Origin: Novosphingobium sp.
Lineage (GTDB): Bacteria; Pseudomonadota; Alphaproteobacteria; Sphingomonadales; Sphingomonadaceae
DNA length: 64,000 nt
Assembly: GCF_030699305.1 (NCBI RefSeq)
Contig: NZ_JAUYNB010000013.1
Coordinates: 186,001-250,000, forward strand
Direction of reading: 5' to 3'
The notes beneath the pieces are model-generated. The model saw nothing but the letters and a program-made list of their open reading frames with translations, searched no databases and was not told where the DNA came from. A program made the position numbers and the translations under genes. Below are positions 1 through 64,000 of the stretch, in pieces; position 1 is the stretch's first letter, and each line of letters opens with the position of its first letter.

Positions 1-527
1 AGCTTCTGGACCTGTTCCTCATAACTCTTGAGGCGGTCCCCGACCGGCTGGAGCAGCGCCTTGATCTTTTCCGCGCTCTTGTCCTCTGACACGGTCATCC
101 GCTCCTGCGCGCGGGCGAGGAACGATTCCTGTGCGGCGGCCAGCACTTTGGCCCCGGCGTTCTCAAACTCTTTCTTCAGCCCGTCCTGCGCGGTCAGCAG
201 CAGGCGCTTCTGTTCATCGAAGTGATCAGCCTTGGCATGCATCGTTGCCAGTTCAGCCGTCTGCTCATCGCGGTGCCTACGCACCTCGGCCAGCTCCGCC
301 TGCAACGCACCGACCCGTTCTGCCCGCTCACTCGCGGCGGCAAGGTCACGGATCGCGGCTTTGAACATGTCATCAAGTTCGCGCGAAAACCCTTCGGCCT
401 GCGCCAGCCGCACGCGCAGATCCCCCACCGGGCGACTGGCGAGAAACCAGCCCAGCAGTGCGCCCAGCACGAGCGCGAAAACAACGATTACGGCAATGAC
501 GAACGGCGAATCCACATCGGCTCCCAT
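1..527 (-). CDS. rmuC: DNA recombination protein RmuC, N-terminal part (runs off window)
   Basis: Only the first 175 or so residues are inside the window; the 3' end lies to the left. The protein starts with one membrane-spanning segment (about residues 8-29, Val/Ile/Leu/Ala rich) followed by a long Glu/Lys/Ala/Arg-rich coiled coil, which is the N-terminal architecture of RmuC, a membrane-anchored protein thought to limit DNA rearrangements through a C-terminal nuclease-like domain (not visible here). The ATG at 527 is chosen because an in-frame TAA lies a few codons upstream. It follows def by 56 bases on the same strand, so recR, def and rmuC may be co-transcribed. Confidence 0.85.
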   Translation of the reverse strand, partial: MGADVDSPFVIAVIVVFALVLGALLGWFLASRPVGDLRVRLAQAEGFSRELDDMFKAAIRDLAAASERAERVGALQAELAEVRRHRDEQTAELATMHAKADHFDEQKRLLLTAQDGLKKEFENAGAKVLAAAQESFLARAQERMTVSEDKSAEKIKALLQPVGDRLKSYEEQVQK

Positions 528-583
528 CTGGAACGAAATGTGAACTTAGCGCCAGTTCCCCGTCAGCACAACACCCCTGACGA

Positions 584-1153
584 TCAGGCCACCTTGCGCA
601 GCTTGTCCAGCTTCTTCAGCGCCATCTGCCGCTTCAGGCGCGACAGGTGGTCGATGAACAGGATGCCTTCGAGGTGGTCCATTTCGTGCTGGAGGCAGGT
701 CGCCATCAGGCCGTCCATGTCCGCTTCATGGGTCTTGCCGTCCAGATCCTGCCAGCGGGCGCGGATGCGCGCGGGGCGTTCCACTTCGGCGTAGATTTCC
801 GGGACCGACAGGCAGCCTTCGGAATAGACCGAGTGCTCTTCGGACGGATCGAGGATTTCCGGATTGATGAACACGCGCGGTTCGCGCTTCACCGGCTGAT
901 GGGTGTGGCTGTGCCCGCCGTGGGCGGTGCAGACTTCGGGTTCGGCATCGGGATCGTCGGGCTGAAGATCAATCACCAGCACCCGCAGCGGCGCGCCCAC
1001 CTGCACGGCGGCAAGACCGATGCCGGGCGCATCATACATGGTTTCGAACATGTCTTCGACCAGCGTCTTCAGCGCAGCGTCGAAAGTGGTGACGGGTTCG
1101 GACACCACTTTGAGGCGCGGGTCGGGAACTTCGATGATTTCACGGATAGCCAT
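584..1153 (-). CDS. def: Peptide deformylase
   Basis: Removes the N-formyl group from nascent proteins, a metalloenzyme of the cytosol. All three family motifs are present in a 189-residue protein: GIGLAAVQ at 44-51, EGCLS at 112-116 (metal ligand Cys114) and HEMDH at 156-160 (ligands His156 and His160, catalytic Glu157). The start at 1153 gives the usual N-terminus MAIREI; the longer open frame upstream runs into recR. Between motifs 1 and 2 there is an insertion of about 25 residues with a His-rich run (HGGHSHTH), longer than in E. coli Def. The partner enzyme gene fmt lies about 0.8 kb away on the other strand. Confidence 0.97.
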   Translation of the reverse strand: MAIREIIEVPDPRLKVVSEPVTTFDAALKTLVEDMFETMYDAPGIGLAAVQVGAPLRVLVIDLQPDDPDAEPEVCTAHGGHSHTHQPVKREPRVFINPEILDPSEEHSVYSEGCLSVPEIYAEVERPARIRARWQDLDGKTHEADMDGLMATCLQHEMDHLEGILFIDHLSRLKRQMALKKLDKLRKVA

Positions 1154-1196
1154 CTGGGCCAGATAGGAGCGTTGCGCGCGATTCTCAACCCACCCC

Positions 1197-1793
1197 TCAG
1201 CCCATCGGACGCCGCGCGCGCAGCGCCTGCGCCAAAGTGCCTTCATCGAGGTAGTCCAGTTCCCCGCCCACCGGCAATCCGTGCGCCAGCTGGGTGATCC
1301 GCACCGGATAGCCTTCCAGCCGCTCGGCAATGTAGTGCGCGGTGGTCTGCCCCTCCAGTGTGGCGTTCATCGCCAGCACAACTTCGTCGATCCCGCCTTG
1401 CGACACGCGCTCGATCAGCTGGCCGATGGTCAGGTCTTCAGGCCGCACGCCCTCCAGCGCGGAAAGCCGCCCGCCCAGCACGTGATAGCGCCCGGTAAAC
1501 AGCCGCGCCCGGTCCAGCGCCCAGAGGTCCGCGACATCTTCCACCACGCAGAGCGCGCGGGAATCGCGGCGGGCATCGGTGCAGATCGCGCACGGATTGG
1601 TGGTATCGACGTTGCCGCAGGTATCGCATTCGACCAGCGTCGTGCGCACCGCTTCCAGCGCGTCGAGCAGCCCGACCAGCGCGGATTCGCGCCGCTTGAT
1701 CAGCCATAGCACCGCCCGCCGGGCCGAGCGCGGGCCGAGGCCCGGCAGCTTTGCCAGCGCGGATGTGAGCGTTTCGATTTCAACCGAGGCCAT
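1197..1793 (-). CDS. recR: Recombination mediator protein RecR
   Basis: Works with RecF/RecO to load RecA on gapped DNA. The 198-residue protein has the standard order: helix-hairpin-helix near residues 15-30 ([10 protein letters not shown]), a four-cysteine zinc finger (Cys56, Cys59, Cys68, Cys71), then a Toprim domain to about residue 175. Length matches the family. The stop is 43 bases before the def start, so the two genes are probably co-transcribed. Confidence 0.97.
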
Positions 1794-1816
1794 GCCACCC
1801 CTTAACCGCTTGGCCA

Positions 1817-1883
1817 GAGCTTGTCGAAGGCCCGTCCTTTTCTTTTGCGACGGTAAAGCTAAGGACAGCCCTTCGACAAGCTC
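1817..1883. repeat. REP-like inverted repeat upstream of fmt
   Basis: Two 23-base arms (1817-1839 and 1861-1883) are inverted copies with about two or three mismatches, separated by 21 bases. The core is GAGCTTGTCGAAGG / CCTTCGACAAGCTC. It sits between the divergent recR and fmt genes. The core resembles a palindromic intergenic repeat common in proteobacterial genomes; that is recollection, not a search. Confidence 0.75.
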
Positions 1884-1906
1884 AGGGCGAACGGGGTTGG
1901 GTACAC

Positions 1907-2812
1907 ATGCGCATCATCTTCATGGGAACCCCGGATTTTGCCGTGCCCGCGCTGATCGCGCTGGTCGAGGCAGGGCATGAGGTCGTCTGCGCCTATTCCC
2001 AGCCGCCGCGCCCGGCTGGCCGGGGCAAACAGCTGCAACCCTCCCCTGTCCAGCGTGAGGCGGAGGCGCGGGGCATTCCGGTGCGCCATCCGGTGTCGCT
2101 GAAAGGGGCTGAAGATCAGGCCGCGTTCGCCGCGCTGAATGCCGATGTGGCGATTGTCGCCGCCTATGGCCTGATCCTGCCGCGCGCGGTGCTGGACGCG
2201 CCCCGCCATGGCTGCATCAACCTCCACGCCAGCCTGCTGCCGCGCTGGCGCGGGGCGGCACCGATCCAGCGGGCGATTCTGGCCGGGGACGCGCAAACCG
2301 GTGTCACGATCATGCAGATGGAAGCAGGGCTGGACACCGGGCCGATGCTGGCAGACGTGCGCACGGCGGTGGACGGCAAGACCGCGGGCGCGCTGACGGC
2401 GGAACTGGCGGAGCTGGGCGGACGATTGCTGCTGGACGTGCTGGCCGACCTGCCCGCGCATCCGCCCCGGCCCCAGCCGGATGCGGGCGTGACTTATGCC
2501 GCCAAGATCGACAAGGCCGAAAGTCGGCTCGACTTCACCCGCTCCGCCGCCGAAGTGGAACGCCAGGTCCGCGCGTTCGCGCCAACGCCGGGAGCGTTCT
2601 TCGAACTGGAGGGTGAGCGGTACCGTGTGTTGCAGGCCGAAGTGGCGGACGGCACTGGGGTAGCGGGCACAACCATCAACGATGCGCTGACCATTGCCTG
2701 TGCAGACGGCGCGATCCGCCCGGTGCTCATCCAGCGCGCGGGCCGCCCGGTGATGGACCGCGCGGCCTTGCTGCGCGGGCGCGCAATTCCCGCCGGGACC
2801 GTGCTGGCTTGA
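1907..2812 (+). CDS. fmt: Methionyl-tRNA formyltransferase
   Basis: Formylates the initiator Met-tRNA using 10-formyl-THF. The 301-residue length is normal. The N-terminal formyltransferase domain carries the catalytic set Asn105, His107 (in [13 protein letters not shown]) and Asp143 (in GLDTGP); the C-terminal OB-fold domain begins near residue 200. Starts at the ATG of [12 protein letters not shown], the usual N-terminus. Palindromic elements flank the gene on both sides; truA follows 95 bases downstream. Confidence 0.97.
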
Positions 2813-2825
2813 TTTCCCACCTTCC

Positions 2826-2890
2826 CCGTTCGGGTCGAGCGAAGTCGGGACACAGGCGCGGGGTATCTCGACTTCGCTCGACCCGAACGG
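2826..2890. repeat. REP-like perfect inverted repeat between fmt and truA
   Basis: Arms of 22 bases at 2826-2847 and 2869-2890 are exact inverted copies, with a 21-base spacer. The core reads TCGAGCGAAGTCG / CGACTTCGCTCGA. It is unrelated in sequence to the element before fmt. It could fold as a long hairpin in the fmt-truA transcript, but there is no T-run, so it is not a simple terminator. Confidence 0.8.
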
Positions 2891-2907
2891 CATGGAAGTA
2901 AGCAATC

Positions 2908-3654
2908 ATGACCCGCTTCGCCCTCACCCTGGAATTCGATGGCTCCCCCTTCATGGGGCTGCAACGGCAGACGCATGACCCGACCGTGCAGCAGGCGGTG
3001 GAGCATGCCGCCCGCGCGGTCACCGGCGAAACCGTGACCATGCATGCTGCCGGGCGCACCGACTCCGGGGTCCACGCGCTGGCGATGCGGGCGCATATCG
3101 ACCTGGCCAAGGACATCGCTCCGTTCCGGCTGATGGGGGCGCTGAACGCGCATCTGCGACCCGCCCCGGTCGCGGTGCTGGCCTGCGAAGTGGTCGCGAA
3201 TGACTGGCACGCGCGGTTTTCCTGCACGGGGCGCGAATACCTCTACCGGATCATCAACCGCCGCGCGCCGCTGACGCTGGAGCGGCAGCGGGCCTGGCAG
3301 GTGTCGCAGCCGCTGGACACCGATGCCATGCGCCGCGCCGCGCAGGCGCTGGTCGGGCTGCATGATTTCACGACGTTCCGGTCCGCCCATTGCCAGTCGG
3401 CGAGTCCCGTCAAGACGCTGGACCAGCTGACGGTCGAGCGGGTGGGTGATGAAGTGCAGATCCGCACCGCCGCGCGCAGCTTCCTGCACCATCAGGTCCG
3501 CTCGATGGTCGGTTGTCTGGCGCTGGTCGGCCTGGGGCGCTGGCGTGAGGAGCAGGTCGGCGAAGCGCTGGCCGCGCGGGACCGGCAGGCGCTGGGCCTC
3601 AATGCGCCCAGTGAAGGGCTTTATTTCGTTCGCGCGCTTTACCCCGGCGAGTGA
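2908..3654 (+). CDS. truA: tRNA pseudouridine(38-40) synthase TruA
   Basis: Converts uridines 38-40 of the tRNA anticodon arm to pseudouridine. The catalytic aspartate is Asp52 in the motif [11 protein letters not shown]. The 248 residues match family length, and the second domain ends with the usual FLxHQVRxMVG-type segment (about residues 191-201). Placed downstream of fmt on the same strand, so both may share a transcript through the palindromic spacer. Confidence 0.96.
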
Positions 3655-3711
3655 CGGGTTAAGTTGCAATCTGAAACCCCGCGCAAGGCGGAATGGATTC
3701 GGGAGACAATC

Positions 3712-4824
3712 ATGACTTTCACGGGCCAGCAGCTCACCACCCAGCTTGATGCCGATGGCACGCTGACGGTGCAGCTCAACGATCACAGCTGGGATGCCCC
3801 GACCGGTACGCAAGTGCTGATCAAGGTCGAGGCCACCCCGATCAACCCGTCGGACCTGGGCCTGCTGTTTGCCTCGGCCGATACCGACAACGCGGTTTAC
3901 ACCCCCGGCAAGGTCGTGGCGAAAATGCCCGATGGTGCCACCCGCGCGTTCAAGGCGCGGCACGGCATGGCGATGCCGGCGGGGAACGAGGCGGCGGGAA
4001 TTGTCGTCGCGGCGGGCGATGCCCCGGCCGCGCAGGCCCTGATGGGCAAGCGCGTGGCCTGCGTTCCGGGCACCGCCTATGCGACCTATGCAATCGCCGA
4101 TGCCAGCATGGCCTTTGCCGTCGATGACAGCGTCACCGCCGAACAGGCCGCGTCCAGCTTCGTCAACCCAATGACCGCGCTGGGCTTTACCGAAACGATG
4201 AAGCTGGAAGGCTTCACCGGGATCGTCCACGCCGCTGCCGCATCGAACCTGGGCCAGATGCTGGTCAAGATCTGCCTTGAGGACAACATTCCGCTGGTCA
4301 ACATCGTGCGCAGCGAAGCGCAAGTGAAGCTGCTCAAGGATCTGGGCGCGACCCACGTGCTCAACATGACCGATGCGGATTTCATGCCCAAACTGATCGA
4401 CGCGATTGCCGAAACCAAGGCAATGCTGGGCTTCGATCCGATTGGCGGCGGCACGCTGGCCAGCCAGATCCTGACCGCGATGGAAGCCGCCGCCAGCCGC
4501 GGCGCGGTGTTCAGCCGCTATGGCTCATCCGAACCGAAAAAGGTCTGCATCTATGGCGGGCTCGATATCGGGCCGACGATCCTGAACCGCGCGTTCGGGC
4601 TGACCTGGGATCTGGCCGGGTGGTTGCTGACCCCGTTCATGATGAAAGCCGGCCACGAAGTGGTGGGCCGGATGCGCGCACGGGTGATGAAAGACCTGAC
4701 GACCACCTTCGCCAGCCACTACAAGGCGCACGTCACGCTGGAAGAAATGCTGACCAAGCCCGCGGTGAGCGAATACAACGCGCGCCGCACCGGTGAAAAG
4801 TATCTGGTGACGCCAAACGGCTAA
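3712..4824 (+). CDS. Zinc-type MDR oxidoreductase (NAD(P)H-dependent)
   Basis: A 370-residue medium-chain dehydrogenase/reductase. The N-terminal GroES-like domain includes INPSDLGLLF (44-53) and the catalytic-domain core PAGNEAAGIVV (89-99); the nucleotide-binding part includes HAAAASNLGQ (173-182) and GGGTLASQI. The structural-zinc cysteines of classical alcohol dehydrogenases are not present, so quinone-reductase-type chemistry is more likely; the substrate is unknown. Start at 3712 is preferred over 3664 because GGGAGA lies a few bases upstream. Its 3' end overlaps the convergent thioredoxin-fold gene by four bases. Confidence 0.85.
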   Translation: MTFTGQQLTTQLDADGTLTVQLNDHSWDAPTGTQVLIKVEATPINPSDLGLLFASADTDNAVYTPGKVVAKMPDGATRAFKARHGMAMPAGNEAAGIVVAAGDAPAAQALMGKRVACVPGTAYATYAIADASMAFAVDDSVTAEQAASSFVNPMTALGFTETMKLEGFTGIVHAAAASNLGQMLVKICLEDNIPLVNIVRSEAQVKLLKDLGATHVLNMTDADFMPKLIDAIAETKAMLGFDPIGGGTLASQILTAMEAAASRGAVFSRYGSSEPKKVCIYGGLDIGPTILNRAFGLTWDLAGWLLTPFMMKAGHEVVGRMRARVMKDLTTTFASHYKAHVTLEEMLTKPAVSEYNARRTGEKYLVTPNG

Positions 4825-5321
4825 TCCTGCGGTTCGGAGAGGCGGCGGAACCATTCGAGGATCGCCGCCTCGCCCCGGCTGTCGGCATTGCGCCAGCTTT
4901 GGGCATCGCGCCGGGAGTTGCGCGGGCGGCCATCGGGGCCGATCACGAACATGATGGGCGTGCCGCGCATCCGCTTCACGCCGTACCGCGCGGCCAGATC
5001 CAGATTGCGGCCTTTACCGACCTGCGGCACGCCAACATCGATGAAGGTAACACTGAACCGCGCGCCGAATGGATCGCGGAAGGCAGGACTGGTCAGCAGT
5101 TTGGCCAGACCGGTGCTGTCATGACACCAGTCCGCCCCGAACACGATCACGGCAGAGCGGCCGTCCCGCGCCGCATCGGCCAGCGCCGCGTCCAGATCGG
5201 CGCGGGCATCGGCGGCGGCGGGATAGTAGGCGGGCTGTTCAGCCTCTGCCGGAGCGGCCAGTGCCGCGCCGCCTGGCAACGCAAGTGCCAGCAGCAGCGC
5301 GGGCGCCAGCCAGCGCAGCAT
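4821..5321 (-). CDS. Exported thioredoxin-fold protein with a single active-site cysteine
   Basis: A 166-residue protein with a signal peptide (residues 1-23, LALALPGGAALAA) and a thioredoxin-like domain. The active-site region reads FGADWCHDST with Cys66 only; the second cysteine of CxxC is absent and no other cysteine exists in the protein. The cis-proline loop is kept (GTPIMFV, Pro122). It therefore cannot do ordinary dithiol exchange; a monothiol, peroxiredoxin-like or binding role is possible. The start codon overlaps the cobS stop as ATGA, so translation is probably coupled to cobS. Confidence 0.75.
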   Translation of the reverse strand: MLRWLAPALLLALALPGGAALAAPAEAEQPAYYPAAADARADLDAALADAARDGRSAVIVFGADWCHDSTGLAKLLTSPAFRDPFGARFSVTFIDVGVPQVGKGRNLDLAARYGVKRMRGTPIMFVIGPDGRPRNSRRDAQSWRNADSRGEAAILEWFRRLSEPQD

Positions 5322-6313
5322 CAGGCCTTGCCCACCACGCTTTCCGGCAAGTCCTGCCCGAACACCCGCTGATAGTATTCCGCCACCAGCATCCGTTCCG
5401 TCTCGTCACACTTGTTGAGGAACGAGAGGCGGAAGGCAAAGCCCGGATCCTTGAAGATCGCGGTGTTCTGCGCCCAGGTGATGACCGTGCGCGGGCTCAT
5501 CACGGTGGAAATATCGCCATTGATGAAGCCCTGACGGGTCAGGTCGGCGACCTTGACCATGTTGCTGACCACGGTCTCGGCCACGCCTTCAACCTTGCCC
5601 AGCACGATTTCGCTTTCGACGGCGGCGGGCAGATAGTTCAGCCCGACGACGATGTTCCAGCGGTCCATCTGGCCCTGGTTGATCGCCTGCGTGCCGTGAT
5701 ACAGCCCGCTGGTATCACCCAGCCCGACCGTGTTGGCGGTGGCGAACAGGCGGAAGTTCGGGTCCGGGCGGATAACACGGTTCTGATCGAGCAGCGTCAG
5801 CTTGCCTTCGGTTTCCAGCACGCGCTGGATCACGAACATCACGTCCGGGCGGCCCGCGTCGTATTCGTCGAACACCAGCGCGACCGGGTGCTGGAGCGCC
5901 CAGGGGAGCAGGCCTTCGCGGAATTCGGTGACCTGCAAGCCATCGCGCAGCACGATCGCATCGCGCCCGATCAGGTCGATCCGGCTGATGTGCGCATCGA
6001 GGTTGATGCGGATGCACGGCCAATTGAGGCGCGCGGCGACCTGTTCGATGTGAGTCGATTTACCCGTGCCGTGATAGCCCTGCACCATCACGCGGCGGTT
6101 GAACGCAAAGCCCGCCAGAATCGCCAGCGTGGTGTCCGGATCGAACACATAGCTGTCATCGCGGTCTGGCACGCGTTCATCGGCGATCGAGAAGGCCGGA
6201 ACCTTCATGTCGATGTCGATGCCGAACGTTTCGCGCGCATCGATTTCGATGTCCGGCGCGGGCAGCACGGTCTTGTTGCGGGTGTCGAGCTGATCTGTTG
6301 AGGTCTGTGTCAT
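5321..6313 (-). CDS. cobS: CobS-type AAA+ ATPase (cobaltochelatase small subunit family)
   Basis: A 330-residue MoxR/CobS-type AAA+ ATPase. Walker A is GYHGTGKST (79-87) and Walker B ALVFDEYD (145-152). In aerobic cobalamin synthesis CobS acts with CobT and CobN to insert cobalt; in sphingomonads it is commonly found without that pathway nearby, so its true partner is uncertain. The start at 6313 (MTQTSTDQ) is preferred to an in-frame ATG 13 codons earlier by family resemblance. cobT, normally the next gene, is not here; the next gene is the single-Cys thioredoxin-fold gene with a four-base overlap. Confidence 0.88.
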
Positions 6314-6408
6314 CGGATACAAGCGCCTATACGGGCGCGGGCGGTCCTGCAATATGGATTAGATTGCAAAATACGACTCGTTTTGCTGCCGGGAGAGCAC
6401 AAAGGCCC

Positions 6409-6849
6409 ATGTACGAACTTTCCGTTACCCGCCTGATCGACGCCGCGCCTGCCAAAGTGTGGGATATGCTGACCAACCGCATGGGCGAATGGTGGTGCCC
6501 CAAGCCCTGGCGCGCCGAAGTCGAACGGCTGGACCGCGCGCCCGGCGGGCAATCCCTGATCGTGATGCATGGCCCGGACGGCGAAGTGAACCGGCACCCT
6601 GGCTTCATCGCGGCATGGGACGAAGGCCGCCGCTTTGCGATGACCGATGCGATTACGGGCGATCTGGAACCTTCGGGTCCGTTCATGCTGGGCATCTGGG
6701 AAGTGCAGGCCGAAGGCACCGGCACCCGCTACACCGCCCGCGCCCGCCACTGGACGCCCGAAAGCATGGCCCATCACAAGGAAATGGGGTTCGAACAAGG
6801 CTGGGGCGTCTGCGCCGATCAGTTGCAGGCGCTGTGCGAAGCCGCGTGA
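6409..6849 (+). CDS. SRPBCC (START/AHSA1-like) domain protein
   Basis: A 146-residue single-domain protein. The pattern of an N-terminal strand (YELSVTRLIDAAPAKVWDMLTNRMGEWWCP), a central hydrophobic region and a long C-terminal helix (ESMAHHKEMGFEQGW...) fits the SRPBCC ligand-binding fold. The substrate is unknown. It lies divergent from cobS, whose start is 95 bases away, and converges on the J-domain gene with a 4-base gap. The first reasonable ATG is at 6409; the open frame extends further upstream into the cobS promoter region. Confidence 0.8.
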   Translation: MYELSVTRLIDAAPAKVWDMLTNRMGEWWCPKPWRAEVERLDRAPGGQSLIVMHGPDGEVNRHPGFIAAWDEGRRFAMTDAITGDLEPSGPFMLGIWEVQAEGTGTRYTARARHWTPESMAHHKEMGFEQGWGVCADQLQALCEAA

Positions 6850-6853
6850 CCCG

Positions 6854-7432
6854 TCAGGCGAACGCCGCCGCCTTGCGCAGCAACTGATACGCCTCCACCA
6901 CCGCTTGCAATCGCTTTTCAAAACTGCGGTCGCCGCCGTTGCGATCCGGGTGATATTCGCGGACCAGCGCGGAATAGCGGCTGCGCAGCATCATCCGGTC
7001 CGAATCGAGCGGCAGGCCCAGCAATTCCAGCGCGCGTCGCTCATCGGGCGTCACCGCGCGGCCATCCTTGCGCTGCGCCGGGCGGCGTGCGCGGGCGCGG
7101 GCGCTGATCGCTTCGAGCGGGTCGGCAAAGTCCGCCCAGCGCGGGGCGGCATCGATTCCAGCCGTCGGGTTGAACGCCCGGGTTTCGCGTTCCCAGCCGT
7201 GGATCGGGGACTGCGCGTGCATGATTTCCTCGGCCGTCATCCCTTCGAACCAGTCATAGCCCGCGTTGAATTCGCGCACGTGATCGAGGCAGAACCAGCG
7301 GTAATCGCCCGGCCCGTCAAAGCTGGAGCCGCGCGGACCGGGCGCGCGGAATTCCCCCGCCTCGCGGCAGCCGGGCCGGTCACAGCCCCGGCCTGCCGCG
7401 CCAACGCGGCCATGAAAGCGATCATGTCTCAC
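6854..7432 (-). CDS. J-domain (DnaJ-class) molecular chaperone
   Basis: A 192-residue protein. The C-terminal third is a J domain with HPD at 161-163 (REYHPDRNGG), the motif that stimulates DnaK ATPase. The N-terminal part is a conserved alphaproteobacterial domain (GEFRAPGPRGSSFDGPGDYRWFCLDH) with Cys17, Cys22, Cys48 and His51, which may bind zinc. The start is a GTG at 7432, chosen because GGGGA lies six bases upstream and the protein begins at the conserved part; a longer frame exists but lacks support. Divergent from bolA, 40 bases apart. Confidence 0.8.
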   Translation of the reverse strand: MRHDRFHGRVGAAGRGCDRPGCREAGEFRAPGPRGSSFDGPGDYRWFCLDHVREFNAGYDWFEGMTAEEIMHAQSPIHGWERETRAFNPTAGIDAAPRWADFADPLEAISARARARRPAQRKDGRAVTPDERRALELLGLPLDSDRMMLRSRYSALVREYHPDRNGGDRSFEKRLQAVVEAYQLLRKAAAFA

Positions 7433-7472
7433 AGCGTTTCCCCATGGCGATTGTTCCGCTAGAAAGGAAGCC

Positions 7473-7745
7473 ATGACAGGCCCCCTTGCACTCGAAATGG
7501 AAACGCTGCTGACGCAAGCGTTCCAGCCCACCCACCTTGCCGTGATCAACGACAGCGCGCGCCACCACGGCCACTCCGGCGATGACGGATCGGGCGAATC
7601 GCACTTCACGCTGGAGATCGAAAGCGCCGCCTTTGCGGGCCAGTCGCGGCTGGCGCGGCAGCGGATGGTCAACGCCGCGCTGGGCGATATTCCGGGGCAG
7701 CGTGTCCACGCCCTCGCCATCAAGGCGCGCGCACCGGGAGAGTGA
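7473..7745 (+). CDS. bolA: BolA family protein
   Basis: A 90-residue BolA-type protein, a family that works with monothiol glutaredoxins in iron-sulfur cluster handling. The visible core is HLAVINDSARHHGH followed by ESHFTLEIES and the C-terminal ALGDIPGQRVHALAIKA, the typical BolA helix-turn-strand. Start ATG follows AGAAAGGAAG. The bolA / J-domain / cobS neighbourhood is characteristic of alphaproteobacteria. A 148-base gap with no recognisable signal follows before the next gene. Confidence 0.92.
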   Translation: MTGPLALEMETLLTQAFQPTHLAVINDSARHHGHSGDDGSGESHFTLEIESAAFAGQSRLARQRMVNAALGDIPGQRVHALAIKARAPGE

Positions 7746-7893
7746 CGATCTCCAGCCTGACCGCGCTCCGCCCCGGCCAGGCCAACCTGATGACCGCCGG
7801 GCGCTTTCCCACATCCCGCTGCCGCAAGCGCCCTTGACCAACAGCGACTGATCGCTCCACCCTGCTGCCAAATGCAATAACAGGGAGAGTTCG

Positions 7894-8715
7894 ATGACTG
7901 AGGCAACCAGGACCGCATGGATCACCGGCGCATCGTCCGGCATCGGCGCGGCGCTGGCGCGGGCTTATGCGGGGCGCGGGCTGCGGGTGATCCTGTCGGG
8001 CCGCAACCGCACAGCGCTGGAAGCGGTCGCGGCGCAGTGCGGGACCGAAACGCTGGTCCTGCCGTTCGAAGCGGCGGACTTTGAGGCCGCCCGCGCTGCT
8101 GCTGATACCGCGTGGGACTGGTCGGGCGGGATCGACGTGCTGGTCAACAACGCCGGGATTTCGCAGCGCTCGCTGGCCATCGACACTGACTTTGCGGTCT
8201 ATCAGCGGATGATCGACGTCGATCTGCTCGGCCCCATCGCGCTCACGCAGGCGCTGCTGAAGCGGATGGCGGCGCGGGGGACCGGGCAGATCGTGATGAT
8301 TTCCAGCCTCGCGGGCAAAGTCGGCTCGCCGCTGCGCTCGGCCTATTGCGCGGCCAAGCACGGGCTGATCGGTTATGCCGATGCGCTGCGGATTGAACTC
8401 AGCGCGCACGGGATCAGCGTGATCGGCGTCACCCCCGGCTCGATCCGCACCGATGTATCGCGCAACGCCGTCACCGCCGATGGATCGCGGCGCGGGGAAA
8501 GCGATGAAGCCATCGACAGCGGGATCGATCCCGATGAATTCGCCGCCCGGATGCTCGCCGCGATCGATGCAGGGGAACGCGAAGTGGCGATTGCCGAACA
8601 CGGCATGGAACAGTGGATCGCGCAGGAACGCCGCACGCCCGAAGTGCTGTTTGACAAGATGATCGAATCCTTCAACGCCGGGTACGCCGCCAAGATGGGC
8701 GTGACCGCGCAATGA
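7894..8715 (+). CDS. Short-chain dehydrogenase/reductase
   Basis: A 273-residue classical SDR. Cofactor motif TGASSGIG (11-18), NNAG (85-88), and the catalytic Ser near 137-138 with Tyr151 and Lys155 (YxxxK) are all present. Arg-36/37 region (LSGRNR) suggests NADP(H) preference, which is inference. Substrate unknown. GGGAGAG precedes the ATG. It overlaps the next gene as ATGA (8712-8715), so the pair is translationally coupled and probably acts on related substrates. Confidence 0.9.
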   Translation: MTEATRTAWITGASSGIGAALARAYAGRGLRVILSGRNRTALEAVAAQCGTETLVLPFEAADFEAARAAADTAWDWSGGIDVLVNNAGISQRSLAIDTDFAVYQRMIDVDLLGPIALTQALLKRMAARGTGQIVMISSLAGKVGSPLRSAYCAAKHGLIGYADALRIELSAHGISVIGVTPGSIRTDVSRNAVTADGSRRGESDEAIDSGIDPDEFAARMLAAIDAGEREVAIAEHGMEQWIAQERRTPEVLFDKMIESFNAGYAAKMGVTAQ

Positions 8716-9635
8716 CCGGCTATATCAAGCTGGAACAGCAGCGCGTCCGCCTCGCCAACGGGATCGAACTGGACGTCGTGGACACTGGCCCGCGCGATGC
8801 GCCGGTGCTGATCTTCCTCCACGGTTTTCCGGAAAGCCACCGCACCTGGCGCCACCAGATCGCGCACCTGTCTGCCCGGTTTCGCTGCATCGCGCCGGAC
8901 CAGCGCGGCTATCGCGGGACGTCGAAGCCGGACGGGATCGAGAACTATACCCCCGACAAGCTGATCGGCGACGTGTTCCTGCTGGCCGATGCGCTGGGGG
9001 TGCAGCATTTCACCATCCTGGGCCATGACTGGGGCGGCGCGATTGCCTGGGGCGTGGCCTTGACCGGACAGGCCAGTGGCCGCGTCACCCGCGCGGTGAT
9101 CGCCAATGCGCCGCATCCCACGATCTTCCCGCGCCTGCTTTACACCAATCGCGCCCAGCGCGCCGCCAGCCAGTATTTCCGCGACTTCCGCGACACCGCA
9201 AACGATGAACTGGTGCGCCAGCACGGGCTGGGCGCGCTGCTGCTGAAGGCGTTCGGCGGGCGCGATGCATCCCCCGCGCTGGAACCGGAAGAGCGCGCCG
9301 CCCTGCTGGCCGACTGGGCCGATCCCGATGCCGCCATCGCCATGCTCAACTGGTACCGCGCCAGCCCGATGGAAGTGCTGGACATGGACGCGCCCTATGA
9401 ACTGCCCGCCGGGTGGAAGCCCTACCCCATCCCGCAGCTGACCATCCCGACCATGGTGATCTGGGCGCTGGACGATCACGCCCTGCCGCCTGAAAACCTC
9501 GACGGGATGGACCAGATCATCGACGATCTGACCGTGGTCAAAGTCCCCGGCTGCGGCCATTTCGTGCCGTGGGAAGCCCCCGCAGCGGTCAATGCTGCGC
9601 TGGATGCTTTTCTGGCGCGGACTGCCGATGGCTGA
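8712..9635 (+). CDS. Alpha/beta hydrolase, epoxide-hydrolase type
   Basis: A 307-residue alpha/beta hydrolase with HGFP (37-40, oxyanion region) and the nucleophile elbow GHDWGG (104-109), where the nucleophile is Asp106, as in soluble epoxide hydrolases and haloalkane dehalogenases. A lid-region tyrosine (LNWYR) and a C-terminal GCGHFVPWE histidine complete the expected set. The HGFPE context and a lid tyrosine favour epoxide hydrolase over dehalogenase, but this is not proven. Coupled to the upstream SDR by a four-base overlap. Confidence 0.88.
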   Translation: MTGYIKLEQQRVRLANGIELDVVDTGPRDAPVLIFLHGFPESHRTWRHQIAHLSARFRCIAPDQRGYRGTSKPDGIENYTPDKLIGDVFLLADALGVQHFTILGHDWGGAIAWGVALTGQASGRVTRAVIANAPHPTIFPRLLYTNRAQRAASQYFRDFRDTANDELVRQHGLGALLLKAFGGRDASPALEPEERAALLADWADPDAAIAMLNWYRASPMEVLDMDAPYELPAGWKPYPIPQLTIPTMVIWALDDHALPPENLDGMDQIIDDLTVVKVPGCGHFVPWEAPAAVNAALDAFLARTADG

Positions 9636-9780
9636 AGCAAGCCCGGCGCACCGGGACGATCTCGATTTGCTGCCCGCCGCGATCCGATCCATGCGGCGCA
9701 AGCCAGAACTGTGGCCTGCCAACCGGCGACCGCTGATCAACGGACCGGGCGTGGGTTACCGGTTAGCGGAGGGTGATTAA
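9628..9780 (+). pseudogene. Remnant or mini-protein resembling the C-terminus of a KdpE/OmpR-type response regulator
   Basis: The 50-codon frame overlaps the end of the hydrolase gene by 8 bases. Residues from about 15 on (IRSMRRKPELWPANRRPLI, then GPGVGYRL) match the end of an OmpR-family winged helix, where a recognition helix with an RRK(L)E run is followed by a hairpin ending G-x-GYRL; TEPGVGYRL is typical of KdpE. The receiver domain and most of the DNA-binding domain are missing, so this is either a gene scrap or a short protein. It points toward ktrA, a potassium transport gene, on the opposite strand. Confidence 0.4.
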
Positions 9781-9803
9781 GCGCAACAGCGTTCTGCTTG
9801 CAG

Positions 9804-10463
9804 TCAGATCGCGGAGAAGTGTTCAAGATCACTGATTCGACCCGACACGACCAATTCGTCATCGGGGAAGATGATGGTATCAGGGACGGCATAAATGAAC
9901 GCTTCGCCAGTGCGTTTCACACCCACCACGGTCACTTTGTACTTCTCACGGCATGCGCTGATGACCAGCGGCAGGCCATGGATGGGTTCGGGTGCGCGCA
10001 GCCGGGCGATGGCAAATTCATCATCAAAAGCGATGAAATCGAGCAGCCGTTCATTGAGAAGATGCGCCACGCGCTCGCCCATGCGTTCTTCCGGGAACAC
10101 CACATGCGTAGCGCCGATTCGTTCAAGGATGCGGGCATGATTCGCGTTGCTCGCTTTGGCCCAGATGTTCGATATCCCCATTTCCGCGAGTGCCAGCACC
10201 GTCAGCACGCTGGCTTCGATGTCGGTGCCGATACCGACCACCGCCGTGTCGAAATCAGCCACGCCCAACTGCCGCAGCACTTCGCCATTGGTACAATCGG
10301 CCTCGACCACCTTGGTCAGATCCTCGGCATAGCGCTGCACCAGCTGCGGATCGCTGTCGACCCCCAGCACTTCGCTGCCCATGCTGCTAAGCCTGCGGGC
10401 CACAGCGCCGCCAAAGCGGCCCAGACCGACGACCAGAACAGGTTTGTGCTTGTCAGCCGACAA
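9804..10463 (-). CDS. ktrA: Potassium uptake regulatory subunit KtrA/TrkA (RCK protein)
   Basis: A 219-residue cytosolic gating subunit: an RCK-N Rossmann domain with the nucleotide motif VGLGRFGGA (12-20) and the acidic end of strand 2 (GVDSDP), then an RCK-C domain from about residue 140. It binds ATP/NAD and controls KtrB. The start is a TTG at 10463, chosen because AAGGAG lies seven bases upstream; the ATG at 10508 would add 15 residues but has no ribosome site. The TTG start overlaps the ktrB stop by 11 bases, so the two are coupled. Confidence 0.9.
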   Translation of the reverse strand: MSADKHKPVLVVGLGRFGGAVARRLSSMGSEVLGVDSDPQLVQRYAEDLTKVVEADCTNGEVLRQLGVADFDTAVVGIGTDIEASVLTVLALAEMGISNIWAKASNANHARILERIGATHVVFPEERMGERVAHLLNERLLDFIAFDDEFAIARLRAPEPIHGLPLVISACREKYKVTVVGVKRTGEAFIYAVPDTIIFPDDELVVSGRISDLEHFSAI

Positions 10464-11778
10464 TGAGATTCTCCTTGGGATAGCGATAGAGTTGCGGGGT
10501 TCGTCCAACCGCTAGCGCGGTGGCGAACGTAATCGTTCCCACCCGGCCGATAAACATCAGCAGCACGATCACAACCTGTGCGGATGGTGGCAGGTCGGCG
10601 GTGATGCCGGTTGACAGGCCGACGGTGGCGAAGGCTGAAATGCATTCGAACAGGATATCGGTCAGCGGCAGCGTGGTGATCGACGCAATGTAGGTGGTGG
10701 CGGCAAACACCAGGCTAGCGGAGAGCACAGTCACTGTCAGCGCCTGCCGCTCCAACTCGTGGCCGAACCGACGCTGGAAAAGCCCCGCATCGCGGTGGCC
10801 CAGCACTTCAGACAGCACTATGGCGAACAGAACGACGAAGGTCGTGACCTTGATCCCGCCGGCCGTGCCCGCGCTGCCGCCGCCGATGAACATCAGCAGG
10901 TAATTGACCATCAGCGTCTGATCATGAAAACCGCCGACATCGACGCTGTTGAAGCCCGCCGTGCGCGGCATCACCGAATGGAACGCGGCGTTGAGCAGCT
11001 TGGTCCCTACACCCATTGGGCCGAGGGTGGCAGCATTGCTCCATTCCATCACCAGGATCGCCACGAAGCCCAACGCCAGCAGCGCCAGCGAGCCATAGAC
11101 CGTGACCTTGGAATGCAGCGACCACCGCCGCCATTCCAGCCGCTTATCGCGCAGATCCTGCAACACCGGAAAGCCGATTGCGCCAAGGGTGATCGCCACC
11201 ATGATCGGCACGAGAATCAGCGGGTCGGCCTGATAGCCCATCACGCTGTCGGCATGGGTCGAAAAGCCGGCATTGTTGAAAGCGCTGATCGAATGGAACA
11301 CCCCATGCCAAACGGCGTTGCCGACGCTCATGTCGTAACTAGCCATACGGACGGCAAGGATGGTCGCCACCGAAGCCTCAACGGCGATTGTGACGCCAAG
11401 CACTAGTTTGAGAACCGACAGCGCATCCCCCCGCTCCAGCCGCCCACGCTCGACCTGCGTCGCGATGCGATCATGCAACCCGAACCCGCGCCCGGCGATC
11501 AGTCCGAACAGGGTGGCGGCCGTCATAATGCCAAGCCCGCCAATCTGGAACATCAGCAGGATCGCCACCTGCCCGAACGGTGACCAATATGTGCCAGTAT
11601 CGACCACTACCAGCCCAGTGACTGCGACCGCCGATGTGGCAGTGAACAGAGCCGTGAGGAATGGAGCCGGGGTTCCTTCAGCAGTGGCAATCGGCAGGCT
11701 CAGCAACACTGTGCCAATGGTGATGGCGAGCAAAAACAGGCTCGGCACCAGCCGGATCGGATTGCGCAGCGATTTCAT
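10453..11778 (-). CDS. ktrB: Potassium transporter KtrB/TrkH family, membrane subunit
   Basis: A 441-residue integral membrane protein with the four-fold M1-P-M2 repeat. Filter-type segments are visible around TSAVAVTGLVVVDTG, SISAFNNAGFS, MPRTAGFNSVD and SAFATVGLSTG, each with the conserved glycine. The short gate loop GGGSAGTAGGIKVTT in the third repeat is typical. Operates with KtrA encoded by the overlapping downstream gene. Starts at MKSLRNPIRLVPS. Confidence 0.93.
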   Translation of the reverse strand: MKSLRNPIRLVPSLFLLAITIGTVLLSLPIATAEGTPAPFLTALFTATSAVAVTGLVVVDTGTYWSPFGQVAILLMFQIGGLGIMTAATLFGLIAGRGFGLHDRIATQVERGRLERGDALSVLKLVLGVTIAVEASVATILAVRMASYDMSVGNAVWHGVFHSISAFNNAGFSTHADSVMGYQADPLILVPIMVAITLGAIGFPVLQDLRDKRLEWRRWSLHSKVTVYGSLALLALGFVAILVMEWSNAATLGPMGVGTKLLNAAFHSVMPRTAGFNSVDVGGFHDQTLMVNYLLMFIGGGSAGTAGGIKVTTFVVLFAIVLSEVLGHRDAGLFQRRFGHELERQALTVTVLSASLVFAATTYIASITTLPLTDILFECISAFATVGLSTGITADLPPSAQVVIVLLMFIGRVGTITFATALAVGRTPQLYRYPKENLIVG

Positions 11779-12080
11779 GCGGCGTGATTGCCGCAGGTTC
11801 CTGCGATGAGCAAGGGCATGATCGGCCGGACATCCCGGCCATAATCGCCAACAGCGTCATGGGTGGATACCCGTCGCGCACCATCATAGCAGCATTCCGC
11901 CCATTTTCGGACACGAGCTGACCAGAGAGCGTCACCTTAAAGCGGAATTTCGGCTTACGCGCGTTTCAGTCCGTAACCCATTCCGCAGACGGCCAAGTGG
12001 CTGACATCTGGACGGGTGAACTTAGGGCAGGTTCTGATGCGCCGTCGGGCAGCGCGGAACCGCTTGCCGTTCTCACCCCC
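11779..12080. other. Gene-free stretch between ktrB and a DUF2332 gene
   Basis: About 300 bases with no convincing coding region. A short frame on the minus strand (beginning near 11935) runs into ktrB but resembles nothing recognised and has no good ribosome site. The segment must contain the ktrAB promoter; no clear -35/-10 pair was picked out. Confidence 0.5.
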
Positions 12081-13163
12081 CTAAACCCACCAGTCAATAC
12101 TCGCCCCATGCGGATGCGCGCGGGCGAGCATGACCGGCTCACCGTCGCCGGGCCAGTGGCGCATGACCAGCTCGTGCAGGTGGACCGTGCGATTGGCCTC
12201 CAGCGCGACCCATGCCAGCGGGCGGTCCGGCGTGGCCCGCGCTCCGGCGGCTTCCATCGCGGCGGTGATGCGGGCTTGCTGATCGGCGGGAACATATTGC
12301 CAGACGATGGAATGCATCAGCACCCGCGTCGTGCCGGCGTCCTGCGGCCGGGCCAGCTGCGCCTCGACGAAATCGGCGGCATTCATTTTTACCAGATCGG
12401 GCGGGGATTGGCCCGCCTCGGCAATCGCGGCGGCCATCCGTTCGAACCGGACGGTGTGTTCGGGCCAGATATAGGCTTTCAGCCGCAGCGCCTGCGCCGG
12501 GTCGGTCAGGTCCACCGGCGCGACATCGCAGCCTTTGGTCGAGGCAATCTGGATGGTAGCGTCCGGCGGCGGGCTGCCTTGCCACTCCGGCCGGAACGCC
12601 ATCGCCCCCGGCAGCGGCCCCACCTGCACCCCGCCCAGATCATAGTGATAGCGCTCCAGCATCAGGTTGATCCCCGCGCTCGATCCGATCTCCAGACACT
12701 CGAAGCGCGGCGGCAGTCCCTGCCCCGCCAGCCACAGCATCGCGGCGATGAAATTGGCCGAGCGCCCGGCCTCGTTGGTCTGCGGCGGGCCGTCCAGCCA
12801 GGGCAGCAGCGCAGCTTCGTGGGTGTGGATCGCGGCTGCGACGATTGCGGGATCGTCAACGCCGGGTTGGTCCTCATAAATCGCCGCCAGCGCCGGTTCG
12901 GTCCCGCTCAGGTGCAAGGCATGCAACCCGCCCGCCAGCCGCAGCGGCAGCGCATCCGCCAGCGGCGCACCGGGCCAGTTGCGGACCCGGTCCAGCAGCG
13001 GACCGCCCTCACCCCGCGCCAGCAATTCCCCCACCGCCGCGCAGATCCGCCCCGTGATCGGGGCATCCGCCGCAGCGCAATAGGCCACCTGATTGACAAA
13101 CGCCGCCGCCACCGCCCCGCTGCCGGTCGCCTGTATGTCGATCGGCTCGTATTTGTCCTGCAT
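12081..13163 (-). CDS. DUF2332 family protein
   Basis: A 360-residue cytosolic protein of the DUF2332 family, function unknown. The mid-region ECLEIGSSAGINLMLE (about 170-185) looks like a glycine-rich motif of an S-adenosylmethionine-dependent methyltransferase, so a Rossmann-like fold is plausible. The ATG at 13163 is chosen because AAGGAG lies six bases upstream; earlier in-frame ATGs would overlap the hisG promoter region. Divergent from hisG with a 48-base gap. Confidence 0.75.
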   Translation of the reverse strand: MQDKYEPIDIQATGSGAVAAAFVNQVAYCAAADAPITGRICAAVGELLARGEGGPLLDRVRNWPGAPLADALPLRLAGGLHALHLSGTEPALAAIYEDQPGVDDPAIVAAAIHTHEAALLPWLDGPPQTNEAGRSANFIAAMLWLAGQGLPPRFECLEIGSSAGINLMLERYHYDLGGVQVGPLPGAMAFRPEWQGSPPPDATIQIASTKGCDVAPVDLTDPAQALRLKAYIWPEHTVRFERMAAAIAEAGQSPPDLVKMNAADFVEAQLARPQDAGTTRVLMHSIVWQYVPADQQARITAAMEAAGARATPDRPLAWVALEANRTVHLHELVMRHWPGDGEPVMLARAHPHGASIDWWV

Positions 13164-13211
13164 CCACCACTCCTTGCCCTTTGCGCCCATGCCGCCTAAA
13201 CGCCGCCCCTT

Positions 13212-13856
13212 ATGACCCGACCGCTTACTTTCGCCGTGCCCAAGGGCCGCATTCTTGATGAGGCGCTGCCGTTGATGGCGCGTGCCGGTGTGGTGCCCGA
13301 ACCGGGCTTCCACGACAAGGCCAACCGTGCGCTGTCGTTCGCCTGTGAAGACAGCGCCATGCGCCTGATCCGCGTCCGCGCGTTCGACGTGGCCACGTTT
13401 GTCGCCCACGGCGCGGCGCAGTGCGGCATCGTCGGGTCGGATGTGGTGGAAGAATTCGCCTATTCAGACCTTTACGCCCCGGTTGATCTGAACATCGGGC
13501 ACTGCCGCCTGTCGGTCGCCGAACCGGTCGGCCCCAGCGAAGACCCCGCGCGCATCAGTCACCTGCGCGTCGCCAGCAAGTATCCCAACCTCACCCGCCG
13601 CCATTTCGAACGGATGGGCATTCAGGCCGAAGTGGTGAAGCTGAACGGCGCGATGGAACTCGCCCCCGGCCTTGGTCTGGCCAGCCGGATCGTCGATCTC
13701 GTCTCGACCGGGCGCACGCTGAAGGACAACGGGCTGGTCGAAACCAGCACGATCCTGAACATTTCAGCCCGCCTGATCGTCAACCGCGCGGCGCTGAAAA
13801 CGGATGAGCGTGTCGCCGCCCTGGTGGAGCGTTTCCGTGCCCTGGTGGCCGACTGA
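13212..13856 (+). CDS. hisG: ATP phosphoribosyltransferase, short form
   Basis: Catalyses the first step of histidine synthesis, joining ATP and PRPP. At 214 residues it lacks the C-terminal regulatory ACT-like domain, so it belongs to the short HisG(S) class, which normally needs HisZ as regulatory partner; hisZ is not in this window. The PRPP-binding loop is in the region around [22 protein letters not shown] (about 155-176). The stop overlaps the hisD start by one base (TGATG). Confidence 0.95.
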
Positions 13857-15148
13857 TGTTGCGCCTGAAGACCAGTGAGGCAGGGTTCGAACAGGCGTTT
13901 CGCCGTCTGGTGCAGGACCGCCGCGAAAGCGACGAGAACGTCTCACGCGATGTCTCGCTGATCCTCGCCGACGTCCGCCAGCGCGGGGATGCAGCGCTGG
14001 CTGAGCTGACCGCGAAGTTCGATGGCCACACCCTCACCACCGACGATGACTGGCGCATCCCGCTGGGCGCCTGCCGCGCCGCCTTCGACGAGCTGAAGCC
14101 GGACCTCCGCGCCGCACTGGAACTCGCCGCCCAGCGCATTCGCGCCTATCACGAGGCGCAGTTGCCCGCTGACCGCGATGAAACCGACGCCGCAGGCGTA
14201 CGGCTCGGTGCACGCTGGCGGGCGGTCGATGCGGCTGGCCTCTATGTGCCCGGCGGGCGCGCGGCGTACCCGTCGTCGCTGCTGATGAACGCCATTCCCG
14301 CCAAGGTGGCCGGGGTGGAACGGCTGGTCGTGGTCACCCCGACGCCGAAGGGCGTGGTCAACCCGCTGGTCCTCGCCGCCGCGTATCTGGCCGGGGTGGA
14401 TGAAGTGTGGCGCATCGGCGGCGCGCAGGCGGTGGGCGCGCTGGCCTATGGCACGCAGCGGATCAAGCCGGTCGACGTCATCACCGGCCCCGGTAATGCC
14501 TGGGTGGCCGAAGCCAAGCGCCAGCTTTTCGGCGTGGTCGGGATCGACATGGTCGCCGGTCCCAGCGAAATCCTGGTCATTGCCGATGGCCAGAACGACC
14601 CCGAATGGACCGCCGCCGACCTGCTCAGCCAGGCCGAGCATGATCCGTCCGCCCAATCGATCCTGATCACCGACGATCCGCTGTTCGCCGACACCGTGGC
14701 CGACCGCGTCGGCGTGGAACTGGCGATGCTGCCAACCGCGCGGGTCGCGGCCGAAAGCTGGAACACCCATGGCGTCATCATCGAAGTTGCCAGCATGGAT
14801 GAGGCCCCGGCGCTCGCCAACGCGCTCGCGGCCGAACACGTGCAGCTGGCCGTGGCCGATCCGCAGCCGCTGATGGACGCGATTCGCCATGCCGGATCGG
14901 TGTTCCTGGGCCGCATGACCCCCGAAGCGGTCGGAGATTATGTCGCTGGCCCCAACCACGTTCTCCCCACGGGTCGCCGTGCGCGGTTCTCATCCGGCCT
15001 CTCGGTGCTCGATTTCATGAAGCGCACCAGCTTCATCCAGCTGGACGAGGCCGCCCTGCGCGCGATCGGCCCCGCCGCCATCCAACTGGCCGATGCCGAA
15101 GGTCTGCCCGCGCACGCCCGTTCGATCGAAGTGAGACTAGGCATATGA
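13856..15148 (+). CDS. hisD: Histidinol dehydrogenase
   Basis: Oxidises L-histidinol to L-histidine in two NAD-dependent steps, the last of the pathway. The 430-residue length is normal. Zinc ligands expected at Gln259 and His262 are present at exactly those positions (QAEHD), and the IGGAQAVGALAYGT and GPGNAWVAEAKR segments are intact. Starts within the hisG stop and overlaps nusB by four bases (ATGA), forming a coupled hisG-hisD-nusB run. Confidence 0.97.
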   Translation: MLRLKTSEAGFEQAFRRLVQDRRESDENVSRDVSLILADVRQRGDAALAELTAKFDGHTLTTDDDWRIPLGACRAAFDELKPDLRAALELAAQRIRAYHEAQLPADRDETDAAGVRLGARWRAVDAAGLYVPGGRAAYPSSLLMNAIPAKVAGVERLVVVTPTPKGVVNPLVLAAAYLAGVDEVWRIGGAQAVGALAYGTQRIKPVDVITGPGNAWVAEAKRQLFGVVGIDMVAGPSEILVIADGQNDPEWTAADLLSQAEHDPSAQSILITDDPLFADTVADRVGVELAMLPTARVAAESWNTHGVIIEVASMDEAPALANALAAEHVQLAVADPQPLMDAIRHAGSVFLGRMTPEAVGDYVAGPNHVLPTGRRARFSSGLSVLDFMKRTSFIQLDEAALRAIGPAAIQLADAEGLPAHARSIEVRLGI

Positions 15149-15600
15149 AACCGCACAACAGCGCCACCGCCAAAGCCCGCGCCGCATCGCGGCTGGCCGC
15201 CGTGCAGGCGCTTTACCAGCTGGACATGGAAGCCAGCCCGCTGCCCAAGCTGCTCGACGAATTCCACCGCCACCGGCTGGGCGCGGAAATCGAAGGCGAC
15301 CAGTATGCCGAGGCTGAAAGCGCGTTCTTCGACGATCTGATCAAGGGCGCGGTCGCGCGCCGCGATGAAATCGACACGCTGCTGTCGGGCAAACTGGCCG
15401 AAGGCTGGAAGCTGGAACGGCTCGACAAGACCATGCTCCAGATCCTGCGTGCCGGCGCGTATGAACTGATCGCCCGTCCCGACGTGCCGACTGCAACCGC
15501 GATCAGCGAGTATGTCGATGTGGCGCACGCATTTTTCGAGGCGCGTGAGGCAAAGTTCGTAAACGGGCTGCTCGACGCCGTGGCAAAGGCCGTGCGCTGA
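15145..15600 (+). CDS. nusB: Transcription antitermination factor NusB
   Basis: A 151-residue all-helical protein that joins NusE (ribosomal S10) at boxA for rRNA antitermination. The RAASRLAAVQALYQLDM start (residues 12-28) and the C-terminal segment with TAISEYVDVAHAFFEAREAKFVNGLLDAVAK are typical. Overlaps hisD as ATGA. Its stop TGA lies inside the probable start region of thiL. Confidence 0.96.
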   Translation: MKPHNSATAKARAASRLAAVQALYQLDMEASPLPKLLDEFHRHRLGAEIEGDQYAEAESAFFDDLIKGAVARRDEIDTLLSGKLAEGWKLERLDKTMLQILRAGAYELIARPDVPTATAISEYVDVAHAFFEAREAKFVNGLLDAVAKAVR

Positions 15601-15626
15601 GCCGCGAAAGCGCCTTCATTGACGCC

Positions 15627-16481
15627 TTGCGAGCTATCGCCACGCACCCCGCCGCGCGCGGACTGGCCGATGATGCCGCCGTGCTGGAAGTGGGCGGCGA
15701 AACGCTGGTGCTGACCCACGACACGATGGTCGAGGGCGTGCATTTCCTGCCCGGACAAGACCCGACTGATGTCGCGTGGAAGCTGGTTGCGACCAATATG
15801 TCGGACCTCGCCGCCAAGGGCGCGCAGCCGCTGGCGGTGCTGCTGAGCTATCAGTTGGGACGCGATGACGCCGCGTTCCTGCGCGGCCTTCAGGCGGCGC
15901 TCCAGCATTACGGAGATGCCGCGCTATTGGGCGGCGATACCGTCCGCGCCGACGGACCGCAAAGCGTCGGCCTGACCGCGATTGGCCGTGCATCCCACCG
16001 CCCGGTGCCATCGCGCAGCGGCGCGCAAGTGGGCGACGGGCTGTGGATCACCGGCCCGGTCGGCGCTGCCATGCTGGGGCTTGAAGCCCTCAGGGCCGGG
16101 ACCGGCGATTCGAGCGCCTATCGCCATCCGTCCGCGCTGCTGGTCGAAGGGCAAATGCTCGCCCCGCTGGTCAGCGCGGTCATGGATGTATCGGATGGAC
16201 TGCTGCTCGATGCCAGCCGCATGGCCGATGCCTCTGGCGTGACCATCGTGGTGGAACGCATGGCCGTGCCGATCGCCACACCCGAAGCCCGCCGGGATGA
16301 AGCGCTGCGCTGGGGCGATGACTATCAGCTGTTGTTCACGCTCCCCGCCGATGTCCCGCCGCCCTGCCCCGCGTGGCGCATCGGCATTGTGCTGGAACGA
16401 CAAAGCGCGCCAATCCTGCTGGACGGCGCGCCTGTGTCTGGCCGGTTAGGCTATGAACACGGTCAAGCGGACGGCGCCTAA
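15627..16481 (+). CDS. thiL: Thiamine-monophosphate kinase
   Basis: Phosphorylates thiamine monophosphate to the active diphosphate. Motifs seen: the Mg-binding GLADDAAVL near the N-terminus, THDTMVEGVHF, and GGDTVRADG and MDVSDGLLLDASR further on. The first standard start codon is TTG at 15627, but that trims the first helix that most homologues have. The in-frame CTG at 15597 would restore it (residues SRESAFIDAL), has AAAGG seven bases upstream, and overlaps the nusB stop as CTGA; it may be the real start. Confidence 0.9.
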   Translation: MRAIATHPAARGLADDAAVLEVGGETLVLTHDTMVEGVHFLPGQDPTDVAWKLVATNMSDLAAKGAQPLAVLLSYQLGRDDAAFLRGLQAALQHYGDAALLGGDTVRADGPQSVGLTAIGRASHRPVPSRSGAQVGDGLWITGPVGAAMLGLEALRAGTGDSSAYRHPSALLVEGQMLAPLVSAVMDVSDGLLLDASRMADASGVTIVVERMAVPIATPEARRDEALRWGDDYQLLFTLPADVPPPCPAWRIGIVLERQSAPILLDGAPVSGRLGYEHGQADGA

Positions 16482-17446
16482 TCCTTCAGCGGACTGCAAT
16501 CCACGCCGCGCGCTTCCAGCAGCGGCTTCATTTCGCGGTAGGCATAGCGCGTCATGTGGTTGGGCACTTCGGGATAGAGGTGGTGGACCACGTGATATTG
16601 CATCCCCATCGACAGGTGATGGCCGATCCAGGTTCTGAATACGCGGGTGTTGTCATATCGGCCCGTGCCGGTGCGCGGGTGATGCGGTGCCCAGCTGAGC
16701 CAGAAGCGGATGTACGACAGCCCAAGATGACGCGGCAACCACCACAGCAGCGCCACTTCCATGGCATAGCCTGACCACGCCATCGTGAAGAAGAACGCCA
16801 TCGAAAACAGCTGCAGGATCATCGTGTCGCGCAGCGCCGCCTTGGCGGCGGGCGTGCCGATCCGTTCCAGAATGCGCTTGTAGTGATGGATCGAACCATC
16901 GACCCCCGGCTGGCGATTCAACCAGGTCTTGTACCAGGCGGAATACTTGCCCGGCGCGGCATCGGTGTAGTCCGGATCCTTGTCCGGATCGTTGGTGTAA
17001 TAGTGGTGATGCAGATGCATCATCCGCGCCATGCTGAACGGGAAGATCAGGATGATCGTGGCGACCTGACCAACCGCCTCGTTCCAGAACCGGGCTTTCG
17101 TTCCGGGACGTCCGATGTTGGAATGCATCGCTTCATGGCTGGTGATATAGCCCCCAGCGGCGAAAACGGTGCTGGCAACAAAACCCAGCCACAGCGGCAG
17201 GATATCCAGCATCGCCAACGGCCAGAATGCCAGCCACAGCGCAAAGCAGCCCAGCGTAACCGCAGTATAGGGCCACATTTTCCTGGGATCAGACGTGTAT
17301 TTGCGCGCAATCGCCCGTTCCTGTTGCAACAGTGTCCGGCGGGTGTGCGCGTCCAGCCCATCGCCAGCCCCCAGCGCGATCGCGGGTGCTTCGCCCTGGT
17401 CCGGGGCCAGCGCAACGCCGGGTTGCAGCGTGCTCAATTCGTTCAT
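16478..17446 (-). CDS. Membrane di-iron fatty acid desaturase/hydroxylase
   Basis: A 322-residue membrane enzyme of the FA-desaturase superfamily. The three histidine boxes that bind the di-iron centre are present: HEAMH (104-108), HLHHH (144-148) and HVVHH (285-289). Several hydrophobic segments (about 61-100, 127-140, 210-235) surround them. Members act on fatty acids or carotenoids; the sequence alone does not decide which. The ATG at 17446 overlaps the stop of the small membrane gene upstream as ATGA. Its 3' end overlaps thiL by four bases on the other strand. Confidence 0.85.
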   Translation of the reverse strand: MNELSTLQPGVALAPDQGEAPAIALGAGDGLDAHTRRTLLQQERAIARKYTSDPRKMWPYTAVTLGCFALWLAFWPLAMLDILPLWLGFVASTVFAAGGYITSHEAMHSNIGRPGTKARFWNEAVGQVATIILIFPFSMARMMHLHHHYYTNDPDKDPDYTDAAPGKYSAWYKTWLNRQPGVDGSIHHYKRILERIGTPAAKAALRDTMILQLFSMAFFFTMAWSGYAMEVALLWWLPRHLGLSYIRFWLSWAPHHPRTGTGRYDNTRVFRTWIGHHLSMGMQYHVVHHLYPEVPNHMTRYAYREMKPLLEARGVDCSPLKD

Positions 17447-17637
17447 AGCCAGCGCCCCCGCAGCGTTGCGTAAAGCCCCCACGGCGCGCCGATCAACAGC
17501 CCGAACTGAATCGGGCTGAGCCCCACCGGGGCGGCAACCTGCCAGTATTGCAGCATCTGCGCGATGAGCGGAGCGATGAAGCCGATTCCGAACAGGAATG
17601 GCATCCAATGGAACAGTTGTTTGATCGCCGTGGTCAT
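17443..17637 (-). CDS. Small membrane protein coupled to the desaturase
   Basis: A 64-residue protein with two hydrophobic segments (about residues 10-28 and 40-57) and a basic C-terminus (LRGRWL). Not recognised. It overlaps the desaturase start by four bases, so it is translated as a unit with it; a role as a small partner, such as a stabiliser or electron-transfer docking subunit, is only inference. The open frame continues further upstream, but the ATG at 17637 gives the compact protein. Confidence 0.6.
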   Translation of the reverse strand: MTTAIKQLFHWMPFLFGIGFIAPLIAQMLQYWQVAAPVGLSPIQFGLLIGAPWGLYATLRGRWL

Positions 17638-17853
17638 GGTGGTTAACTTCTCATAAACCACGAAGGCTGGCAAGAATCGTTGTTCCAGAGACTGTTCCGA
17701 AAGGGAACGACCCCAGCGGCAGACCAGATTGCGCCGCTGCGGGCGGGTTGGCGGTAAAGCATTGCAAAGCCCGAAACCGGGCTTAAGCTTCGCGCCGACC
17801 ACCCGCCCCCTTGGGGGCATCCTGTGGCCACAATTAATAAGGGGGAGCGTTGC

Positions 17854-19977
17854 GTGAATGATCTTGTCACGATCGCGATAGTCTTGGGACTATTGGCCGT
17901 GGTCTACGGCTTTGTAACCAGTCGGCAGGTGCTAGGGGCACCGGCCGGCAATGAGAAGATGCAGGAAATTGCCGAAGCGATCCAGGAAGGCGCACAAGCC
18001 TACCTGAGCCGCCAATATACCGCCATCGGGATTGTCGGTGTGGTCGTGGCGGCGCTGGTGGCCTATTTCCTTGGCCTGGTATCCGCATCCGGCTTCATCA
18101 TCGGCGCGGTCCTTTCGGGCGTGGCCGGTTTTGTCGGCATGAACATCTCGGTCCGCGCGAACGTCCGCACGGCTGCTGCCGCGCAGACCGGGTTGCAGGC
18201 CGGCCTGACATTGGCGTTCCGCGCTGGTGCGATCACCGGGATGCTGGTGGCCGGTCTGGCACTGCTCTCGATTGCGGTGTTCTACTGGTATCTGACCGCG
18301 ATCATGGGCAAGACCGTGGGCGGCGTTGACCGCACCGTGGTCAACGGTCTGGTCGCGCTGGCCTTCGGTGCGTCGCTGATCTCGATCTTCGCGCGCCTGG
18401 GCGGCGGGATCTTCACCAAAGCTGCCGACGTCGGCGCCGATCTGGTCGGCAAGGTCGAGGCAGGTATTCCGGAAGACGATCCACGTAACCCGGCCGTGAT
18501 CGCCGACAACGTGGGCGACAACGTGGGCGACTGTGCCGGCATGGCGGCCGACTTGTTCGAAACCTATGTCGTGACCGTGGGCGCGACGATGGTGCTGACC
18601 GCGCTGCTGCTCAAGGGCATCGGCGGGGAACAACTCCAGGCGCTGATGGCGCTGCCGCTGCTGATCGGCGGCGTCTGCATCGTCACCAGCATCATCGGCA
18701 CCTACTTCGTGAAGCTGGGCAAATCGAACAACATCATGGGGGCCATGTACAAGGGCTTCCTGGTCACTGCCGTTCTTTCAGTCGGCGCGATCTGGTGGGC
18801 AATTTCCTATGCCCTGGGCGGCATGGAAACCGCGATGTCGTACACGGTGCTGGGTGATACGGTGAACTTCACCGGACGCACGCTGTTCTATTGCTCGCTG
18901 CTCGGCCTGATCATCACCGGGCTGATCATCTGGATCACCGAATACTACACCGGCACGAACTATCGGCCGGTGCGCTCGATCGCGAAGTCGTCGGAAACCG
19001 GGCACGGCACCAACGTGATCCAGGGTCTGGCAATCAGCCTTGAATCGACCGCGCTGCCGACGCTGGTGATCTGTGCGGGCATCATCATTGCCCACCAGCT
19101 CGCCGGACTGATCGGGATTGCCTATGCCGCAACCGCAATGCTGGCGCTCGCCGGGATGGTCGTGGCGCTCGACGCGTATGGTCCGGTTACCGACAATGCC
19201 GGTGGCATTGCCGAAATGGCCGGCCTTGACGATTCGGTCCGTGAAAAGACCGACGCGCTCGACGCGGTGGGCAACACCACCAAGGCTGTGACCAAGGGCT
19301 ATGCAATCGGCTCGGCGGGGCTTGCCGCGCTGGTGCTGTTCGCGGCCTACACGGCTGACCTCCGGGAGTTCTTCCCGGACCTTGAGGTCAGCTTCAGCCT
19401 TGAAAACCCCTATGTCATCGTTGGCCTGCTGCTTGGCGCACTGCTCCCGTATCTGTTCGGTGCGATGGGCATGACCGCCGTGGGGCGTGCAGCTGGTGAC
19501 GTGGTGCTTGATGTGCGCAACCAGTTCCGGGAAAATCCGGGTATCATGGCTGGCACCAGCCGTCCGGACTATGCCCGCACGGTTGACCTGGTCACGAAGG
19601 CGGCGATCAAGGAAATGATCATCCCGTCGCTGCTGCCGGTGCTTGCGCCGATCGTGGTCTACTTCGTGATCGCCGGGGTAGCCGGTGAAGCCAATGGCTT
19701 TGCCGCACTGGGGGCGTTGCTGCTGGGCGTGATCGTGGGCGGCTTGTTCGTCGCCATCTCGATGACGTCGGGCGGCGGAGCCTGGGACAACGCCAAGAAG
19801 TATATCGAAGACGGCCATCACGGCGGCAAGGGCAGCGAAGCCCACAAGGCCGCGGTGACCGGTGACACGGTCGGCGATCCTTACAAGGATACCGCCGGTC
19901 CGGCCGTCAACCCGATGATCAAGATCACCAACATCGTCGCGCTGCTGCTGCTCGCGGCGCTGGCCGGGGCACACTGA
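17854..19977 (+). CDS. hppA: Membrane-bound H+-translocating pyrophosphatase, K+-independent type
   Basis: Pumps protons across the inner membrane using pyrophosphate. The 707-residue protein has about 16 membrane segments. The substrate-binding motif DVGADLVGK is at 192-200, followed by the acidic run with DDPRNP and DNVGDNVGD. In GNTTKA the lysine at about residue 477 is the residue that marks K+-independent enzymes (K+-dependent ones have alanine). The start is GTG at 17854 with GGGGGAG six bases upstream; an ATG ten codons earlier lacks one. A terminator follows the stop. Confidence 0.95.
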
Positions 19978-20003
19978 CCCCAGCCTGACACTGCGGTGAC
20001 AGC

Positions 20004-20036
20004 AAACCCCGTCCGGAGCGATCCGGGCGGGGTTTT
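20004..20036 (+). terminator. Rho-independent terminator after hppA
   Basis: Stem AAACCCCGTCCGG / CCGGGCGGGGTTT (one mismatch), six-base loop, ending in TTTT. It lies 27 bases after the hppA stop. Confidence 0.85.
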
Positions 20037-20142
20037 GCTTTGCGGGCAAATGGTTGCCCCCCATTGCGTCAACCGGGTCTTGCGGTAATCTGCCGGGCAT
20101 TGAACCGCCACGTTCGCCGTGGCCGATGGAAGGAAGCATATT

Positions 20143-22224
20143 GTGAAGCTCAAGACTTCGTTGCTCGCCAGCAGCCTGGCCGCACTGGGCCTGGCACTTG
20201 CCGCCCCGGCACTGGCGCAGACCACGCCGGGCGAACCGGTCGCAGCCAAAGTGCCAATGGCCACACTGGCCGAATTGCCTGCGATGTCCACGCTGCGCCT
20301 GTCGCCCGACGGAACGAAGGCCGCGGTCACGCTGGGTGGCGGGAATGATTATGCTTATGCCGTCCTCGATCTGGTCAATGGCGGCAAGCCCAAGGTGTTC
20401 GCGACGGCCGAAACCTACAAGGAAGCCGGCCAGCGCTCGGTCCAGTCCTATCGCTGGGCAACGAACCGGCATCTGCTGATCACGCTGGGTTCGCGGGAAA
20501 ACATTCAGGGCCAGCGCATCGATCTGCGCCGGATCGCGTCGTATGACGTCGAAACCGGTGCGGTCGTCCCGATTGCCTGGCGCGATTCGACCGGGGATGC
20601 CGGGTCAGTGCTGCATATCGACAAGGAAAATGGCCGTCTCCTGCTGGCCCGGCAGGTCGATACCGGCAACACCGAACTGATGTTCCGTTATCGCGTGGAG
20701 TGGGTCGATATCGCCACTGGCAAGACGCTGAGCATCGTTCAGCAGCCAAACCCGGTGGTCGGCGGCTGGGCTGCCGATGGCAAAGGCGTAGTCCGCTGGG
20801 GCGGCGCATCGGACCGCGATTCAGGCGAGCAACGCTCGCTTTACCGCTCCAAAGCGGGCGATCCGATCACCACGGTGCAAAAGGTAGTCGACACCAATTT
20901 CACCGGATCAGGAATCGATCCGATCGTGTTCCTGGACGAACCGGACATGGCGATCGTAGCCAGCAACCACGAAGGCTACACCGCCATCTACAAGGCCAAC
21001 CTCAAGACGATGACCATCGTCGGCAAGGTCTTCTCTGCCCCGGATGGGTATGACGCCTCCTCCGCCATTGCGAACGAGCGCGAGAACGGAATCATCGGGT
21101 TCACTTACACCACCGATCGCCCCCGCCAGAAGTTTGTCGACGCCAAACTGAAGGCAGTCCAGGGTTTCCTTGAGGAAAGCTTCGGCGAAGGCAACGCCAC
21201 CATCGTTTCCACCAACGACGGCGATACCAAACTGATTGTCTCGCTTGCACGGCCCGACCAGTTGAACTCCTATTATCTCTACGATGTGCCGACCGGCCAG
21301 ATGCAATTGATCGGGCATGAGAATGCACAGATCAAGGACGGGCGGATGAACCCGGTCGAGGCGATCCGCTACAAGGCCAGCGACGGGCTGGAAATCGAGG
21401 CTGTGGTAACCCGTCCGCGCCTGCGCGCGGGTCAAGGCAAGCTACCGGTCGTGGTACTCACTCACGGCGGCCCGTATGGCGTGCGCGACAACGCCGAATA
21501 CGATCAATGGGCGCAGTCCATCGCCGAACAGGGCTATGTCGTGATCCAGCCGAACTATCGCGGTTCGGGCGGTTACGGCACCGAGTTCGTCAAGAAAGGC
21601 CGCCAGGACGGGTTCGGCACCCGGATGCAGGACGACCTCAACGATGTGATCGACCATCTGGCCGCCAAGGGTGAGATCGACCCGAACCGCGCCTGCATGA
21701 TGGGCTGGTCATACGGCGGTTATGCCTCCGCCCGTGCCGCCCAGCGCGATCCGCAGCGCTGGAAGTGCACGGTCGCAGGAGCCGGCGTCTATGATCTGCC
21801 GATGATGCGCGATTACGACAAGGCCTACCTCGGCTCATTCGGCGCGAACTATCTGGCCAAGGGGGCCAACTCGCTCGGCGATGTGTCACCGGCTTTGCAG
21901 ACCCGGACCAAATGGTCGCCAATCCTCGTCGTCCACGGCGTGCGCGATCCGCGCGTGCCGATTGCCCAGGGCCGGACGCTGGCATCGCGGTTGCGCTCAT
22001 CGGGCAAACAGGAGGGCGTTGAATTCGCCTATATCGAACAGCCGAAAAATGGCCACTACGGCAACTTCTTCACCAAGGAGGAGCGGCTGGAATGGCTGGG
22101 CGGCGCGGCGGCGTGGATGGACCGGTTCAACCCGGCCTACATCCCCGGCGATGCCGATTTCGCCAAAAAGCCCGCAGCTGACCCCGCCGTAACCACGATG
22201 GCCCAGCGGCTGTTCACCCGGTAG
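20143..22224 (+). CDS. Exported S9 family peptidase (dipeptidyl/acylaminoacyl-peptidase type)
   Basis: A 693-residue protein with a signal peptide (about residues 1-26 ending ALAQ), a beta-propeller-like middle and a C-terminal alpha/beta-hydrolase domain. The nucleophile is Ser523 in GWSYGGYA; the Asp (HGVRDPRVP) and His (KNGHYGN) follow. It likely cleaves peptides or acyl-peptides in the periplasm. The start is GTG at 20143 with AAGGAAG seven bases upstream; it gives the signal peptide directly. Confidence 0.9.
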   Translation: MKLKTSLLASSLAALGLALAAPALAQTTPGEPVAAKVPMATLAELPAMSTLRLSPDGTKAAVTLGGGNDYAYAVLDLVNGGKPKVFATAETYKEAGQRSVQSYRWATNRHLLITLGSRENIQGQRIDLRRIASYDVETGAVVPIAWRDSTGDAGSVLHIDKENGRLLLARQVDTGNTELMFRYRVEWVDIATGKTLSIVQQPNPVVGGWAADGKGVVRWGGASDRDSGEQRSLYRSKAGDPITTVQKVVDTNFTGSGIDPIVFLDEPDMAIVASNHEGYTAIYKANLKTMTIVGKVFSAPDGYDASSAIANERENGIIGFTYTTDRPRQKFVDAKLKAVQGFLEESFGEGNATIVSTNDGDTKLIVSLARPDQLNSYYLYDVPTGQMQLIGHENAQIKDGRMNPVEAIRYKASDGLEIEAVVTRPRLRAGQGKLPVVVLTHGGPYGVRDNAEYDQWAQSIAEQGYVVIQPNYRGSGGYGTEFVKKGRQDGFGTRMQDDLNDVIDHLAAKGEIDPNRACMMGWSYGGYASARAAQRDPQRWKCTVAGAGVYDLPMMRDYDKAYLGSFGANYLAKGANSLGDVSPALQTRTKWSPILVVHGVRDPRVPIAQGRTLASRLRSSGKQEGVEFAYIEQPKNGHYGNFFTKEERLEWLGGAAAWMDRFNPAYIPGDADFAKKPAADPAVTTMAQRLFTR

Positions 22225-22306
22225 GTTCCTGCGCGTTAGCCATTCCTTGGCATTTCAACGTTAAACCCCCCTTGCGGCGGCGCTGGTTCCGCCGCTGCAA
22301 GGGGTA

Positions 22307-23488
22307 ATGATCGTGGCAACGCAGGCCTTGCGCGCACCGCTGGCCGAACCGCAGCAGGAAGCCGCGGCGATACCCTTGCCTGCGCCGATCATGCGGACTG
22401 CCAGCTGGTCCAGCTTCGATGCCCCCGATGCCCGCGCAGCCTGGGACAAGCTCGCCCAGCGAGCGAGCGAGCCGAACCCGTTTTTCGAAAGCTGGTATCT
22501 GCTTCCTGCCCTGCGCACGCAGGATCCCGACCAGTCCGTAACCCTGCTGTGCGCCGAACAGAACGGCGCGCTGATCGGGTTGCTGCCAATCCGGCTTGAG
22601 CGGCGCTATTACCAGCGCCCGGTCCCGCACCTCGCCAGCTGGCACCATCCCAACTGTTTCCTGGGCGCACCGCTGGTGGCCGCCGGGCAGGAGCGGCCGT
22701 TCTGGCAGGCGCTGCTGGAATGGGCGGACCGCAACCCTGGCTCCGGACTGTTCCTGCACCTGCCCCAACTGCCGCTGGCCGGGCCGCTCTATGCGGCCCT
22801 GATCGATGAACTGCGAGCGCAAGGCCGCTTTGCCGCACTGGTTCACCGCGAGGACCGCGCGATGCTTGCGTCGGACCTGTCGGCCGACGCTTATCTCGAA
22901 GCGGCGCTATCCGGCAAAAAGCGCAAGGAACTGCGCCGCCAGTTCGCCCGCCTGTCCGAACTGGGCGACATCCAGTTCGAACGCCGCACCGATGCCGCCG
23001 GACTGGAGCGCTGGGTCGATGACTTTCTGGCGCTGGAGCATTCCGGCTGGAAGGGCGCCGCAGGCTCCGCACTTGCTTCGCACCACGCCACCACCCTGCT
23101 GTTCCGAGAGGGGCTGGCCGGGGCCGCCGCGCATGGCCGGCTTGAGCGGTTGACCTTGACGCTGGACGGCGAGCCGATTGCGATGCTGGCCAGTTTCCTT
23201 ACCCCGCCCGGCGCATTCAGTTACAAGACCGCGTTCGACGAACGGTTCTCCCGCTTTTCCCCCGGCGTCCTGCTCCAGCGCGAAAACCTCGCCATGCTGG
23301 ATCACCCCGCAGTTCGCTGGACCGATAGTTGCGCCGCGGCCGATCATCCGATGATCGACCACATCTGGCGCGAACGCCGCGCCATCGGCCGCGTTTCCAT
23401 TGCCATCGGCGGCCCGCTGCGCCGCTTCGCCTTCCGTCTCATCGCCAAGGCCGAACTCGGCCGCAATCCTGCTGGACTAACGCCATGA
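22307..23488 (+). CDS. GNAT/FemAB-type acyltransferase (CelD/BcsL-like)
   Basis: A 393-residue protein with an acetyltransferase domain of the BioF2-like/FemAB class, seen in the middle (KKRKELRRQFARLSELG at 203-219, then a conserved HSGWKG...SALASHHAT stretch, and the LDGEPIAMLASFL strand). Such proteins are linked to cell-envelope or polysaccharide acylation, but the substrate here is not known. It overlaps the cupin-like gene downstream as ATGA, so the two are coupled. Confidence 0.8.
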   Translation: MIVATQALRAPLAEPQQEAAAIPLPAPIMRTASWSSFDAPDARAAWDKLAQRASEPNPFFESWYLLPALRTQDPDQSVTLLCAEQNGALIGLLPIRLERRYYQRPVPHLASWHHPNCFLGAPLVAAGQERPFWQALLEWADRNPGSGLFLHLPQLPLAGPLYAALIDELRAQGRFAALVHREDRAMLASDLSADAYLEAALSGKKRKELRRQFARLSELGDIQFERRTDAAGLERWVDDFLALEHSGWKGAAGSALASHHATTLLFREGLAGAAAHGRLERLTLTLDGEPIAMLASFLTPPGAFSYKTAFDERFSRFSPGVLLQRENLAMLDHPAVRWTDSCAAADHPMIDHIWRERRAIGRVSIAIGGPLRRFAFRLIAKAELGRNPAGLTP

Positions 23489-24324
23489 CTGTGTTTTCCC
23501 CCGACGACCGCGCAACCTTTGCCGCAAACTATCCCGAAGCCCCGCACAAGCTGACGCACCGATTGGGCCTGCATCCGTTGCTGGAACTGGATGCGCTGGC
23601 CCGTCTGGCCGAGGCGCTTCCTGAAACATCGATTGAATACAACAAGGCCGACTTGCCGCTGGGGATCGATGGCAAGCCCGCCCCGACCGGCATTCCGATC
23701 GGCGAAACGATCCGCCGGATCGAGCAGACCGGCAGCTGGGCCGCGCTCAAGAACATTGAGCAAGTGCCGGAATATGCGGCGCTGCTGGCCGAGTTGCTGG
23801 CCGAAATTCGCCCGGAGATCGAGGCCAGGACCGGGCGGATGCTCAAGACCCAGGCGTTTGTCTTCATCACCTCTCCCGGCGGGGTGACGCCGTATCATTT
23901 CGATCCGGAACACAACATCCTGCTTCAGATCCGGGGCAGCAAGGTGATGACCCAGTTCCCGGCCGGGGATGCGAACTATGCCCCGGATGAGGTCCATGAA
24001 ACCTATCACACCGGCGGCGGGCGCGAGCTGGTCTGGCGGGACGATCTGGCTGCGGGTGGGCGCGAATTCGCCCTGTCCTCTGGCGAGGCACTGTTTGTGC
24101 CGGTGATGGCCCCGCATTTCGTGCGCAACGGCGCTGAACCGTCCGTCTCGCTCTCGATCACCTGGCGTTCCGAATGGAGCTTTGCCGAGGCGGATGCGCG
24201 GGCGTTCAATTCCGTGCTGCGCCGGATCGGGCTGCGGCCGCGCAGCACCGGGCGCTGGCCGCACGACAACCGCGCCAAGGCGCTGGGCTGGCGAGTGATC
24301 CGCAAGCTGCGCGGGCAGGCCTGA
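23485..24324 (+). CDS. Cupin/JmjC-fold protein, probable Fe(II)/2-oxoglutarate-type oxygenase
   Basis: A 279-residue protein. The metal-binding set His138, Asp140 (PYHFDPEHN) and distal His211 (MAPHFVRNG) matches the HxD...H facial triad of the JmjC/cupin-like fold. Homologues are often annotated as transcription factors, but the intact triad argues for an oxygenase. The start at 23485 overlaps the GNAT stop. The GNAT-cupin pairing suggests both modify one substrate; which is unknown. Confidence 0.75.
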   Translation: MTVFSPDDRATFAANYPEAPHKLTHRLGLHPLLELDALARLAEALPETSIEYNKADLPLGIDGKPAPTGIPIGETIRRIEQTGSWAALKNIEQVPEYAALLAELLAEIRPEIEARTGRMLKTQAFVFITSPGGVTPYHFDPEHNILLQIRGSKVMTQFPAGDANYAPDEVHETYHTGGGRELVWRDDLAAGGREFALSSGEALFVPVMAPHFVRNGAEPSVSLSITWRSEWSFAEADARAFNSVLRRIGLRPRSTGRWPHDNRAKALGWRVIRKLRGQA

Positions 24325-24366
24325 CCGGCACAAGGTTGACGGCCACCGCCCTGCACCGCAAAGGGC

Positions 24367-25263
24367 ATGGCGATGGAACAAGCACAACCCACCCCCGAAG
24401 AACTGGTCCGCTGGCTGGTCAAGCTGCTCGACGTGAAACCGGGCGAGGATGGCCACTTTGCCGGTCGGCGCAAGTGGGGCGGCGTGGGCCGCGTATTTGG
24501 CGGGCAAGTGATTGCCCAGGCGCTTGCCTCCGCCGAACGGACCGTGCCGGATGACCGCCCGGTCCATTCGCTCCACGCCTATTTCCTGCGCGGCGGGAAC
24601 GAGGACCACGAGATCGATTTCAAGGTCGAGCGCGACCTCGATGGTGGCAGCTTTTCAAACCGCCGGGTCGTCGCCAGCCAGCAGGACAAGCCGATCCTCA
24701 ACCTGGTCGCCTCGTTCCATCGGCGCGAACCGGGGGTTCACCATCAGGACGCCATGCCCGACGTGCCGCGCCCCGACGATCTGCCGAGCGAGGCCGACCT
24801 GCGGCGCGAATTCCTGCATCTCGTGCCCGAAGACAGGCGCGCGCAAATGATCGCCCCGCGTCCGATCGAGCAGCGCCCGGTCGAAAAGCGGCACTGGATG
24901 GGAGCCGAACCAAGCCCGCCGCTCAGCCATACCTGGTTCCGCGCCTGCGCCCGCCTGCCGGACGATCCGAAGATCCACCGCGCGGTACTGGCCTATGCCA
25001 GCGATATGTCCCTGCTGGGTACCTGCACCCTGCCCCACGGCATGTCATGGACCGTGGGCAACGTGATGGGCGTCAGCCTGGACCACGCCGTGTGGTTTCA
25101 TGACGATTTCCGCGCCGACGAATGGCTGCTCTACGCCACCGATAGCCCTTGGGCCGGCGGCGCACGCGGGATGAACCGTGGCCGCATTTATACGGCAGAT
25201 GGCCGCCTGGTCGCTGAAACAGCGCAGGAAGGCCTGATCCGCGAGATCAAGTCCAAAGTCTGA
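24367..25263 (+). CDS. tesB: Acyl-CoA thioesterase II
   Basis: Hydrolyses medium/long acyl-CoA to free acid and CoA. The 298-residue protein has two hot-dog domains: the first around GGQVIAQALASAERTV (45-60) and the second with YASDMSLLGT, which holds the catalytic Asp of TesB, followed by LDHAVWFHDDFR and the last SPWAGGARGMNRGRIYTADG. Two ATGs two codons apart (24367 and 24373) are possible starts. It follows the cupin-like gene by 42 bases. Confidence 0.93.
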   Translation: MAMEQAQPTPEELVRWLVKLLDVKPGEDGHFAGRRKWGGVGRVFGGQVIAQALASAERTVPDDRPVHSLHAYFLRGGNEDHEIDFKVERDLDGGSFSNRRVVASQQDKPILNLVASFHRREPGVHHQDAMPDVPRPDDLPSEADLRREFLHLVPEDRRAQMIAPRPIEQRPVEKRHWMGAEPSPPLSHTWFRACARLPDDPKIHRAVLAYASDMSLLGTCTLPHGMSWTVGNVMGVSLDHAVWFHDDFRADEWLLYATDSPWAGGARGMNRGRIYTADGRLVAETAQEGLIREIKSKV

Positions 25264-25269
25264 GCCACC

Positions 25270-27207
25270 TCACCCGCCGGGGTGGTAGAAATCATACACG
25301 GTCTGCGCCACTGCGGCGCTGACGCCAGGGGCGCATTGCAGGTCTTCCAATGCGGCGGCGCGGACTTTTCCGGCGGTACCGAAATGCAGCAAAAGCGCGC
25401 GTTTGCGGGCCGGTCCGATGCCTGGAATCTCGTCCAGTGGACTCGCGATGATCGCGCGGCTGCGCTTGTCGCGGTGCGCGCCAATGACGAAGCGGTGGAC
25501 CTCGTCGCGCAGGCGCTGGAGGTGGAACAGCAGCGGTGAGTTGACCGGCAGCGTCTTTTCGCGGCCATCGGCGAAGTGAAACACTTCGCGCCCTTCGCGC
25601 CCGTGGTTCGGCCCCTTGGCGATGGCGATGAGCGGCACATCCTCGATCCCAAGCTCCTCCAAGGTGTCCTTGACGGCACTCATCTGGCCCTTGCCGCCAT
25701 CGATCAGCACCAGATCAGGCCACTGCCCGCCGTCGCGGTCCGGATCCTCATCCTGCGCCCGCGCGAACCGCCGTCCCATCACCTCGCGCATCATCGCATA
25801 GTCATCACCGGCCGCTTCAGGCTGCTTGATGTTCCATTTGCGATACTGGCCCTTGATGAAGCCCTCTGCCCCCGCAACCACCATCGCCCCGACCGCGTTG
25901 GTGCCCTGGATATGACTGTTGTCGTAAACCTCGATCCGTTGTGGCGGTTCGGGTAGTTCCAAAAATTCGGCCAGTTCACGATTGAGCTTGGCCTTGCTGC
26001 CGCTTTCGGCCTGCCGCCGCTCCAGCGCCTCGACCGCGTTGCGTTCGGCCTGCGCCATCAGGCGGCGGCGATCGCCGCGTTGCGGCACCGATATTTCGAC
26101 TTTGCCGCCCGCCGCCACCGCCAGCGCCTCGGCCAGCAGATCACCCTCGGGCAGCTCGCGGTCGATCAGGATCGTGCGCGGCGGGGGCACTTCCTCATAG
26201 AACTGGGCAAGGAAGCTGGTCAGCACTTCGGCTTCGTCCAGCCCGTCGGTATGGCTGGGGAAGAACGCGCGGTGGCCCCAGTTCTGACCGCCACGAATGA
26301 AGAACGCCTGCACCCCGAACTGGCCGTTCGCCTGCGCAATGCCGAAGACGTCGGCATTGCCAACCCCCTCGGCATTGATCGCCTGGCTGCCCTGGATGAA
26401 CGTCGCGGCGCGCAGCCGGTCACGCAGCATCGCGGCGCGCTCGTAATCCAGCGCTGCGGCCGCGGCCTGCATCTGCGCTTCGATCTTTGTCTGCACGGCC
26501 GAGCTTTTGCCGCCGAGGAAGTCCTTCGCCTCGCCCACCAGTTCGGCATAAGCCGCAGGATCGATCCGGCCGACGCACGGCGCGCTGCACCGCTTTATCT
26601 GGTAGAGCAGGCACGGCCGGTCGCGCCGGCTGAAAAAGCTGTCGGTGCAGCTGCGCAGCAGGAACAGCTTTTGCAGCGCGTTGATCGTGGTGTTGACGCT
26701 GCCCGCGCTGGCGAAGGGGCCGTAATAGTTACCCTTCGCCTTGCGCGCGCCGCGATGCTTGGTGATCCGGGGAAAGTCATGCTCGGCCCGCAGCAGGATG
26801 AACGGGAAGCTTTTGTCATCACGCAGCAGCACGTTGTAGGGCGGGCGATAACGCTTGATCAGCTGCGCTTCGAGCAGCAGCGCCTCGGCCTCGGAATTGG
26901 TGGTGACGATTGTCATCGACCGCGTCTGGCTGACCATCCGCTTGATCCGCAGCGGCAGCCGGTCAACCTGGGTATAGTTCGTCACCCGGTTCTTCAGCGC
27001 CCGCGCCTTGCCGACATAGAGCACATCGCCGCGCGCATCGAGCATCCGGTAAACCCCCGGCTGCGGCTTCAACGTAGCCACCACTTCGCGGATCGCCGCC
27101 AGCCCCGCCGCAAGGTCCGGCTGACTACCGGTCATCGTGAAGGTTGCCTGCCCTTCGTTGAAGCGGTCACCACTTTGCCGGTCAGGAGGGGTCGGATTGC
27201 GGGGCAT
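25270..27207 (-). CDS. uvrC: Excinuclease ABC subunit UvrC
   Basis: Makes both incisions in nucleotide excision repair. Domains in order: GIY-YIG nuclease (PGVYRMLDARGDVLYVGKAR), the cysteine region CSAPC, the UVR coil around residues 200-235, the RNase-H-like C-terminal nuclease (EVYDNSHIQG, VLIDGGKGQ) and a C-terminal HhH pair (IPGIGPARKRALLLHFG). The start at 27207 (645 residues) is chosen by family resemblance (DRFNEGQATF follows); earlier in-frame ATGs at 27282 and 27300 would add residues unlike UvrC. Converges with tesB. Confidence 0.95.
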   Translation of the reverse strand: MPRNPTPPDRQSGDRFNEGQATFTMTGSQPDLAAGLAAIREVVATLKPQPGVYRMLDARGDVLYVGKARALKNRVTNYTQVDRLPLRIKRMVSQTRSMTIVTTNSEAEALLLEAQLIKRYRPPYNVLLRDDKSFPFILLRAEHDFPRITKHRGARKAKGNYYGPFASAGSVNTTINALQKLFLLRSCTDSFFSRRDRPCLLYQIKRCSAPCVGRIDPAAYAELVGEAKDFLGGKSSAVQTKIEAQMQAAAAALDYERAAMLRDRLRAATFIQGSQAINAEGVGNADVFGIAQANGQFGVQAFFIRGGQNWGHRAFFPSHTDGLDEAEVLTSFLAQFYEEVPPPRTILIDRELPEGDLLAEALAVAAGGKVEISVPQRGDRRRLMAQAERNAVEALERRQAESGSKAKLNRELAEFLELPEPPQRIEVYDNSHIQGTNAVGAMVVAGAEGFIKGQYRKWNIKQPEAAGDDYAMMREVMGRRFARAQDEDPDRDGGQWPDLVLIDGGKGQMSAVKDTLEELGIEDVPLIAIAKGPNHGREGREVFHFADGREKTLPVNSPLLFHLQRLRDEVHRFVIGAHRDKRSRAIIASPLDEIPGIGPARKRALLLHFGTAGKVRAAALEDLQCAPGVSAAVAQTVYDFYHPGG

Positions 27208-27356
27208 CAGCGCCAGATAAGCGTTCCCCGGCCAGCACGGAAGCAGGGAGTTGGGGCTATCCCCACCCGATTGGCGCGACATTGCGATCACGCCGGACAT
27301 AACACGGGCCGCGCATCAGGTGATACGCAGCCCGGTCCAGCTATTCTTGTTTGCGA

Positions 27357-27878
27357 CTAGAGCGCGCGCCCGTCGATATTGACGTTGCGGATCCGGCCAT
27401 CGCCATCGACCGTGCAACTGAACGACCCGCCGCCAGTCGCCCGGCCCTGCACGCGCCAGCCATCGCCTTCGCGCGCCACGCTATCGACGGTGTCAATCCG
27501 CGTGCTGCCGCGCGACACTTCATCGCGGCAGCGATTCACCGCGCTGTCGATCCCCGTGCCTTCGCGCCATTCAGGGCGATCGTCGGAGTTGTAATTGCCC
27601 GAATTGCCGCGCTGGTAATCATCCGCCGGATAGCGGTAATCCGGTTCGGCGCGGCGCTGGTCTTTCTTTGCTTTGGTCGATGCGCTGGCAATCGCCGCAA
27701 TCGCGCCGATGATCAGCACTCCGGCAAAAATATCGCCCGCGTCGACCCGGTCATGCTGGTAGTGCCGACCCCAGTTGCCACCGCCCCAGCGATCGCGCGC
27801 CTGTGCGGGGGTTGCCGCAATCGAAACAGTTGCCACAGCTGCCAGCACGGCAGCCACACGCGAAACCTTGCGTCCCAT
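27357..27878 (-). CDS. Exported protein with central membrane segment, paralogue A
   Basis: A 173-residue protein with a signal peptide (residues 1-29, ending TPAQA). After it comes a charged Gly/Trp/His stretch, then a short hydrophobic run (DAGDIFAGVLIIGAIAAIAS), an Asp/Tyr/Arg-rich middle, and a C-terminal domain with a Cys pair and a strand pair ending SCTVDGDGRIRNVNI. The next gene on the same strand has the same layout. GGAGGG lies eight bases before the ATG. Function unknown. Confidence 0.7.
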   Translation of the reverse strand: MGRKVSRVAAVLAAVATVSIAATPAQARDRWGGGNWGRHYQHDRVDAGDIFAGVLIIGAIAAIASASTKAKKDQRRAEPDYRYPADDYQRGNSGNYNSDDRPEWREGTGIDSAVNRCRDEVSRGSTRIDTVDSVAREGDGWRVQGRATGGGSFSCTVDGDGRIRNVNIDGRAL

Positions 27879-27950
27879 TTGCAAGACCCTCCGGCGGCGC
27901 CCCGACCCATGCCGGGGACTCGTAACCGCCACATTCTGTTGTCGCGCCTA

Positions 27951-27982
27951 GGCGGTCCAGGCTTTCAACTGCCTGAACCGCC
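27951..27982 (-). terminator. Hairpin between the two paralogous exported genes
   Basis: Arms GGCGGTCCAGGC / GCCTGAACCGCC (one mismatch) with an 8-base loop, 17 bases after the stop of the upstream paralogue on the minus strand. No T-run follows, so it may act as an RNA-stabilising or factor-dependent structure. Confidence 0.35.
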
Positions 27983-27998
27983 CATCGCGATCATCTTA

Positions 27999-28580
27999 TC
28001 AGAGGCCGCGAATACCGCTGTAGTCGATATCGACCACCCGGCCGCGTTCGACCCTGCACTTGAACGAGCCGCTGTCGTAGCCGCGCAAGTTCGAGTTCCA
28101 GCCACGGTAGTCGTTACCCCAACCCCGGCCATAATTGCCGTCGTTGGCGCGCCAGCCGCGGGAGTTGGTGTTCACCGCGATCCGGCCCCGCACTTCGTAG
28201 CCATAACGGGTTTCCCTGACCTGACGAATGTCGGTCACATCGGCCCGGCCATAGCTGTAGCGGCTTGCACCGCGCTCGGCGGCATTGACGCACTGCTCTA
28301 CGGCACTGCGCGGGCTGCCGCCCCAGCGGGTGTCGCGATCGTAACCGGCCCGGCCGTAGCGGTAATCGTCGTAACGGGTGTCATAGCGATCACCTCGCCC
28401 CGCCGATGCGGCAACTGCGGCGATTCCACCGATAACCAGCGCGCCGGCAATGATCTCACCTGCGCTTACCCCGTCCCGATGGTTGCGATCACGGCTGTCA
28501 GCAAAGGCCGGGGTGGCCGAGGAAACCGCCATCGCGCCCGCCGCGATGGTGCCGACAAGTGCTTTGGACATGGTCTTCAT
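27999..28580 (-). CDS. Exported protein with central membrane segment, paralogue B
   Basis: A 193-residue protein: signal peptide (ending TPAFA, about residue 27), then GVSAGEIIAGALVIGGIAAVAASAG, a Tyr/Arg/Gly/Asp-rich linker, and a C-terminal domain ending with a Cys-containing strand pair (SFKCRVERGRVVDIDYSG). It matches the downstream gene in order and key features though the linkers differ. The ATG at 28580 is preferred over 28589 because GAAGG sits nine bases before it. Function unknown; envelope location likely. Confidence 0.72.
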   Translation of the reverse strand: MKTMSKALVGTIAAGAMAVSSATPAFADSRDRNHRDGVSAGEIIAGALVIGGIAAVAASAGRGDRYDTRYDDYRYGRAGYDRDTRWGGSPRSAVEQCVNAAERGASRYSYGRADVTDIRQVRETRYGYEVRGRIAVNTNSRGWRANDGNYGRGWGNDYRGWNSNLRGYDSGSFKCRVERGRVVDIDYSGIRGL

Positions 28581-28708
28581 GGCATTCATCCTTCAACTGA
28601 CCGGACGGGATAGTCCGGCGTTGAGGATGGTTTACCGATTCGCCCGTGGCGTGAGCCTGAACTGGATCGACAGCCACCGTTCAGATTAATGTCCACTTTG
28701 ATGAACAG

Positions 28709-30922
28709 TTATTCGGGAACCGCCAGGCCGCTCCACTGCGCCAGGAACGCCAGGATATCCGCACCTTCCTCTACCACCTTGTCGGTCGGCTTGCCCGAAC
28801 CATGGCCCGCGCGGGTTTCGATCCGGATCAGATGCGGTTTGGGTCCGGCCTGCGCGGCCTGAAGCGCAGCGATGTACTTGAACGAATGGCCCGGCACCAC
28901 GCGGTCATCGGTATCAGCCGTGGTGACCAGCATCGCCGGGTAATTCACCGCCGGCTTGATGTTGTGATACGGCGAATAGGCCCGCAGCACGCGGAAATCG
29001 GCTTCCTTGCCGGGGTAGCCATAATCATCGACCCAATACCGGCCAGCCGTGAACCGGTCGAACCGCAGCATGTCCATCACGCCGACTGCGGCATTCCCGG
29101 CCGCAAACAGATCGGGCCGCTGGTTGACCACAGCACCAACGAGCAGGCCCCCGTTGGAGCCGCCCTGCACCGTCAGCCCATCTTTGGGGGTGATCCCCTG
29201 CGCAATCAGGTATTCGCCTGCCGCGATGAAATCGTCGAACACATTCTGCTTGTTCGCCAGCCGCCCGCCATCATGCCAGGCCTTGCCGTATTCGCCGCCA
29301 CCGCGCAGGTTCGCCATCGCAAACACCCCGCCCGCTTCCAGCCACGCCATCCGCACCGCCGAAAACGCCGGGGTCAGCGACACATCGAACCCGCCATACC
29401 CATAGAGCAGCGTCGGCGCGGCGCGGCCTGCGCTCGCCAGTCCCTTCTTGCGCACCACGAACATCGGCACCCGCGTGCCATCCTTCGAGGCATAGAACCG
29501 CTGTTCCACCGCATAATCGTCGGGTGAGAATGTCAGCTTCGGCAGCGCAAACGGGGTGCTGACGCCCGTATTGCTGTCAAACCGGTAGATCGCGCTGGGC
29601 TGGTTGAAGCTGGAAAACGCGTAAAACGTTTCCGGGTCACCGGGCCGGCCGGTAAAGCCGGTCGCCTTGCCGATCGCGCTCAGCACGATCTGACGCACCG
29701 GCTTACCGTCGAGTGAGACGACTTCAGCGGTCGAGGCCGCATCGCGCAAATAAGACAGGATCAGGCGATTGCCGACGATCTGCGCGCGATCAAGGGTTTC
29801 CGCGCGTTCCGGGATAACGTCGCTAAAGCCGAACCGGACACCGGTGGGCGATGCCGCCGCGACAGGCGCTGCCGTCAGGTCCACTTTCACGACCTTAAGC
29901 TTCGGCGCGTCCTTGTTGGTCGCGAAATACAGCGTATCGCCCATTCCTTCGATCAGCCGCCATTCGTGGTCCAGCCCCGACACCAGCGGATGGACCTGCC
30001 AGCTGCGCTTGCCGCGTCCAGCCTTTGCTGCGGTCACCCCGCCGAGGCGCTGCCCGGCCAGCGGGATAGCGTGCAGTTCATACTTGGCATCGGTCCCGCG
30101 TGAGGTGGAAATCACCATCCAGCGGTCATCCGCCGTGACAGTGGCAAAGTGGCCCAGTTCCGGACGGTCGGGCGTGGCATAGACCAGTTCATCGGCGGCT
30201 TGCGGCGTGCCGACCCGGTGGAAATAGATCGCCTGATTGGTGTTGAGCGACTGGAATTCCTGCCCCGGCTGCGGCTGGGGAAAGCGCGAATAGAGGAAAC
30301 CTTCGCTGCCCACCCACGCAATCCCGGTGAACTTGGCCCACTTGATCTCATCGGCCATGACCTTGCCGGTCTTCACGTCGATCAGCTTGATCGTGCGCCA
30401 GTCAGATCCGCCGTCCTGCACCGAATAGGCCAGCAACTTGCCGTCGTGCGAAGGCACCCAGGCATCCAGCGCAGTCGCCCCGTCCTTCGCCCAGGTGTTG
30501 GGATCAATCAGCAGCCGAGGCGCACCATTCAGCCCGCTCCGGACAAACAGCTGCGACTGGTTCTGCAACCCTGAATTGCGGGTATAGAAATACGCCTTCC
30601 CGGCCTTCTGCGGCAACCCGAACCGTTCGTAATCGGTCAGCGCCCGGATCCGCTGCGCGAACCAGTCACGCTGCGGCAGCGTCGTAAGATAGGCCTGGGT
30701 CAGGCCATTCTGGCGCTTTACCCAGTCGGCCACCTCCGGATCGGTGCGGACATCGTTCTCCAGCCAGCGATAGGGGTCGGCCACACGCTCACCAAACTGA
30801 ACTTCAACCAGATCCTGCTGGTACGTGTCGGGATATGTTAGCGTTGGCATCGGGTCAGCACTCACCAGCGTGGCAGTCGACAACAAAACGGCACCCAGTA
30901 GGGTGCGGGACACGCGGCGCAT
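28709..30922 (-). CDS. Exported prolyl oligopeptidase (S9A)
   Basis: A 737-residue serine peptidase: signal peptide (1-21), a POP N-terminal region with DPYRWLEND, a seven-bladed propeller, and a C-terminal alpha/beta hydrolase domain. Nucleophile Ser589 in GGSNGG, Asp in DTDDRVVPGHSFKY and His in RAGHGSGKP are the expected triad. Cleaves after proline in short peptides. The ATG at 30922 has GGGGAG six bases upstream; the longer frame would run into the rplQ terminator. Confidence 0.92.
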   Translation of the reverse strand: MRRVSRTLLGAVLLSTATLVSADPMPTLTYPDTYQQDLVEVQFGERVADPYRWLENDVRTDPEVADWVKRQNGLTQAYLTTLPQRDWFAQRIRALTDYERFGLPQKAGKAYFYTRNSGLQNQSQLFVRSGLNGAPRLLIDPNTWAKDGATALDAWVPSHDGKLLAYSVQDGGSDWRTIKLIDVKTGKVMADEIKWAKFTGIAWVGSEGFLYSRFPQPQPGQEFQSLNTNQAIYFHRVGTPQAADELVYATPDRPELGHFATVTADDRWMVISTSRGTDAKYELHAIPLAGQRLGGVTAAKAGRGKRSWQVHPLVSGLDHEWRLIEGMGDTLYFATNKDAPKLKVVKVDLTAAPVAAASPTGVRFGFSDVIPERAETLDRAQIVGNRLILSYLRDAASTAEVVSLDGKPVRQIVLSAIGKATGFTGRPGDPETFYAFSSFNQPSAIYRFDSNTGVSTPFALPKLTFSPDDYAVEQRFYASKDGTRVPMFVVRKKGLASAGRAAPTLLYGYGGFDVSLTPAFSAVRMAWLEAGGVFAMANLRGGGEYGKAWHDGGRLANKQNVFDDFIAAGEYLIAQGITPKDGLTVQGGSNGGLLVGAVVNQRPDLFAAGNAAVGVMDMLRFDRFTAGRYWVDDYGYPGKEADFRVLRAYSPYHNIKPAVNYPAMLVTTADTDDRVVPGHSFKYIAALQAAQAGPKPHLIRIETRAGHGSGKPTDKVVEEGADILAFLAQWSGLAVPE

Positions 30923-30939
30923 CAAATTCTCCCCGAACG

Positions 30940-30973
30940 AAAAAGCGGTCGCAGAGCTAACGCCTGCGACCGC
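30940..30973 (-). terminator. Rho-independent terminator of the alpha operon (after rplQ)
   Basis: On the minus strand, a perfect 10-base stem GCGGTCGCAG / CTGCGACCGC with a 9-base loop is followed by TTTTT. It lies about 50 bases after the rplQ stop and just before the prolyl oligopeptidase start, separating the two units. Confidence 0.9.
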
Positions 30974-31024
30974 CATTTCAATCCGTGGATCGACGAACGC
31001 CAGACGACGCCCGTTGGTATCCGC

Positions 31025-31435
31025 TTATTCGTCGTCGGCAGTGAACACCGGACCCGAATCCTGACCCTTGGCCGAAGTATCGCGGTCCACCAGTTCGATC
31101 ACGGCCATCGGCGCAGCGTCCGATGCGCGGATGCCGGCCTTGATCACGCGGGTGTAGCCACCGGCGCGATCAGCGTAGCGGGCCGCCAGAACGTCAAACA
31201 GTTTCGCCAGCTGCGCGTCATCCATCAGGCGGGTGTGCGCCAGGCGGCGGTTCGACAGCCCGCCGTGCTTGGCCAGCGTGATCAGCTTTTCCACATAGGG
31301 ACGCAGTTCACGGGCCTTGGGCAGCGTGGTGGTGATCTGTTCGTGCTTGAGCAGCGCCGCCGCCATGTTGCGGAACATCGCCTTGCGGTGCGACGAGGTG
31401 CGGTTGAGCTTACGCCCACCAATTTTATGACGCAT
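31025..31435 (-). CDS. rplQ: 50S ribosomal protein L17
   Basis: A 136-residue bL17 beginning [17 protein letters not shown], the family signature, with a short acidic C-terminal extension beyond about residue 120 ([16 protein letters not shown]). Last gene of the alpha operon; a 170-base palindrome-rich gap separates it from rpoA. Confidence 0.97.
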
Positions 31436-31511
31436 AATTCAGTCCTTCGTTCGTAGGGGGCCCGTATCAGGTAGCCCGATCCTGGCAGCGTTCTCGGCAG
31501 CTGCCCCTTGC

Positions 31512-31603
31512 CGTTTCCCGCATCCCCGCAAAGGCGGGGACGTCAGGCAATTTCAGGCCGGCTCCAGCAGGCCTGAGGCCCCCGCTTGCGCGGGGGCTCC
31601 AAG
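31512..31603. repeat. Palindromic element between rplQ and rpoA
   Basis: Two GC-rich palindromes in tandem: CCCCGCAAAGGCGGGG around 31523-31539 and CCCCCGCTTGCGCGGGGG around 31579-31596, with a smaller CAGGCC/GGCCTG pair between them. It is REP/BIME-like and transcribed within the operon. Confidence 0.6.
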
Positions 31604-31605
31604 TT

Positions 31606-32664
31606 TCAGCCCAGCAGCTCTTGTTCGAGCTTCTTGGCCATTTCCTCGATGTTTTCCGGCGGCCAGCCAGGGATGTCCATGCCGAGGCGCAGGCCCATCG
31701 AGCTCAGGACTTCCTTGATCTCGTTGAGCGACTTGCGACCGAAATTCGGCGTACGGAGCATCTCGGCCTCGGTCTTCTGGACCAGGTCGCCGATGTAGAT
31801 GATGTTGTCGTTCTTGAGGCAGTTGGCCGAACGGACCGACAGTTCCAACTCGTCCACCTTCTTGAGGAGGTAACGGTTGAGCTGGTTGGTATCGCCTTCT
31901 TCCGAAGCCGGAACTGCCACACCAATCATCGGCGAACCGCCCACCGGCAGCGCGTCTTCGAAGTGGACGAACAGCGCCAACTGGTCCTGCAGGATGCGCG
32001 CAGCGTAAGCCACCGCATCTTCCGGCGTGACCGTGCCGTCGGTTTCGACCGTCAGGCTCAGCTTGTCATAGTCAAGCTCCTGCCCGATGCGGGCATTGTC
32101 GACCTTGTAGGACACCTGACGCACCGGGGAATAGAGCGAGTCGATCGGAACCAGCCCGATCGGCGCATCAATCGGACGGTTCGCCACTGCGGGAACATAA
32201 CCCTTGCCGGTATCTGCGGTCAGTTCCATGTTCAGCACCGCACCTTCGTCGAGGTGGCAGATCACGAGGTCCTTGTTCATCACCTCAATGTCGCCAGACA
32301 CGGCGATGTCACCAGCGGTAACAGCGCCGGGGCCGGTCGCCGACAGTTGCAGACGCTTGGGGCCTTCACCCTGCATGCGCAGTGCAATCTGCTTCACGTT
32401 CAGCACGATGTCGGTCACGTCTTCACGCACGCCGGCCAGCGACGAGAATTCGTGCAGCACGTTTTCCATCTTGATCGACGTGATCGCCGCGCCCTGGAGT
32501 GAGGACAGCAGCACACGGCGCAGCGCGTTGCCGAGCGTCAGTCCGAAACCGCGCTCCAGCGGCTCGGCGACGAACACGGCACGCCGCTTGGGGTCGTGGC
32601 CCGGCTTCACCTCAAGGGTGTTGGGCTTCTTGAGTTCCTGCCAGTTCTTGATGTTGACAGTCAT
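31606..32664 (-). CDS. rpoA: DNA-directed RNA polymerase subunit alpha
   Basis: A 352-residue alpha subunit. The N-terminal assembly domain shows [37 protein letters not shown]-type sequence; the C-terminal domain has the DNA- and activator-contacting helices ([38 protein letters not shown]). Placed between rpsK and rplQ as in most bacteria. Confidence 0.98.
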
Positions 32665-32770
32665 AGACTTCCCCTAGGGTATTGTTCTGGCGGGAAAGGC
32701 CGCTGCCCCTGATGGAGCCGCGGCCGTTCCGAAAACGCAGCAACGCTGATGCGCTGCCGCGTGGCATCAA

Positions 32771-33160
32771 TCAGACGCGGCGACGCTTGGACGGGCGTAC
32801 GCCGTTGTGCGGGATCGGCGTCACGTCGCGGATCGACGTGATGGTGAAACCCACCGCCTGCAGCGCGCGCAGCGCGCTTTCACGGCCCGAACCCGGGCCC
32901 TTCACTTCGACTTCCAGGGTGCGCACGCCGTGTTCGGCGGCCTTCTTGCCGGCATCGTCCGCTGCCACCTGAGCGGCGTAGGGCGTCGATTTGCGGCTGC
33001 CCTTGAAACCCATCGTGCCGGCACTGGACCAGCTGATGGCGTTGCCCTGGGCGTCGGTGATGGTGATCATGGTATTGTTGAAGCTGGCATTCACGTGGGC
33101 GATGCCGCTCGTGATGTTCTTCCGCTCGCGGCGCTTAATGCGCTGGGGTTCGCGTGCCAT
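32771..33160 (-). CDS. rpsK: 30S ribosomal protein S11
   Basis: A 129-residue uS11 with the standard [20 protein letters not shown] region and C-terminal [17 protein letters not shown]. Shares the alpha operon with rpsM, rpoA and rplQ; 106 bases separate it from rpoA. Confidence 0.98.
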
Positions 33161-33217
33161 ATGGAATTCCTGTCAGGTATCGGGAAGGGAAAGCGATCAG
33201 TCGGTGACGACCGATGC

Positions 33218-33586
33218 TTACTTCTTCTTGCCGGCGATGGGCTTGGCCTTGCCCTTGCGGGTGCGGGCGTTCGTGTGGGTGCGCTGTCCGCGAACCGGCA
33301 GCCCCTTGCGGTGACGCAGGCCGCGATAGCAGGCCAGATCCATCAGGCGCTTGATGTTCATCGCGGTTTCACGACGCAGGTCACCTTCAACGGTGTGATC
33401 CGCATCGATGGCTTCGCGAATATGCAGCACTTCCTGGTCAGACAGATCCTGCACCCGGCGGGTGTGATCAATGCCAAGCTTGTTCGCGATCTGCTTCGCC
33501 TTGTGCGCGCCAATACCGTGAATGTAGGTGAGCGCGATGATAACGCGCTTGTTGGTGGGGATATTTACCCCGGCAATACGAGCCAC
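33218..33586 (-). CDS. rpsM: 30S ribosomal protein S13
   Basis: A 122-residue uS13 beginning [15 protein letters not shown], with the C-terminal [25 protein letters not shown] tail that reaches the tRNAs. First gene of the alpha unit; a consensus-like -35 lies about 165 bases upstream, beyond an intervening gap with no gene. Confidence 0.98.
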
Positions 33587-33728
33587 TTAGTTCTCCATGC
33601 TCCACAGGGAAAGGCGGATGCCAGACCCTATCTCAACGCTTCACTGCGATGGAACGGCAAAAAGCCCGGTTGGCGCGCACAATGGCTGACGCTTGCCGGA
33701 CTGACCCGCCTGTATCGAGTGAACCGCG

Positions 33729-33757
33729 CGCTTAGGGCGATTCGACTTCGCTGTCAA
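33729..33757 (-). promoter_or_regulatory. Candidate promoter of the rpsM-rpsK-rpoA-rplQ unit
   Basis: On the minus strand, consensus -35 TTGACA (33757-33752), a 17-base spacer and TAAGCG in the -10 place (33734-33729). It lies between the SRPBCC gene stop and the rpsM start and would let the alpha genes be read independently of secY-adk. Confidence 0.5.
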
Positions 33758-33805
33758 CGCTGGCCTGACCGGGCACAAGCAATCGGAGGGCTTCACCCGC
33801 CCTCG

Positions 33806-34399
33806 TCAGGGCAACGGCGCACGGTCCGGCGAGGCCCCGCCGCCGACCGGAGTCAACCGCGCCGCGAGGCGTTGAACCTGTTCTGCCAGCACCCGGTCCA
33901 CCAGCGGCGCGACATCCGCCAACTTCATCCGCATGTAGCCGCCGACAACATAGTTCCAGATGATCGTCGTGCCGCCGCCTTCGACCGGCTTGAACGTGAT
34001 CGTCAGTGTCGCGTGAACGGCCTCGCCCTGCAAAGGACCGAGGCCGCCGGTCATCCGCAGCACCCGGCGAACGGGATCGGCATAGACGACATGGGCATGC
34101 TCGACACTGCCCATCCGCTGCCCCGGCAGTGCATCCTTCGGCACCGGGAGCTTTTCGCAAAAGCAGCCGGTCGCCTGCGGATCGAGATAGAGATTGGACG
34201 CATCGCCGGAATAAGTATGGTCGCCTGACCACCAGCGGTTGATCGCAACCGTTTCCAGCCACGCTTCGCCCGGGCTGGCCGGAACAGTCGCCTCGTTGCG
34301 ACTGACGAAGCCATTTTCGGTCAGGCCCGACACTTCGGCATGCGCGGGCAGTGCAACTGTCGCCGCCAGCACCGCAACCGCACAACGGAACAATCGCAT
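33806..34399 (-). CDS. Exported SRPBCC-fold protein inside the ribosomal cluster
   Basis: A 197-residue protein with a signal peptide (1-21, ending PAHA) and an SRPBCC-like domain (ASPGEAWLETVAINRWW at the start, TIIWNYVVGGYM and a C-terminal helix with LVDRVLAEQVQRLAARL). Unknown ligand; exported. GGAAAGG lies seven bases before the ATG at 34399. It sits between adk and rpsM on the same strand, where most bacteria have no gene, 43 bases after adk. Confidence 0.75.
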   Translation of the reverse strand: MRLFRCAVAVLAATVALPAHAEVSGLTENGFVSRNEATVPASPGEAWLETVAINRWWSGDHTYSGDASNLYLDPQATGCFCEKLPVPKDALPGQRMGSVEHAHVVYADPVRRVLRMTGGLGPLQGEAVHATLTITFKPVEGGGTTIIWNYVVGGYMRMKLADVAPLVDRVLAEQVQRLAARLTPVGGGASPDRAPLP

Positions 34400-34442
34400 C
34401 GGCCAGCCTTTCCGCTTCAGCGCCAGCCGAACCGGCAACGCC

Positions 34443-35090
34443 TCAGCCCGCGATAACGCGTTCAATCGCCGCCGTCACGTGATCCATTTCAGCCATGCCG
34501 TTGACCCGCGTAACGATCCCGCGCGCGTCGTAGATCGGCAGTATCGGCGCAGTCTTCGCACGGTATTCGGCCATCCGGGTGCGCACGGTTGCTTCGTTGT
34601 CATCCGGGCGGCGCTTGAATTCCGTGCTGCCGCACTTGTCGCAAACGCCCAGCTGGCGGGGCTGTTCGAACGTGTCGTGATAACCCTTGCCGCAATTGGC
34701 GCAGGTAAACCGGCCGGTGATGCGCTCAACCAGCGCGTCTTCATCAACGTCCAGTTCGATCACGTGATCCAGCTTGCGGCCTCGTGAACCTAGGATCGCG
34801 TCAAGCGATTCAGCCTGCGCTGCCGTGCGCGGATAGCCATCAAAGATCGCGCCAATGCCCGGCCCCATCGCGTCCAGCTCATCGCCGATCAGCGCCGAGA
34901 CGATCTCGTCAGAGACCAGCTCGCCGCGCTCCATCACTGCCTTTGCCTGCAACCCGACCGGGGTGCCGGCCTTGACCGCCGCGCGCAGCATATCACCGGT
35001 CGACAGCTGCCGCATGCTGTGCGCTTCGACGAGCCGCTGGGCTTGCGTGCCCTTGCCCGCTCCCGGCGGTCCAAGCAGGATGATGTTCAC
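34443..35090 (-). CDS. adk: Adenylate kinase
   Basis: Interconverts ATP, ADP and AMP. P-loop GPPGAGKGTQ at 7-16; the LID domain is the long zinc-binding type, with two CxxC pairs (CANCGKG and CDKCG). Length 215 is normal for long-LID enzymes. It follows secY by 43 bases as in many bacteria. Confidence 0.98.
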   Translation of the reverse strand: MNIILLGPPGAGKGTQAQRLVEAHSMRQLSTGDMLRAAVKAGTPVGLQAKAVMERGELVSDEIVSALIGDELDAMGPGIGAIFDGYPRTAAQAESLDAILGSRGRKLDHVIELDVDEDALVERITGRFTCANCGKGYHDTFEQPRQLGVCDKCGSTEFKRRPDDNEATVRTRMAEYRAKTAPILPIYDARGIVTRVNGMAEMDHVTAAIERVIAG

Positions 35091-35133
35091 AGTTGCGGTC
35101 CCCTCTGTTTCCTTGCCGGCCCAGTGCCGCGCG

Positions 35134-36501
35134 TCAGCGCATGCGGCCCTTGAGCTTCGCCTTCTTGATCAGATCCCCGTACTGGTGGGCCAGCAGGTGC
35201 GACTGGATCTGGGTAATCGTATCGACTGTCACGTTCACCACGATCAAGAGGCTGGTGCCGCCCAGGAACATCATGTTGATGCCGGTCTGGGCGATCCAGT
35301 ATTCCGGCACGACGCAGACAATCGTCAGGTAAATCGCGCCGATCACGGTGATGCGGGTGAGGACATAGTCGAGATAATTGGCCGTGTTCTTGCCGGGGCG
35401 AATGCCCGGAATGAACCCGCCATTACGCTTCAGGTTCTCCGAGGTTTCTTCCGGATTGAACACCACGGCAGTGTAGAAGAAGCAGAAGAAGATGATGCCC
35501 ATCGCATAGAGCAGCATATACAGCGGCTTGCCGTGTGCCAGGTACTGGTTGAGGTTGACGATGAACGAACCCATTGGCGTGTCAGGCGATACGGAATTGC
35601 CTGCGAACTGGGTGATCGTCAGCGGCAACAGCAGCAGCGAACTGGCGAAGATCGGCGGGATCACGCCCGCAGTGTTGAGCTTCAGCGGAAGATGGCTGCG
35701 ATCCGCCTGCATCATGCCCTTCTGGCTGGCACGCTTTGGATACTGGATCAGCAGCCGCCGCGTGGCGCGTTCCATGAAACAGATTATCAGGATCATCGCG
35801 ACCAGCATCAGGGTCAACAGCGCAATCGTCAGGCCGCTGATGGCGCCGGTGCGGCCGCCTTCAAACATGTTGACGATGAATGTCGGCATCTGCGCGACAA
35901 TCCCGGCCATGATGATCAACGAAATGCCGTTGCCGATCCCGCGACTGGTGATCTGTTCCCCCAGCCACAGCAGGAACATGGTGCCGCCGATCAGGCTGAT
36001 CACCGCCCCCACCTTGAACATCATGCCTGGATTGACCACCGCCTGAAGTCCGCTCGACGCGCCATACGCCTCAAGCCCGGATGCCACGAACCAGCCCTGA
36101 ATCGCCGTCAGCAGCACCGCGCCATAGCGGGTGTACTGGTTGAGCTTCTTGCGCCCGCTTTCGCCCTCCTTCTTCAGCGCAGCCAACGCCGGATGCAGCG
36201 AGGCCGCGAGTTGGACGACGATGGAGGCCGTAATATAGGGCATCACGCCCAGCGCGATCAGGCTCATCCGCTCAAGGCTGCCGCCAGAGAACGTGTTGAA
36301 CAGATCAAGAATCCCGCCGCGGGTCTGGTCGTAGAGCGTCTCCAGCACCAGCGGATTAACGCCGGGCAGCGGCACGAAGCTGAGGAAACGGAACACAACC
36401 AACGCCCCGATCGTGAACCAGATGCGGTTCTTGAGTTCGGTTGCTTTGGAAAAGTTTGCGAGACTCATGTTGCTCGCAATGTTGTCGGCGCGTGATGCCA
36501 T
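35134..36501 (-). CDS. secY: Preprotein translocase subunit SecY
   Basis: The 455-residue channel subunit of the Sec translocon, with ten membrane segments. Conserved stretches include GVNPLVLETL near the start, GIGNGISLIIMAGI in the middle and the cytoplasmic loop with KRNGGFIPGIRPGK. Start at 36501 (MASRADNIASNMSLANFSKATELKNRIWFT) is the usual long N-terminus. Confidence 0.98.
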   Translation of the reverse strand: MASRADNIASNMSLANFSKATELKNRIWFTIGALVVFRFLSFVPLPGVNPLVLETLYDQTRGGILDLFNTFSGGSLERMSLIALGVMPYITASIVVQLAASLHPALAALKKEGESGRKKLNQYTRYGAVLLTAIQGWFVASGLEAYGASSGLQAVVNPGMMFKVGAVISLIGGTMFLLWLGEQITSRGIGNGISLIIMAGIVAQMPTFIVNMFEGGRTGAISGLTIALLTLMLVAMILIICFMERATRRLLIQYPKRASQKGMMQADRSHLPLKLNTAGVIPPIFASSLLLLPLTITQFAGNSVSPDTPMGSFIVNLNQYLAHGKPLYMLLYAMGIIFFCFFYTAVVFNPEETSENLKRNGGFIPGIRPGKNTANYLDYVLTRITVIGAIYLTIVCVVPEYWIAQTGINMMFLGGTSLLIVVNVTVDTITQIQSHLLAHQYGDLIKKAKLKGRMR

Positions 36502-36593
36502 CTGGGGGATATGCCTTGATGTGGGTCCGGTCCGGACCGCGTGTCAGTGCCATATAGGCACGAACCCGCGATGTCGAACCCCCGAAGCCGCAC

Positions 36594-36644
36594 CATCCCC
36601 GCATCCCCGCACGGGGATATCCCCGCATCCCGGATGCGGGGATG
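36594..36644. repeat. Palindromic repeat cluster between secY and rplO
   Basis: Three overlapping GC-rich units: ATCCCCG/CGGGGAT at 36603-36618 and ATCCCCGCATCC/GGATGCGGGGAT at 36619-36643, plus a partial copy before. REP-like; transcribed in the rplO-secY unit. Confidence 0.6.
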
Positions 36645-36653
36645 GCCAGAGCC

Positions 36654-37181
36654 TTACTTCGCTGCCTTGTTGGCTTCGCGGCGGGCCGTCTTCTTTTCAT
36701 GCTCGCTGGGCTGGGCAGCAGGCAGTTCGACCGAACCACCAGCGGCTTCAACCGCGGCGCGGGCACCGGCGGAAACGCCGTCGACAGCAAACTTTGCCTT
36801 GGCCGAGAAATCGCCCTTGCCCAGCAGCCGGACGCCGTCCTTGCCGCCGCGCGCGAGGCCAGCGGCCTTCAGCGCAGCGTGGTCGATCACGGCGTTGACG
36901 TCGAGCTTGCCCGAGTCGATCGCCTTCTGGATCAGGCCCAGGTTGGCTTCAGCGAAGTCCTTGGCGAAGATGTTGTTGAAGCCGCGCTTCGGAATCCGCA
37001 TGTGCAGCGGCATCTGGCCGCCTTCGAAGCCGTTGACCGATACGCCCGAACGCGCCTTGGCACCCTTCTGGCCGCGGCCAGCAGTCTTGCCCTTGCCCGA
37101 ACCGATACCACGGCCGACGCGCATCCGGCCCTTGCGGGCACCGGCATTGTCACGGAGTTCATTGAGTTTCATAAATTGCAC
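36654..37181 (-). CDS. rplO: 50S ribosomal protein L15
   Basis: A 175-residue uL15, about 30 residues longer than E. coli L15 because of an acidic/basic C-terminal tail ([25 protein letters not shown]). The N-terminus has the usual [35 protein letters not shown] pattern. A promoter-like site precedes it, after the acyltransferase pair. Confidence 0.97.
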
Positions 37182-37216
37182 TCGCTTTCGCTTTAGTCGC
37201 GCTAATGGAAGCGGCG

Positions 37217-37245
37217 CCCTTAAGCGAAGGCCGGGGCGATGTCAC
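37217..37245 (-). promoter_or_regulatory. Candidate promoter of rplO-secY-adk
   Basis: Minus strand: GTGACA (37245-37240), 17-base spacer, TAAGGG (37222-37217), 36 bases before the rplO ATG. Same style as the rpsM site. Confidence 0.45.
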
Positions 37246-37263
37246 CCCCCTTTATACGATGGT

Positions 37264-38364
37264 TCAGCCAGCCGCCCCCGCCCGGGCCGCAATCCGGCGG
37301 CGCAGCGCCTCGATCCGAACGTCGACGAACCGCACCAGAACCCAGGCCAGCGCGCAGGTAACAAGCAACGTGGCGATGGTCAGCAGCGACGGACTGGCTT
37401 TCAGCAGTGGCAGCGCGCCCAGCATCGCGAACACCAGCAAATGCCCCAGATAGACCGGAAACGACAGCTCACCGATTGCGCGATCGACGGCCGAACGCTG
37501 GCTCCAGCCATGAATGGCCGGCAAGGCGAGCGCGACCAGCGTCAGCAGGGCAAGGCGCGGCGGGGAGAAAAACTGGTCGTGCGGCCAGTCTCCGCTCCAC
37601 CAGGGCCAGGTCAGTATGGCCACCGGAACCGCCAGCGCCAGCGCCTTGGCGGCATTGCCCACCCATAGCGCGCGATCTGAGGCCCACACCCGGTAAGCGA
37701 GCACCCCGGCAAGAAACAACGCCAGTTCGAACGGGAAGAATCGATAGCTCCACGGATCATCGACCAGCCCACCCCCGGCCGCCAGCGCGCGCGCGGCCAG
37801 CGACAGCGCCAGCACGACCACGATCGCCTTGACCGAGCGGCGCGCAATGAACGGAGCGACGGCGTAAAACATCAGCTCCAGGCTGAGCGACCAGGCCATC
37901 GGGATCATCATGTAGTTGATGACCTCGCCCGCACCACTCGCCTTGAACGTGGCGGTCCACGCCAGTTGGCCGTCCTCGACCGTCAGCCACAGCGGAAGTT
38001 CCTGCCCGATTGCAGTGAAGTTCAGCGCCCCCAACCCGATTCGCTCGCCCAGCCCGATCCGATCATCGGCATAGATCCCCAGCGGCGTGGTTCCGCCCTG
38101 CACCTCGACCAGCGCGAACACAGCCAGGTGCAGCGCCAGGAACAGGTAATACATCGCAAAAATGCGGATCGCGCGGTTGGTGTAGAATGCGCGGTTCAGC
38201 GCCGGGCGGTCATAGCGCTCGTTCAGAACCAGCCCCATGTAGAAGCCGGAAATGATGAAAAAGCACTGCACCGCAACCGCGCCGCCCGTCATGGCATAGC
38301 CGCCCAGCCCGCCAGTGTGCTCGAACAGCACGATCGCAGCCAGCAACAGGCGCAGCAGCCCCAT
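37264..38364 (-). CDS. Acyltransferase 3 family membrane protein (second of pair)
   Basis: A 366-residue integral membrane acyltransferase with about ten hydrophobic segments; the N-terminal RLLLAAIVLFEHTGGLGG holds the conserved catalytic-type histidine, and FFIISGFYMGL is the family motif. Members O-acylate cell-surface sugars. Its ATG overlaps the stop of the upstream acyltransferase gene (ATGA), so they are coupled. Both lie between rpmD and rplO. Confidence 0.85.
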   Translation of the reverse strand: MGLLRLLLAAIVLFEHTGGLGGYAMTGGAVAVQCFFIISGFYMGLVLNERYDRPALNRAFYTNRAIRIFAMYYLFLALHLAVFALVEVQGGTTPLGIYADDRIGLGERIGLGALNFTAIGQELPLWLTVEDGQLAWTATFKASGAGEVINYMMIPMAWSLSLELMFYAVAPFIARRSVKAIVVVLALSLAARALAAGGGLVDDPWSYRFFPFELALFLAGVLAYRVWASDRALWVGNAAKALALAVPVAILTWPWWSGDWPHDQFFSPPRLALLTLVALALPAIHGWSQRSAVDRAIGELSFPVYLGHLLVFAMLGALPLLKASPSLLTIATLLVTCALAWVLVRFVDVRIEALRRRIAARAGAAG

Positions 38365-39494
38365 CAGATCTGGCCAGCTTCAGCATGGCGCCGCAGGCGT
38401 TCCCGCAGCGGTCGCTCGAACCAGATGAAGCTCAGCCGCGCGGCCAGGATCACGGCGCCAAGCCACGCTGCCAGCACCCAGCCTTGCGCGGTGAACTCGG
38501 CGGGATTGCCGTGCGGCAGGATCACCAGCATCAATGCCAGCTGCATCGGCACGTGCCACAGGTAGATACCATAGGTGCAATCCCCCAGCCAGCTGCTGGC
38601 CCGGCGCAAACCGCGCGGCGCGGCATTTTCAACCGCAGCCAGCATCAGCAAGGCCGCTCCCGTCAGCGCTGGGATGGCAACCACCTCGCGGGCCAGTCCG
38701 CTTCCCTCACGCAGCGCCGCCAGTCCGGCCAGTGTCAGTACAGCGCAGATCAGGCTCCGTCCCGCGCCGTTGCGCAGATGCAGCCACTCATGCAGCCGGA
38801 ACAGGGCGGTCCCGACGAAAAAATAAAATGCGCAATTGGGAATACGCGATACCGACGAGAACAGGTTGCCCAGCAGGCACAGCGCGATCACCGCGATCAG
38901 CCCGCCTGCACCAAACTTGCGCAGCGGCTCGCGCAACACCCAGAACAGGGCGTAAACCACCACTTCCACCGATACCGACCAGATCGGACCGTTGAACGAC
39001 TGCCCGGTTCCAACCAGCCAATCCGACGCAAAGAACAATTGCAGGAAGAAATGCCACCAGTCGTAATTGTCGTAGAGCAGCGTGTGCCCCACCTGTTGCA
39101 GGGCGATGAACTGCAACCCCGCCACCACCAGCAACGTCAGGAAGTGCAGCGGATAGAGCCGGGCAAACCGGTTCACCACGAATTCCCGCGTCGTTGCCGG
39201 TCGATCGAGATAGACCGCTGCAAACACAAATCCGGAAATCATCCAGAACAATTGCACGGCGTAAAAGCCCCAATCGTACAGCAGACCGAACATGGCCCGC
39301 GCCGGCTGGTAATCGAGATACTGGAAATAGCGCTCATGATCGGTGCCGATCATCGCAAAATGCATGTAGTGATAGAACAGCACGGCCACAGCGGCCAATC
39401 CGCGCAGCCCGTCGATCAAGGTAAGCCTCGGCATGCTCAACCGCACCGGAGCAGGTGGCCCAGGCACCGTGACCTGATCGGACGTAACATTCAC
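38364..39494 (-). CDS. Acyltransferase 3 family membrane protein (first of pair)
   Basis: A 376-residue acyltransferase 3 protein: LIDGLRGLAAVAVLFYHYMHF near the start with the conserved RGLAA and His, then QLFWMISGFVFA and about ten hydrophobic segments. It differs in sequence from the neighbour, so they are not recent duplicates. It begins 68 bases after the terminator that ends the ribosomal transcript, so it needs its own promoter, not identified. Confidence 0.88.
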   Translation of the reverse strand: MNVTSDQVTVPGPPAPVRLSMPRLTLIDGLRGLAAVAVLFYHYMHFAMIGTDHERYFQYLDYQPARAMFGLLYDWGFYAVQLFWMISGFVFAAVYLDRPATTREFVVNRFARLYPLHFLTLLVVAGLQFIALQQVGHTLLYDNYDWWHFFLQLFFASDWLVGTGQSFNGPIWSVSVEVVVYALFWVLREPLRKFGAGGLIAVIALCLLGNLFSSVSRIPNCAFYFFVGTALFRLHEWLHLRNGAGRSLICAVLTLAGLAALREGSGLAREVVAIPALTGAALLMLAAVENAAPRGLRRASSWLGDCTYGIYLWHVPMQLALMLVILPHGNPAEFTAQGWVLAAWLGAVILAARLSFIWFERPLRERLRRHAEAGQI

Positions 39495-39555
39495 CAGCCC
39501 GGCCCTTCGCTAAGCAGTTGCTATCCTGCCTATGTCGCGATGGTTAAGATCGGGC

Positions 39556-39591
39556 AAAGGAAAAGGGCTGCGGATCGCTCCGCAGCCCTTT
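39556..39591 (-). terminator. Rho-independent terminator after rpmD
   Basis: Perfect 12-base stem AAAGGGCTGCGG / CCGCAGCCCTTT with a 6-base loop; on the minus strand it runs into TTTTCCTTT. It ends the rpsJ-to-rpmD transcript before the acyltransferase genes. Confidence 0.85.
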
Positions 39592-39615
39592 CGTTTCCAG
39601 CTAACCGCTGAGCGT

Positions 39616-39792
39616 TCAGTCGATCACAGCAACCATATGCGGCAGCTTGGCGATTGCGCCGCGCACTTCGGCGGTGTCTTCCAACTCCACCACGCGGTTC
39701 ATCTTGCCAAGGCCCAGGCCGATGAGGATCTTCTTCTGGCTTTCCGGCCGGCGGATCGGCGAACCGATCTGCTTGATCTTGATTGTCGCCAT
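39616..39792 (-). CDS. rpmD: 50S ribosomal protein L30
   Basis: A 58-residue uL30, read directly from the sequence: [19 protein letters not shown] at the start and the conserved [17 protein letters not shown] in the middle, ending MVAVID. It starts 5 bases after the rpsE stop. Last gene before the terminator at 39591. Confidence 0.95.
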
Positions 39793-39797
39793 CAGAC

Positions 39798-40535
39798 TTA
39801 CTCCGTGATCGCGTCAGCGGCAGCTTCCGCTTCCGCTACGCTCGCGCCGCCACGACCCAGCAGGTCGGCAACCTTCTTGCCACGACGCTGGGCAACCGAC
39901 TTCGGCGAAGTCTGGTCAGTCAGCGCGTCAAAGGTGGCGCGGATCATGTTGTAGGGGTTGCTGGTGCCGACCGACTTGGTCACCACGTCAGCCACGCCCA
40001 GGCTTTCGAAGACAGCGCGCATCGGACCACCGGCGATGATGCCGGTACCCGCCGGAGCCGAACGAAGGTTGACCTTACCGGCACCAAACCGGCCCTTGCC
40101 GTCATGATGCAGGGTGCGACCGTCCTTGAGCGGAACACGAACCATCTTCTTCTTGGCAGAAGCGGTTGCCTTGGTGATGGCTTCCGGCACTTCGCGCGCC
40201 TTGCCATGACCAAAGCCAACGCGGCCCTTGCCGTCACCGACCACGACCAGAGCTGCAAAGCCGAAGCGCTTGCCGCCCTTCACGGTCTTGGACACGCGGT
40301 TGATGTGGACGAGCTTTTCAATCAGCTCTTCGCCGCCATCATCATCGCCGCCACGGCCACCACGGCGGTCATCACGGCGACCGCCACGGCCACCACGATC
40401 ATTCCCGCCACGGTCGTTTCCGCCGCGACCACGACCACGGCCACGGCCGCCTTCGCGTTCACCACCCTCAGGGGCAGCAGCAGCCACTTCGGCAACGACG
40501 CCTTCGACTACAGTGTTGGTTTCGTCTGCCATCAT
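39798..40535 (-). CDS. rpsE: 30S ribosomal protein S5 with RGG-rich N-terminal extension
   Basis: A uS5 of 245 residues against about 167 in E. coli. The core from about residue 70 is normal ([45 protein letters not shown]). The extra N-terminal 70 residues hold an acidic segment and then a Gly/Arg/Asp-rich run of GRGRG, NDRGG and GRRDDRRGG units, similar to RNA-binding RGG tails. Two ATGs (40535, 40532) overlap the rplR stop as TGATGATG. A C-terminal Ala/Glu tail is also present. Confidence 0.96.
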
Positions 40536-40885
40536 CAGAACTCCAGCCCGCCTTCACGCGCAGCGTCAGCCAGCGCTTTGACGCGGCCATGGAACAGGAA
40601 GCCGCCGCGATCGAACACGACAGCGGTCACGCCCGCCTTCTTGGCGGCCTCGGCGAGCTCGGTGCCCACCTTGGCTGCCGCATCGGTGGTCGCGCCGGGG
40701 CCAGTGCTGCCCTTGGTCAGCGTCGAAGCGGCCGCCAGCGTACGGCCGGTCGCATCGTCGATGATCTGCGCATACATGTGGCGGCCCGAACGGTGAACCG
40801 ACAGCCGGGGACGACCAAAGGCACGCGCCTTGAGTGCGGTACGAACGCGCCGACGACGGCGCGCGAAAAGAGAAAGCTTGGCCAT
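40535..40885 (-). CDS. rplR: 50S ribosomal protein L18
   Basis: A 116-residue uL18, 5S rRNA binder, with [30 protein letters not shown] and the closing [28 protein letters not shown]. Start overlaps the rplF stop by one base, stop overlaps rpsE start. Confidence 0.97.
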
Positions 40886-41418
40886 TACTTCTTCTTCCCT
40901 TCCTTGCGGAAGATGAACTCGCCGCGGTACTTGATACCCTTGCCCTTGTAAGGCTCAGGCTTGCGCCACCGGCGAATTTCGGCCGCAACCTGGCCAACCT
41001 TCTGCTTGTCGATCCCGGAGATCTCGATCGTGGTGTTGTCCGGCGTCTTGATCTCGATGCCTTCCGGCACCGCGAAGTCGACGTCGTGGCTGTAACCGAG
41101 CAGCAGCTTCAGGTTGTTGCCCTGAACGTTCGCACGGTAACCAACACCGGTGATTTCGAGAACCTTGGTGTAACCGGCGGTCACGCCGGTCACCAGGTTG
41201 TCAACGAGGGTCCGCTGCATGCCCCAGAAGGCGCGAGCCTGCTTGGAGTCATTGGCAGGCTTCACAACGATGACCTCGCCTTCGATGGAGTAGCTGATTT
41301 CATCACGCATACGGAGCGTAAGAGCGCCCTTGGGGCCCTTCACGGTAAGCGTGCCATTCGCGATATCAGCGGAAACACCGCCGGGAATCGGAACAGGCTT
41401 TTTGCCGATGCGGCTCAT
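40885..41418 (-). CDS. rplF: 50S ribosomal protein L6
   Basis: A 177-residue uL6 starting [15 protein letters not shown], with the C-terminal signature [18 protein letters not shown]. Overlaps rpsH by one base and rplR by one base. Confidence 0.98.
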
Positions 41419-41813
41419 CAGAACACCTCCGCCAGCACTTCGCCACCGACGTTGTGCGAGCGAGCTTCGGCATCCGAAAGCACGCCGCGCGGCGTCGAGA
41501 CGATGGTGATGCCAAGACCGTTGCGCACTACCGGGAGTTCTTTCGAACCCGAGTAGACGCGGCGGCCCGGCTTGGAGACGCGAGCGACATGCTTGATCGC
41601 AGGTTCGCCCTCGAAATACTTCAGCTCGATGCGCAACTGCGGATGGGCGCCAGTGGCGTCCTCCGAATAGCCGCGAATATAGCCTTCACGCTGCAACACT
41701 TCGAGTACGCTTGCACGCAGCTTCGAGGCCGGCGAAAGGACAGAGTCCTTCTTCGCACGCTGGCCGTTGCGGATACGGGTGAGCATATCACCCAGGGGAT
41801 CGGTCAGTGCCAT
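41418..41813 (-). CDS. rpsH: 30S ribosomal protein S8
   Basis: A 131-residue uS8 beginning [18 protein letters not shown] and ending with [27 protein letters not shown]. Binds 16S rRNA helix 21 and, in E. coli, represses spc mRNA translation. 9 bases after rpsN. Confidence 0.98.
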
Positions 41814-41822
41814 CGCTTGTCC

Positions 41823-42128
41823 TTACCAGCTCGACTTTGTCACGCCCGGGATCATGCCTTTGTTGGCAAGATCACGCAGCTCGATGCGGCAAAGGCCGAA
41901 CTTGCGATAGTAGCCGCGGGGGCGGCCGGTGGTGGCGCAACGGTTGCGAACCCGGGTCGGGTTTGCGTTGCGCGGGATTTCCGCCAGCTTCAGACGCGCG
42001 ATCAGCCGTTCGGTATCGTCGAGCGACTTGTCGTCGGCGACCGCCTTCAGCTTTGCGTACTTGGCAGCGTACTTCTTGACGAGGACCTTGCGGCGCTCGT
42101 TCTTGTTCACGGAACTCAGTTTCGCCAT
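41823..42128 (-). CDS. rpsN: 30S ribosomal protein S14
   Basis: A 101-residue uS14 of the zinc-free long form: no CxxC pairs, only two isolated cysteines, and [34 protein letters not shown]. Zinc-independent, so it should stay functional in zinc shortage. Confidence 0.97.
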
Positions 42129-42148
42129 GGACTTAAGCTCTCTCTAAC

Positions 42149-42727
42149 TCAGGCCGCTTGAGCGGGTTCGGCTTCAGCCGGGAACGGGAAACCGAACAGG
42201 CGCAGCAGTTCGCGCGCCTCGTCGTCGGTCTTGGCAGTGGTGGTGACAATAATGTCCATCCCACGAACCTTCTCAATCTGGTCGTAGCTGATCTCCGGAA
42301 AGATGATCTGCTCCTTCAGACCCATCGCGTAGTTGCCGCGACCGTCGAACGACTTCGGGTTCAACCCACGGAAGTCGCGAATACGGGGCATGGCAATCGT
42401 GATGAGACGATCCAGAAATTCAAACATGCGTTCGCGGCGCAGGGTAACCTTGCAACCGATCGGCATGCCTTCACGCAGCTTGAACTGCGCGATCGACTTC
42501 TTCGCCTTGGTGATGACAGGCTTCTGGCCGGCAATCAGTTCCATTTCGGCGGCGGCGGTCTGGACCTTCTTCTTGTCCTGGCTGCCTTCGCCCACGCCCA
42601 TGTTGATCGTGATCTTCTCGATCTTGGGCACTTCCATATGGTTCTTGTAGCCGAACTTTTCGGTCATCGCTGCAACGATCGCGTCGTCGTACTTCTTGCG
42701 AAGCCGGGGTACATACTTGTCACCCAT
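42149..42727 (-). CDS. rplE: 50S ribosomal protein L5
   Basis: A 192-residue uL5 with [14 protein letters not shown] at the start and [20 protein letters not shown] later; binds 5S rRNA. The start overlaps the rplX stop by 8 bases. Confidence 0.97.
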
Positions 42728-43040
42728 CGATCTTCTCCCCGGACTTCACGGCCACACGGACCTTCTTCCCGTCAACGGTTTCGAACCGCACGCGCGTTGC
42801 CTTGCCGTCCTTGGGATCGGCCAGGCCAACCTTCGAGACATGCATCGGCGCTTCACGGCGATCGATGCCACCCTGCGGGTTTTCCTGGGTCGGCTTGCGA
42901 TGGCGGGCAGCGATGTTCACGCCTGCAACCACAACCTTTTCGTCCTTCGGAAGGACCTGCAGGACAGTGCCGGTGCGGCCCTTGTCCTTGCCCGAGCGGA
43001 CAACAACGTTGTCGCCCTTCTTGATCTTAGCGGAAGCCAT
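42720..43040 (-). CDS. rplX: 50S ribosomal protein L24
   Basis: A 106-residue uL24, assembly initiator, with [23 protein letters not shown] (KOW motif) near the start and [15 protein letters not shown]. Overlaps rplN by one base. Confidence 0.97.
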
Positions 43041-43408
43041 TACAGCACCTCCGGAGCAAGGCTGATGATCTTCATGAAGCCCTTGCCGCGCAGTTCGCGG
43101 ACCACGGGGCCGAAGATACGGGTGCCGATGGGCTCTTCGTTCTTGTTGATCAGAACGGCGGCATTGCTGTCAAAGCGAATGACGCTGCCATCGGGACGGC
43201 GAACGTCCTTGCGGGTACGCACGATCACCGCGCGGTGAACGTCGCCCTTTTTCACGCGGGTGCGCGGCTGGGCTTCTTTCACCGACACCACGATGATGTC
43301 GCCAACGCCGGCGGTGCGGCGCTTAGACCCGCCCAGTACCTTGATGCACTGGACGCGCTTGGCGCCGCTGTTGTCCGCGACGTCGAGCTGGGATTGCATC
43401 TGGATCAT
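43040..43408 (-). CDS. rplN: 50S ribosomal protein L14
   Basis: A 122-residue uL14 beginning [27 protein letters not shown], the family signature. A 64-base gap separates it from rpsQ. Confidence 0.98.
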
Positions 43409-43472
43409 TGATCCGGTTCCTTCTCACTGGCTTGCCGGAACCAGTCCGGCAGTTCCAAATTGCTCGTCTGAC

Positions 43473-43742
43473 TTAGACGTCGGCTTCCACAGCGGCAGTC
43501 TTGCCGGCGAGGACGCGTTCGATAACCTTCCAGGTCTTCAGCTTCGAGAGCGGGCGAGTTTCCTCGATCCGCACCGTTTCGCCAACCTTGAAGGCGTTGT
43601 CTTCGTCATGTGCGTGGTACTTCTTCGAACGGCGGATGATCTTCCCGTAGAGCGGGTGCTTCACCTTGCGTTCGACCTTGACCACCACGGTCTTGTCGGT
43701 CTTGTCGGAGACGATGGTCCCGATCAGGATACGCTTGGGCAT
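43473..43742 (-). CDS. rpsQ: 30S ribosomal protein S17
   Basis: An 89-residue uS17 with the OB-fold pattern [27 protein letters not shown] and KKYHAHDE. Slightly longer than E. coli S17 at the C-terminus. 10 bases after rpmC. Confidence 0.97.
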
Positions 43743-43752
43743 CGTATTCTCC

Positions 43753-43962
43753 TTACGCCTGGGCCGACTGAGAACGCTCAGTCTGCAGCGTTTTGATGCG
43801 GGCGATGTCGCGGCGCACTTCCTTGATGCGCGCCGGGCGTTCCAGCTGGTTGGTCGCCGCCTGGAAGCGGAGGTTGAACGCCTCGCGCTTCAGCTCAGCG
43901 AGGTCTGCCGACAGCTGATCGTCAGTCTTGACGCGCAGGTCTTCAATCTTGCTAGCCATCAT
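43753..43962 (-). CDS. rpmC: 50S ribosomal protein L29
   Basis: A 69-residue uL29 with two helices, including [38 protein letters not shown] at 43962 or 43959; the region overlaps the rplP stop by up to four bases. Confidence 0.95.
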
Positions 43963-44393
43963 TCGGCTCCCAGGTGCGAGGTGTCGCCCAGGCGGGCCAC
44001 GACCTTGGTCTTGATCGGCAGCTTCATCGCTGCGCGGCTGAACGCTTCCGCAGCGAGCGGGCCGGCGACACCGTCCAGCTCGAACAGGATGCGGCCCGGC
44101 TTCACGCGTGCGGCCCAGTATTCCACCGAACCCTTGCCCTTGCCCTGACGGACTTCGGCAGGCTTCTTGGTCACTGGCACATCCGGGAAGATGCGGATCC
44201 AGAGACGACCCTGGCGCTTGATGTGACGGGTGATCGCGCGGCGAGCCGCTTCGATCTGACGTGCGGTGATCCGTTCCGGTTCCATCGCCTTGAGGCCATA
44301 GGAACCAAAGTTCAGATCGGTGCCGCCCTTGGCGTCGCCCTTGATCCGACCCTTGAAGGTCTTGCGGAACTTGGTCTTTTTCGGTTGCAGCAT
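43959..44393 (-). CDS. rplP: 50S ribosomal protein L16
   Basis: A 144-residue uL16 beginning [16 protein letters not shown], with the conserved [24 protein letters not shown]. Overlaps rpmC. Confidence 0.98.
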
Positions 44394-44414
44394 GGTGCTT
44401 ACTCTACCTTAAGC

Positions 44415-45110
44415 TCAGCGTGCCGGACGGACGCCGGAGGTTTGAGCCTCCATCATCAACCGGTCCTGCGCCATCGGATCGTGGCCGAGAATCTCACCCT
44501 TGAAGATCCAGCACTTGATGCCGATGATCCCATAGGCGGTCAGCGCTTCGGCTTCGGCGTAATCGATGTTCGCGCGGAGCGTGTGCAACGGCACACGACC
44601 TTCGCGATACCATTCGACGCGGGCGATTTCTGCCCCGCCCAGACGGCCACCGCACGTGATCTTGATGCCTTCGGCACCAAGGCGCAGGGCCGATTGCACG
44701 GCGCGCTTCATCGCCCGGCGGAACGCCACGCGGCGGATCAGCTGGTCGGCGATGCCCTGGGCGACAAGCTTGGCGTCGATTTCCGGCTTGCGGATTTCAA
44801 CGATGTTCAGCTTGACGTCGCTGCTGGTCATCTTGGCAAGCTGCGAGCGCAGCTTTTCGATGTCCGCACCCTTCTTGCCGATGATCACGCCAGGACGGGC
44901 GGCATAGATCGAAACGCGGCACAGCTTGGCCGGACGTTCGATCACGACCTTGGAAATCGCGGCCTGCGGCAGCGTTTCCATGATGAACTTGCGCATCTTG
45001 AGGTCTTCCTCAAGCATCGACGCATAGTTCTTGCCCTCGGCGTACCAGCGGCTGTCCCAGGTACGGTTGATCTGGAGACGCAGACCGATCGGGTTGCTTT
45101 TATGACCCAT
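44415..45110 (-). CDS. rpsC: 30S ribosomal protein S3
   Basis: A 231-residue uS3 with [12 protein letters not shown], a KH domain ([16 protein letters not shown]) and the C-terminal [29 protein letters not shown]. Four bases after rplV. Confidence 0.98.
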
Positions 45111-45113
45111 GGA

Positions 45114-45491
45114 TCAGGCCTCCTCGACTTCGCGAACCACGATGCGCAGCCGGCTGAACGGCTTCAGGATGCGCGTGGACTTGCCACGGCCCCGCGTGTG
45201 GAAACGCTTCATGGTGATGGACTTGCCGACGCTGGCTTCAGCAACGACAAGGGCGTCGACATCCAGGTTGTGGTTGTTTTCCGCATTGGCGATCGCGGAT
45301 GCGAGCACCTTGCGGGCATCAACCGCCATGGCCTTCGTCGAGAAGGTCAGGATGTTCATGGCCTCTTCGACCTTGCGACCGCGGATCAGAGCGGCGACCA
45401 GGTTGAGCTTCTGGGCCGAACCACGGATCGTGGTGCCGACCGACAGGGCTTCCTTGTCACCGACGCGACGGGGAGCTTTTGCCTTGCCCAT
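45114..45491 (-). CDS. rplV: 50S ribosomal protein L22
   Basis: A 125-residue uL22 with [22 protein letters not shown] and the tunnel-lining loop near [19 protein letters not shown]. The ATG overlaps the rpsS stop by one base. Confidence 0.97.
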
Positions 45492-45769
45492 TAGCGCTTG
45501 CCCTTCTTGTCGGCAGCGTGGCCGGGGAACGTGCGCGTGGGCGCAAATTCACCAAGCTTGTGACCGACCATGTCTTCGTTGACCGAGACGGGGATGAACT
45601 TGTGACCGTTGTAGACGCTGAACGTCAGACCAACGAACTGCGGCAGGATCGTCGAACGACGCGACCAGGTTTTCACCGGGCCAGCGCGCGTGCCAGCTTC
45701 CTGCGCGGCTTCCGCCTTCTTCAGCAGGTGCAGGTCGACGAAGGGGCCTTTCCAGACGGAACGTGCCAT
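45491..45769 (-). CDS. rpsS: 30S ribosomal protein S19
   Basis: A 92-residue uS19 starting [18 protein letters not shown], with [23 protein letters not shown] and [12 protein letters not shown]. 6 bases after rplB. Confidence 0.98.
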
Positions 45770-45775
45770 GGTGGC

Positions 45776-46612
45776 TTACCTCTTCTTCTTCGCGTGACGC
45801 GAACGGATAATCATCTTGTCCGTCTGCTTGTTATGACGAGTGCGAGCACCCTTCGTCGGCTTGCCCCACGGAGTAACCGGATGACGGCCACCGGACGTGC
45901 GACCTTCACCACCACCGTGCGGGTGATCGACCGGGTTCTTCGCGACACCGCGGGTTAGCGGGCGACGGCCCAGCCAGCGGTTACGACCTGCCTTGGCCAG
46001 GTTCTGGTTGCCGTTGTCGGGGTTCGACACGGCACCGACGGTGCCCATGCAATCCCCGCGCAGGTAACGCTGCTCGCCCGAATTCAGACGCGCAATCACC
46101 ATGCCGCGGTCACGACCGACAACCTGAACGTAGGTGCCTGCCGAACGTGCGATCTGGCCGCCCTTGCCCGGCTTCATTTCCACGTTGTGGCAAATCGTGC
46201 CGACCGGCATCTGGCTGAGCAACATCGCGTTGCCCGGCTTCACGTCGGTCTTTTCACCGGCAACCACAGTGTCACCGACCGCAAGACGCTGCGGCGCGAT
46301 GATGTAGGCCTGTTCGCCATCGGTATACTTGACCAGCGCGATGAACGCGGTGCGGTTGGGGTCATATTCCAGACGCTCCACGGTCGCAGGCATATCCCAC
46401 TTGCGACGCTTGAAGTCGATGAAACGATACTTCTGCTTGTGACCGCCAGCGATCCCGCGCGAGGTAACGTGCCCCTTGTTGTTACGGCCACCGGTCTTGT
46501 GCTTGCCTTCGGTAAGCGCCTTGACGGGCTTGCCCTTCCACAGCGACGAGCGGTCGACCAGGATCAGGCCACGACGGGCCGGGCTGGTCGGGTTATAGTT
46601 CTTGAGTGCCAT
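45776..46612 (-). CDS. rplB: 50S ribosomal protein L2
   Basis: A 278-residue uL2. Key peptidyl-transferase-region segment [13 protein letters not shown] is present, as is [25 protein letters not shown] near the start. Between rplW and rpsS. Confidence 0.98.
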
Positions 46613-46621
46613 GATTCAGCC

Positions 46622-46927
46622 TCAGATCCCGCTGGTGACGTCGATCGACTGGCCTGCAGCCAGCGTCACAACCGCCTTTTTGACGTCCGAACGGCGATAG
46701 GGCTTGCCCTTCCACCGCTTGGTCTTGCCCTTCTGGGTCAGGGTGTTCACGGAGACCACCTTGACGTCGAACAGAGCTTCGACCGCAGCCTTGATCTGCG
46801 GCTTGGTGGCAGCTTCGGCCACCTTGAAGACCACGGCATTATGCTCGCTGAGCAGCGTCGACTTTTCCGTGATGTGGGGAGCCACGATCACGTCATAGTG
46901 ACGCGTGTCGATTGCGTCCTTAGCCAT
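46622..46927 (-). CDS. rplW: 50S ribosomal protein L23
   Basis: A 101-residue uL23 ([20 protein letters not shown], then [26 protein letters not shown]), docking site for trigger factor and SRP at the tunnel exit. Start overlaps the rplD stop by eight bases. Confidence 0.97.
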
Positions 46928-47546
46928 TGAAACGTGCCTCCAGCTTTTCGACCGCAGCGCGGGTCAGCACCAGCGTGTCATGCTTCAGGATGTCATAGAC
47001 GTTCGCACCGACAGCCGGGAGGACGTTCACGCCAACGATGTTGCGGGTGGCGCGGGCAAAGCCCTCATTCACCTGCTCACCGTCGATCACGAGCACCTTC
47101 TTGCCCCAGTTCGCCTGAGCGAGCTGGGCAGCAACGGCCTTGGTCTTGGCGTCGCTCACGTCCAGCGTGTCGACCACGACCAGACCCATCTTGGCCTTGG
47201 CCGAGAGCGCCATCTTGAGGCCGAGCGCGCGGACCTTCTTGTTCAGCGAGACGTCGAACTCGCGGCGACGTGCGCCGTGAGCCTTGCCGCCGCCGATGAA
47301 GATCGGAGCTGCACGGTCACCGTGACGGGCAGTACCGCCACCCTTCTGGTTGCCGAACTTCTTGCCGGTACGGGCAACGTCCGAACGCTCGCGGGTCGCA
47401 CGGGCAATGCCGCGACGATTTTCGAGCTGCCAGGTGACAACGCGGTGGAGGATGTCGGCGCGCGGTTCGAGACCGAACACCTCATCATTGAGTTCGACTT
47501 CGCCCTTGGCGGCCGAACCATCGAGGTTGAGGACCTTGACTTTCAC
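46920..47546 (-). CDS. rplD: 50S ribosomal protein L4
   Basis: A 208-residue uL4 with the tunnel loop segment [24 protein letters not shown]. In E. coli L4 autoregulates the S10 operon; here the S10 leader has hairpins that could serve this, which is inference. 3 bases after rplC. Confidence 0.97.
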
Positions 47547-47549
47547 GAC

Positions 47550-48305
47550 TTAGCCCTCCTGGCCTTCGGCCTGTTCGACGGCCACCGCTTCAGCGGGGGT
47601 GTCGGCAGCGGCCGAATTGTTGCTGTTGGCAGCCTGCTTCAGGCCGGCGGGATAAGGTGCTTCAGCGTGGCGCGAGACCTTCACCGAGTCCTTGACAGTC
47701 AGCCAGCTGTTCTTCGAGCCAGGGACCGAGCCCTTGACGAAGATCAGCCCACGTTCGTCGTCAACGCGCACGACTTCCAGGTTCTGCTGGGTGCGGTTGC
47801 GGTCGCCCATGTGGCCGGCCATCTTCTTGTTCTTGAACACGCGGCCCGGATCCTGACGGTTACCCGTCGAACCGTGGGCACGGTGGCTGATCGAAACGCC
47901 GTGGGTTGCGCGCATACCGCCGAAACCCCAACGCTTCATCGCACCGGCAAAGCCCTTGCCCTGGGTGTGGCCCGAAATATCGACCAACTGACCCGGAACG
48001 AAGTGCGACGCAGCGATCGTCGAACCGACTTCAAGCAACGCGTCATCAGCTACGCGGAATTCAACCACGCGAGCCTTGAGCGGCACTTCAGCCTTGGCAA
48101 AGTGTTCACGCTGCGGCTTCGCAACGTTCTTTTGCTTGGCCTGGCCCGCACCGAGCTGAACCGCGACATAACCGTCACGGTCATCGGTGCGCACCGAAAC
48201 CACCTGGCAATCTTCCAGCGCCAGAACGGTTACCGGCACGTGCCGACCGTCCTCCTGGAAAAGGCGGGTCATCCCCACCTTTTTGGCGATCACGCCAGTG
48301 CGCAT
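47550..48305 (-). CDS. rplC: 50S ribosomal protein L3
   Basis: A 251-residue uL3, about 40 residues longer than E. coli, with an acidic/Ala-rich C-terminal tail ([20 protein letters not shown], then EGQEG). The core has [32 protein letters not shown] and [27 protein letters not shown]. Start at 48305, preceded by the rpsJ-rplC spacer of 266 bases. Confidence 0.96.
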
Positions 48306-48571
48306 GATCCATTCTCCATAAACAGAGGCCTGCCCGGGCCCATCCCGAACAGGCATGTCCAGCCCATTTTGTGATACGAGCCCCGTCCGGGCTGGGTGCT
48401 CCCTGACCGGTGCGAAGCACCAGACGGAAGCGAGACGGGGGACGCATTCCCGGCCATCCGACCGGAGGTATCCCTGTGTCCGGGCGGGTTTCCCCGCCAA
48501 GCCGGCCGAAACCGGAAGGAGTTGAGCAGCGCGTTACCGAACTGCCCGGAACTGGTAATCGAGCTGGCGGA
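48306..48571. other. Long spacer between rpsJ and rplC
   Basis: 266 bases without a gene, unusually long for the S10 operon, where most junctions are 0-60 bases. It is GC-rich and contains several short inverted repeats, but no T-run terminator or clear promoter was seen. Confidence 0.5.
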
Positions 48572-48883
48572 TTACGCCAGCTTGATCTCGACGTTGACGC
48601 CAGCAGCCAGATCGAGCTTCATCAGCGCGTCCACGGTGGTGGCGTTCGGCTGCACGATGTCGAGCAGACGCTTGTAGGTGCGAACTTCGAACTGCTCACG
48701 CGACTTCTTGTCGATGTGCGGCCCGCGGTTCACGGTAAACTTCTCGATCTTGGTCGGCAGCGGAATGGGGCCCCGGATCAGCGCGCCGGTGCGGCGAGCG
48801 GTTTCCGCAATTTCACCAGTTGCCTGGTCCAGCACGCGATGATCGAATGCCTTCAGGCGAATGCGGATATTCTGAGCTTCCAT
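48572..48883 (-). CDS. rpsJ: 30S ribosomal protein S10 (NusE)
   Basis: A 103-residue uS10 with [45 protein letters not shown] and [21 protein letters not shown]. Also NusB partner in antitermination; nusB is in this window. ATG at 48883 is the usual start; 48889 would add two residues. Downstream of the tuf terminator. Confidence 0.97.
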
Positions 48884-48926
48884 GTCCAACTACCGATGAG
48901 AAAGAGCCAAAAACAAACCAGACCGC

Positions 48927-48954
48927 CGCTCTTTCCCGCTTTCGTGAAAGAGCG
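48927..48954 (-). promoter_or_regulatory. Hairpin in the rpsJ (S10) leader
   Basis: Stem CGCTCTTTC / GAAAGAGCG with a 10-base loop, followed on the minus strand by a T-rich stretch (TTTGTTTTT) about ten bases on and the rpsJ start 44 bases after the stem. It could be an attenuator. Confidence 0.4.
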
Positions 48955-48963
48955 AGCAGCCTG

Positions 48964-48999
48964 AAAAACCGGCCCGCAGGAGAACGAATCTCCTGCGGG
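48964..48999 (-). terminator. Rho-independent terminator between tuf and rpsJ
   Basis: Perfect 11-base stem CCCGCAGGAGA / TCTCCTGCGGG, 5-base loop, then CCGG and TTTTT on the minus strand, 13 bases after the tuf stop. Confidence 0.85.
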
Positions 49000-49012
49000 A
49001 GCGCGGCCTATA

Positions 49013-50203
<1,191 letters not shown>

Positions 50204-50294
50204 TGTCTCAAACCTTCTTTTCGCTTGATATCGAATCTGCGGGAATGGACGGCGCCCGCTGAATCAGGCGCCGCCCCTAGTATCATCTTGCCCC

Positions 50295-52367
50295 TTAGGC
50301 AAGCTTCTCCTTCACTTCGGCCGCGACGTTTGCCGGGACCTCGTCATAGTGAGAGAAGAACATCGAGTAGTTGGCCCGGCCCTGGGTGAACGAGCGCAGC
50401 TGGTTCACGTAACCGAACATGTTCGCCAGCGGCACCAGCGCCTCGACGACTTGCGCGTTGCCGCGCGTGTCGGTGCCCTGGATCTGACCGCGACGGCTGT
50501 TCATGTCGCCGATGACGTCGCCCAGGTATTCTTCCGGGGAAACGACTTCGACCTTCATGATCGGCTCGAGCAGCTTGATGCCGGACTTCTGCGCCACTTC
50601 GCGCATCGCACCGCGACCCGCGATTTCGAACGCCAGCGCCGAGGAGTCGACGTCGTGGTAGGCACCGTCATACAGCAGCACTTCGAAGTCGATGATCGGG
50701 AAGCCGATGAGCGAGCCGGTTTCGGCCGTTTCACGGAAGCCCTTTTCAATCGCGGGGATATATTCCTTCGGAATGTTACCACCCTTGATTTCGTCCTTGA
50801 AGACGAAGCCCGAACCGCGCTCACCCGGCGTGACCTTGACCTTCACGCGGCCAAACTGACCGGTACCACCCGACTGCTTCTTGTGGGTGTAGTCGATGTC
50901 CACCGGCTTGCCGAGGTATTCGCGATACGCCACCTGCGGCGCACCGACGTTGGCCTCGACCTTGAATTCACGGCGCATGCGATCGACGATGATGTCGAGG
51001 TGAAGCTCGCCCATCCCCTTGATGATCGTCTGGCCTGATTCATGGTCGGTCGACACGCGGAACGAGGGATCTTCAGCCGACAGGCGGTGCAGTGCCACGC
51101 CCATCTTTTCCTGATCGGCCTTGGTCTTGGGTTCCACCGACAGTTCGATCACCGGCTCGGGGAATTCCATGCGTTCCAGCACGATCGGGTAGCGTTCCGA
51201 ACAGATCGTATCGCCGGTCGTCGTTTCCTTCATGCCCGCAAGCGCGATGATGTCGCCTGCGAAGGCTTCTTCAACGTCCTTACGCTCGTTCGCGTGCATT
51301 TCGAGCATGCGGCCGACCTTTTCCTTCTTCCCCTTGACGGAGTTGAGGTAGGTGCCCTTGGTCAGCGTGCCCGAATAGATCCGGATGAACGTCAGCGAGC
51401 CCACGAACGGATCGTTCATGACCTTGAACGCCAGCGAGCTGAACGGTGCTTCGTCGGTCGGCGGACGGCTGTCTGCCTCGTCGCTGTCAACCTTGACGCC
51501 CTTGACGTCTTCGATGTCCAGCGGCGAGGGCATGAAGTCCACGACCGCGTCGAGCAGCGTCTGCACGCCCTTGTTCTTGAACGCCGAGCCGCACAGCACC
51601 GGCACGAAGGCCTGCGCCAGCGTGCCCTTGCGGATCAGGCGCTTGAGTTCGGCGGCGTCGGGAATGTTGCCATCGAGATAGGCTTCCATCGCGTCGTCGT
51701 CTTGCTCAACGGCCAGTTCGATCAGCTTTTCGCGGTATTCGGCGGCCTTGTCGGCAAGGTCGGCCGGGATATCGACGTATTCGAACTCTGCGCCGAGGCT
51801 TTCATCCTTCCAGATGATGCCGCGTTCGTTGATCAGGTCGACCAGGCCGACGAAGTCGCCTTCGGCGCCGATCGGCAGATACAGGACGGCCGGCTTTGCG
51901 CCGAGACGGTCGATGATCGTCTGGACGCAGTAGTAGAAGTTCGCGCCGGTGCGGTCGAGCTTGTTGATGAAGCACATCCGCGGCACGCCGTACTTGTCGG
52001 CCTGGCGCCAGACGGTTTCGGACTGGGGCTCAACCCCGGCCACGCCGTCGAACGCGGCCACGGCACCGTCGAGCACGCGCAAGCTGCGTTCGACTTCGAT
52101 GGTGAAGTCAACGTGGCCGGGGGTGTCGATGATGTTCAGGCGGTGGTCGTTCCAGAAGCAGGTCGTCGCGGCGGACGTGATCGTGATGCCGCGTTCCTGT
52201 TCCTGTTCCATCCAGTCCATGGTCGCGGCGCCGTCGTGAACTTCGCCGATCTTGTAGGACTTGCCGGTGTAGTAAAGGATGCGCTCGGTCGTCGTGGTCT
52301 TGCCAGCGTCGATGTGCGCCATGATACCGAAATTCCGGTATTTTTCAAGGGGATGGCCGCGTGCCAT
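50295..52367 (-). CDS. fusA: Elongation factor G
   Basis: A 690-residue translocase GTPase starting [31 protein letters not shown]. GTPase motifs [17 protein letters not shown] and NKLD are intact. Domains II-V follow in usual order. A 91-base gap with a GC-rich hairpin separates it from tuf. Confidence 0.99.
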
Positions 52368-52445
52368 GGGTATTTCCTTTGAAGAGAGTTTGGGGCCCGA
52401 ACAGCCCCGCCCTCTGGTTCAGTTTCGTGACAGCCTGAAGACGAC

Positions 52446-52916
52446 TTACCAGCGATAGTGGCTGAACGCACGGTTGGCGTCGGCCATGCGGTGGGTGTCT
52501 TCGCGCTTCTTGACCGCGTTGCCGCGGTTGTTGGCGGCGTCCAGCAGTTCAGCCGAGAGGCGCGCGGCCATCGTCGTTTCGCTGCGGTTGCGCGCGGCGG
52601 TGATCAGCCAGCGGATCGCCAGCGCCTGGGCGCGTTCCGGACGGACTTCGACCGGGACCTGATAGGTGGCACCACCGACGCGGCGCGAACGCACTTCGAT
52701 CTGCGGCTTCACGTTGGCCAGCGCATCGTGGAACAGCGCAATCGGGTCCGATTTGGCGCGCGTTTCCATGGTGGCCATGGCACCATAGACGATGCTTTCA
52801 GCAACCGACTTCTTGCCGTCCATCATGAGGTTATTCATGAACTTGGACAGAATCTGATCCTTGAACTTCGGATCAGGCAGGATTTCCCGCTTCTCGGGAC
52901 GACGACGACGTGACAT
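52446..52916 (-). CDS. rpsG: 30S ribosomal protein S7
   Basis: A 156-residue uS7 ([35 protein letters not shown], and the tip [12 protein letters not shown]), nucleating the 30S head. 78 bases before fusA. A palindromic repeat lies upstream, before rpsL ends. Confidence 0.98.
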
Positions 52917-52965
52917 GTCACATATTCCTTTGCATCAACCCGGCCCTGCACTGTGCCCGCTTTCG

Positions 52966-53069
52966 TCACCCTGAACTTGTTTCAGGGTCCATCCAGCGGT
53001 TGGCCTGGCCGTGTGAATTCTTAAACCCGGGCTTGCGGCACCATGGATCCTGAAACGAGTTCAGGATGA
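52966..53069. repeat. Long imperfect inverted repeat between rpsL and rpsG
   Basis: 27-base arms at 52966-52992 and 53043-53069 (about 22-23 of 27 match), 50-base spacer. Each arm also folds on itself, as CCCTGAA-x-TTTCAGGG and the like. The core CCTGAA...TTCAGG is a common intergenic repeat type. It lies in the str operon transcript. Confidence 0.7.
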
Positions 53070-53091
53070 CCTGATGCCTGCGGCCGTCAGG

Positions 53092-53463
53092 TCACTTCGG
53101 ACGCTTGGCGCCGTACTTCGAACGGCTCTGCTTGCGATCCTTGACACCCTGGGTATCGAGCACGCCGCGCAGCACGTGGTAACGCACGCCGGGAAGATCG
53201 CGCACACGCCCGCCGCGGATCAGCACGACCGAGTGCTCCTGCAGGTTGTGGCCTTCGCCCGGAATGTACGAAATCACTTCGCGCTGGTTGGTCAGGCGGA
53301 TCTTCGCGACCTTGCGCAGTGCCGAGTTCGGCTTCTTCGGGGTCGTGGTGTAAACGCGGGTGCAAACGCCGCGCTTCTGCGGGTTCTGCTCCATCGCAGG
53401 GACCTTGCTCTTGGCCTTCTGCGGAACGCGACCCTTGCGGATCAGCTGGTTGATAGTAGGCAT
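53092..53463 (-). CDS. rpsL: 30S ribosomal protein S12
   Basis: A 123-residue uS12. The streptomycin-site lysines lie in the [12 protein letters not shown] and [13 protein letters not shown] segments; the sequence keeps the wild-type K in TPKKPNS and in the VRDLPGVRY stretch. Starts at ATG 53463 ([12 protein letters not shown]). Its promoter is upstream in the 395-base gap shared with the divergent accessory genes. Confidence 0.98.
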
Positions 53464-53858
53464 GAAGTACTCTTCACCTTGGTTGTGGCCGAAGCGGACA
53501 GGTGAAGGAATGCGGGTCCCGCGAAATGCGCTTACCGGGGCAAGGCAAAGCCCGCCGCCACACATCACACGAGCCGAAAACGCTCCACCCGGACAACTGG
53601 ACCGGGTTACTTTGACGGCTTGCCAGGGTTCCCCCGACGCACCGCCAATGTTCAGCTCAACCGGAACGCAGGCAAAGCCCGCCTCCGGAAGTCGCGGCCC
53701 CTAGTGTGATTCCAACACAGGGTCAAGCGGAATGGGCCGCTGGGCCGTGACTGCCTACATCGCGCCTTGAGCCTTGCCTTCTATTTAAACCGCTTGCACG
53801 CCGCGTGTATTCACTGACAAATAGCACCCGGCATCAGCCACAAGTCGGAGACTTGCGC
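53464..53858. other. Divergent control region between rpsL and the lipase cassette
   Basis: 395 bases without a gene. It must hold the str operon promoter (minus) and the cassette promoter (plus). A candidate str site lies at 53698-53726. For the plus direction TTGCAC near 53791 followed by TATTCA or ACAAAT is weak. Nothing else stands out. Confidence 0.5.
53698..53726 (-). promoter_or_regulatory. Candidate promoter of the str operon
   Basis: Minus strand: TTGACC (53726-53721), 17-base spacer, TAGGGG (53703-53698), about 235 bases before rpsL. Weak -10 by TATAAT standards but like the rpsM and rplO sites. Confidence 0.4.
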
Positions 53859-54197
53859 ATGTTGACGATCAGTCAAGGCGTGGTGACATCATTTGAAGGA
53901 GAAAAGGCGCTCCAGCGCAGGGAGCGCTTTTCTCGGTGGGTGGCCTCGTTGCAGCCAGTCACAGGCGCACTTGCGCCACATCAGATCAGTCAGGCCCCGG
54001 ACCTGTTCCTTGATGAGGCAAGGCGCGCGGGAATTGACACGGAACCGCGGCTGTTCGTCTATGCCCTCGCCCGCCTGCTCATACCGGAAATGAATGGGCT
54101 GCAATACATGCAAACCATGGACACGGTCTTTGCGCCGCTGGACACCGCGTTGAAAGTAGAGACGATCGTTCAAATCCGGGATCGCCCAAATGGCTAG
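53859..54197 (+). CDS. Small helical protein upstream of a lipase effector, possible adaptor/chaperone
   Basis: A 112-residue, mostly helical protein beginning MLTISQGVVTSFEGEKALQRR, with a central ARRAGIDTEPRLFVYALARLL segment. The pattern (MLTI start, a basic helix with RFSRW, GI-x-x-E-x-RLF-x-Y) resembles small proteins often placed directly before type VI secretion lipase or PAAR effectors; I could not confirm the family. CGGAGAC lies about seven bases before the ATG. Its stop overlaps the lipase start by eight bases, so the pair is coupled. Confidence 0.6.
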   Translation: MLTISQGVVTSFEGEKALQRRERFSRWVASLQPVTGALAPHQISQAPDLFLDEARRAGIDTEPRLFVYALARLLIPEMNGLQYMQTMDTVFAPLDTALKVETIVQIRDRPNG

Positions 54198-55083
54198 CGC
54201 GCCACTCATGCAAAGTTGCCCGGTCGATGGCGGCTGTCCGCAAGCGCAAAGCGAGTTGCGCGAGATGCAGCAATGGCGGCAGGATGCCGATGTCGCCAAT
54301 GCGGCCTACGGGCGCCCTCCGCCGCAGACCATTGCCGCCCCCGCCAATCAGATCATTCCACCCAAGCCTATCCCGCCGATGGCGCTGGTCGATGATCCGA
54401 AAGAACTGGCCAAGGCCGGCCTGAGGCCAGAAGATCTGAAAATCGAAGGCACCAATTTTGGAGCAGTCGTCTATAAAAGCGGTGAGCCACCAGCCTATAC
54501 CGTCTCGTTCAGGGGGACGGAGGAATGGTTCGGCAGCGACATGGGCGCAAACAAGGATCAGGCCCTGGGGAAGAACGATACGGCTTACTACAGCCGTGCG
54601 CAGGAAATCGCCAGGAAGATGGAAATCCACAACCTCCAGAACGGTTCGCCTTCGCCACCCTCGAAATTTGTCGGTCATTCGCTCGGCGGAGGATTGGCGA
54701 GCGCGGCGGCGGTCGCGGTTGATGGCAACGCCACCACGTTCAATGCCGCCGGCCTCCACGCCAACACGATTGCGGCTGGTGGCCGTCCCAACGGCAAAGT
54801 CGTGGCGCTCCACGTCAAAGGTGAAGCATTGACGGCACTTCAGGAGAGCACGCCCGCGCCCGACGCTTTCGGCACGCGCAAGATCGGGCTGGACCCCCCG
54901 TTCAATCTGACGCGCGACCTGCTGGCGCAAGGCCTGGGTGCTGCCTTGTTGGGCATCAAGGGCATTCTCGCGGCGGAAGCAGTCAGGTCCGGTCTGCTGC
55001 ACAAGATGGGAAATGTGGTAGACAGTCTGGACGGGGCGCTGGGCACCGCACACGATAACGTCAAAGCGAAATGTGGGGGCTGA
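54190..55083 (+). CDS. Class-3-lipase-type protein, probable secreted antibacterial effector
   Basis: A 297-residue protein without a signal peptide. Lipase_3 hallmarks: VSFRGTEEW (105-113), nucleophile Ser164 in GHSLGGG, an Asp near 225 or 234, and a His at 271 in LLHKMGNVVDSL, a spacing typical of lipase effectors. The N-terminus has two Cys (SCPVDGGC) and a Pro/Ala linker (41-65). A hydrophobic stretch at 246-262 could insert in a membrane. No signal peptide but an ankyrin lipoprotein next door fits delivery by another system, such as type VI secretion. Confidence 0.72.
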   Translation: MASAPLMQSCPVDGGCPQAQSELREMQQWRQDADVANAAYGRPPPQTIAAPANQIIPPKPIPPMALVDDPKELAKAGLRPEDLKIEGTNFGAVVYKSGEPPAYTVSFRGTEEWFGSDMGANKDQALGKNDTAYYSRAQEIARKMEIHNLQNGSPSPPSKFVGHSLGGGLASAAAVAVDGNATTFNAAGLHANTIAAGGRPNGKVVALHVKGEALTALQESTPAPDAFGTRKIGLDPPFNLTRDLLAQGLGAALLGIKGILAAEAVRSGLLHKMGNVVDSLDGALGTAHDNVKAKCGG

Positions 55084-55101
55084 AAAGGATATGCACGCAC
55101 C

Positions 55102-55563
55102 ATGGCCCGATCCTGGCACTTCGGCGTTCTCGCACTCGCGGCCCTGCTGTTGGGGTGCACGGACATGACGCCCGCCCCCCCGGGCTCGTCACCCTTGGCC
55201 AACGCCGTGGTCAACCGTGAAGCGGCCATGGCCATGCAACTGCTGGATTCCGGCGCTTCTCCGAACAGCGCGGATGAACGTGGCACCGCAGCCCTGATTC
55301 TCGCTGCGGTTACGGATCAGTATCGCCTCGCCAACTTGCTGGTTCAGCGGGGGGCCGACGTCTGGGCTGCCGACAGCATGGGTTATACGGCAGCGATTTA
55401 CGCCAGCACTTCACGGCTCGATGATGAGAGCGATGAGGGCAAGGCCCGCCTTGTGTTCATTTCAACGATGCGCGCAGCGGGCTATTCGTGGCCTCCGCCG
55501 TGGCCCAAGGACGTGCTGGCCATGAAAGACGCAGGTCGTTGGCCGCCGCGCCCCGCGCAATAG
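55102..55563 (+). CDS. Ankyrin-repeat lipoprotein, likely immunity protein
   Basis: A 153-residue protein with a lipoprotein signal (lipobox LLGC, Cys19), then about two to three ankyrin repeats (LANAVVNREAAMAMQLLDSGASPNSADERGTAALILAA, LANLLVQRGADVWAADSMGYTAAIYA). Lipidation would place it in the periplasm, facing a lipase attacking membranes. It starts 19 bases after the lipase stop. Ankyrin proteins are known as immunity partners of some lipase effectors; assignment here is inference from context. Confidence 0.68.
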   Translation: MARSWHFGVLALAALLLGCTDMTPAPPGSSPLANAVVNREAAMAMQLLDSGASPNSADERGTAALILAAVTDQYRLANLLVQRGADVWAADSMGYTAAIYASTSRLDDESDEGKARLVFISTMRAAGYSWPPPWPKDVLAMKDAGRWPPRPAQ

Positions 55564-55693
55564 CCGCACTTTCAGCCCGGTAGTTCGGCCCGGTAGTTCG
55601 GCCAGACTTTCGCTCCAACCGCCGTCAAACCATTTTCCTACACCGCCCACCCTGCGTTAAGTTGATCCTCCAACGGGGAATCCAACAAACCAG

Positions 55694-56521
55694 GTGGAGT
55701 GTGGTTCCTTGCGCGATCCCGACAGTTTTGATGATGAGGGCGAGGTAACAGGCCCTCCCCCAACCCCTCCCGCAAGCGGGAGGGGCGAAATCTGGCCCCC
55801 AACCTCGCCCGCCAGTGAGCGGGAAGCGATCTGGTCGCCGGCCTCGTTCGCCAGCGAGAGCGCGGCTGTGGGCTGTGCCTCGCCGCGCCCGTGGAAGCGC
55901 ACATCGCGCACCGCGTTTGCCGATCTGCCGCCCGAGCCGGACGATCCCTTGCTGGGGTTTGCGCCGTATCTCCACCGGATGCCGCGCCGCAATTCGATCA
56001 CGCCGGACCGGCAGCGCGAGTTTATCGCGGTGCTGGCGGCGACGGGGATCGTGACGCAGGCGGCGCGGCGGATCGGGGCTTCGCTGGAGGCGCTCTATCG
56101 GCTGCGCCATCAGCCGGGGGCCGAGGGCTTTGCCGCCGCGTGGGAGGCCGCGATTGACCGGGGGATCGCGCGGCTGGAGGATTGCGCGCTGGAACGCGCG
56201 CTGACGGGCGAGGAACGGCCGGTCGTGCGCGGGGGTGAGGTGGTGGCGACCTGGCGGCGCTATGACACCGCGCTGCTGCTGTTCCTGCTGCGCCAGCGCC
56301 GGGCCCAGCGCTGGACCACGACGGCCCCGCACTTTGCAGTGCTGCGGCCGGGCCATCCGGTTTATGAGCGGCTGCGCGCCGAATGGGCGCTGGGCGATGC
56401 CGAGGACCAGCAGGCGGTCTATGACAGCATCGACGCGATGATCGACCAGATGCGGCTGAACTCCATCGCGAATGCCGCGTTGCTGGCGGAGGACGATCCG
56501 GAGGAGGAGGAGGACGCCTAG
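55694..56521 (+). CDS. Uncharacterised HTH-like protein with repeat-derived N-terminus
   Basis: A 275-residue protein. From about residue 75 (AFADLPPEPDDPLLGFAPYLHRMPRRNSITPDRQREFI) it looks like a family of sphingomonad hypothetical proteins with a helix-turn-helix-like segment (VTQAARRIGASLEALYRLRHQPGAEGFAAAWEAA), as in terminase-small-subunit-type DNA binders. The first 60 residues are Pro/Ser/Ala-rich and encoded by a palindromic repeat region (CCCCTCCCGC/GCGGGAGGGG at 55764-55785). Start uncertain: GTG 55694 or TTG 55709. Function unknown. Confidence 0.55.
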   Translation: MECGSLRDPDSFDDEGEVTGPPPTPPASGRGEIWPPTSPASEREAIWSPASFASESAAVGCASPRPWKRTSRTAFADLPPEPDDPLLGFAPYLHRMPRRNSITPDRQREFIAVLAATGIVTQAARRIGASLEALYRLRHQPGAEGFAAAWEAAIDRGIARLEDCALERALTGEERPVVRGGEVVATWRRYDTALLLFLLRQRRAQRWTTTAPHFAVLRPGHPVYERLRAEWALGDAEDQQAVYDSIDAMIDQMRLNSIANAALLAEDDPEEEEDA

Positions 56522-57153
56522 AGACTGAACGCGGGCCGCTCGGCCAGCCGGGCGCGCCAGGCGGCGATGTTCGGCCTGCCCTCGGTGGGATCGAACCGCA
56601 GGACGCGGGCGAAATCGATTGCCACGGCGGCGGTGATATCGGCCACGCTGAACCCGCTGGCGGCGACATACTCGCGCCCCGCCAGGTGCGTGTCGAACCG
56701 GTCGAGGAAATCGAACAAACGGGCGCGGCCGCGTTCGGCGAGCTGCGGGATCTGGGCGTAATTGACCGGGCCGGGCAGCGCGCGGTCCTTCATCGCCGGG
56801 GCGGTGTTGCGCATCGCCTCGGCGATGGGGATGAAACAATCGTGCTCAATCCGCGCGTTCCAGCTGGCGATTTCGGCCTTGTCGAGCGGGGTCCGGCCCA
56901 GCAGCGGCGGTTCGGGCTTCACCGCTTCGGCCCAAGCCAGGATCGCGGCGTTGTCAGTCAGCGCAGGCGCGCCGTCCTCCACCAGCAGCGCGGGCACGGT
57001 GCAGGCCGGATTGACCGCGCGGAAGCCCTCGGCCAGCTGCTCGCCCGCCGCCAGATCGACGATCGCGGTGTCATGGGCGATCCCCTTTTCCGCCAGCACG
57101 ATCCGTGCACGGCGCGGGCTGGGGGCGCGGAGGTAGTCATAGAGAATCGGCAT
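56518..57153 (-). CDS. Glutathione S-transferase family protein
   Basis: A 211-residue cytosolic GST. The N-terminal thioredoxin fold holds YDYLRAPSPRRARIVLAEKG (with Ser13 in the glutathione-activating position), the cis-Pro segment CTVPALLVEDG and a C-terminal all-helical domain (ASGFSVADITAAVAIDFARVL). The ATG at 57153 is preferred since GGGAG lies six bases upstream. Substrate unknown. Divergent from tonB. Confidence 0.88.
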   Translation of the reverse strand: MPILYDYLRAPSPRRARIVLAEKGIAHDTAIVDLAAGEQLAEGFRAVNPACTVPALLVEDGAPALTDNAAILAWAEAVKPEPPLLGRTPLDKAEIASWNARIEHDCFIPIAEAMRNTAPAMKDRALPGPVNYAQIPQLAERGRARLFDFLDRFDTHLAGREYVAASGFSVADITAAVAIDFARVLRFDPTEGRPNIAAWRARLAERPAFSL

Positions 57154-57241
57154 CGGCATCTCCCGTTTCACCCAGCCTAGCACCATGCGGATCGATTGCG
57201 ATTGAAGACTGGTTTCCGCTACGGCATCCGCGATTCGTTCA

Positions 57242-57270
57242 TTGACGGTTATGGTATGTTGTAACATACC
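57242..57270 (+). promoter_or_regulatory. Candidate tonB promoter with overlapping Zur-box-like palindrome
   Basis: TTGACG (57242-57247), 17-base spacer, then CATACC (57265-57270). Over the spacer and -10 lies GGTATGTTGTAACATACC (57253-57270): 8-base arms with a 2-base centre. It resembles alphaproteobacterial Zur operators (core ATGTTATAACAT), so binding would block the promoter. Confidence 0.5.
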
Positions 57271-57346
57271 TAGTGCGTCGCCCCGGTGCGACTCAGGATA
57301 AGCAAAGGGCCGTCGGGGCGCCGTCACCAGAACGGAGGGTGCCACC

Positions 57347-58021
57347 ATGGCTTATGTCGATACCCACACTTCCAACCACCGGATTGCCACACTGACCACG
57401 GTCGCGCTAATCCACGTCGCGGCGGGGTTTGCGCTGGTCAACGGCCTCGGCGCGAGCTTCATGCCGCAGGCGCGCGAGATCATTCGCACGTTCGATGTCG
57501 ACCTGCCCAAACCCAAGCCGGTGCCCACGCCGACCGAGCAGCCCGTGGCCGCAGACCCGCGCCCCGCGCCGAACCGGCCCGCGCCGAACCCGGCCGATCC
57601 CTTTGCCTTCACCGCCACCGGCCCCGCGCCGACCTTCCCGACCGGCCCGGTCGGCGAGGCCAGCGGCGGCGGCCTGGGCGAGGCGCTGTTCCCCACGCCA
57701 GCGCCCACTCCCGCCCCTGGCATCGCCCCGCGCGCAGCCCGGCCAAAGGGCAACCCCGCGCTGTGGGTATCGACCAGCGATTACCCCAGCGCCGGGATAC
57801 GCGGCGAACTGGAAGGGCTGGTCAAAGTGCGCCTGACCATCGGCGCGGATGGCAAGCCCGGCGACTGCACCGTCACCGCCTCAAGCGGCCATGACGTGCT
57901 GGATGACGCAACCTGCGCCAAACTGCTGCGCCGCGCCCGGTTCGATCCGGCCAGCGACCAGACCGGCGCGAAAGTGGCGGGCACATGGACTACGGCGGTG
58001 CGCTGGGACATCCCGGACTAA
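57347..58021 (+). CDS. tonB: TonB family energy transducer
   Basis: A 224-residue TonB-like protein: one N-terminal membrane segment (about 14-34), a Pro-rich periplasmic linker (PKPKPVPTPTE, then APNRPAPNPADP) and a C-terminal TonB domain from about 145 (IRGELEGLVKVRLTIGADGKPGDCTVTASSGHDVLDDATC). It delivers energy to outer-membrane receptors. ExbB/ExbD genes are not adjacent. Under a Zur-like operator and near a metal-type receptor gene 3 kb away. Confidence 0.9.
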   Translation: MAYVDTHTSNHRIATLTTVALIHVAAGFALVNGLGASFMPQAREIIRTFDVDLPKPKPVPTPTEQPVAADPRPAPNRPAPNPADPFAFTATGPAPTFPTGPVGEASGGGLGEALFPTPAPTPAPGIAPRAARPKGNPALWVSTSDYPSAGIRGELEGLVKVRLTIGADGKPGDCTVTASSGHDVLDDATCAKLLRRARFDPASDQTGAKVAGTWTTAVRWDIPD

Positions 58022-58032
58022 GCCGGGGCTGC

Positions 58033-58064
58033 GGGATAGGCGCGGGCGCGCCTGCGCCTATCCC
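58033..58064. terminator. Bidirectional hairpin between tonB and a hydrolase gene
   Basis: Perfect 11-base stem GGGATAGGCGC / GCGCCTATCCC with a 10-base loop, between the stops of the convergent tonB and hydrolase genes and overlapping the hydrolase stop. No T-run, so strength is uncertain. Confidence 0.5.
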
Positions 58065-58903
58065 AGCGGCATCACGCGGGTCAGGAATTCGATCACTGCG
58101 CTGTTGAATTCATCGTTCTTGTCGCCCGCCACCATGTGGCCAGCGCCGCTGATATCGGCGATTTCGAGCGCGGGGATGCGGCGTTTCAGGTCATCGACGC
58201 CGTCTTCGGTAACGATGTCGGACTTCATCCCGCGCACCAGCAGGGTCGGCACCCGGTCGGTCCAGTCGGCAGCGTCCATCAGGTTGAGCAGGGCGTGCGG
58301 ATCGCGCCGGAAATCGTCCATCATGCGCGGATCCCAGTGCCAGTGCAGACGGCCATCGTCGCCAAGGCGCAGGTTCTTGTTGAGGCCCGACACGTCCTTG
58401 GGCCGGGGGCGTTCGGGGTAATAGGCGGCGACGGCATCGGCCGCCTCGTCCAGATTGGCGAAGCCTTCCGGATTGGCGGACATGAACGCGCGGATGCGGC
58501 CGACGCCCTCCTCGCTCATCTTCGGGACGATATCGACCAGCACGATTGCCGCCGGTTCCAGCCCGTGCGAGGCCGCGACGAGCGAGGTCACCCCGCCCAG
58601 CGACGCCCCGACCAGCGCAAACGGGCGCGAGCCGACCGCCGCAACCTGCGCCAGGTCCTCCGCCCGCAGATCGATGTTGTAATCGCCGTCGGGCGACCAG
58701 TCGCTGTCGCCGTGGCCGCGCAGGTCATAGTTGATGGCGAAATAGCCGGCCTGCGCCAGCTGCTGTTCGGCCTTGTCCCAGCTGTGCCGGGTCTGCCCGC
58801 CGCCATGGCCGAGGATTACAGTCGGCGCGCCGCGCGGACCGGCGATGTCAGCGGCGATGGACAGGCCTTCGCCAATCGGAATGCGGATCGTTTCAGGTTT
58901 CAT
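58058..58903 (-). CDS. Alpha/beta hydrolase (esterase-like)
   Basis: A 281-residue alpha/beta hydrolase. Oxyanion region LGHGGGQTRHSW, nucleophile Ser101 in GASLGG, Asp in MKSDIVTEDG and His in ISGAGHMVAGDKND form a full set. Probably cytosolic; substrate unknown. The ATG at 58903 starts the conserved fold. It follows rubredoxin by 78 bases that contain a strong dyad, and may be the last gene of the P450 operon. Confidence 0.88.
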   Translation of the reverse strand: MKPETIRIPIGEGLSIAADIAGPRGAPTVILGHGGGQTRHSWDKAEQQLAQAGYFAINYDLRGHGDSDWSPDGDYNIDLRAEDLAQVAAVGSRPFALVGASLGGVTSLVAASHGLEPAAIVLVDIVPKMSEEGVGRIRAFMSANPEGFANLDEAADAVAAYYPERPRPKDVSGLNKNLRLGDDGRLHWHWDPRMMDDFRRDPHALLNLMDAADWTDRVPTLLVRGMKSDIVTEDGVDDLKRRIPALEIADISGAGHMVAGDKNDEFNSAVIEFLTRVMPLG

Positions 58904-58944
58904 GTTGCAACCGGGATGCCCCGGCCGCGCGGCCCGGTCAATCA

Positions 58945-58970
58945 CCGATTTAGCCGCGCGGTTAAATTGG
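58945..58970. promoter_or_regulatory. 26-base dyad between rubredoxin and hydrolase genes
   Basis: CCGATTTAGCCGC / GCGGTTAAATTGG: two abutting 13-base half-sites, 11 of 13 matching. It could be a repressor operator or a hairpin. Confidence 0.4.
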
Positions 58971-58981
58971 GCAGAGGCCCC

Positions 58982-59155
58982 TCACGCCAACAGTTCGAAG
59001 TCCTGCTTCTCGCTGCCGCAATCGGGGCAATACCATTCGTCGTCGATGTCCTCGAACCGGGTGCCCGGTGCGATGCCCTCGTCCGGCAAGCCCAGCGCCT
59101 CGTCATAGATGTACCCGCAGTTGCGGCAGCGCCACTGGCGGAAACCTTCGGCCAT
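58982..59155 (-). CDS. Rubredoxin
   Basis: A 57-residue rubredoxin, read directly. Two iron-binding pairs: CRNCG near the start (Cys10 and Cys13) and CPDCG (Cys43 and Cys46), with the [23 protein letters not shown] middle. It carries single electrons to oxygenases such as AlkB; here it sits 21 bases after a cytochrome P450 gene, which is unusual as P450s normally use [2Fe-2S] ferredoxins. Confidence 0.95.
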
Positions 59156-59176
59156 GGCCCGTCCCTCCCCCTTAGC

Positions 59177-60448
59177 TCAGTTCGCGGTGAAGCGGATCGG
59201 CACGTGCTTTGGCCCGCACACGAAGTTGGAAATTGTGCGTTCGCCCTTGCCCGCCAGTTCGACCGTTTCCAGCCGCTTGAACAGTTCCTCCCACAGGATC
59301 CGCATTTCCATCCGCGCGAGGTGCTGACCGAGGCAGACATGGACGCCGTAGCCGAACGCGATCTGCGGGTTGTTTTCGCGGTCGATCCGGAACTCGAACG
59401 GGTCAGCCCAGACGGTTTCGTCGCGGTTGGCGGATTGATAGGACAGCATCAGCCAGTCGCCCGCCTTGATCTGCTGCCCGCCGATTTCGCAGTCCGCCAC
59501 GCAGCTGCGCATGAAGTGCTTCACCGGCACTTCCCAGCGAATCGATTCCTCGACAAAGGCATTGATCAGCGCCGGGTCGGCCTTCATCTGCGCCAGCATT
59601 TCCGGCTTTTCGGCCAGCGCCCACATGGCCCCTGCGGTGGTGTTCGAGGTGGTGTCGTGGCCAGCCGTGGCGGCGATGATGTAATAGCCCATCATCTGCC
59701 GGTGGTTGAGGTATTCGCCGTCGATCTTCGCGTTGGCGATCAGGCTGTTGATGTGGTCGGTGGGGTTCGCGCGGAACTTTTCCGTGACGGCGGCGAAATA
59801 GCGCTCCAGCTCCATCGTGGTTTCCCACAAGGACTTGAGCATATCCTCCGGCGACAGTTCGGCGCGCGCGCGGTTGAGTTCCGGGTCGGCGTTGTTGAAC
59901 AGTTCCTGCGTCAGCTTCAGCATGAACGGCTCGTCCTCCTGCGGCACGCCCAGCACGGTCATGATGACCCGCAGCGGATAGAGGAATGCAACGTCGGCGG
60001 CGAAATCGCATTCCCCGTCAAAGCTGAGCATGTGGTCCACGAATTCGCGGGCAATGCTGCGGATCTGCTCTTCCAGCGGCTTGATCGCGCGCGGGGTGAT
60101 ATGCGGAAACACGATCCCGCGCAGATCCTTGTGCTCCTTGCCGTCGACCGACACCAGGCTGCGGATCAGGTTCGGTTCCCCCCCGGTCAGCATCTGGACG
60201 CGCGCGTTGCCTTCGATATTGGTCAGGAACGTGGACTTGTCACCGTTATGGAAGAAGTCCGACTGACGTTCGATTTCCTTGATGTCGGCATGGCGCGTGA
60301 CGACCCAGAACGGCTCAAACCCGTCGAGCTGCGCCTTCACCAGCGGCGCGGTCGCACGAATGGTGCGGAACGCTTCGTCAACCACCTCACGGTTTGAATA
60401 GGCCTTGGGATCGATGATGGTCTGGGCGAGTTCGTTCGGCAGTGCCAT
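59177..60448 (-). CDS. Cytochrome P450
   Basis: A 423-residue bacterial P450. Heme ligand Cys372 in FGYGVHVCLGQHLAR, the I-helix AATAGHDTTSN, and the ExxR motif in EESIRW. Closest in feel to bacterial terpene/alkane-type soluble P450s, but subfamily not assigned. It begins a likely operon with rubredoxin and a hydrolase, with a near-consensus promoter upstream and a divergent TetR gene. Confidence 0.93.
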   Translation of the reverse strand: MALPNELAQTIIDPKAYSNREVVDEAFRTIRATAPLVKAQLDGFEPFWVVTRHADIKEIERQSDFFHNGDKSTFLTNIEGNARVQMLTGGEPNLIRSLVSVDGKEHKDLRGIVFPHITPRAIKPLEEQIRSIAREFVDHMLSFDGECDFAADVAFLYPLRVIMTVLGVPQEDEPFMLKLTQELFNNADPELNRARAELSPEDMLKSLWETTMELERYFAAVTEKFRANPTDHINSLIANAKIDGEYLNHRQMMGYYIIAATAGHDTTSNTTAGAMWALAEKPEMLAQMKADPALINAFVEESIRWEVPVKHFMRSCVADCEIGGQQIKAGDWLMLSYQSANRDETVWADPFEFRIDRENNPQIAFGYGVHVCLGQHLARMEMRILWEELFKRLETVELAGKGERTISNFVCGPKHVPIRFTAN

Positions 60449-60499
60449 GGGTTAAGCGTCCTCTGCTGGATCGGCGGCTGATGCGCCGGTTGTGCGAGG

Positions 60500-60528
60500 A
60501 TGATATTTTAGAGTTAGTATACGGTCAA
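60500..60528 (-). promoter_or_regulatory. P450 operon promoter
   Basis: Minus strand: TTGACC (60528-60523), 17-base spacer, TATCAT (60505-60500), 52 bases before the P450 ATG. It is among the best sigma-70-type matches in the window. Confidence 0.65.
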
Positions 60529-60529
60529 C

Positions 60530-60544
60530 AACTAAGTTATAGTT
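60530..60544. promoter_or_regulatory. Possible TetR operator half-palindrome
   Basis: AACTA-AGTTA-TAGTT inverted repeat in the divergent promoter region, adjoining the P450 -35 and covering a possible TetR-gene -10 (TATAGT). A candidate autoregulatory site. Confidence 0.35.
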
Positions 60545-60578
60545 GCAATGCTGCCCGTCCTGGGGATTAACAACATCG

Positions 60579-61232
60579 ATGGATATGCCCGTGCGTGAAC
60601 CCCCTGCCCCCGATGCTACCGCCCCCAAGCGGCGCACCCAGGCGGAGCGCAGCGCGCAATCCGAACACCGCCTGCTGGATGCCGCCGCGCAGATCATCGC
60701 GACCGAAGGCTATCTGGCCGCCACGCTGGAACGGGTGGGGACCAGCGCGGGCTTCAGCCGGGGGCTGGCCAGCCGCAAATACGGATCGAAGGACGGACTG
60801 ATCGAAGCGGTGATCTGGCGCGTATCGGCCCATGTCCACGAACAGGCCGATTGCGCCGTGGCCGGGATCGACTGCCCGCTGGAACAGGTGCTGGCGCTGG
60901 CTGACCGGTTTGTCGAACTGGTCCAGCGCGATATCTCGGTGCGGGCCTATTTCGTGCTGTTCAGCGCGATGATCGCCAACCGGCTGGAAACCCGGCCCGT
61001 GTTCGATGAAGTGCAGATCCGTTTTGGCGAACGACTGGCAGCGCTGATCGTGGCGGCGCAGGGCGCGGGCAAAGTCCCCGCCACCCTGCCCGCAGAGCAC
61101 GCCGCGTTCATGCTCGGCTGTTTGCTGGCCGGGGTGGCGATCGAAACCACCATGGGTTTCGACCGCCTGACCGATCCTGCGGCGGTCCGGACAGACCTGA
61201 CCGCGATGTTGCGGCGGGCTTTGGGGGGTTAA
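60579..61232 (+). CDS. TetR family transcriptional regulator
   Basis: A 217-residue repressor-type regulator. The N-terminal HTH region runs from about residue 28 (ERSAQSEHRLLDAAAQIIATEGYLAATLERVGTSAGFSRGLASRKYGSKDGLIEAV), the C-terminal ligand domain follows. Divergent from the P450 gene and likely its regulator. Start uncertain: ATG at 60579 or 60585. Its 3' end overlaps the receptor gene by four bases. Confidence 0.88.
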   Translation: MDMPVREPPAPDATAPKRRTQAERSAQSEHRLLDAAAQIIATEGYLAATLERVGTSAGFSRGLASRKYGSKDGLIEAVIWRVSAHVHEQADCAVAGIDCPLEQVLALADRFVELVQRDISVRAYFVLFSAMIANRLETRPVFDEVQIRFGERLAALIVAAQGAGKVPATLPAEHAAFMLGCLLAGVAIETTMGFDRLTDPAAVRTDLTAMLRRALGG

Positions 61233-63337
61233 CCCCCAAACGCGACCCGCAGCCGGAGATAGGCCGACCGCCCCGCCCCCGGCAGCCGCGCACCCAGCGG
61301 GACGTCGCCAAGGCCGTTGCGGTTATAGCCGGACAGATGCTCCACATAGTGCCGGTCGAACAGGTTCTCGACGCCGGCATCGATCCGCACCCCGTCGCGC
61401 GGCAGGACATGGCCGTGCAGGCTGGCGGTGACATAGCCCGTGCTGCGCTGTTCGCTGTTGGCAGCCGACACGCGGTCCTGCGCGGCGACGGCTTCGCCTT
61501 CCAGCGACAGCCCCCAGCGCGCGGCATCCCAGCCCAGCGCCAGCCGCACTGCGGCCGGGGCGATCCGGTAGAGCGAATCCGCGATGTCCACCCGCCGTCC
61601 GCGCACCCAGCTGGCCACGCCGTCCAGCCGCAGCGGTCCGGCCAGTTTCGCCCCGAACGCCACGTCCGCGCCCCACAGCTCGGCCGCGACATTGGCAAAC
61701 CGCAGCGGGGTGGGATCGCCGCTGGCGGCCGCGACCATTTCCACCGGGGTGTTGATTACCCCCGGCGTGGCATCATACGGCACGCCCTGGATATAGTCGT
61801 TGATCCGCCGCCAGAACAGCGCCGGCCGGGCATAGGCGGTGCCGCTTTGCCAATCGAGCCCAGCCTCGACCAGCCAGGCCCGTTCCGGCTTGAGCTGGGT
61901 ATCGCCGACATAGATGTTGCCATCTGCCAGCCCGCCGCTGGCCTCGGTCGGCAACCAGCTGAACCGCTCGACCAGGCTGGGCACGCGGGTCTTGTGCGCC
62001 AGTGTGAAGCGCGGCGTCAGCGCGCCCAGATCGGCCCAGATCCGCAGTGCGCCGTCCACCGTGGTGCCGGTCCACTGCCGGTCGGCCGCCGCGAAGGCGA
62101 GCGCCAGATTGGTCGGCCCCATCGGCACGCCGGTGCCCACCCGCGGCGCATCGGTCGCGGCCATATGCGCATCGACGCGCACCCCCGCTTCGATTTCCAC
62201 CGGGCCAAATCCGCTGCGCAGTTCGGCATAGCCGCCGACCCGGCTGGAGCGCGCCTTGTCGAGCGGATGGATCGAGAATGTCGGCATGTTCGGGTTGTAG
62301 ATCTGGAACTGCTTGTCGATGTGCTCGTAATCCGCGCCCAGCCGGACATGGCGGGTCGGCGTGCCGATCTCCAGCGCCAGCCCGGTCGCCAGCGTGCGCG
62401 CGGTGGTATCGGACTGGCGCGTGGCGCTCAGCGCGGGCGCGGGGCGCAGGCTGTAATTGTTCATCCGGTGATCGACCCCGGCATAGTGCGCATGAACGTC
62501 CAGCTTCACATTGTCGGCCAGTTCGCCCTTGAACCCCGCCCGCAGGAAATCGGTATGAAAATAGACGATATCCATTGCAAACGGCGGGTTGCCGGAGGCA
62601 CCGGTTTCCTGCCGCCGGTATTCCAGGCTGAGTTCGCCCGGCCCGGTCCGCAGTCCCGCCTGCACGCCGTAAACCGCCCGGTCGTACGATGTGCCGCCAA
62701 TCCGCCGTCCGCCGGGGAAGCGCGTGTCATCGCCGCGCTCGTGCGAGGCGATCACCCCCAGCCGCAGCGTATCGTTGGCAACGCCCACCAGGCCGCCCAC
62801 GGCAAAGCTGTCATCGACCGAGCGATACTGCGCGGTCACATCGACTTGCGGGGCAAGGCCGCCCGCCGAACCGAACCGCACTTCCTTCAGCGCCACGTTC
62901 ACGCCGCCAGCCAGCGCAGGCCCGTCGCGCACCGGGGAAATCCCGCGCGCCAGCTCCATCCGGTCGACCAGCACCATCGGCGCATAGTGCATCGCCGGGT
63001 CCATCGCGTTGGGACCGCCGGTGGCGAACTGCTGGCCGTTGATCCGCAGCAGCACGCGCTCGCCAAACAGGCCGCGCAGCTGGACCTGTCCGGACAGCAC
63101 GCCGTTTTCAACCAGCGCAGCGCCCGGCAGGCGGGCAATGAATGCGGCGGCATCGGGCGCGGTGGCGGGCTCGCTGTCGCGGGCCAGCGCGGCATCGGTC
63201 GGCGTGGTAGTCAGGCGCGGAGCGGTGACGACAATCGTCTGGGCATCGGCAGAATCGGCTTCATCGGCCAGCGCGGGTGCGGCAGCAGCCAGCGCGGCAA
63301 GGCACGCGGACGCGCGCAGCAGGGTATGGAATTGCAT
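61229..63337 (-). CDS. TonB-dependent receptor, metal/copper-receptor-like
   Basis: A 702-residue outer-membrane receptor: signal peptide (about 1-24, ending ALADE), a plug domain with TonB-box-like TIVVTAPRL, then VQLRGLFGERVLLRINGQ and the strand-rich barrel ending in a C-terminal aromatic-like LRVAFGG. The plug segment GPNAMDPAMHYAP ... GISPVRDGPALAGGVNV resembles OprC/NosA copper receptors. ACAGGA lies upstream of ATG 63337. Possibly fed by the tonB gene at 57.3 kb. Confidence 0.85.
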   Translation of the reverse strand: MQFHTLLRASACLAALAAAAPALADEADSADAQTIVVTAPRLTTTPTDAALARDSEPATAPDAAAFIARLPGAALVENGVLSGQVQLRGLFGERVLLRINGQQFATGGPNAMDPAMHYAPMVLVDRMELARGISPVRDGPALAGGVNVALKEVRFGSAGGLAPQVDVTAQYRSVDDSFAVGGLVGVANDTLRLGVIASHERGDDTRFPGGRRIGGTSYDRAVYGVQAGLRTGPGELSLEYRRQETGASGNPPFAMDIVYFHTDFLRAGFKGELADNVKLDVHAHYAGVDHRMNNYSLRPAPALSATRQSDTTARTLATGLALEIGTPTRHVRLGADYEHIDKQFQIYNPNMPTFSIHPLDKARSSRVGGYAELRSGFGPVEIEAGVRVDAHMAATDAPRVGTGVPMGPTNLALAFAAADRQWTGTTVDGALRIWADLGALTPRFTLAHKTRVPSLVERFSWLPTEASGGLADGNIYVGDTQLKPERAWLVEAGLDWQSGTAYARPALFWRRINDYIQGVPYDATPGVINTPVEMVAAASGDPTPLRFANVAAELWGADVAFGAKLAGPLRLDGVASWVRGRRVDIADSLYRIAPAAVRLALGWDAARWGLSLEGEAVAAQDRVSAANSEQRSTGYVTASLHGHVLPRDGVRIDAGVENLFDRHYVEHLSGYNRNGLGDVPLGARLPGAGRSAYLRLRVAFGG

Positions 63338-63356
63338 GAAACGGGTATCCTGTAAT

Positions 63357-63370
63357 CGCATGAACATGCG
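63357..63370. promoter_or_regulatory. Short palindrome upstream of the receptor gene
   Basis: CGCATGAACATGCG: 6-base arms with a 2-base centre, 20 bases before the receptor start. Could be a regulator site; short, so weak. Confidence 0.25.
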
Positions 63371-63409
63371 CCCGCGCGCGGCACTGGGCCGGGCAGGCGA
63401 CGGGGGAGT

Positions 63410-63802
63410 TCAGGCGATGGCAGGCGGTCCGGTCTGGGGCGGCGGCGGGGCGGCAAGACCCCGGCCGACGGAAATTTCCAGCGGCATTCGCGCAGGTGCG
63501 ACCCTGTCTGACAGCGGCATCGGCAGATCGGCGGCGTGCGGCAGATCGGCAAGGCCCGCCAGCGCGGTGAAGGCGCAGGGGGCTTGCTTGCCCTCATGCG
63601 GATCGGGCGTGTCATCGCCCAGCGGGATCGTGACGAAGACCTGCCCGCCGCTGGCATCGCTGCACAGCGCGACGGTGAGTTCACCGCCCTGCTGCTCCAC
63701 CATCCAGCCGCCTGGCACCGCCACGCGCAGCGCCAGCACCGCCGCCAGCAGCAGCGCTGCGGCGAAGCGATGGTGGTGCAGGAAGGCGCGCCAGAACGTC
63801 AT
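63410..63802 (-). CDS. DUF2946 family protein
   Basis: A 130-residue protein with an N-terminal hydrophobic segment (HHHRFAAALLLAAVLALRVAVPGGW, about 8-32) and Cys in ELTVALCSDASG and APCAFTAL. DUF2946 members accompany copper-type TonB receptors. The ATG at 63802 begins the membrane segment. It precedes the receptor gene by 72 bases on the same strand, so they form an operon. Confidence 0.8.
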   Translation of the reverse strand: MTFWRAFLHHHRFAAALLLAAVLALRVAVPGGWMVEQQGGELTVALCSDASGGQVFVTIPLGDDTPDPHEGKQAPCAFTALAGLADLPHAADLPMPLSDRVAPARMPLEISVGRGLAAPPPPQTGPPAIA

Positions 63803-63912
63803 GCCCGCGCCCCTACGCCTGCCGGGTTTCGCTGTCACCCCCAATGTCATTGCCGCCGCCAGATAACGCCGATAGGCTGCGCGCAACATTCGTTCAGCCG
63901 GAGATTGCCCTT

Positions 63913-64000
63913 ATGCTTCGCCCCGCCCTCGCTCTTGCCGCCCTGTTGTCCGGAACCAGCGCGCTGGCCGCGCCGACTTATATCCACGCGGGCCGGTTGA
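63913..64000 (+). CDS. Secreted amidohydrolase, N-terminal fragment (runs off window)
   Basis: Only 29 residues are in view: a signal peptide ([20 protein letters not shown]) followed by PTYIHAGRL, the usual start of imidazolonepropionase-like secreted amidohydrolases. The rest is beyond the right edge. Divergent from the DUF2946 gene. Confidence 0.6.
   Translation, partial: MLRPALALAALLSGTSALAAPTYIHAGRL

Follow-up and report, generated by a model that had tools for sequence, protein, structure and literature searches.

A gap between rpmD and rplO in the Sphingomonadaceae ribosomal gene cluster that appears to be filled with interchangeable accessory genes

Introduction

Ribosomal protein operons are a textbook example of frozen gene order, and in most bacteria rpmD, rplO and secY are contiguous. 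The window analysed here, a stretch of 64,000 nucleotides (G000:C30:186001–250000) of the 3.36-Mb draft genome of a Novosphingobium sp. (family Sphingomonadaceae), contains an S10-spc-alpha cluster in which two acyltransferase genes stand between rpmD and rplO, raising the question of how such genes come to lie within an essential operon and what keeps this joint open. According to the initial annotation, the break is maintained by a terminator and a new promoter, and envelope acylation is carried as a guest in a highly expressed locus. The comparison with relatives presented here indicates that the split is probably family-wide, with acylation as one interchangeable cargo.

Results

Anatomy of the locus

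The cluster lies on the minus strand in the order fusA, tuf, rpsJ ... rpsE, rpmD, AT1, AT2, rplO, secY, followed on the same strand by adk, one ORF, rpsM, rpsK, rpoA and rplQ; gene names other than rpmD, rplO, AT1 and AT2 were assigned by reading the sequence. The features around the slot are the following:

39616..39792, minus strand: rpmD (L30), last gene before the slot (TIGR01308, PF00327)
39561..39592, minus strand: terminator-like hairpin, left slot edge (fold z −4.2)
38364..39494, minus strand: AT1, stand-alone acyltransferase-3 membrane protein, 376 aa (PF01757)
37264..38364, minus strand: AT2, coupled to AT1; a stand-alone membrane protein of the acyltransferase-3 type, 366 aa (PF01757)
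37217..37245, minus strand: putative rplO promoter GTGACA-N17-TAAGGG, right slot edge (pattern search; conserved in relatives)
37178..37203, minus strand: rplO leader element AGCGCGACTAAAGCGAAAGCGAGTGC, separated from the ATG by 5 nt (core conservation)
36654..37172, minus strand: rplO (L15), first gene after the slot (TIGR01071)
35134..36501, minus strand: secY, in a presumed rplO-secY-adk unit (ORF, named by reading)
34443..35090, minus strand: adk, closing the presumed rplO-secY-adk unit (ORF, named by reading)
33729..33757, minus strand: putative rpsM promoter TTGACA-N17-TAAGCG, after a second slot, of a design like that of the rplO promoter (pattern position)

The probable start of rplO is the ATG at 37172, the listed GTG at 37181 not being kept in frame in relatives. 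The ACYLTRANSFERASE pair in the slot consists of AT1 and AT2, and its initial description as two coupled acyltransferase-3 (AT3) genes between rpmD and rplO was confirmed: both proteins match PF01757 (AT1, E = 2.7e-34, 119.2 bits; AT2, E = 8.4e-20, 71.5 bits; gathering score 31), and the genes, of which AT1 starts with GTG, share one base at TGATG. Neither protein matched an NCBIfam model, and the Pfam search found no SGNH domain in either. An R-X10-H motif is located at residue 31 in AT1 and at residue 5 in AT2, while RXXR is represented by R109/R112 in AT1 and was seen by eye in the translation of AT2; R31, H42, R109 and R112 of AT1 are invariant in an alignment of eight sequences (A3). In the accessible part of a study on AT3 proteins, R-X10-H is described as absolutely conserved in AT3 domains and RXXR as a further AT3 motif (PMC9833829). 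Given these motifs and no SGNH domain, acyl transfer to an envelope glycan is the best guess, and judged by sequence AT1 and AT2 are most likely two membrane acyltransferases moving acyl groups onto such a glycan. A structure of AT1 predicted from the single sequence was of low quality (mean pLDDT 50) and was left unused, and a search for solved relatives of the AT3 guests gave nothing useful.

The rpmD–rplO gap across the family

For the survey, rplO was matched in 51 of 59 genomes of the genus and in 114 of 118 genomes of the order, and 120 loci were fetched: 51 from the genus, 53 from other genera of the family and 16 from other families, these last drawn from 57 other-family genomes with an rplO match. 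rpmD was also present in 114 of the 120 loci, which together with the window gives 99 family and 16 outgroup loci. Loci in which rpmD was missing from the stretch taken were dropped (L045, L048, L051, L053, L067 and L072); among these, L053 (genome G009) has a 6348-bp gap and L067 (G037) seems disconnected, so that the number of filled loci is, if anything, low. Within the family the gap is bimodal, measuring 1–298 bp in 61 of the 99 loci (empty) and 642–3597 bp in 38 (filled), with filled slots in 30 of 46 genus loci and 8 of 53 loci in other genera. The view that the acyltransferases are guests held up when the junction was compared across the order: in the relatives within the family the slot is empty or otherwise filled, and the 16 other-family loci examined are all near-contiguous (−5 to 47 bp), on which ground an origin of the pair in the ancestor of the order was rejected. 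A second set, which partly overlaps the survey set, comprised the 80 named relatives that matched rplO best; rpmD was in reach in 75 of them, with gaps of 48–348 bp in 53 and 1121–6255 bp in 22.

The slot changed between filled and empty at least 17 times on the best tree, some branches of which are poorly supported. Two loci with almost identical ribosomal-cluster proteins, L062 and L063, have gaps of 280 and 1104 bp, respectively; their DNA matches through rpmD plus 56 nt (97%), diverges at the hairpin and matches again (98.5%) from the −35 region, 73 nt ahead of the aligned rplO start. This pair shows that the guest sits exactly between hairpin and promoter. The sister loci L096 and L100 (SH-aLRT 97), with flanks 92% identical, carry different guests: L096 has a member of a GT-C-like family (see below), L100 a group 1 glycosyltransferase. 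In genome G037 (L175/L285), no rpmD was found within ~18 kb upstream of rplO, and the cluster seems disconnected at the slot.

The sister of the window, L055 (genome G024; SH-aLRT 100), has counterparts of AT1 and AT2 arranged in the same way (77% and 79% identity), and the DNA of the two is 79% identical over the whole slot; the stretch between hairpin and AT1 is conserved as well and may be the guest's own promoter. AT1 has matches (E ≤ 1e-50) in 9 of the 59 genus genomes, of which the best three (own, G024 and G034) lie at the slot and the other six are 37–40% identical; those of G020, G045, G046 and G047 are located off-slot, by contig and coordinates, while G040 and G050 have no rplO match with which to compare positions. 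For AT2, matches (E ≤ 1e-30) were found in five genus genomes, four of them at the slot (own, G024, G034 and G010) and the fifth, in G037, ~134 kb away in a genome with an apparently broken rpmD–rplO link. When six AT3 guests were compared with AT1, that of L055 was 78% identical and the remaining five 21–47%, and in L033 relatives of AT2 and AT1 stand in reverse order, accompanied by a third AT3 gene. Joint mosaic transfer of the guest and rplO found no support, since among the loci compared L055 is the best DNA match of the window at both rplO (86.5%) and secY (88.0%). The low position of G024 in the rplO protein ranking is due to its short tail: the C-terminal tail of L15 in L055 is shortened (155 vs 169 aa from the same truncated start), while other close relatives keep it.

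Cargo of the slot

From the 37 filled loci besides the window, 50 ORFs of at least 70 aa were picked mechanically, a few of them in the wrong frame (L055, L115). AT3 acyltransferases are present in 10 of the 38 filled loci, the window counted, with L037 included by a 61% match to AT2 and L115 by a 39% tblastn match only, its longest ORF having no Pfam match. A family of ~500-aa membrane proteins (GT-C-like) was found in 9 filled loci and a weak-ankyrin family in 11, five of which also have a GT-C-like member; AT3 or GT-C-like genes occur in 19 of 38. Further cargo includes EcKL/APH kinases, a caspase-domain protein, group 1 glycosyltransferases, methyltransferases, MCRA, a Stf0 sulfotransferase, a GDSL lipase and proteins of no known kind. 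One guest pair (L042:3263–5820) combines the caspase-domain protein (PF00656) with a protein of 342 aa that matches no Pfam family. Because relatives carry unrelated genes in the slot, acylation is not the point of the locus.

The classification of the ~500-aa family is weakly suggested by a structure model, made for a relative from the named loci aligned with three others there rather than for the nine survey guests. Sequence searches on this family gave nothing useful. Model confidence is low (mean pLDDT 53, pTM 0.54), and Foldseek returned one match with E < 0.001, the first-listed matches being GT-C enzymes (ArnT, TM 0.54); the guests may thus be GT-C glycosyltransferase-like.

Relative to the operon, 35 guest ORFs are on the same strand and 15 on the opposite one; by locus, all guests have the same strand in 24 of 37, all the opposite in 9 and mixed orientation in 4. 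No integrase or transposase Pfam families were detected in the 34 of 50 guest ORFs scanned, among which the three large clusters are all represented, and no repeats frame the guest in the window or L063, the two loci tested. These results give no support to a mobile element or integron-type cassette as carrier.

The two edges of the slot

On the left, the hairpin at 39592–39561 has a GCGA loop and runs into TTTT. The terminator-like hairpin annotated after rpmD stands, with a stem of 14 bp by folding rather than 12 bp: the 66-nt stretch has a folding energy of −32.8 kcal/mol (z −4.2), a stability that 0 of 200 shuffles reached. A generic terminator scan of the window did not list it. Under a strict rule, which asks for a hairpin followed by a U-run behind rpmD, the positives were 24 of the 46 loci in the genus and 12 of the 53 elsewhere in the family (36 of 99 in all), compared with ~0.2 expected from shuffles and 0 of 16 in the outgroup; the sister L055 fails this rule. 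Another rule gave 31 of 46, 14 of 53 and 45 of 99, respectively. Judged by its fold, the hairpin in the window likely terminates transcription. Five empty loci with gaps of 71–74 bp (L034, L035, L058, L082 and L083) have a terminator-like hairpin abutting the rplO leader and no visible promoter, so that there the hairpin must leak or rplO be served otherwise.

On the right, the promoter-like site noted before rplO, GTGACA-N17-TAAGGG at 37245–37217, proved to be conserved in relatives. The pattern GTGACA-N17-TANNGG has two matches in the window against 0.03 expected, the other being at 63810–63838 (minus strand), and in almost every genus locus that has GTGACA-N17-TAnnGG this site lies 23–28 nt upstream of the leader core, despite differing guests. 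A generic E. coli-type promoter scan found none at this site. The −10 hexamer has no final T, and the miss fits with the N. aromaticivorans promoters, more than 80% of whose sigma-70 members are without a conserved T at −7, according to the portion of that study at hand (PMC8407463). We infer from the pattern and its conservation that the rplO promoter fires. Contrary to what had been assumed, it is not new in this genome, promoter sites and leader being present in many genera of the family and also in guest-free species; of the proposed break, the hairpin and the conserved promoter thus persist as edges, and the novelty of the promoter does not.

With a score threshold of at least 14, the score having been designed on these same loci, 35 of the 38 filled loci in the family had the rplO promoter, against 21 of the 60 empty ones (98 loci, L136, which is without the leader, being left out; Fisher 8e-9, raw). 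The corresponding counts were 30 of 30 and 8 of 16 in the genus, and 5 of 8 and 13 of 44 in other genera (p = 0.11); a simpler promoter pattern gave 20 of 22 and 13 of 53 in the named loci (counts without shuffle control). A tree-aware test of the association was not significant (12 independent pairs on supported branches, median p = 0.375), the promoter going the same way as filling in 3.6 pairs and the other way in 1.0, and the link may therefore reflect shared descent.

A conserved leader before rplO

The invariant leader of rplO is the most novel part of the finding. With minor variation, rplO is preceded by AGCGCGA-N-AAAGCGAAAGCGAGTGCA. The core, AGCGAAAGCGA[G/T]TGC, is present in 98 of 99 family loci (with T in one) and in 0 of 16 outgroup loci, the family count being descriptive as the pattern was read off these loci; it also occurs in 80 of 80 named relatives, which were picked as best rplO matches. 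As an independent set, 192 alphaproteobacterial genomes were searched for the exact 15-mer, which was found once in each of the 3 family members drawn and in 0 of the 189 others. The leader occurs once in its own genome. In 82 of 98 loci 5 or 6 nt separate the core from the ATG, and G[C/T]GCG[A/T] lies 10–11 nt before the core in 88 of 98 and 24–33 nt before it in 7, several of which have, by eye, a small hairpin between both parts. Among the family loci the core is missing from L136 alone; this locus has a gap of 1 bp and diverges ahead of all other family members (on a long branch, its place unsure), a position that suggests a single origin of the split.

Rfam gave no match at 37178–37203 up to E = 1. 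Single-sequence folds of the leader differ between species, and the core varies too little for covariation to show. A strong Shine-Dalgarno site as the explanation of the leader was rejected, its strength (median −3.7 kcal/mol, 98 loci) being weaker than in the outgroup (−5.7, 16 loci), a comparison in which the window rows for rpsJ, rplC and rplO were disregarded for their wrong start positions. Mimicry of rRNA found no support in the one-contig genome G063, which has the exact 15-mer only once. Among the matches listed, literature searches gave nothing on point for an rplO leader or internal spc-operon promoter, or for rpmD–rplO gene order in sphingomonads.

Other junctions of the cluster

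The survey of other junctions covered the window and 40 further stretches, each at most 20 kb long; these 40 came mostly from the genus and were chosen for long contigs, not for gap size. Inserts of more than 500 bp were found at 4 of 28 junctions in these 41 loci, namely rpmD|rplO (25 of 40), adk|rpsM (28 of 32), tuf|rpsJ (7 of 34) and rpoA|rplQ (5 of 26); three loci with a negative fusA–tuf distance, presumed wrong tblastn matches, are outside these counts. The remaining 24 junctions had no insert >500 bp (n = 30–41 each), and from rplO to secY and secY to adk there was no insert in 41 of 41 long loci.

The window is among the 28 loci with an insert at the second slot, which here extends from adk to rpsM (33587–34442), and its ORF (33806–34465, 219 aa) had no NCBIfam match and a sub-threshold Pfam match only. 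In 29 of 32 loci the 200 nt preceding rpsM contain a site of the type [T/G]TGAC-N17-19-TA (without shuffle control), and in 15 of 32 this is exactly TTGACA-N17-TAAGCG. The rpsM leader (33554–33631, minus strand) is conserved in relatives and matches Alpha_RBS below threshold (21.9 vs 38 bits); it may be a divergent S4-type leader.

Discussion

The explanation that we favour, and regard as probable, is that the S10-spc-alpha cluster of the family would be cut into separately restarted transcription units, with a slot between terminator and promoter that is refilled with interchangeable cassettes. The first unit would be closed by rpmD, in the window with a terminator, rplO-secY-adk would restart from its own promoter with a fixed 5' leader, and rpsM would restart again. 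Given separate restarts, the stretch from the rpmD terminator to the rplO promoter would be neutral for essential expression and could be filled, emptied and refilled many times by short accessory cassettes, often of surface-glycan-modifying kinds, whose manner of entry we infer. The AT1-AT2 pair would be one such cassette, common to sister species. A stop signal, a restart signal and a fixed leader in the DNA are likely the reason that the joint is open.

The strongest competitor, to which we give somewhat less than an even chance, is neutral wear, by which any gap between units gathers passing genes and neither this slot nor the acyltransferases are special. It accommodates the second site at adk|rpsM (28/32), the smaller ones at tuf|rpsJ (7/34) and rpoA|rplQ (5/26), cargo that is mixed and on either strand (35 ORFs same, 15 opposite), and a promoter link that is not significant once corrected for descent, whereas the AT3 or GT-C-like genes in 19 of 38 filled loci may be more than random cargo. 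That the acyltransferases are instead an old resident of the genus, passed on by vertical descent with many losses, appears unlikely: the pair is common to the window and L055, and AT2 relatives lie at the slot in the own genome, G024, G034 and G010, but five of six AT3 guests are only 21–47% identical to AT1, the order in L033 is reversed with a third AT3 gene, and close relatives hold other genes or none.

We consider it quite improbable that the guest is co-expressed with the ribosome, with a leaky hairpin and read-through from rpmD driving AT1-AT2 and tying acylation to growth rate. The guests in the window do lie on the same strand close behind rpmD, and in 24 of 37 filled loci all guests have the strand of the operon; against this, the hairpin in the window is a near-ideal terminator, guests are all opposite in 9 of 37 loci and mixed in 4, and the conserved stretch after the hairpin in the window and L055 may be the guest's own promoter. 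Nor does the locus bear out any benefit to the guest from strongly expressed ribosomal genes, the hairpin standing between the ribosomal protein genes and AT1 and the rplO promoter downstream of AT2.

Within the preferred reading of restarted units around a refillable slot, a bolder and rather doubtful idea concerns the leader core AGCGAAAGCGAGTGC, which might be a new family-specific regulatory RNA, perhaps a leader for L15 or another ribosomal protein. If so, the leader would let rplO-secY-adk run independently and thereby keep the port open inside a ribosomal operon, and surface-glycan genes would be rotated through it, possibly under phage pressure.

One joint in an operon of frozen order has been reopened and refilled repeatedly across a genus, which makes testable when an essential operon tolerates foreign genes. 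A further yield is a candidate regulatory RNA, conserved in almost all of the family, and the slot is a place where the diversity of enzymes that modify the envelope can be read with ease.

Several known systems resemble parts of this locus. Like the leader RNAs of ribosomal protein genes (PMC7247131, as far as accessible), the rplO element is a conserved non-coding stretch directly before a ribosomal protein gene; unlike them, it has no Rfam match and varies too little for covariation to show, and the accessible part of that survey contains no bacterial L15 leader. AT1 and AT2 share PF01757, R-X10-H and RXXR with OafB-type AT3 proteins as described in the available sections of PMC9833829, and differ from OafB in being stand-alone, in two coupled copies and without an SGNH match. 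The replacement flexible genomic islands of PMC4033161, in the portion at hand, likewise present differing genes at one locus, typically for exposed cell structures, and are exchanged by homologous recombination with substitution peaks at their edges; the present slot differs in its size (~0.6–6 kb), in its place inside a ribosomal operon and in that, at gene level only, no sign of edge substitution was seen around the slot in the window. Another is the invasion-separation scheme, for which the available text, on Gammaproteobacteria and Bacilli, reports that a few genes enter the ribosomal cluster, mostly between operons, that one case, nrdHEF, lies inside the rpoBC operon, and that some lineages later disconnect; "promoter" and "terminator" have no occurrences in its main text as obtained. 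As in that scheme, the cluster has taken up a small insert that the ancestor was without (all 16 outgroup loci are near-contiguous, whereas 38 of the 99 loci in the family are filled). For disconnection there is one candidate, G037, in which no rpmD was found within ~18 kb upstream of rplO. Unlike the cases described there, as far as that text extends, the joint reported here lies inside the spc operon, has been refilled with varied cargo, and is bordered by a putative terminator on one side and a putative promoter on the other.
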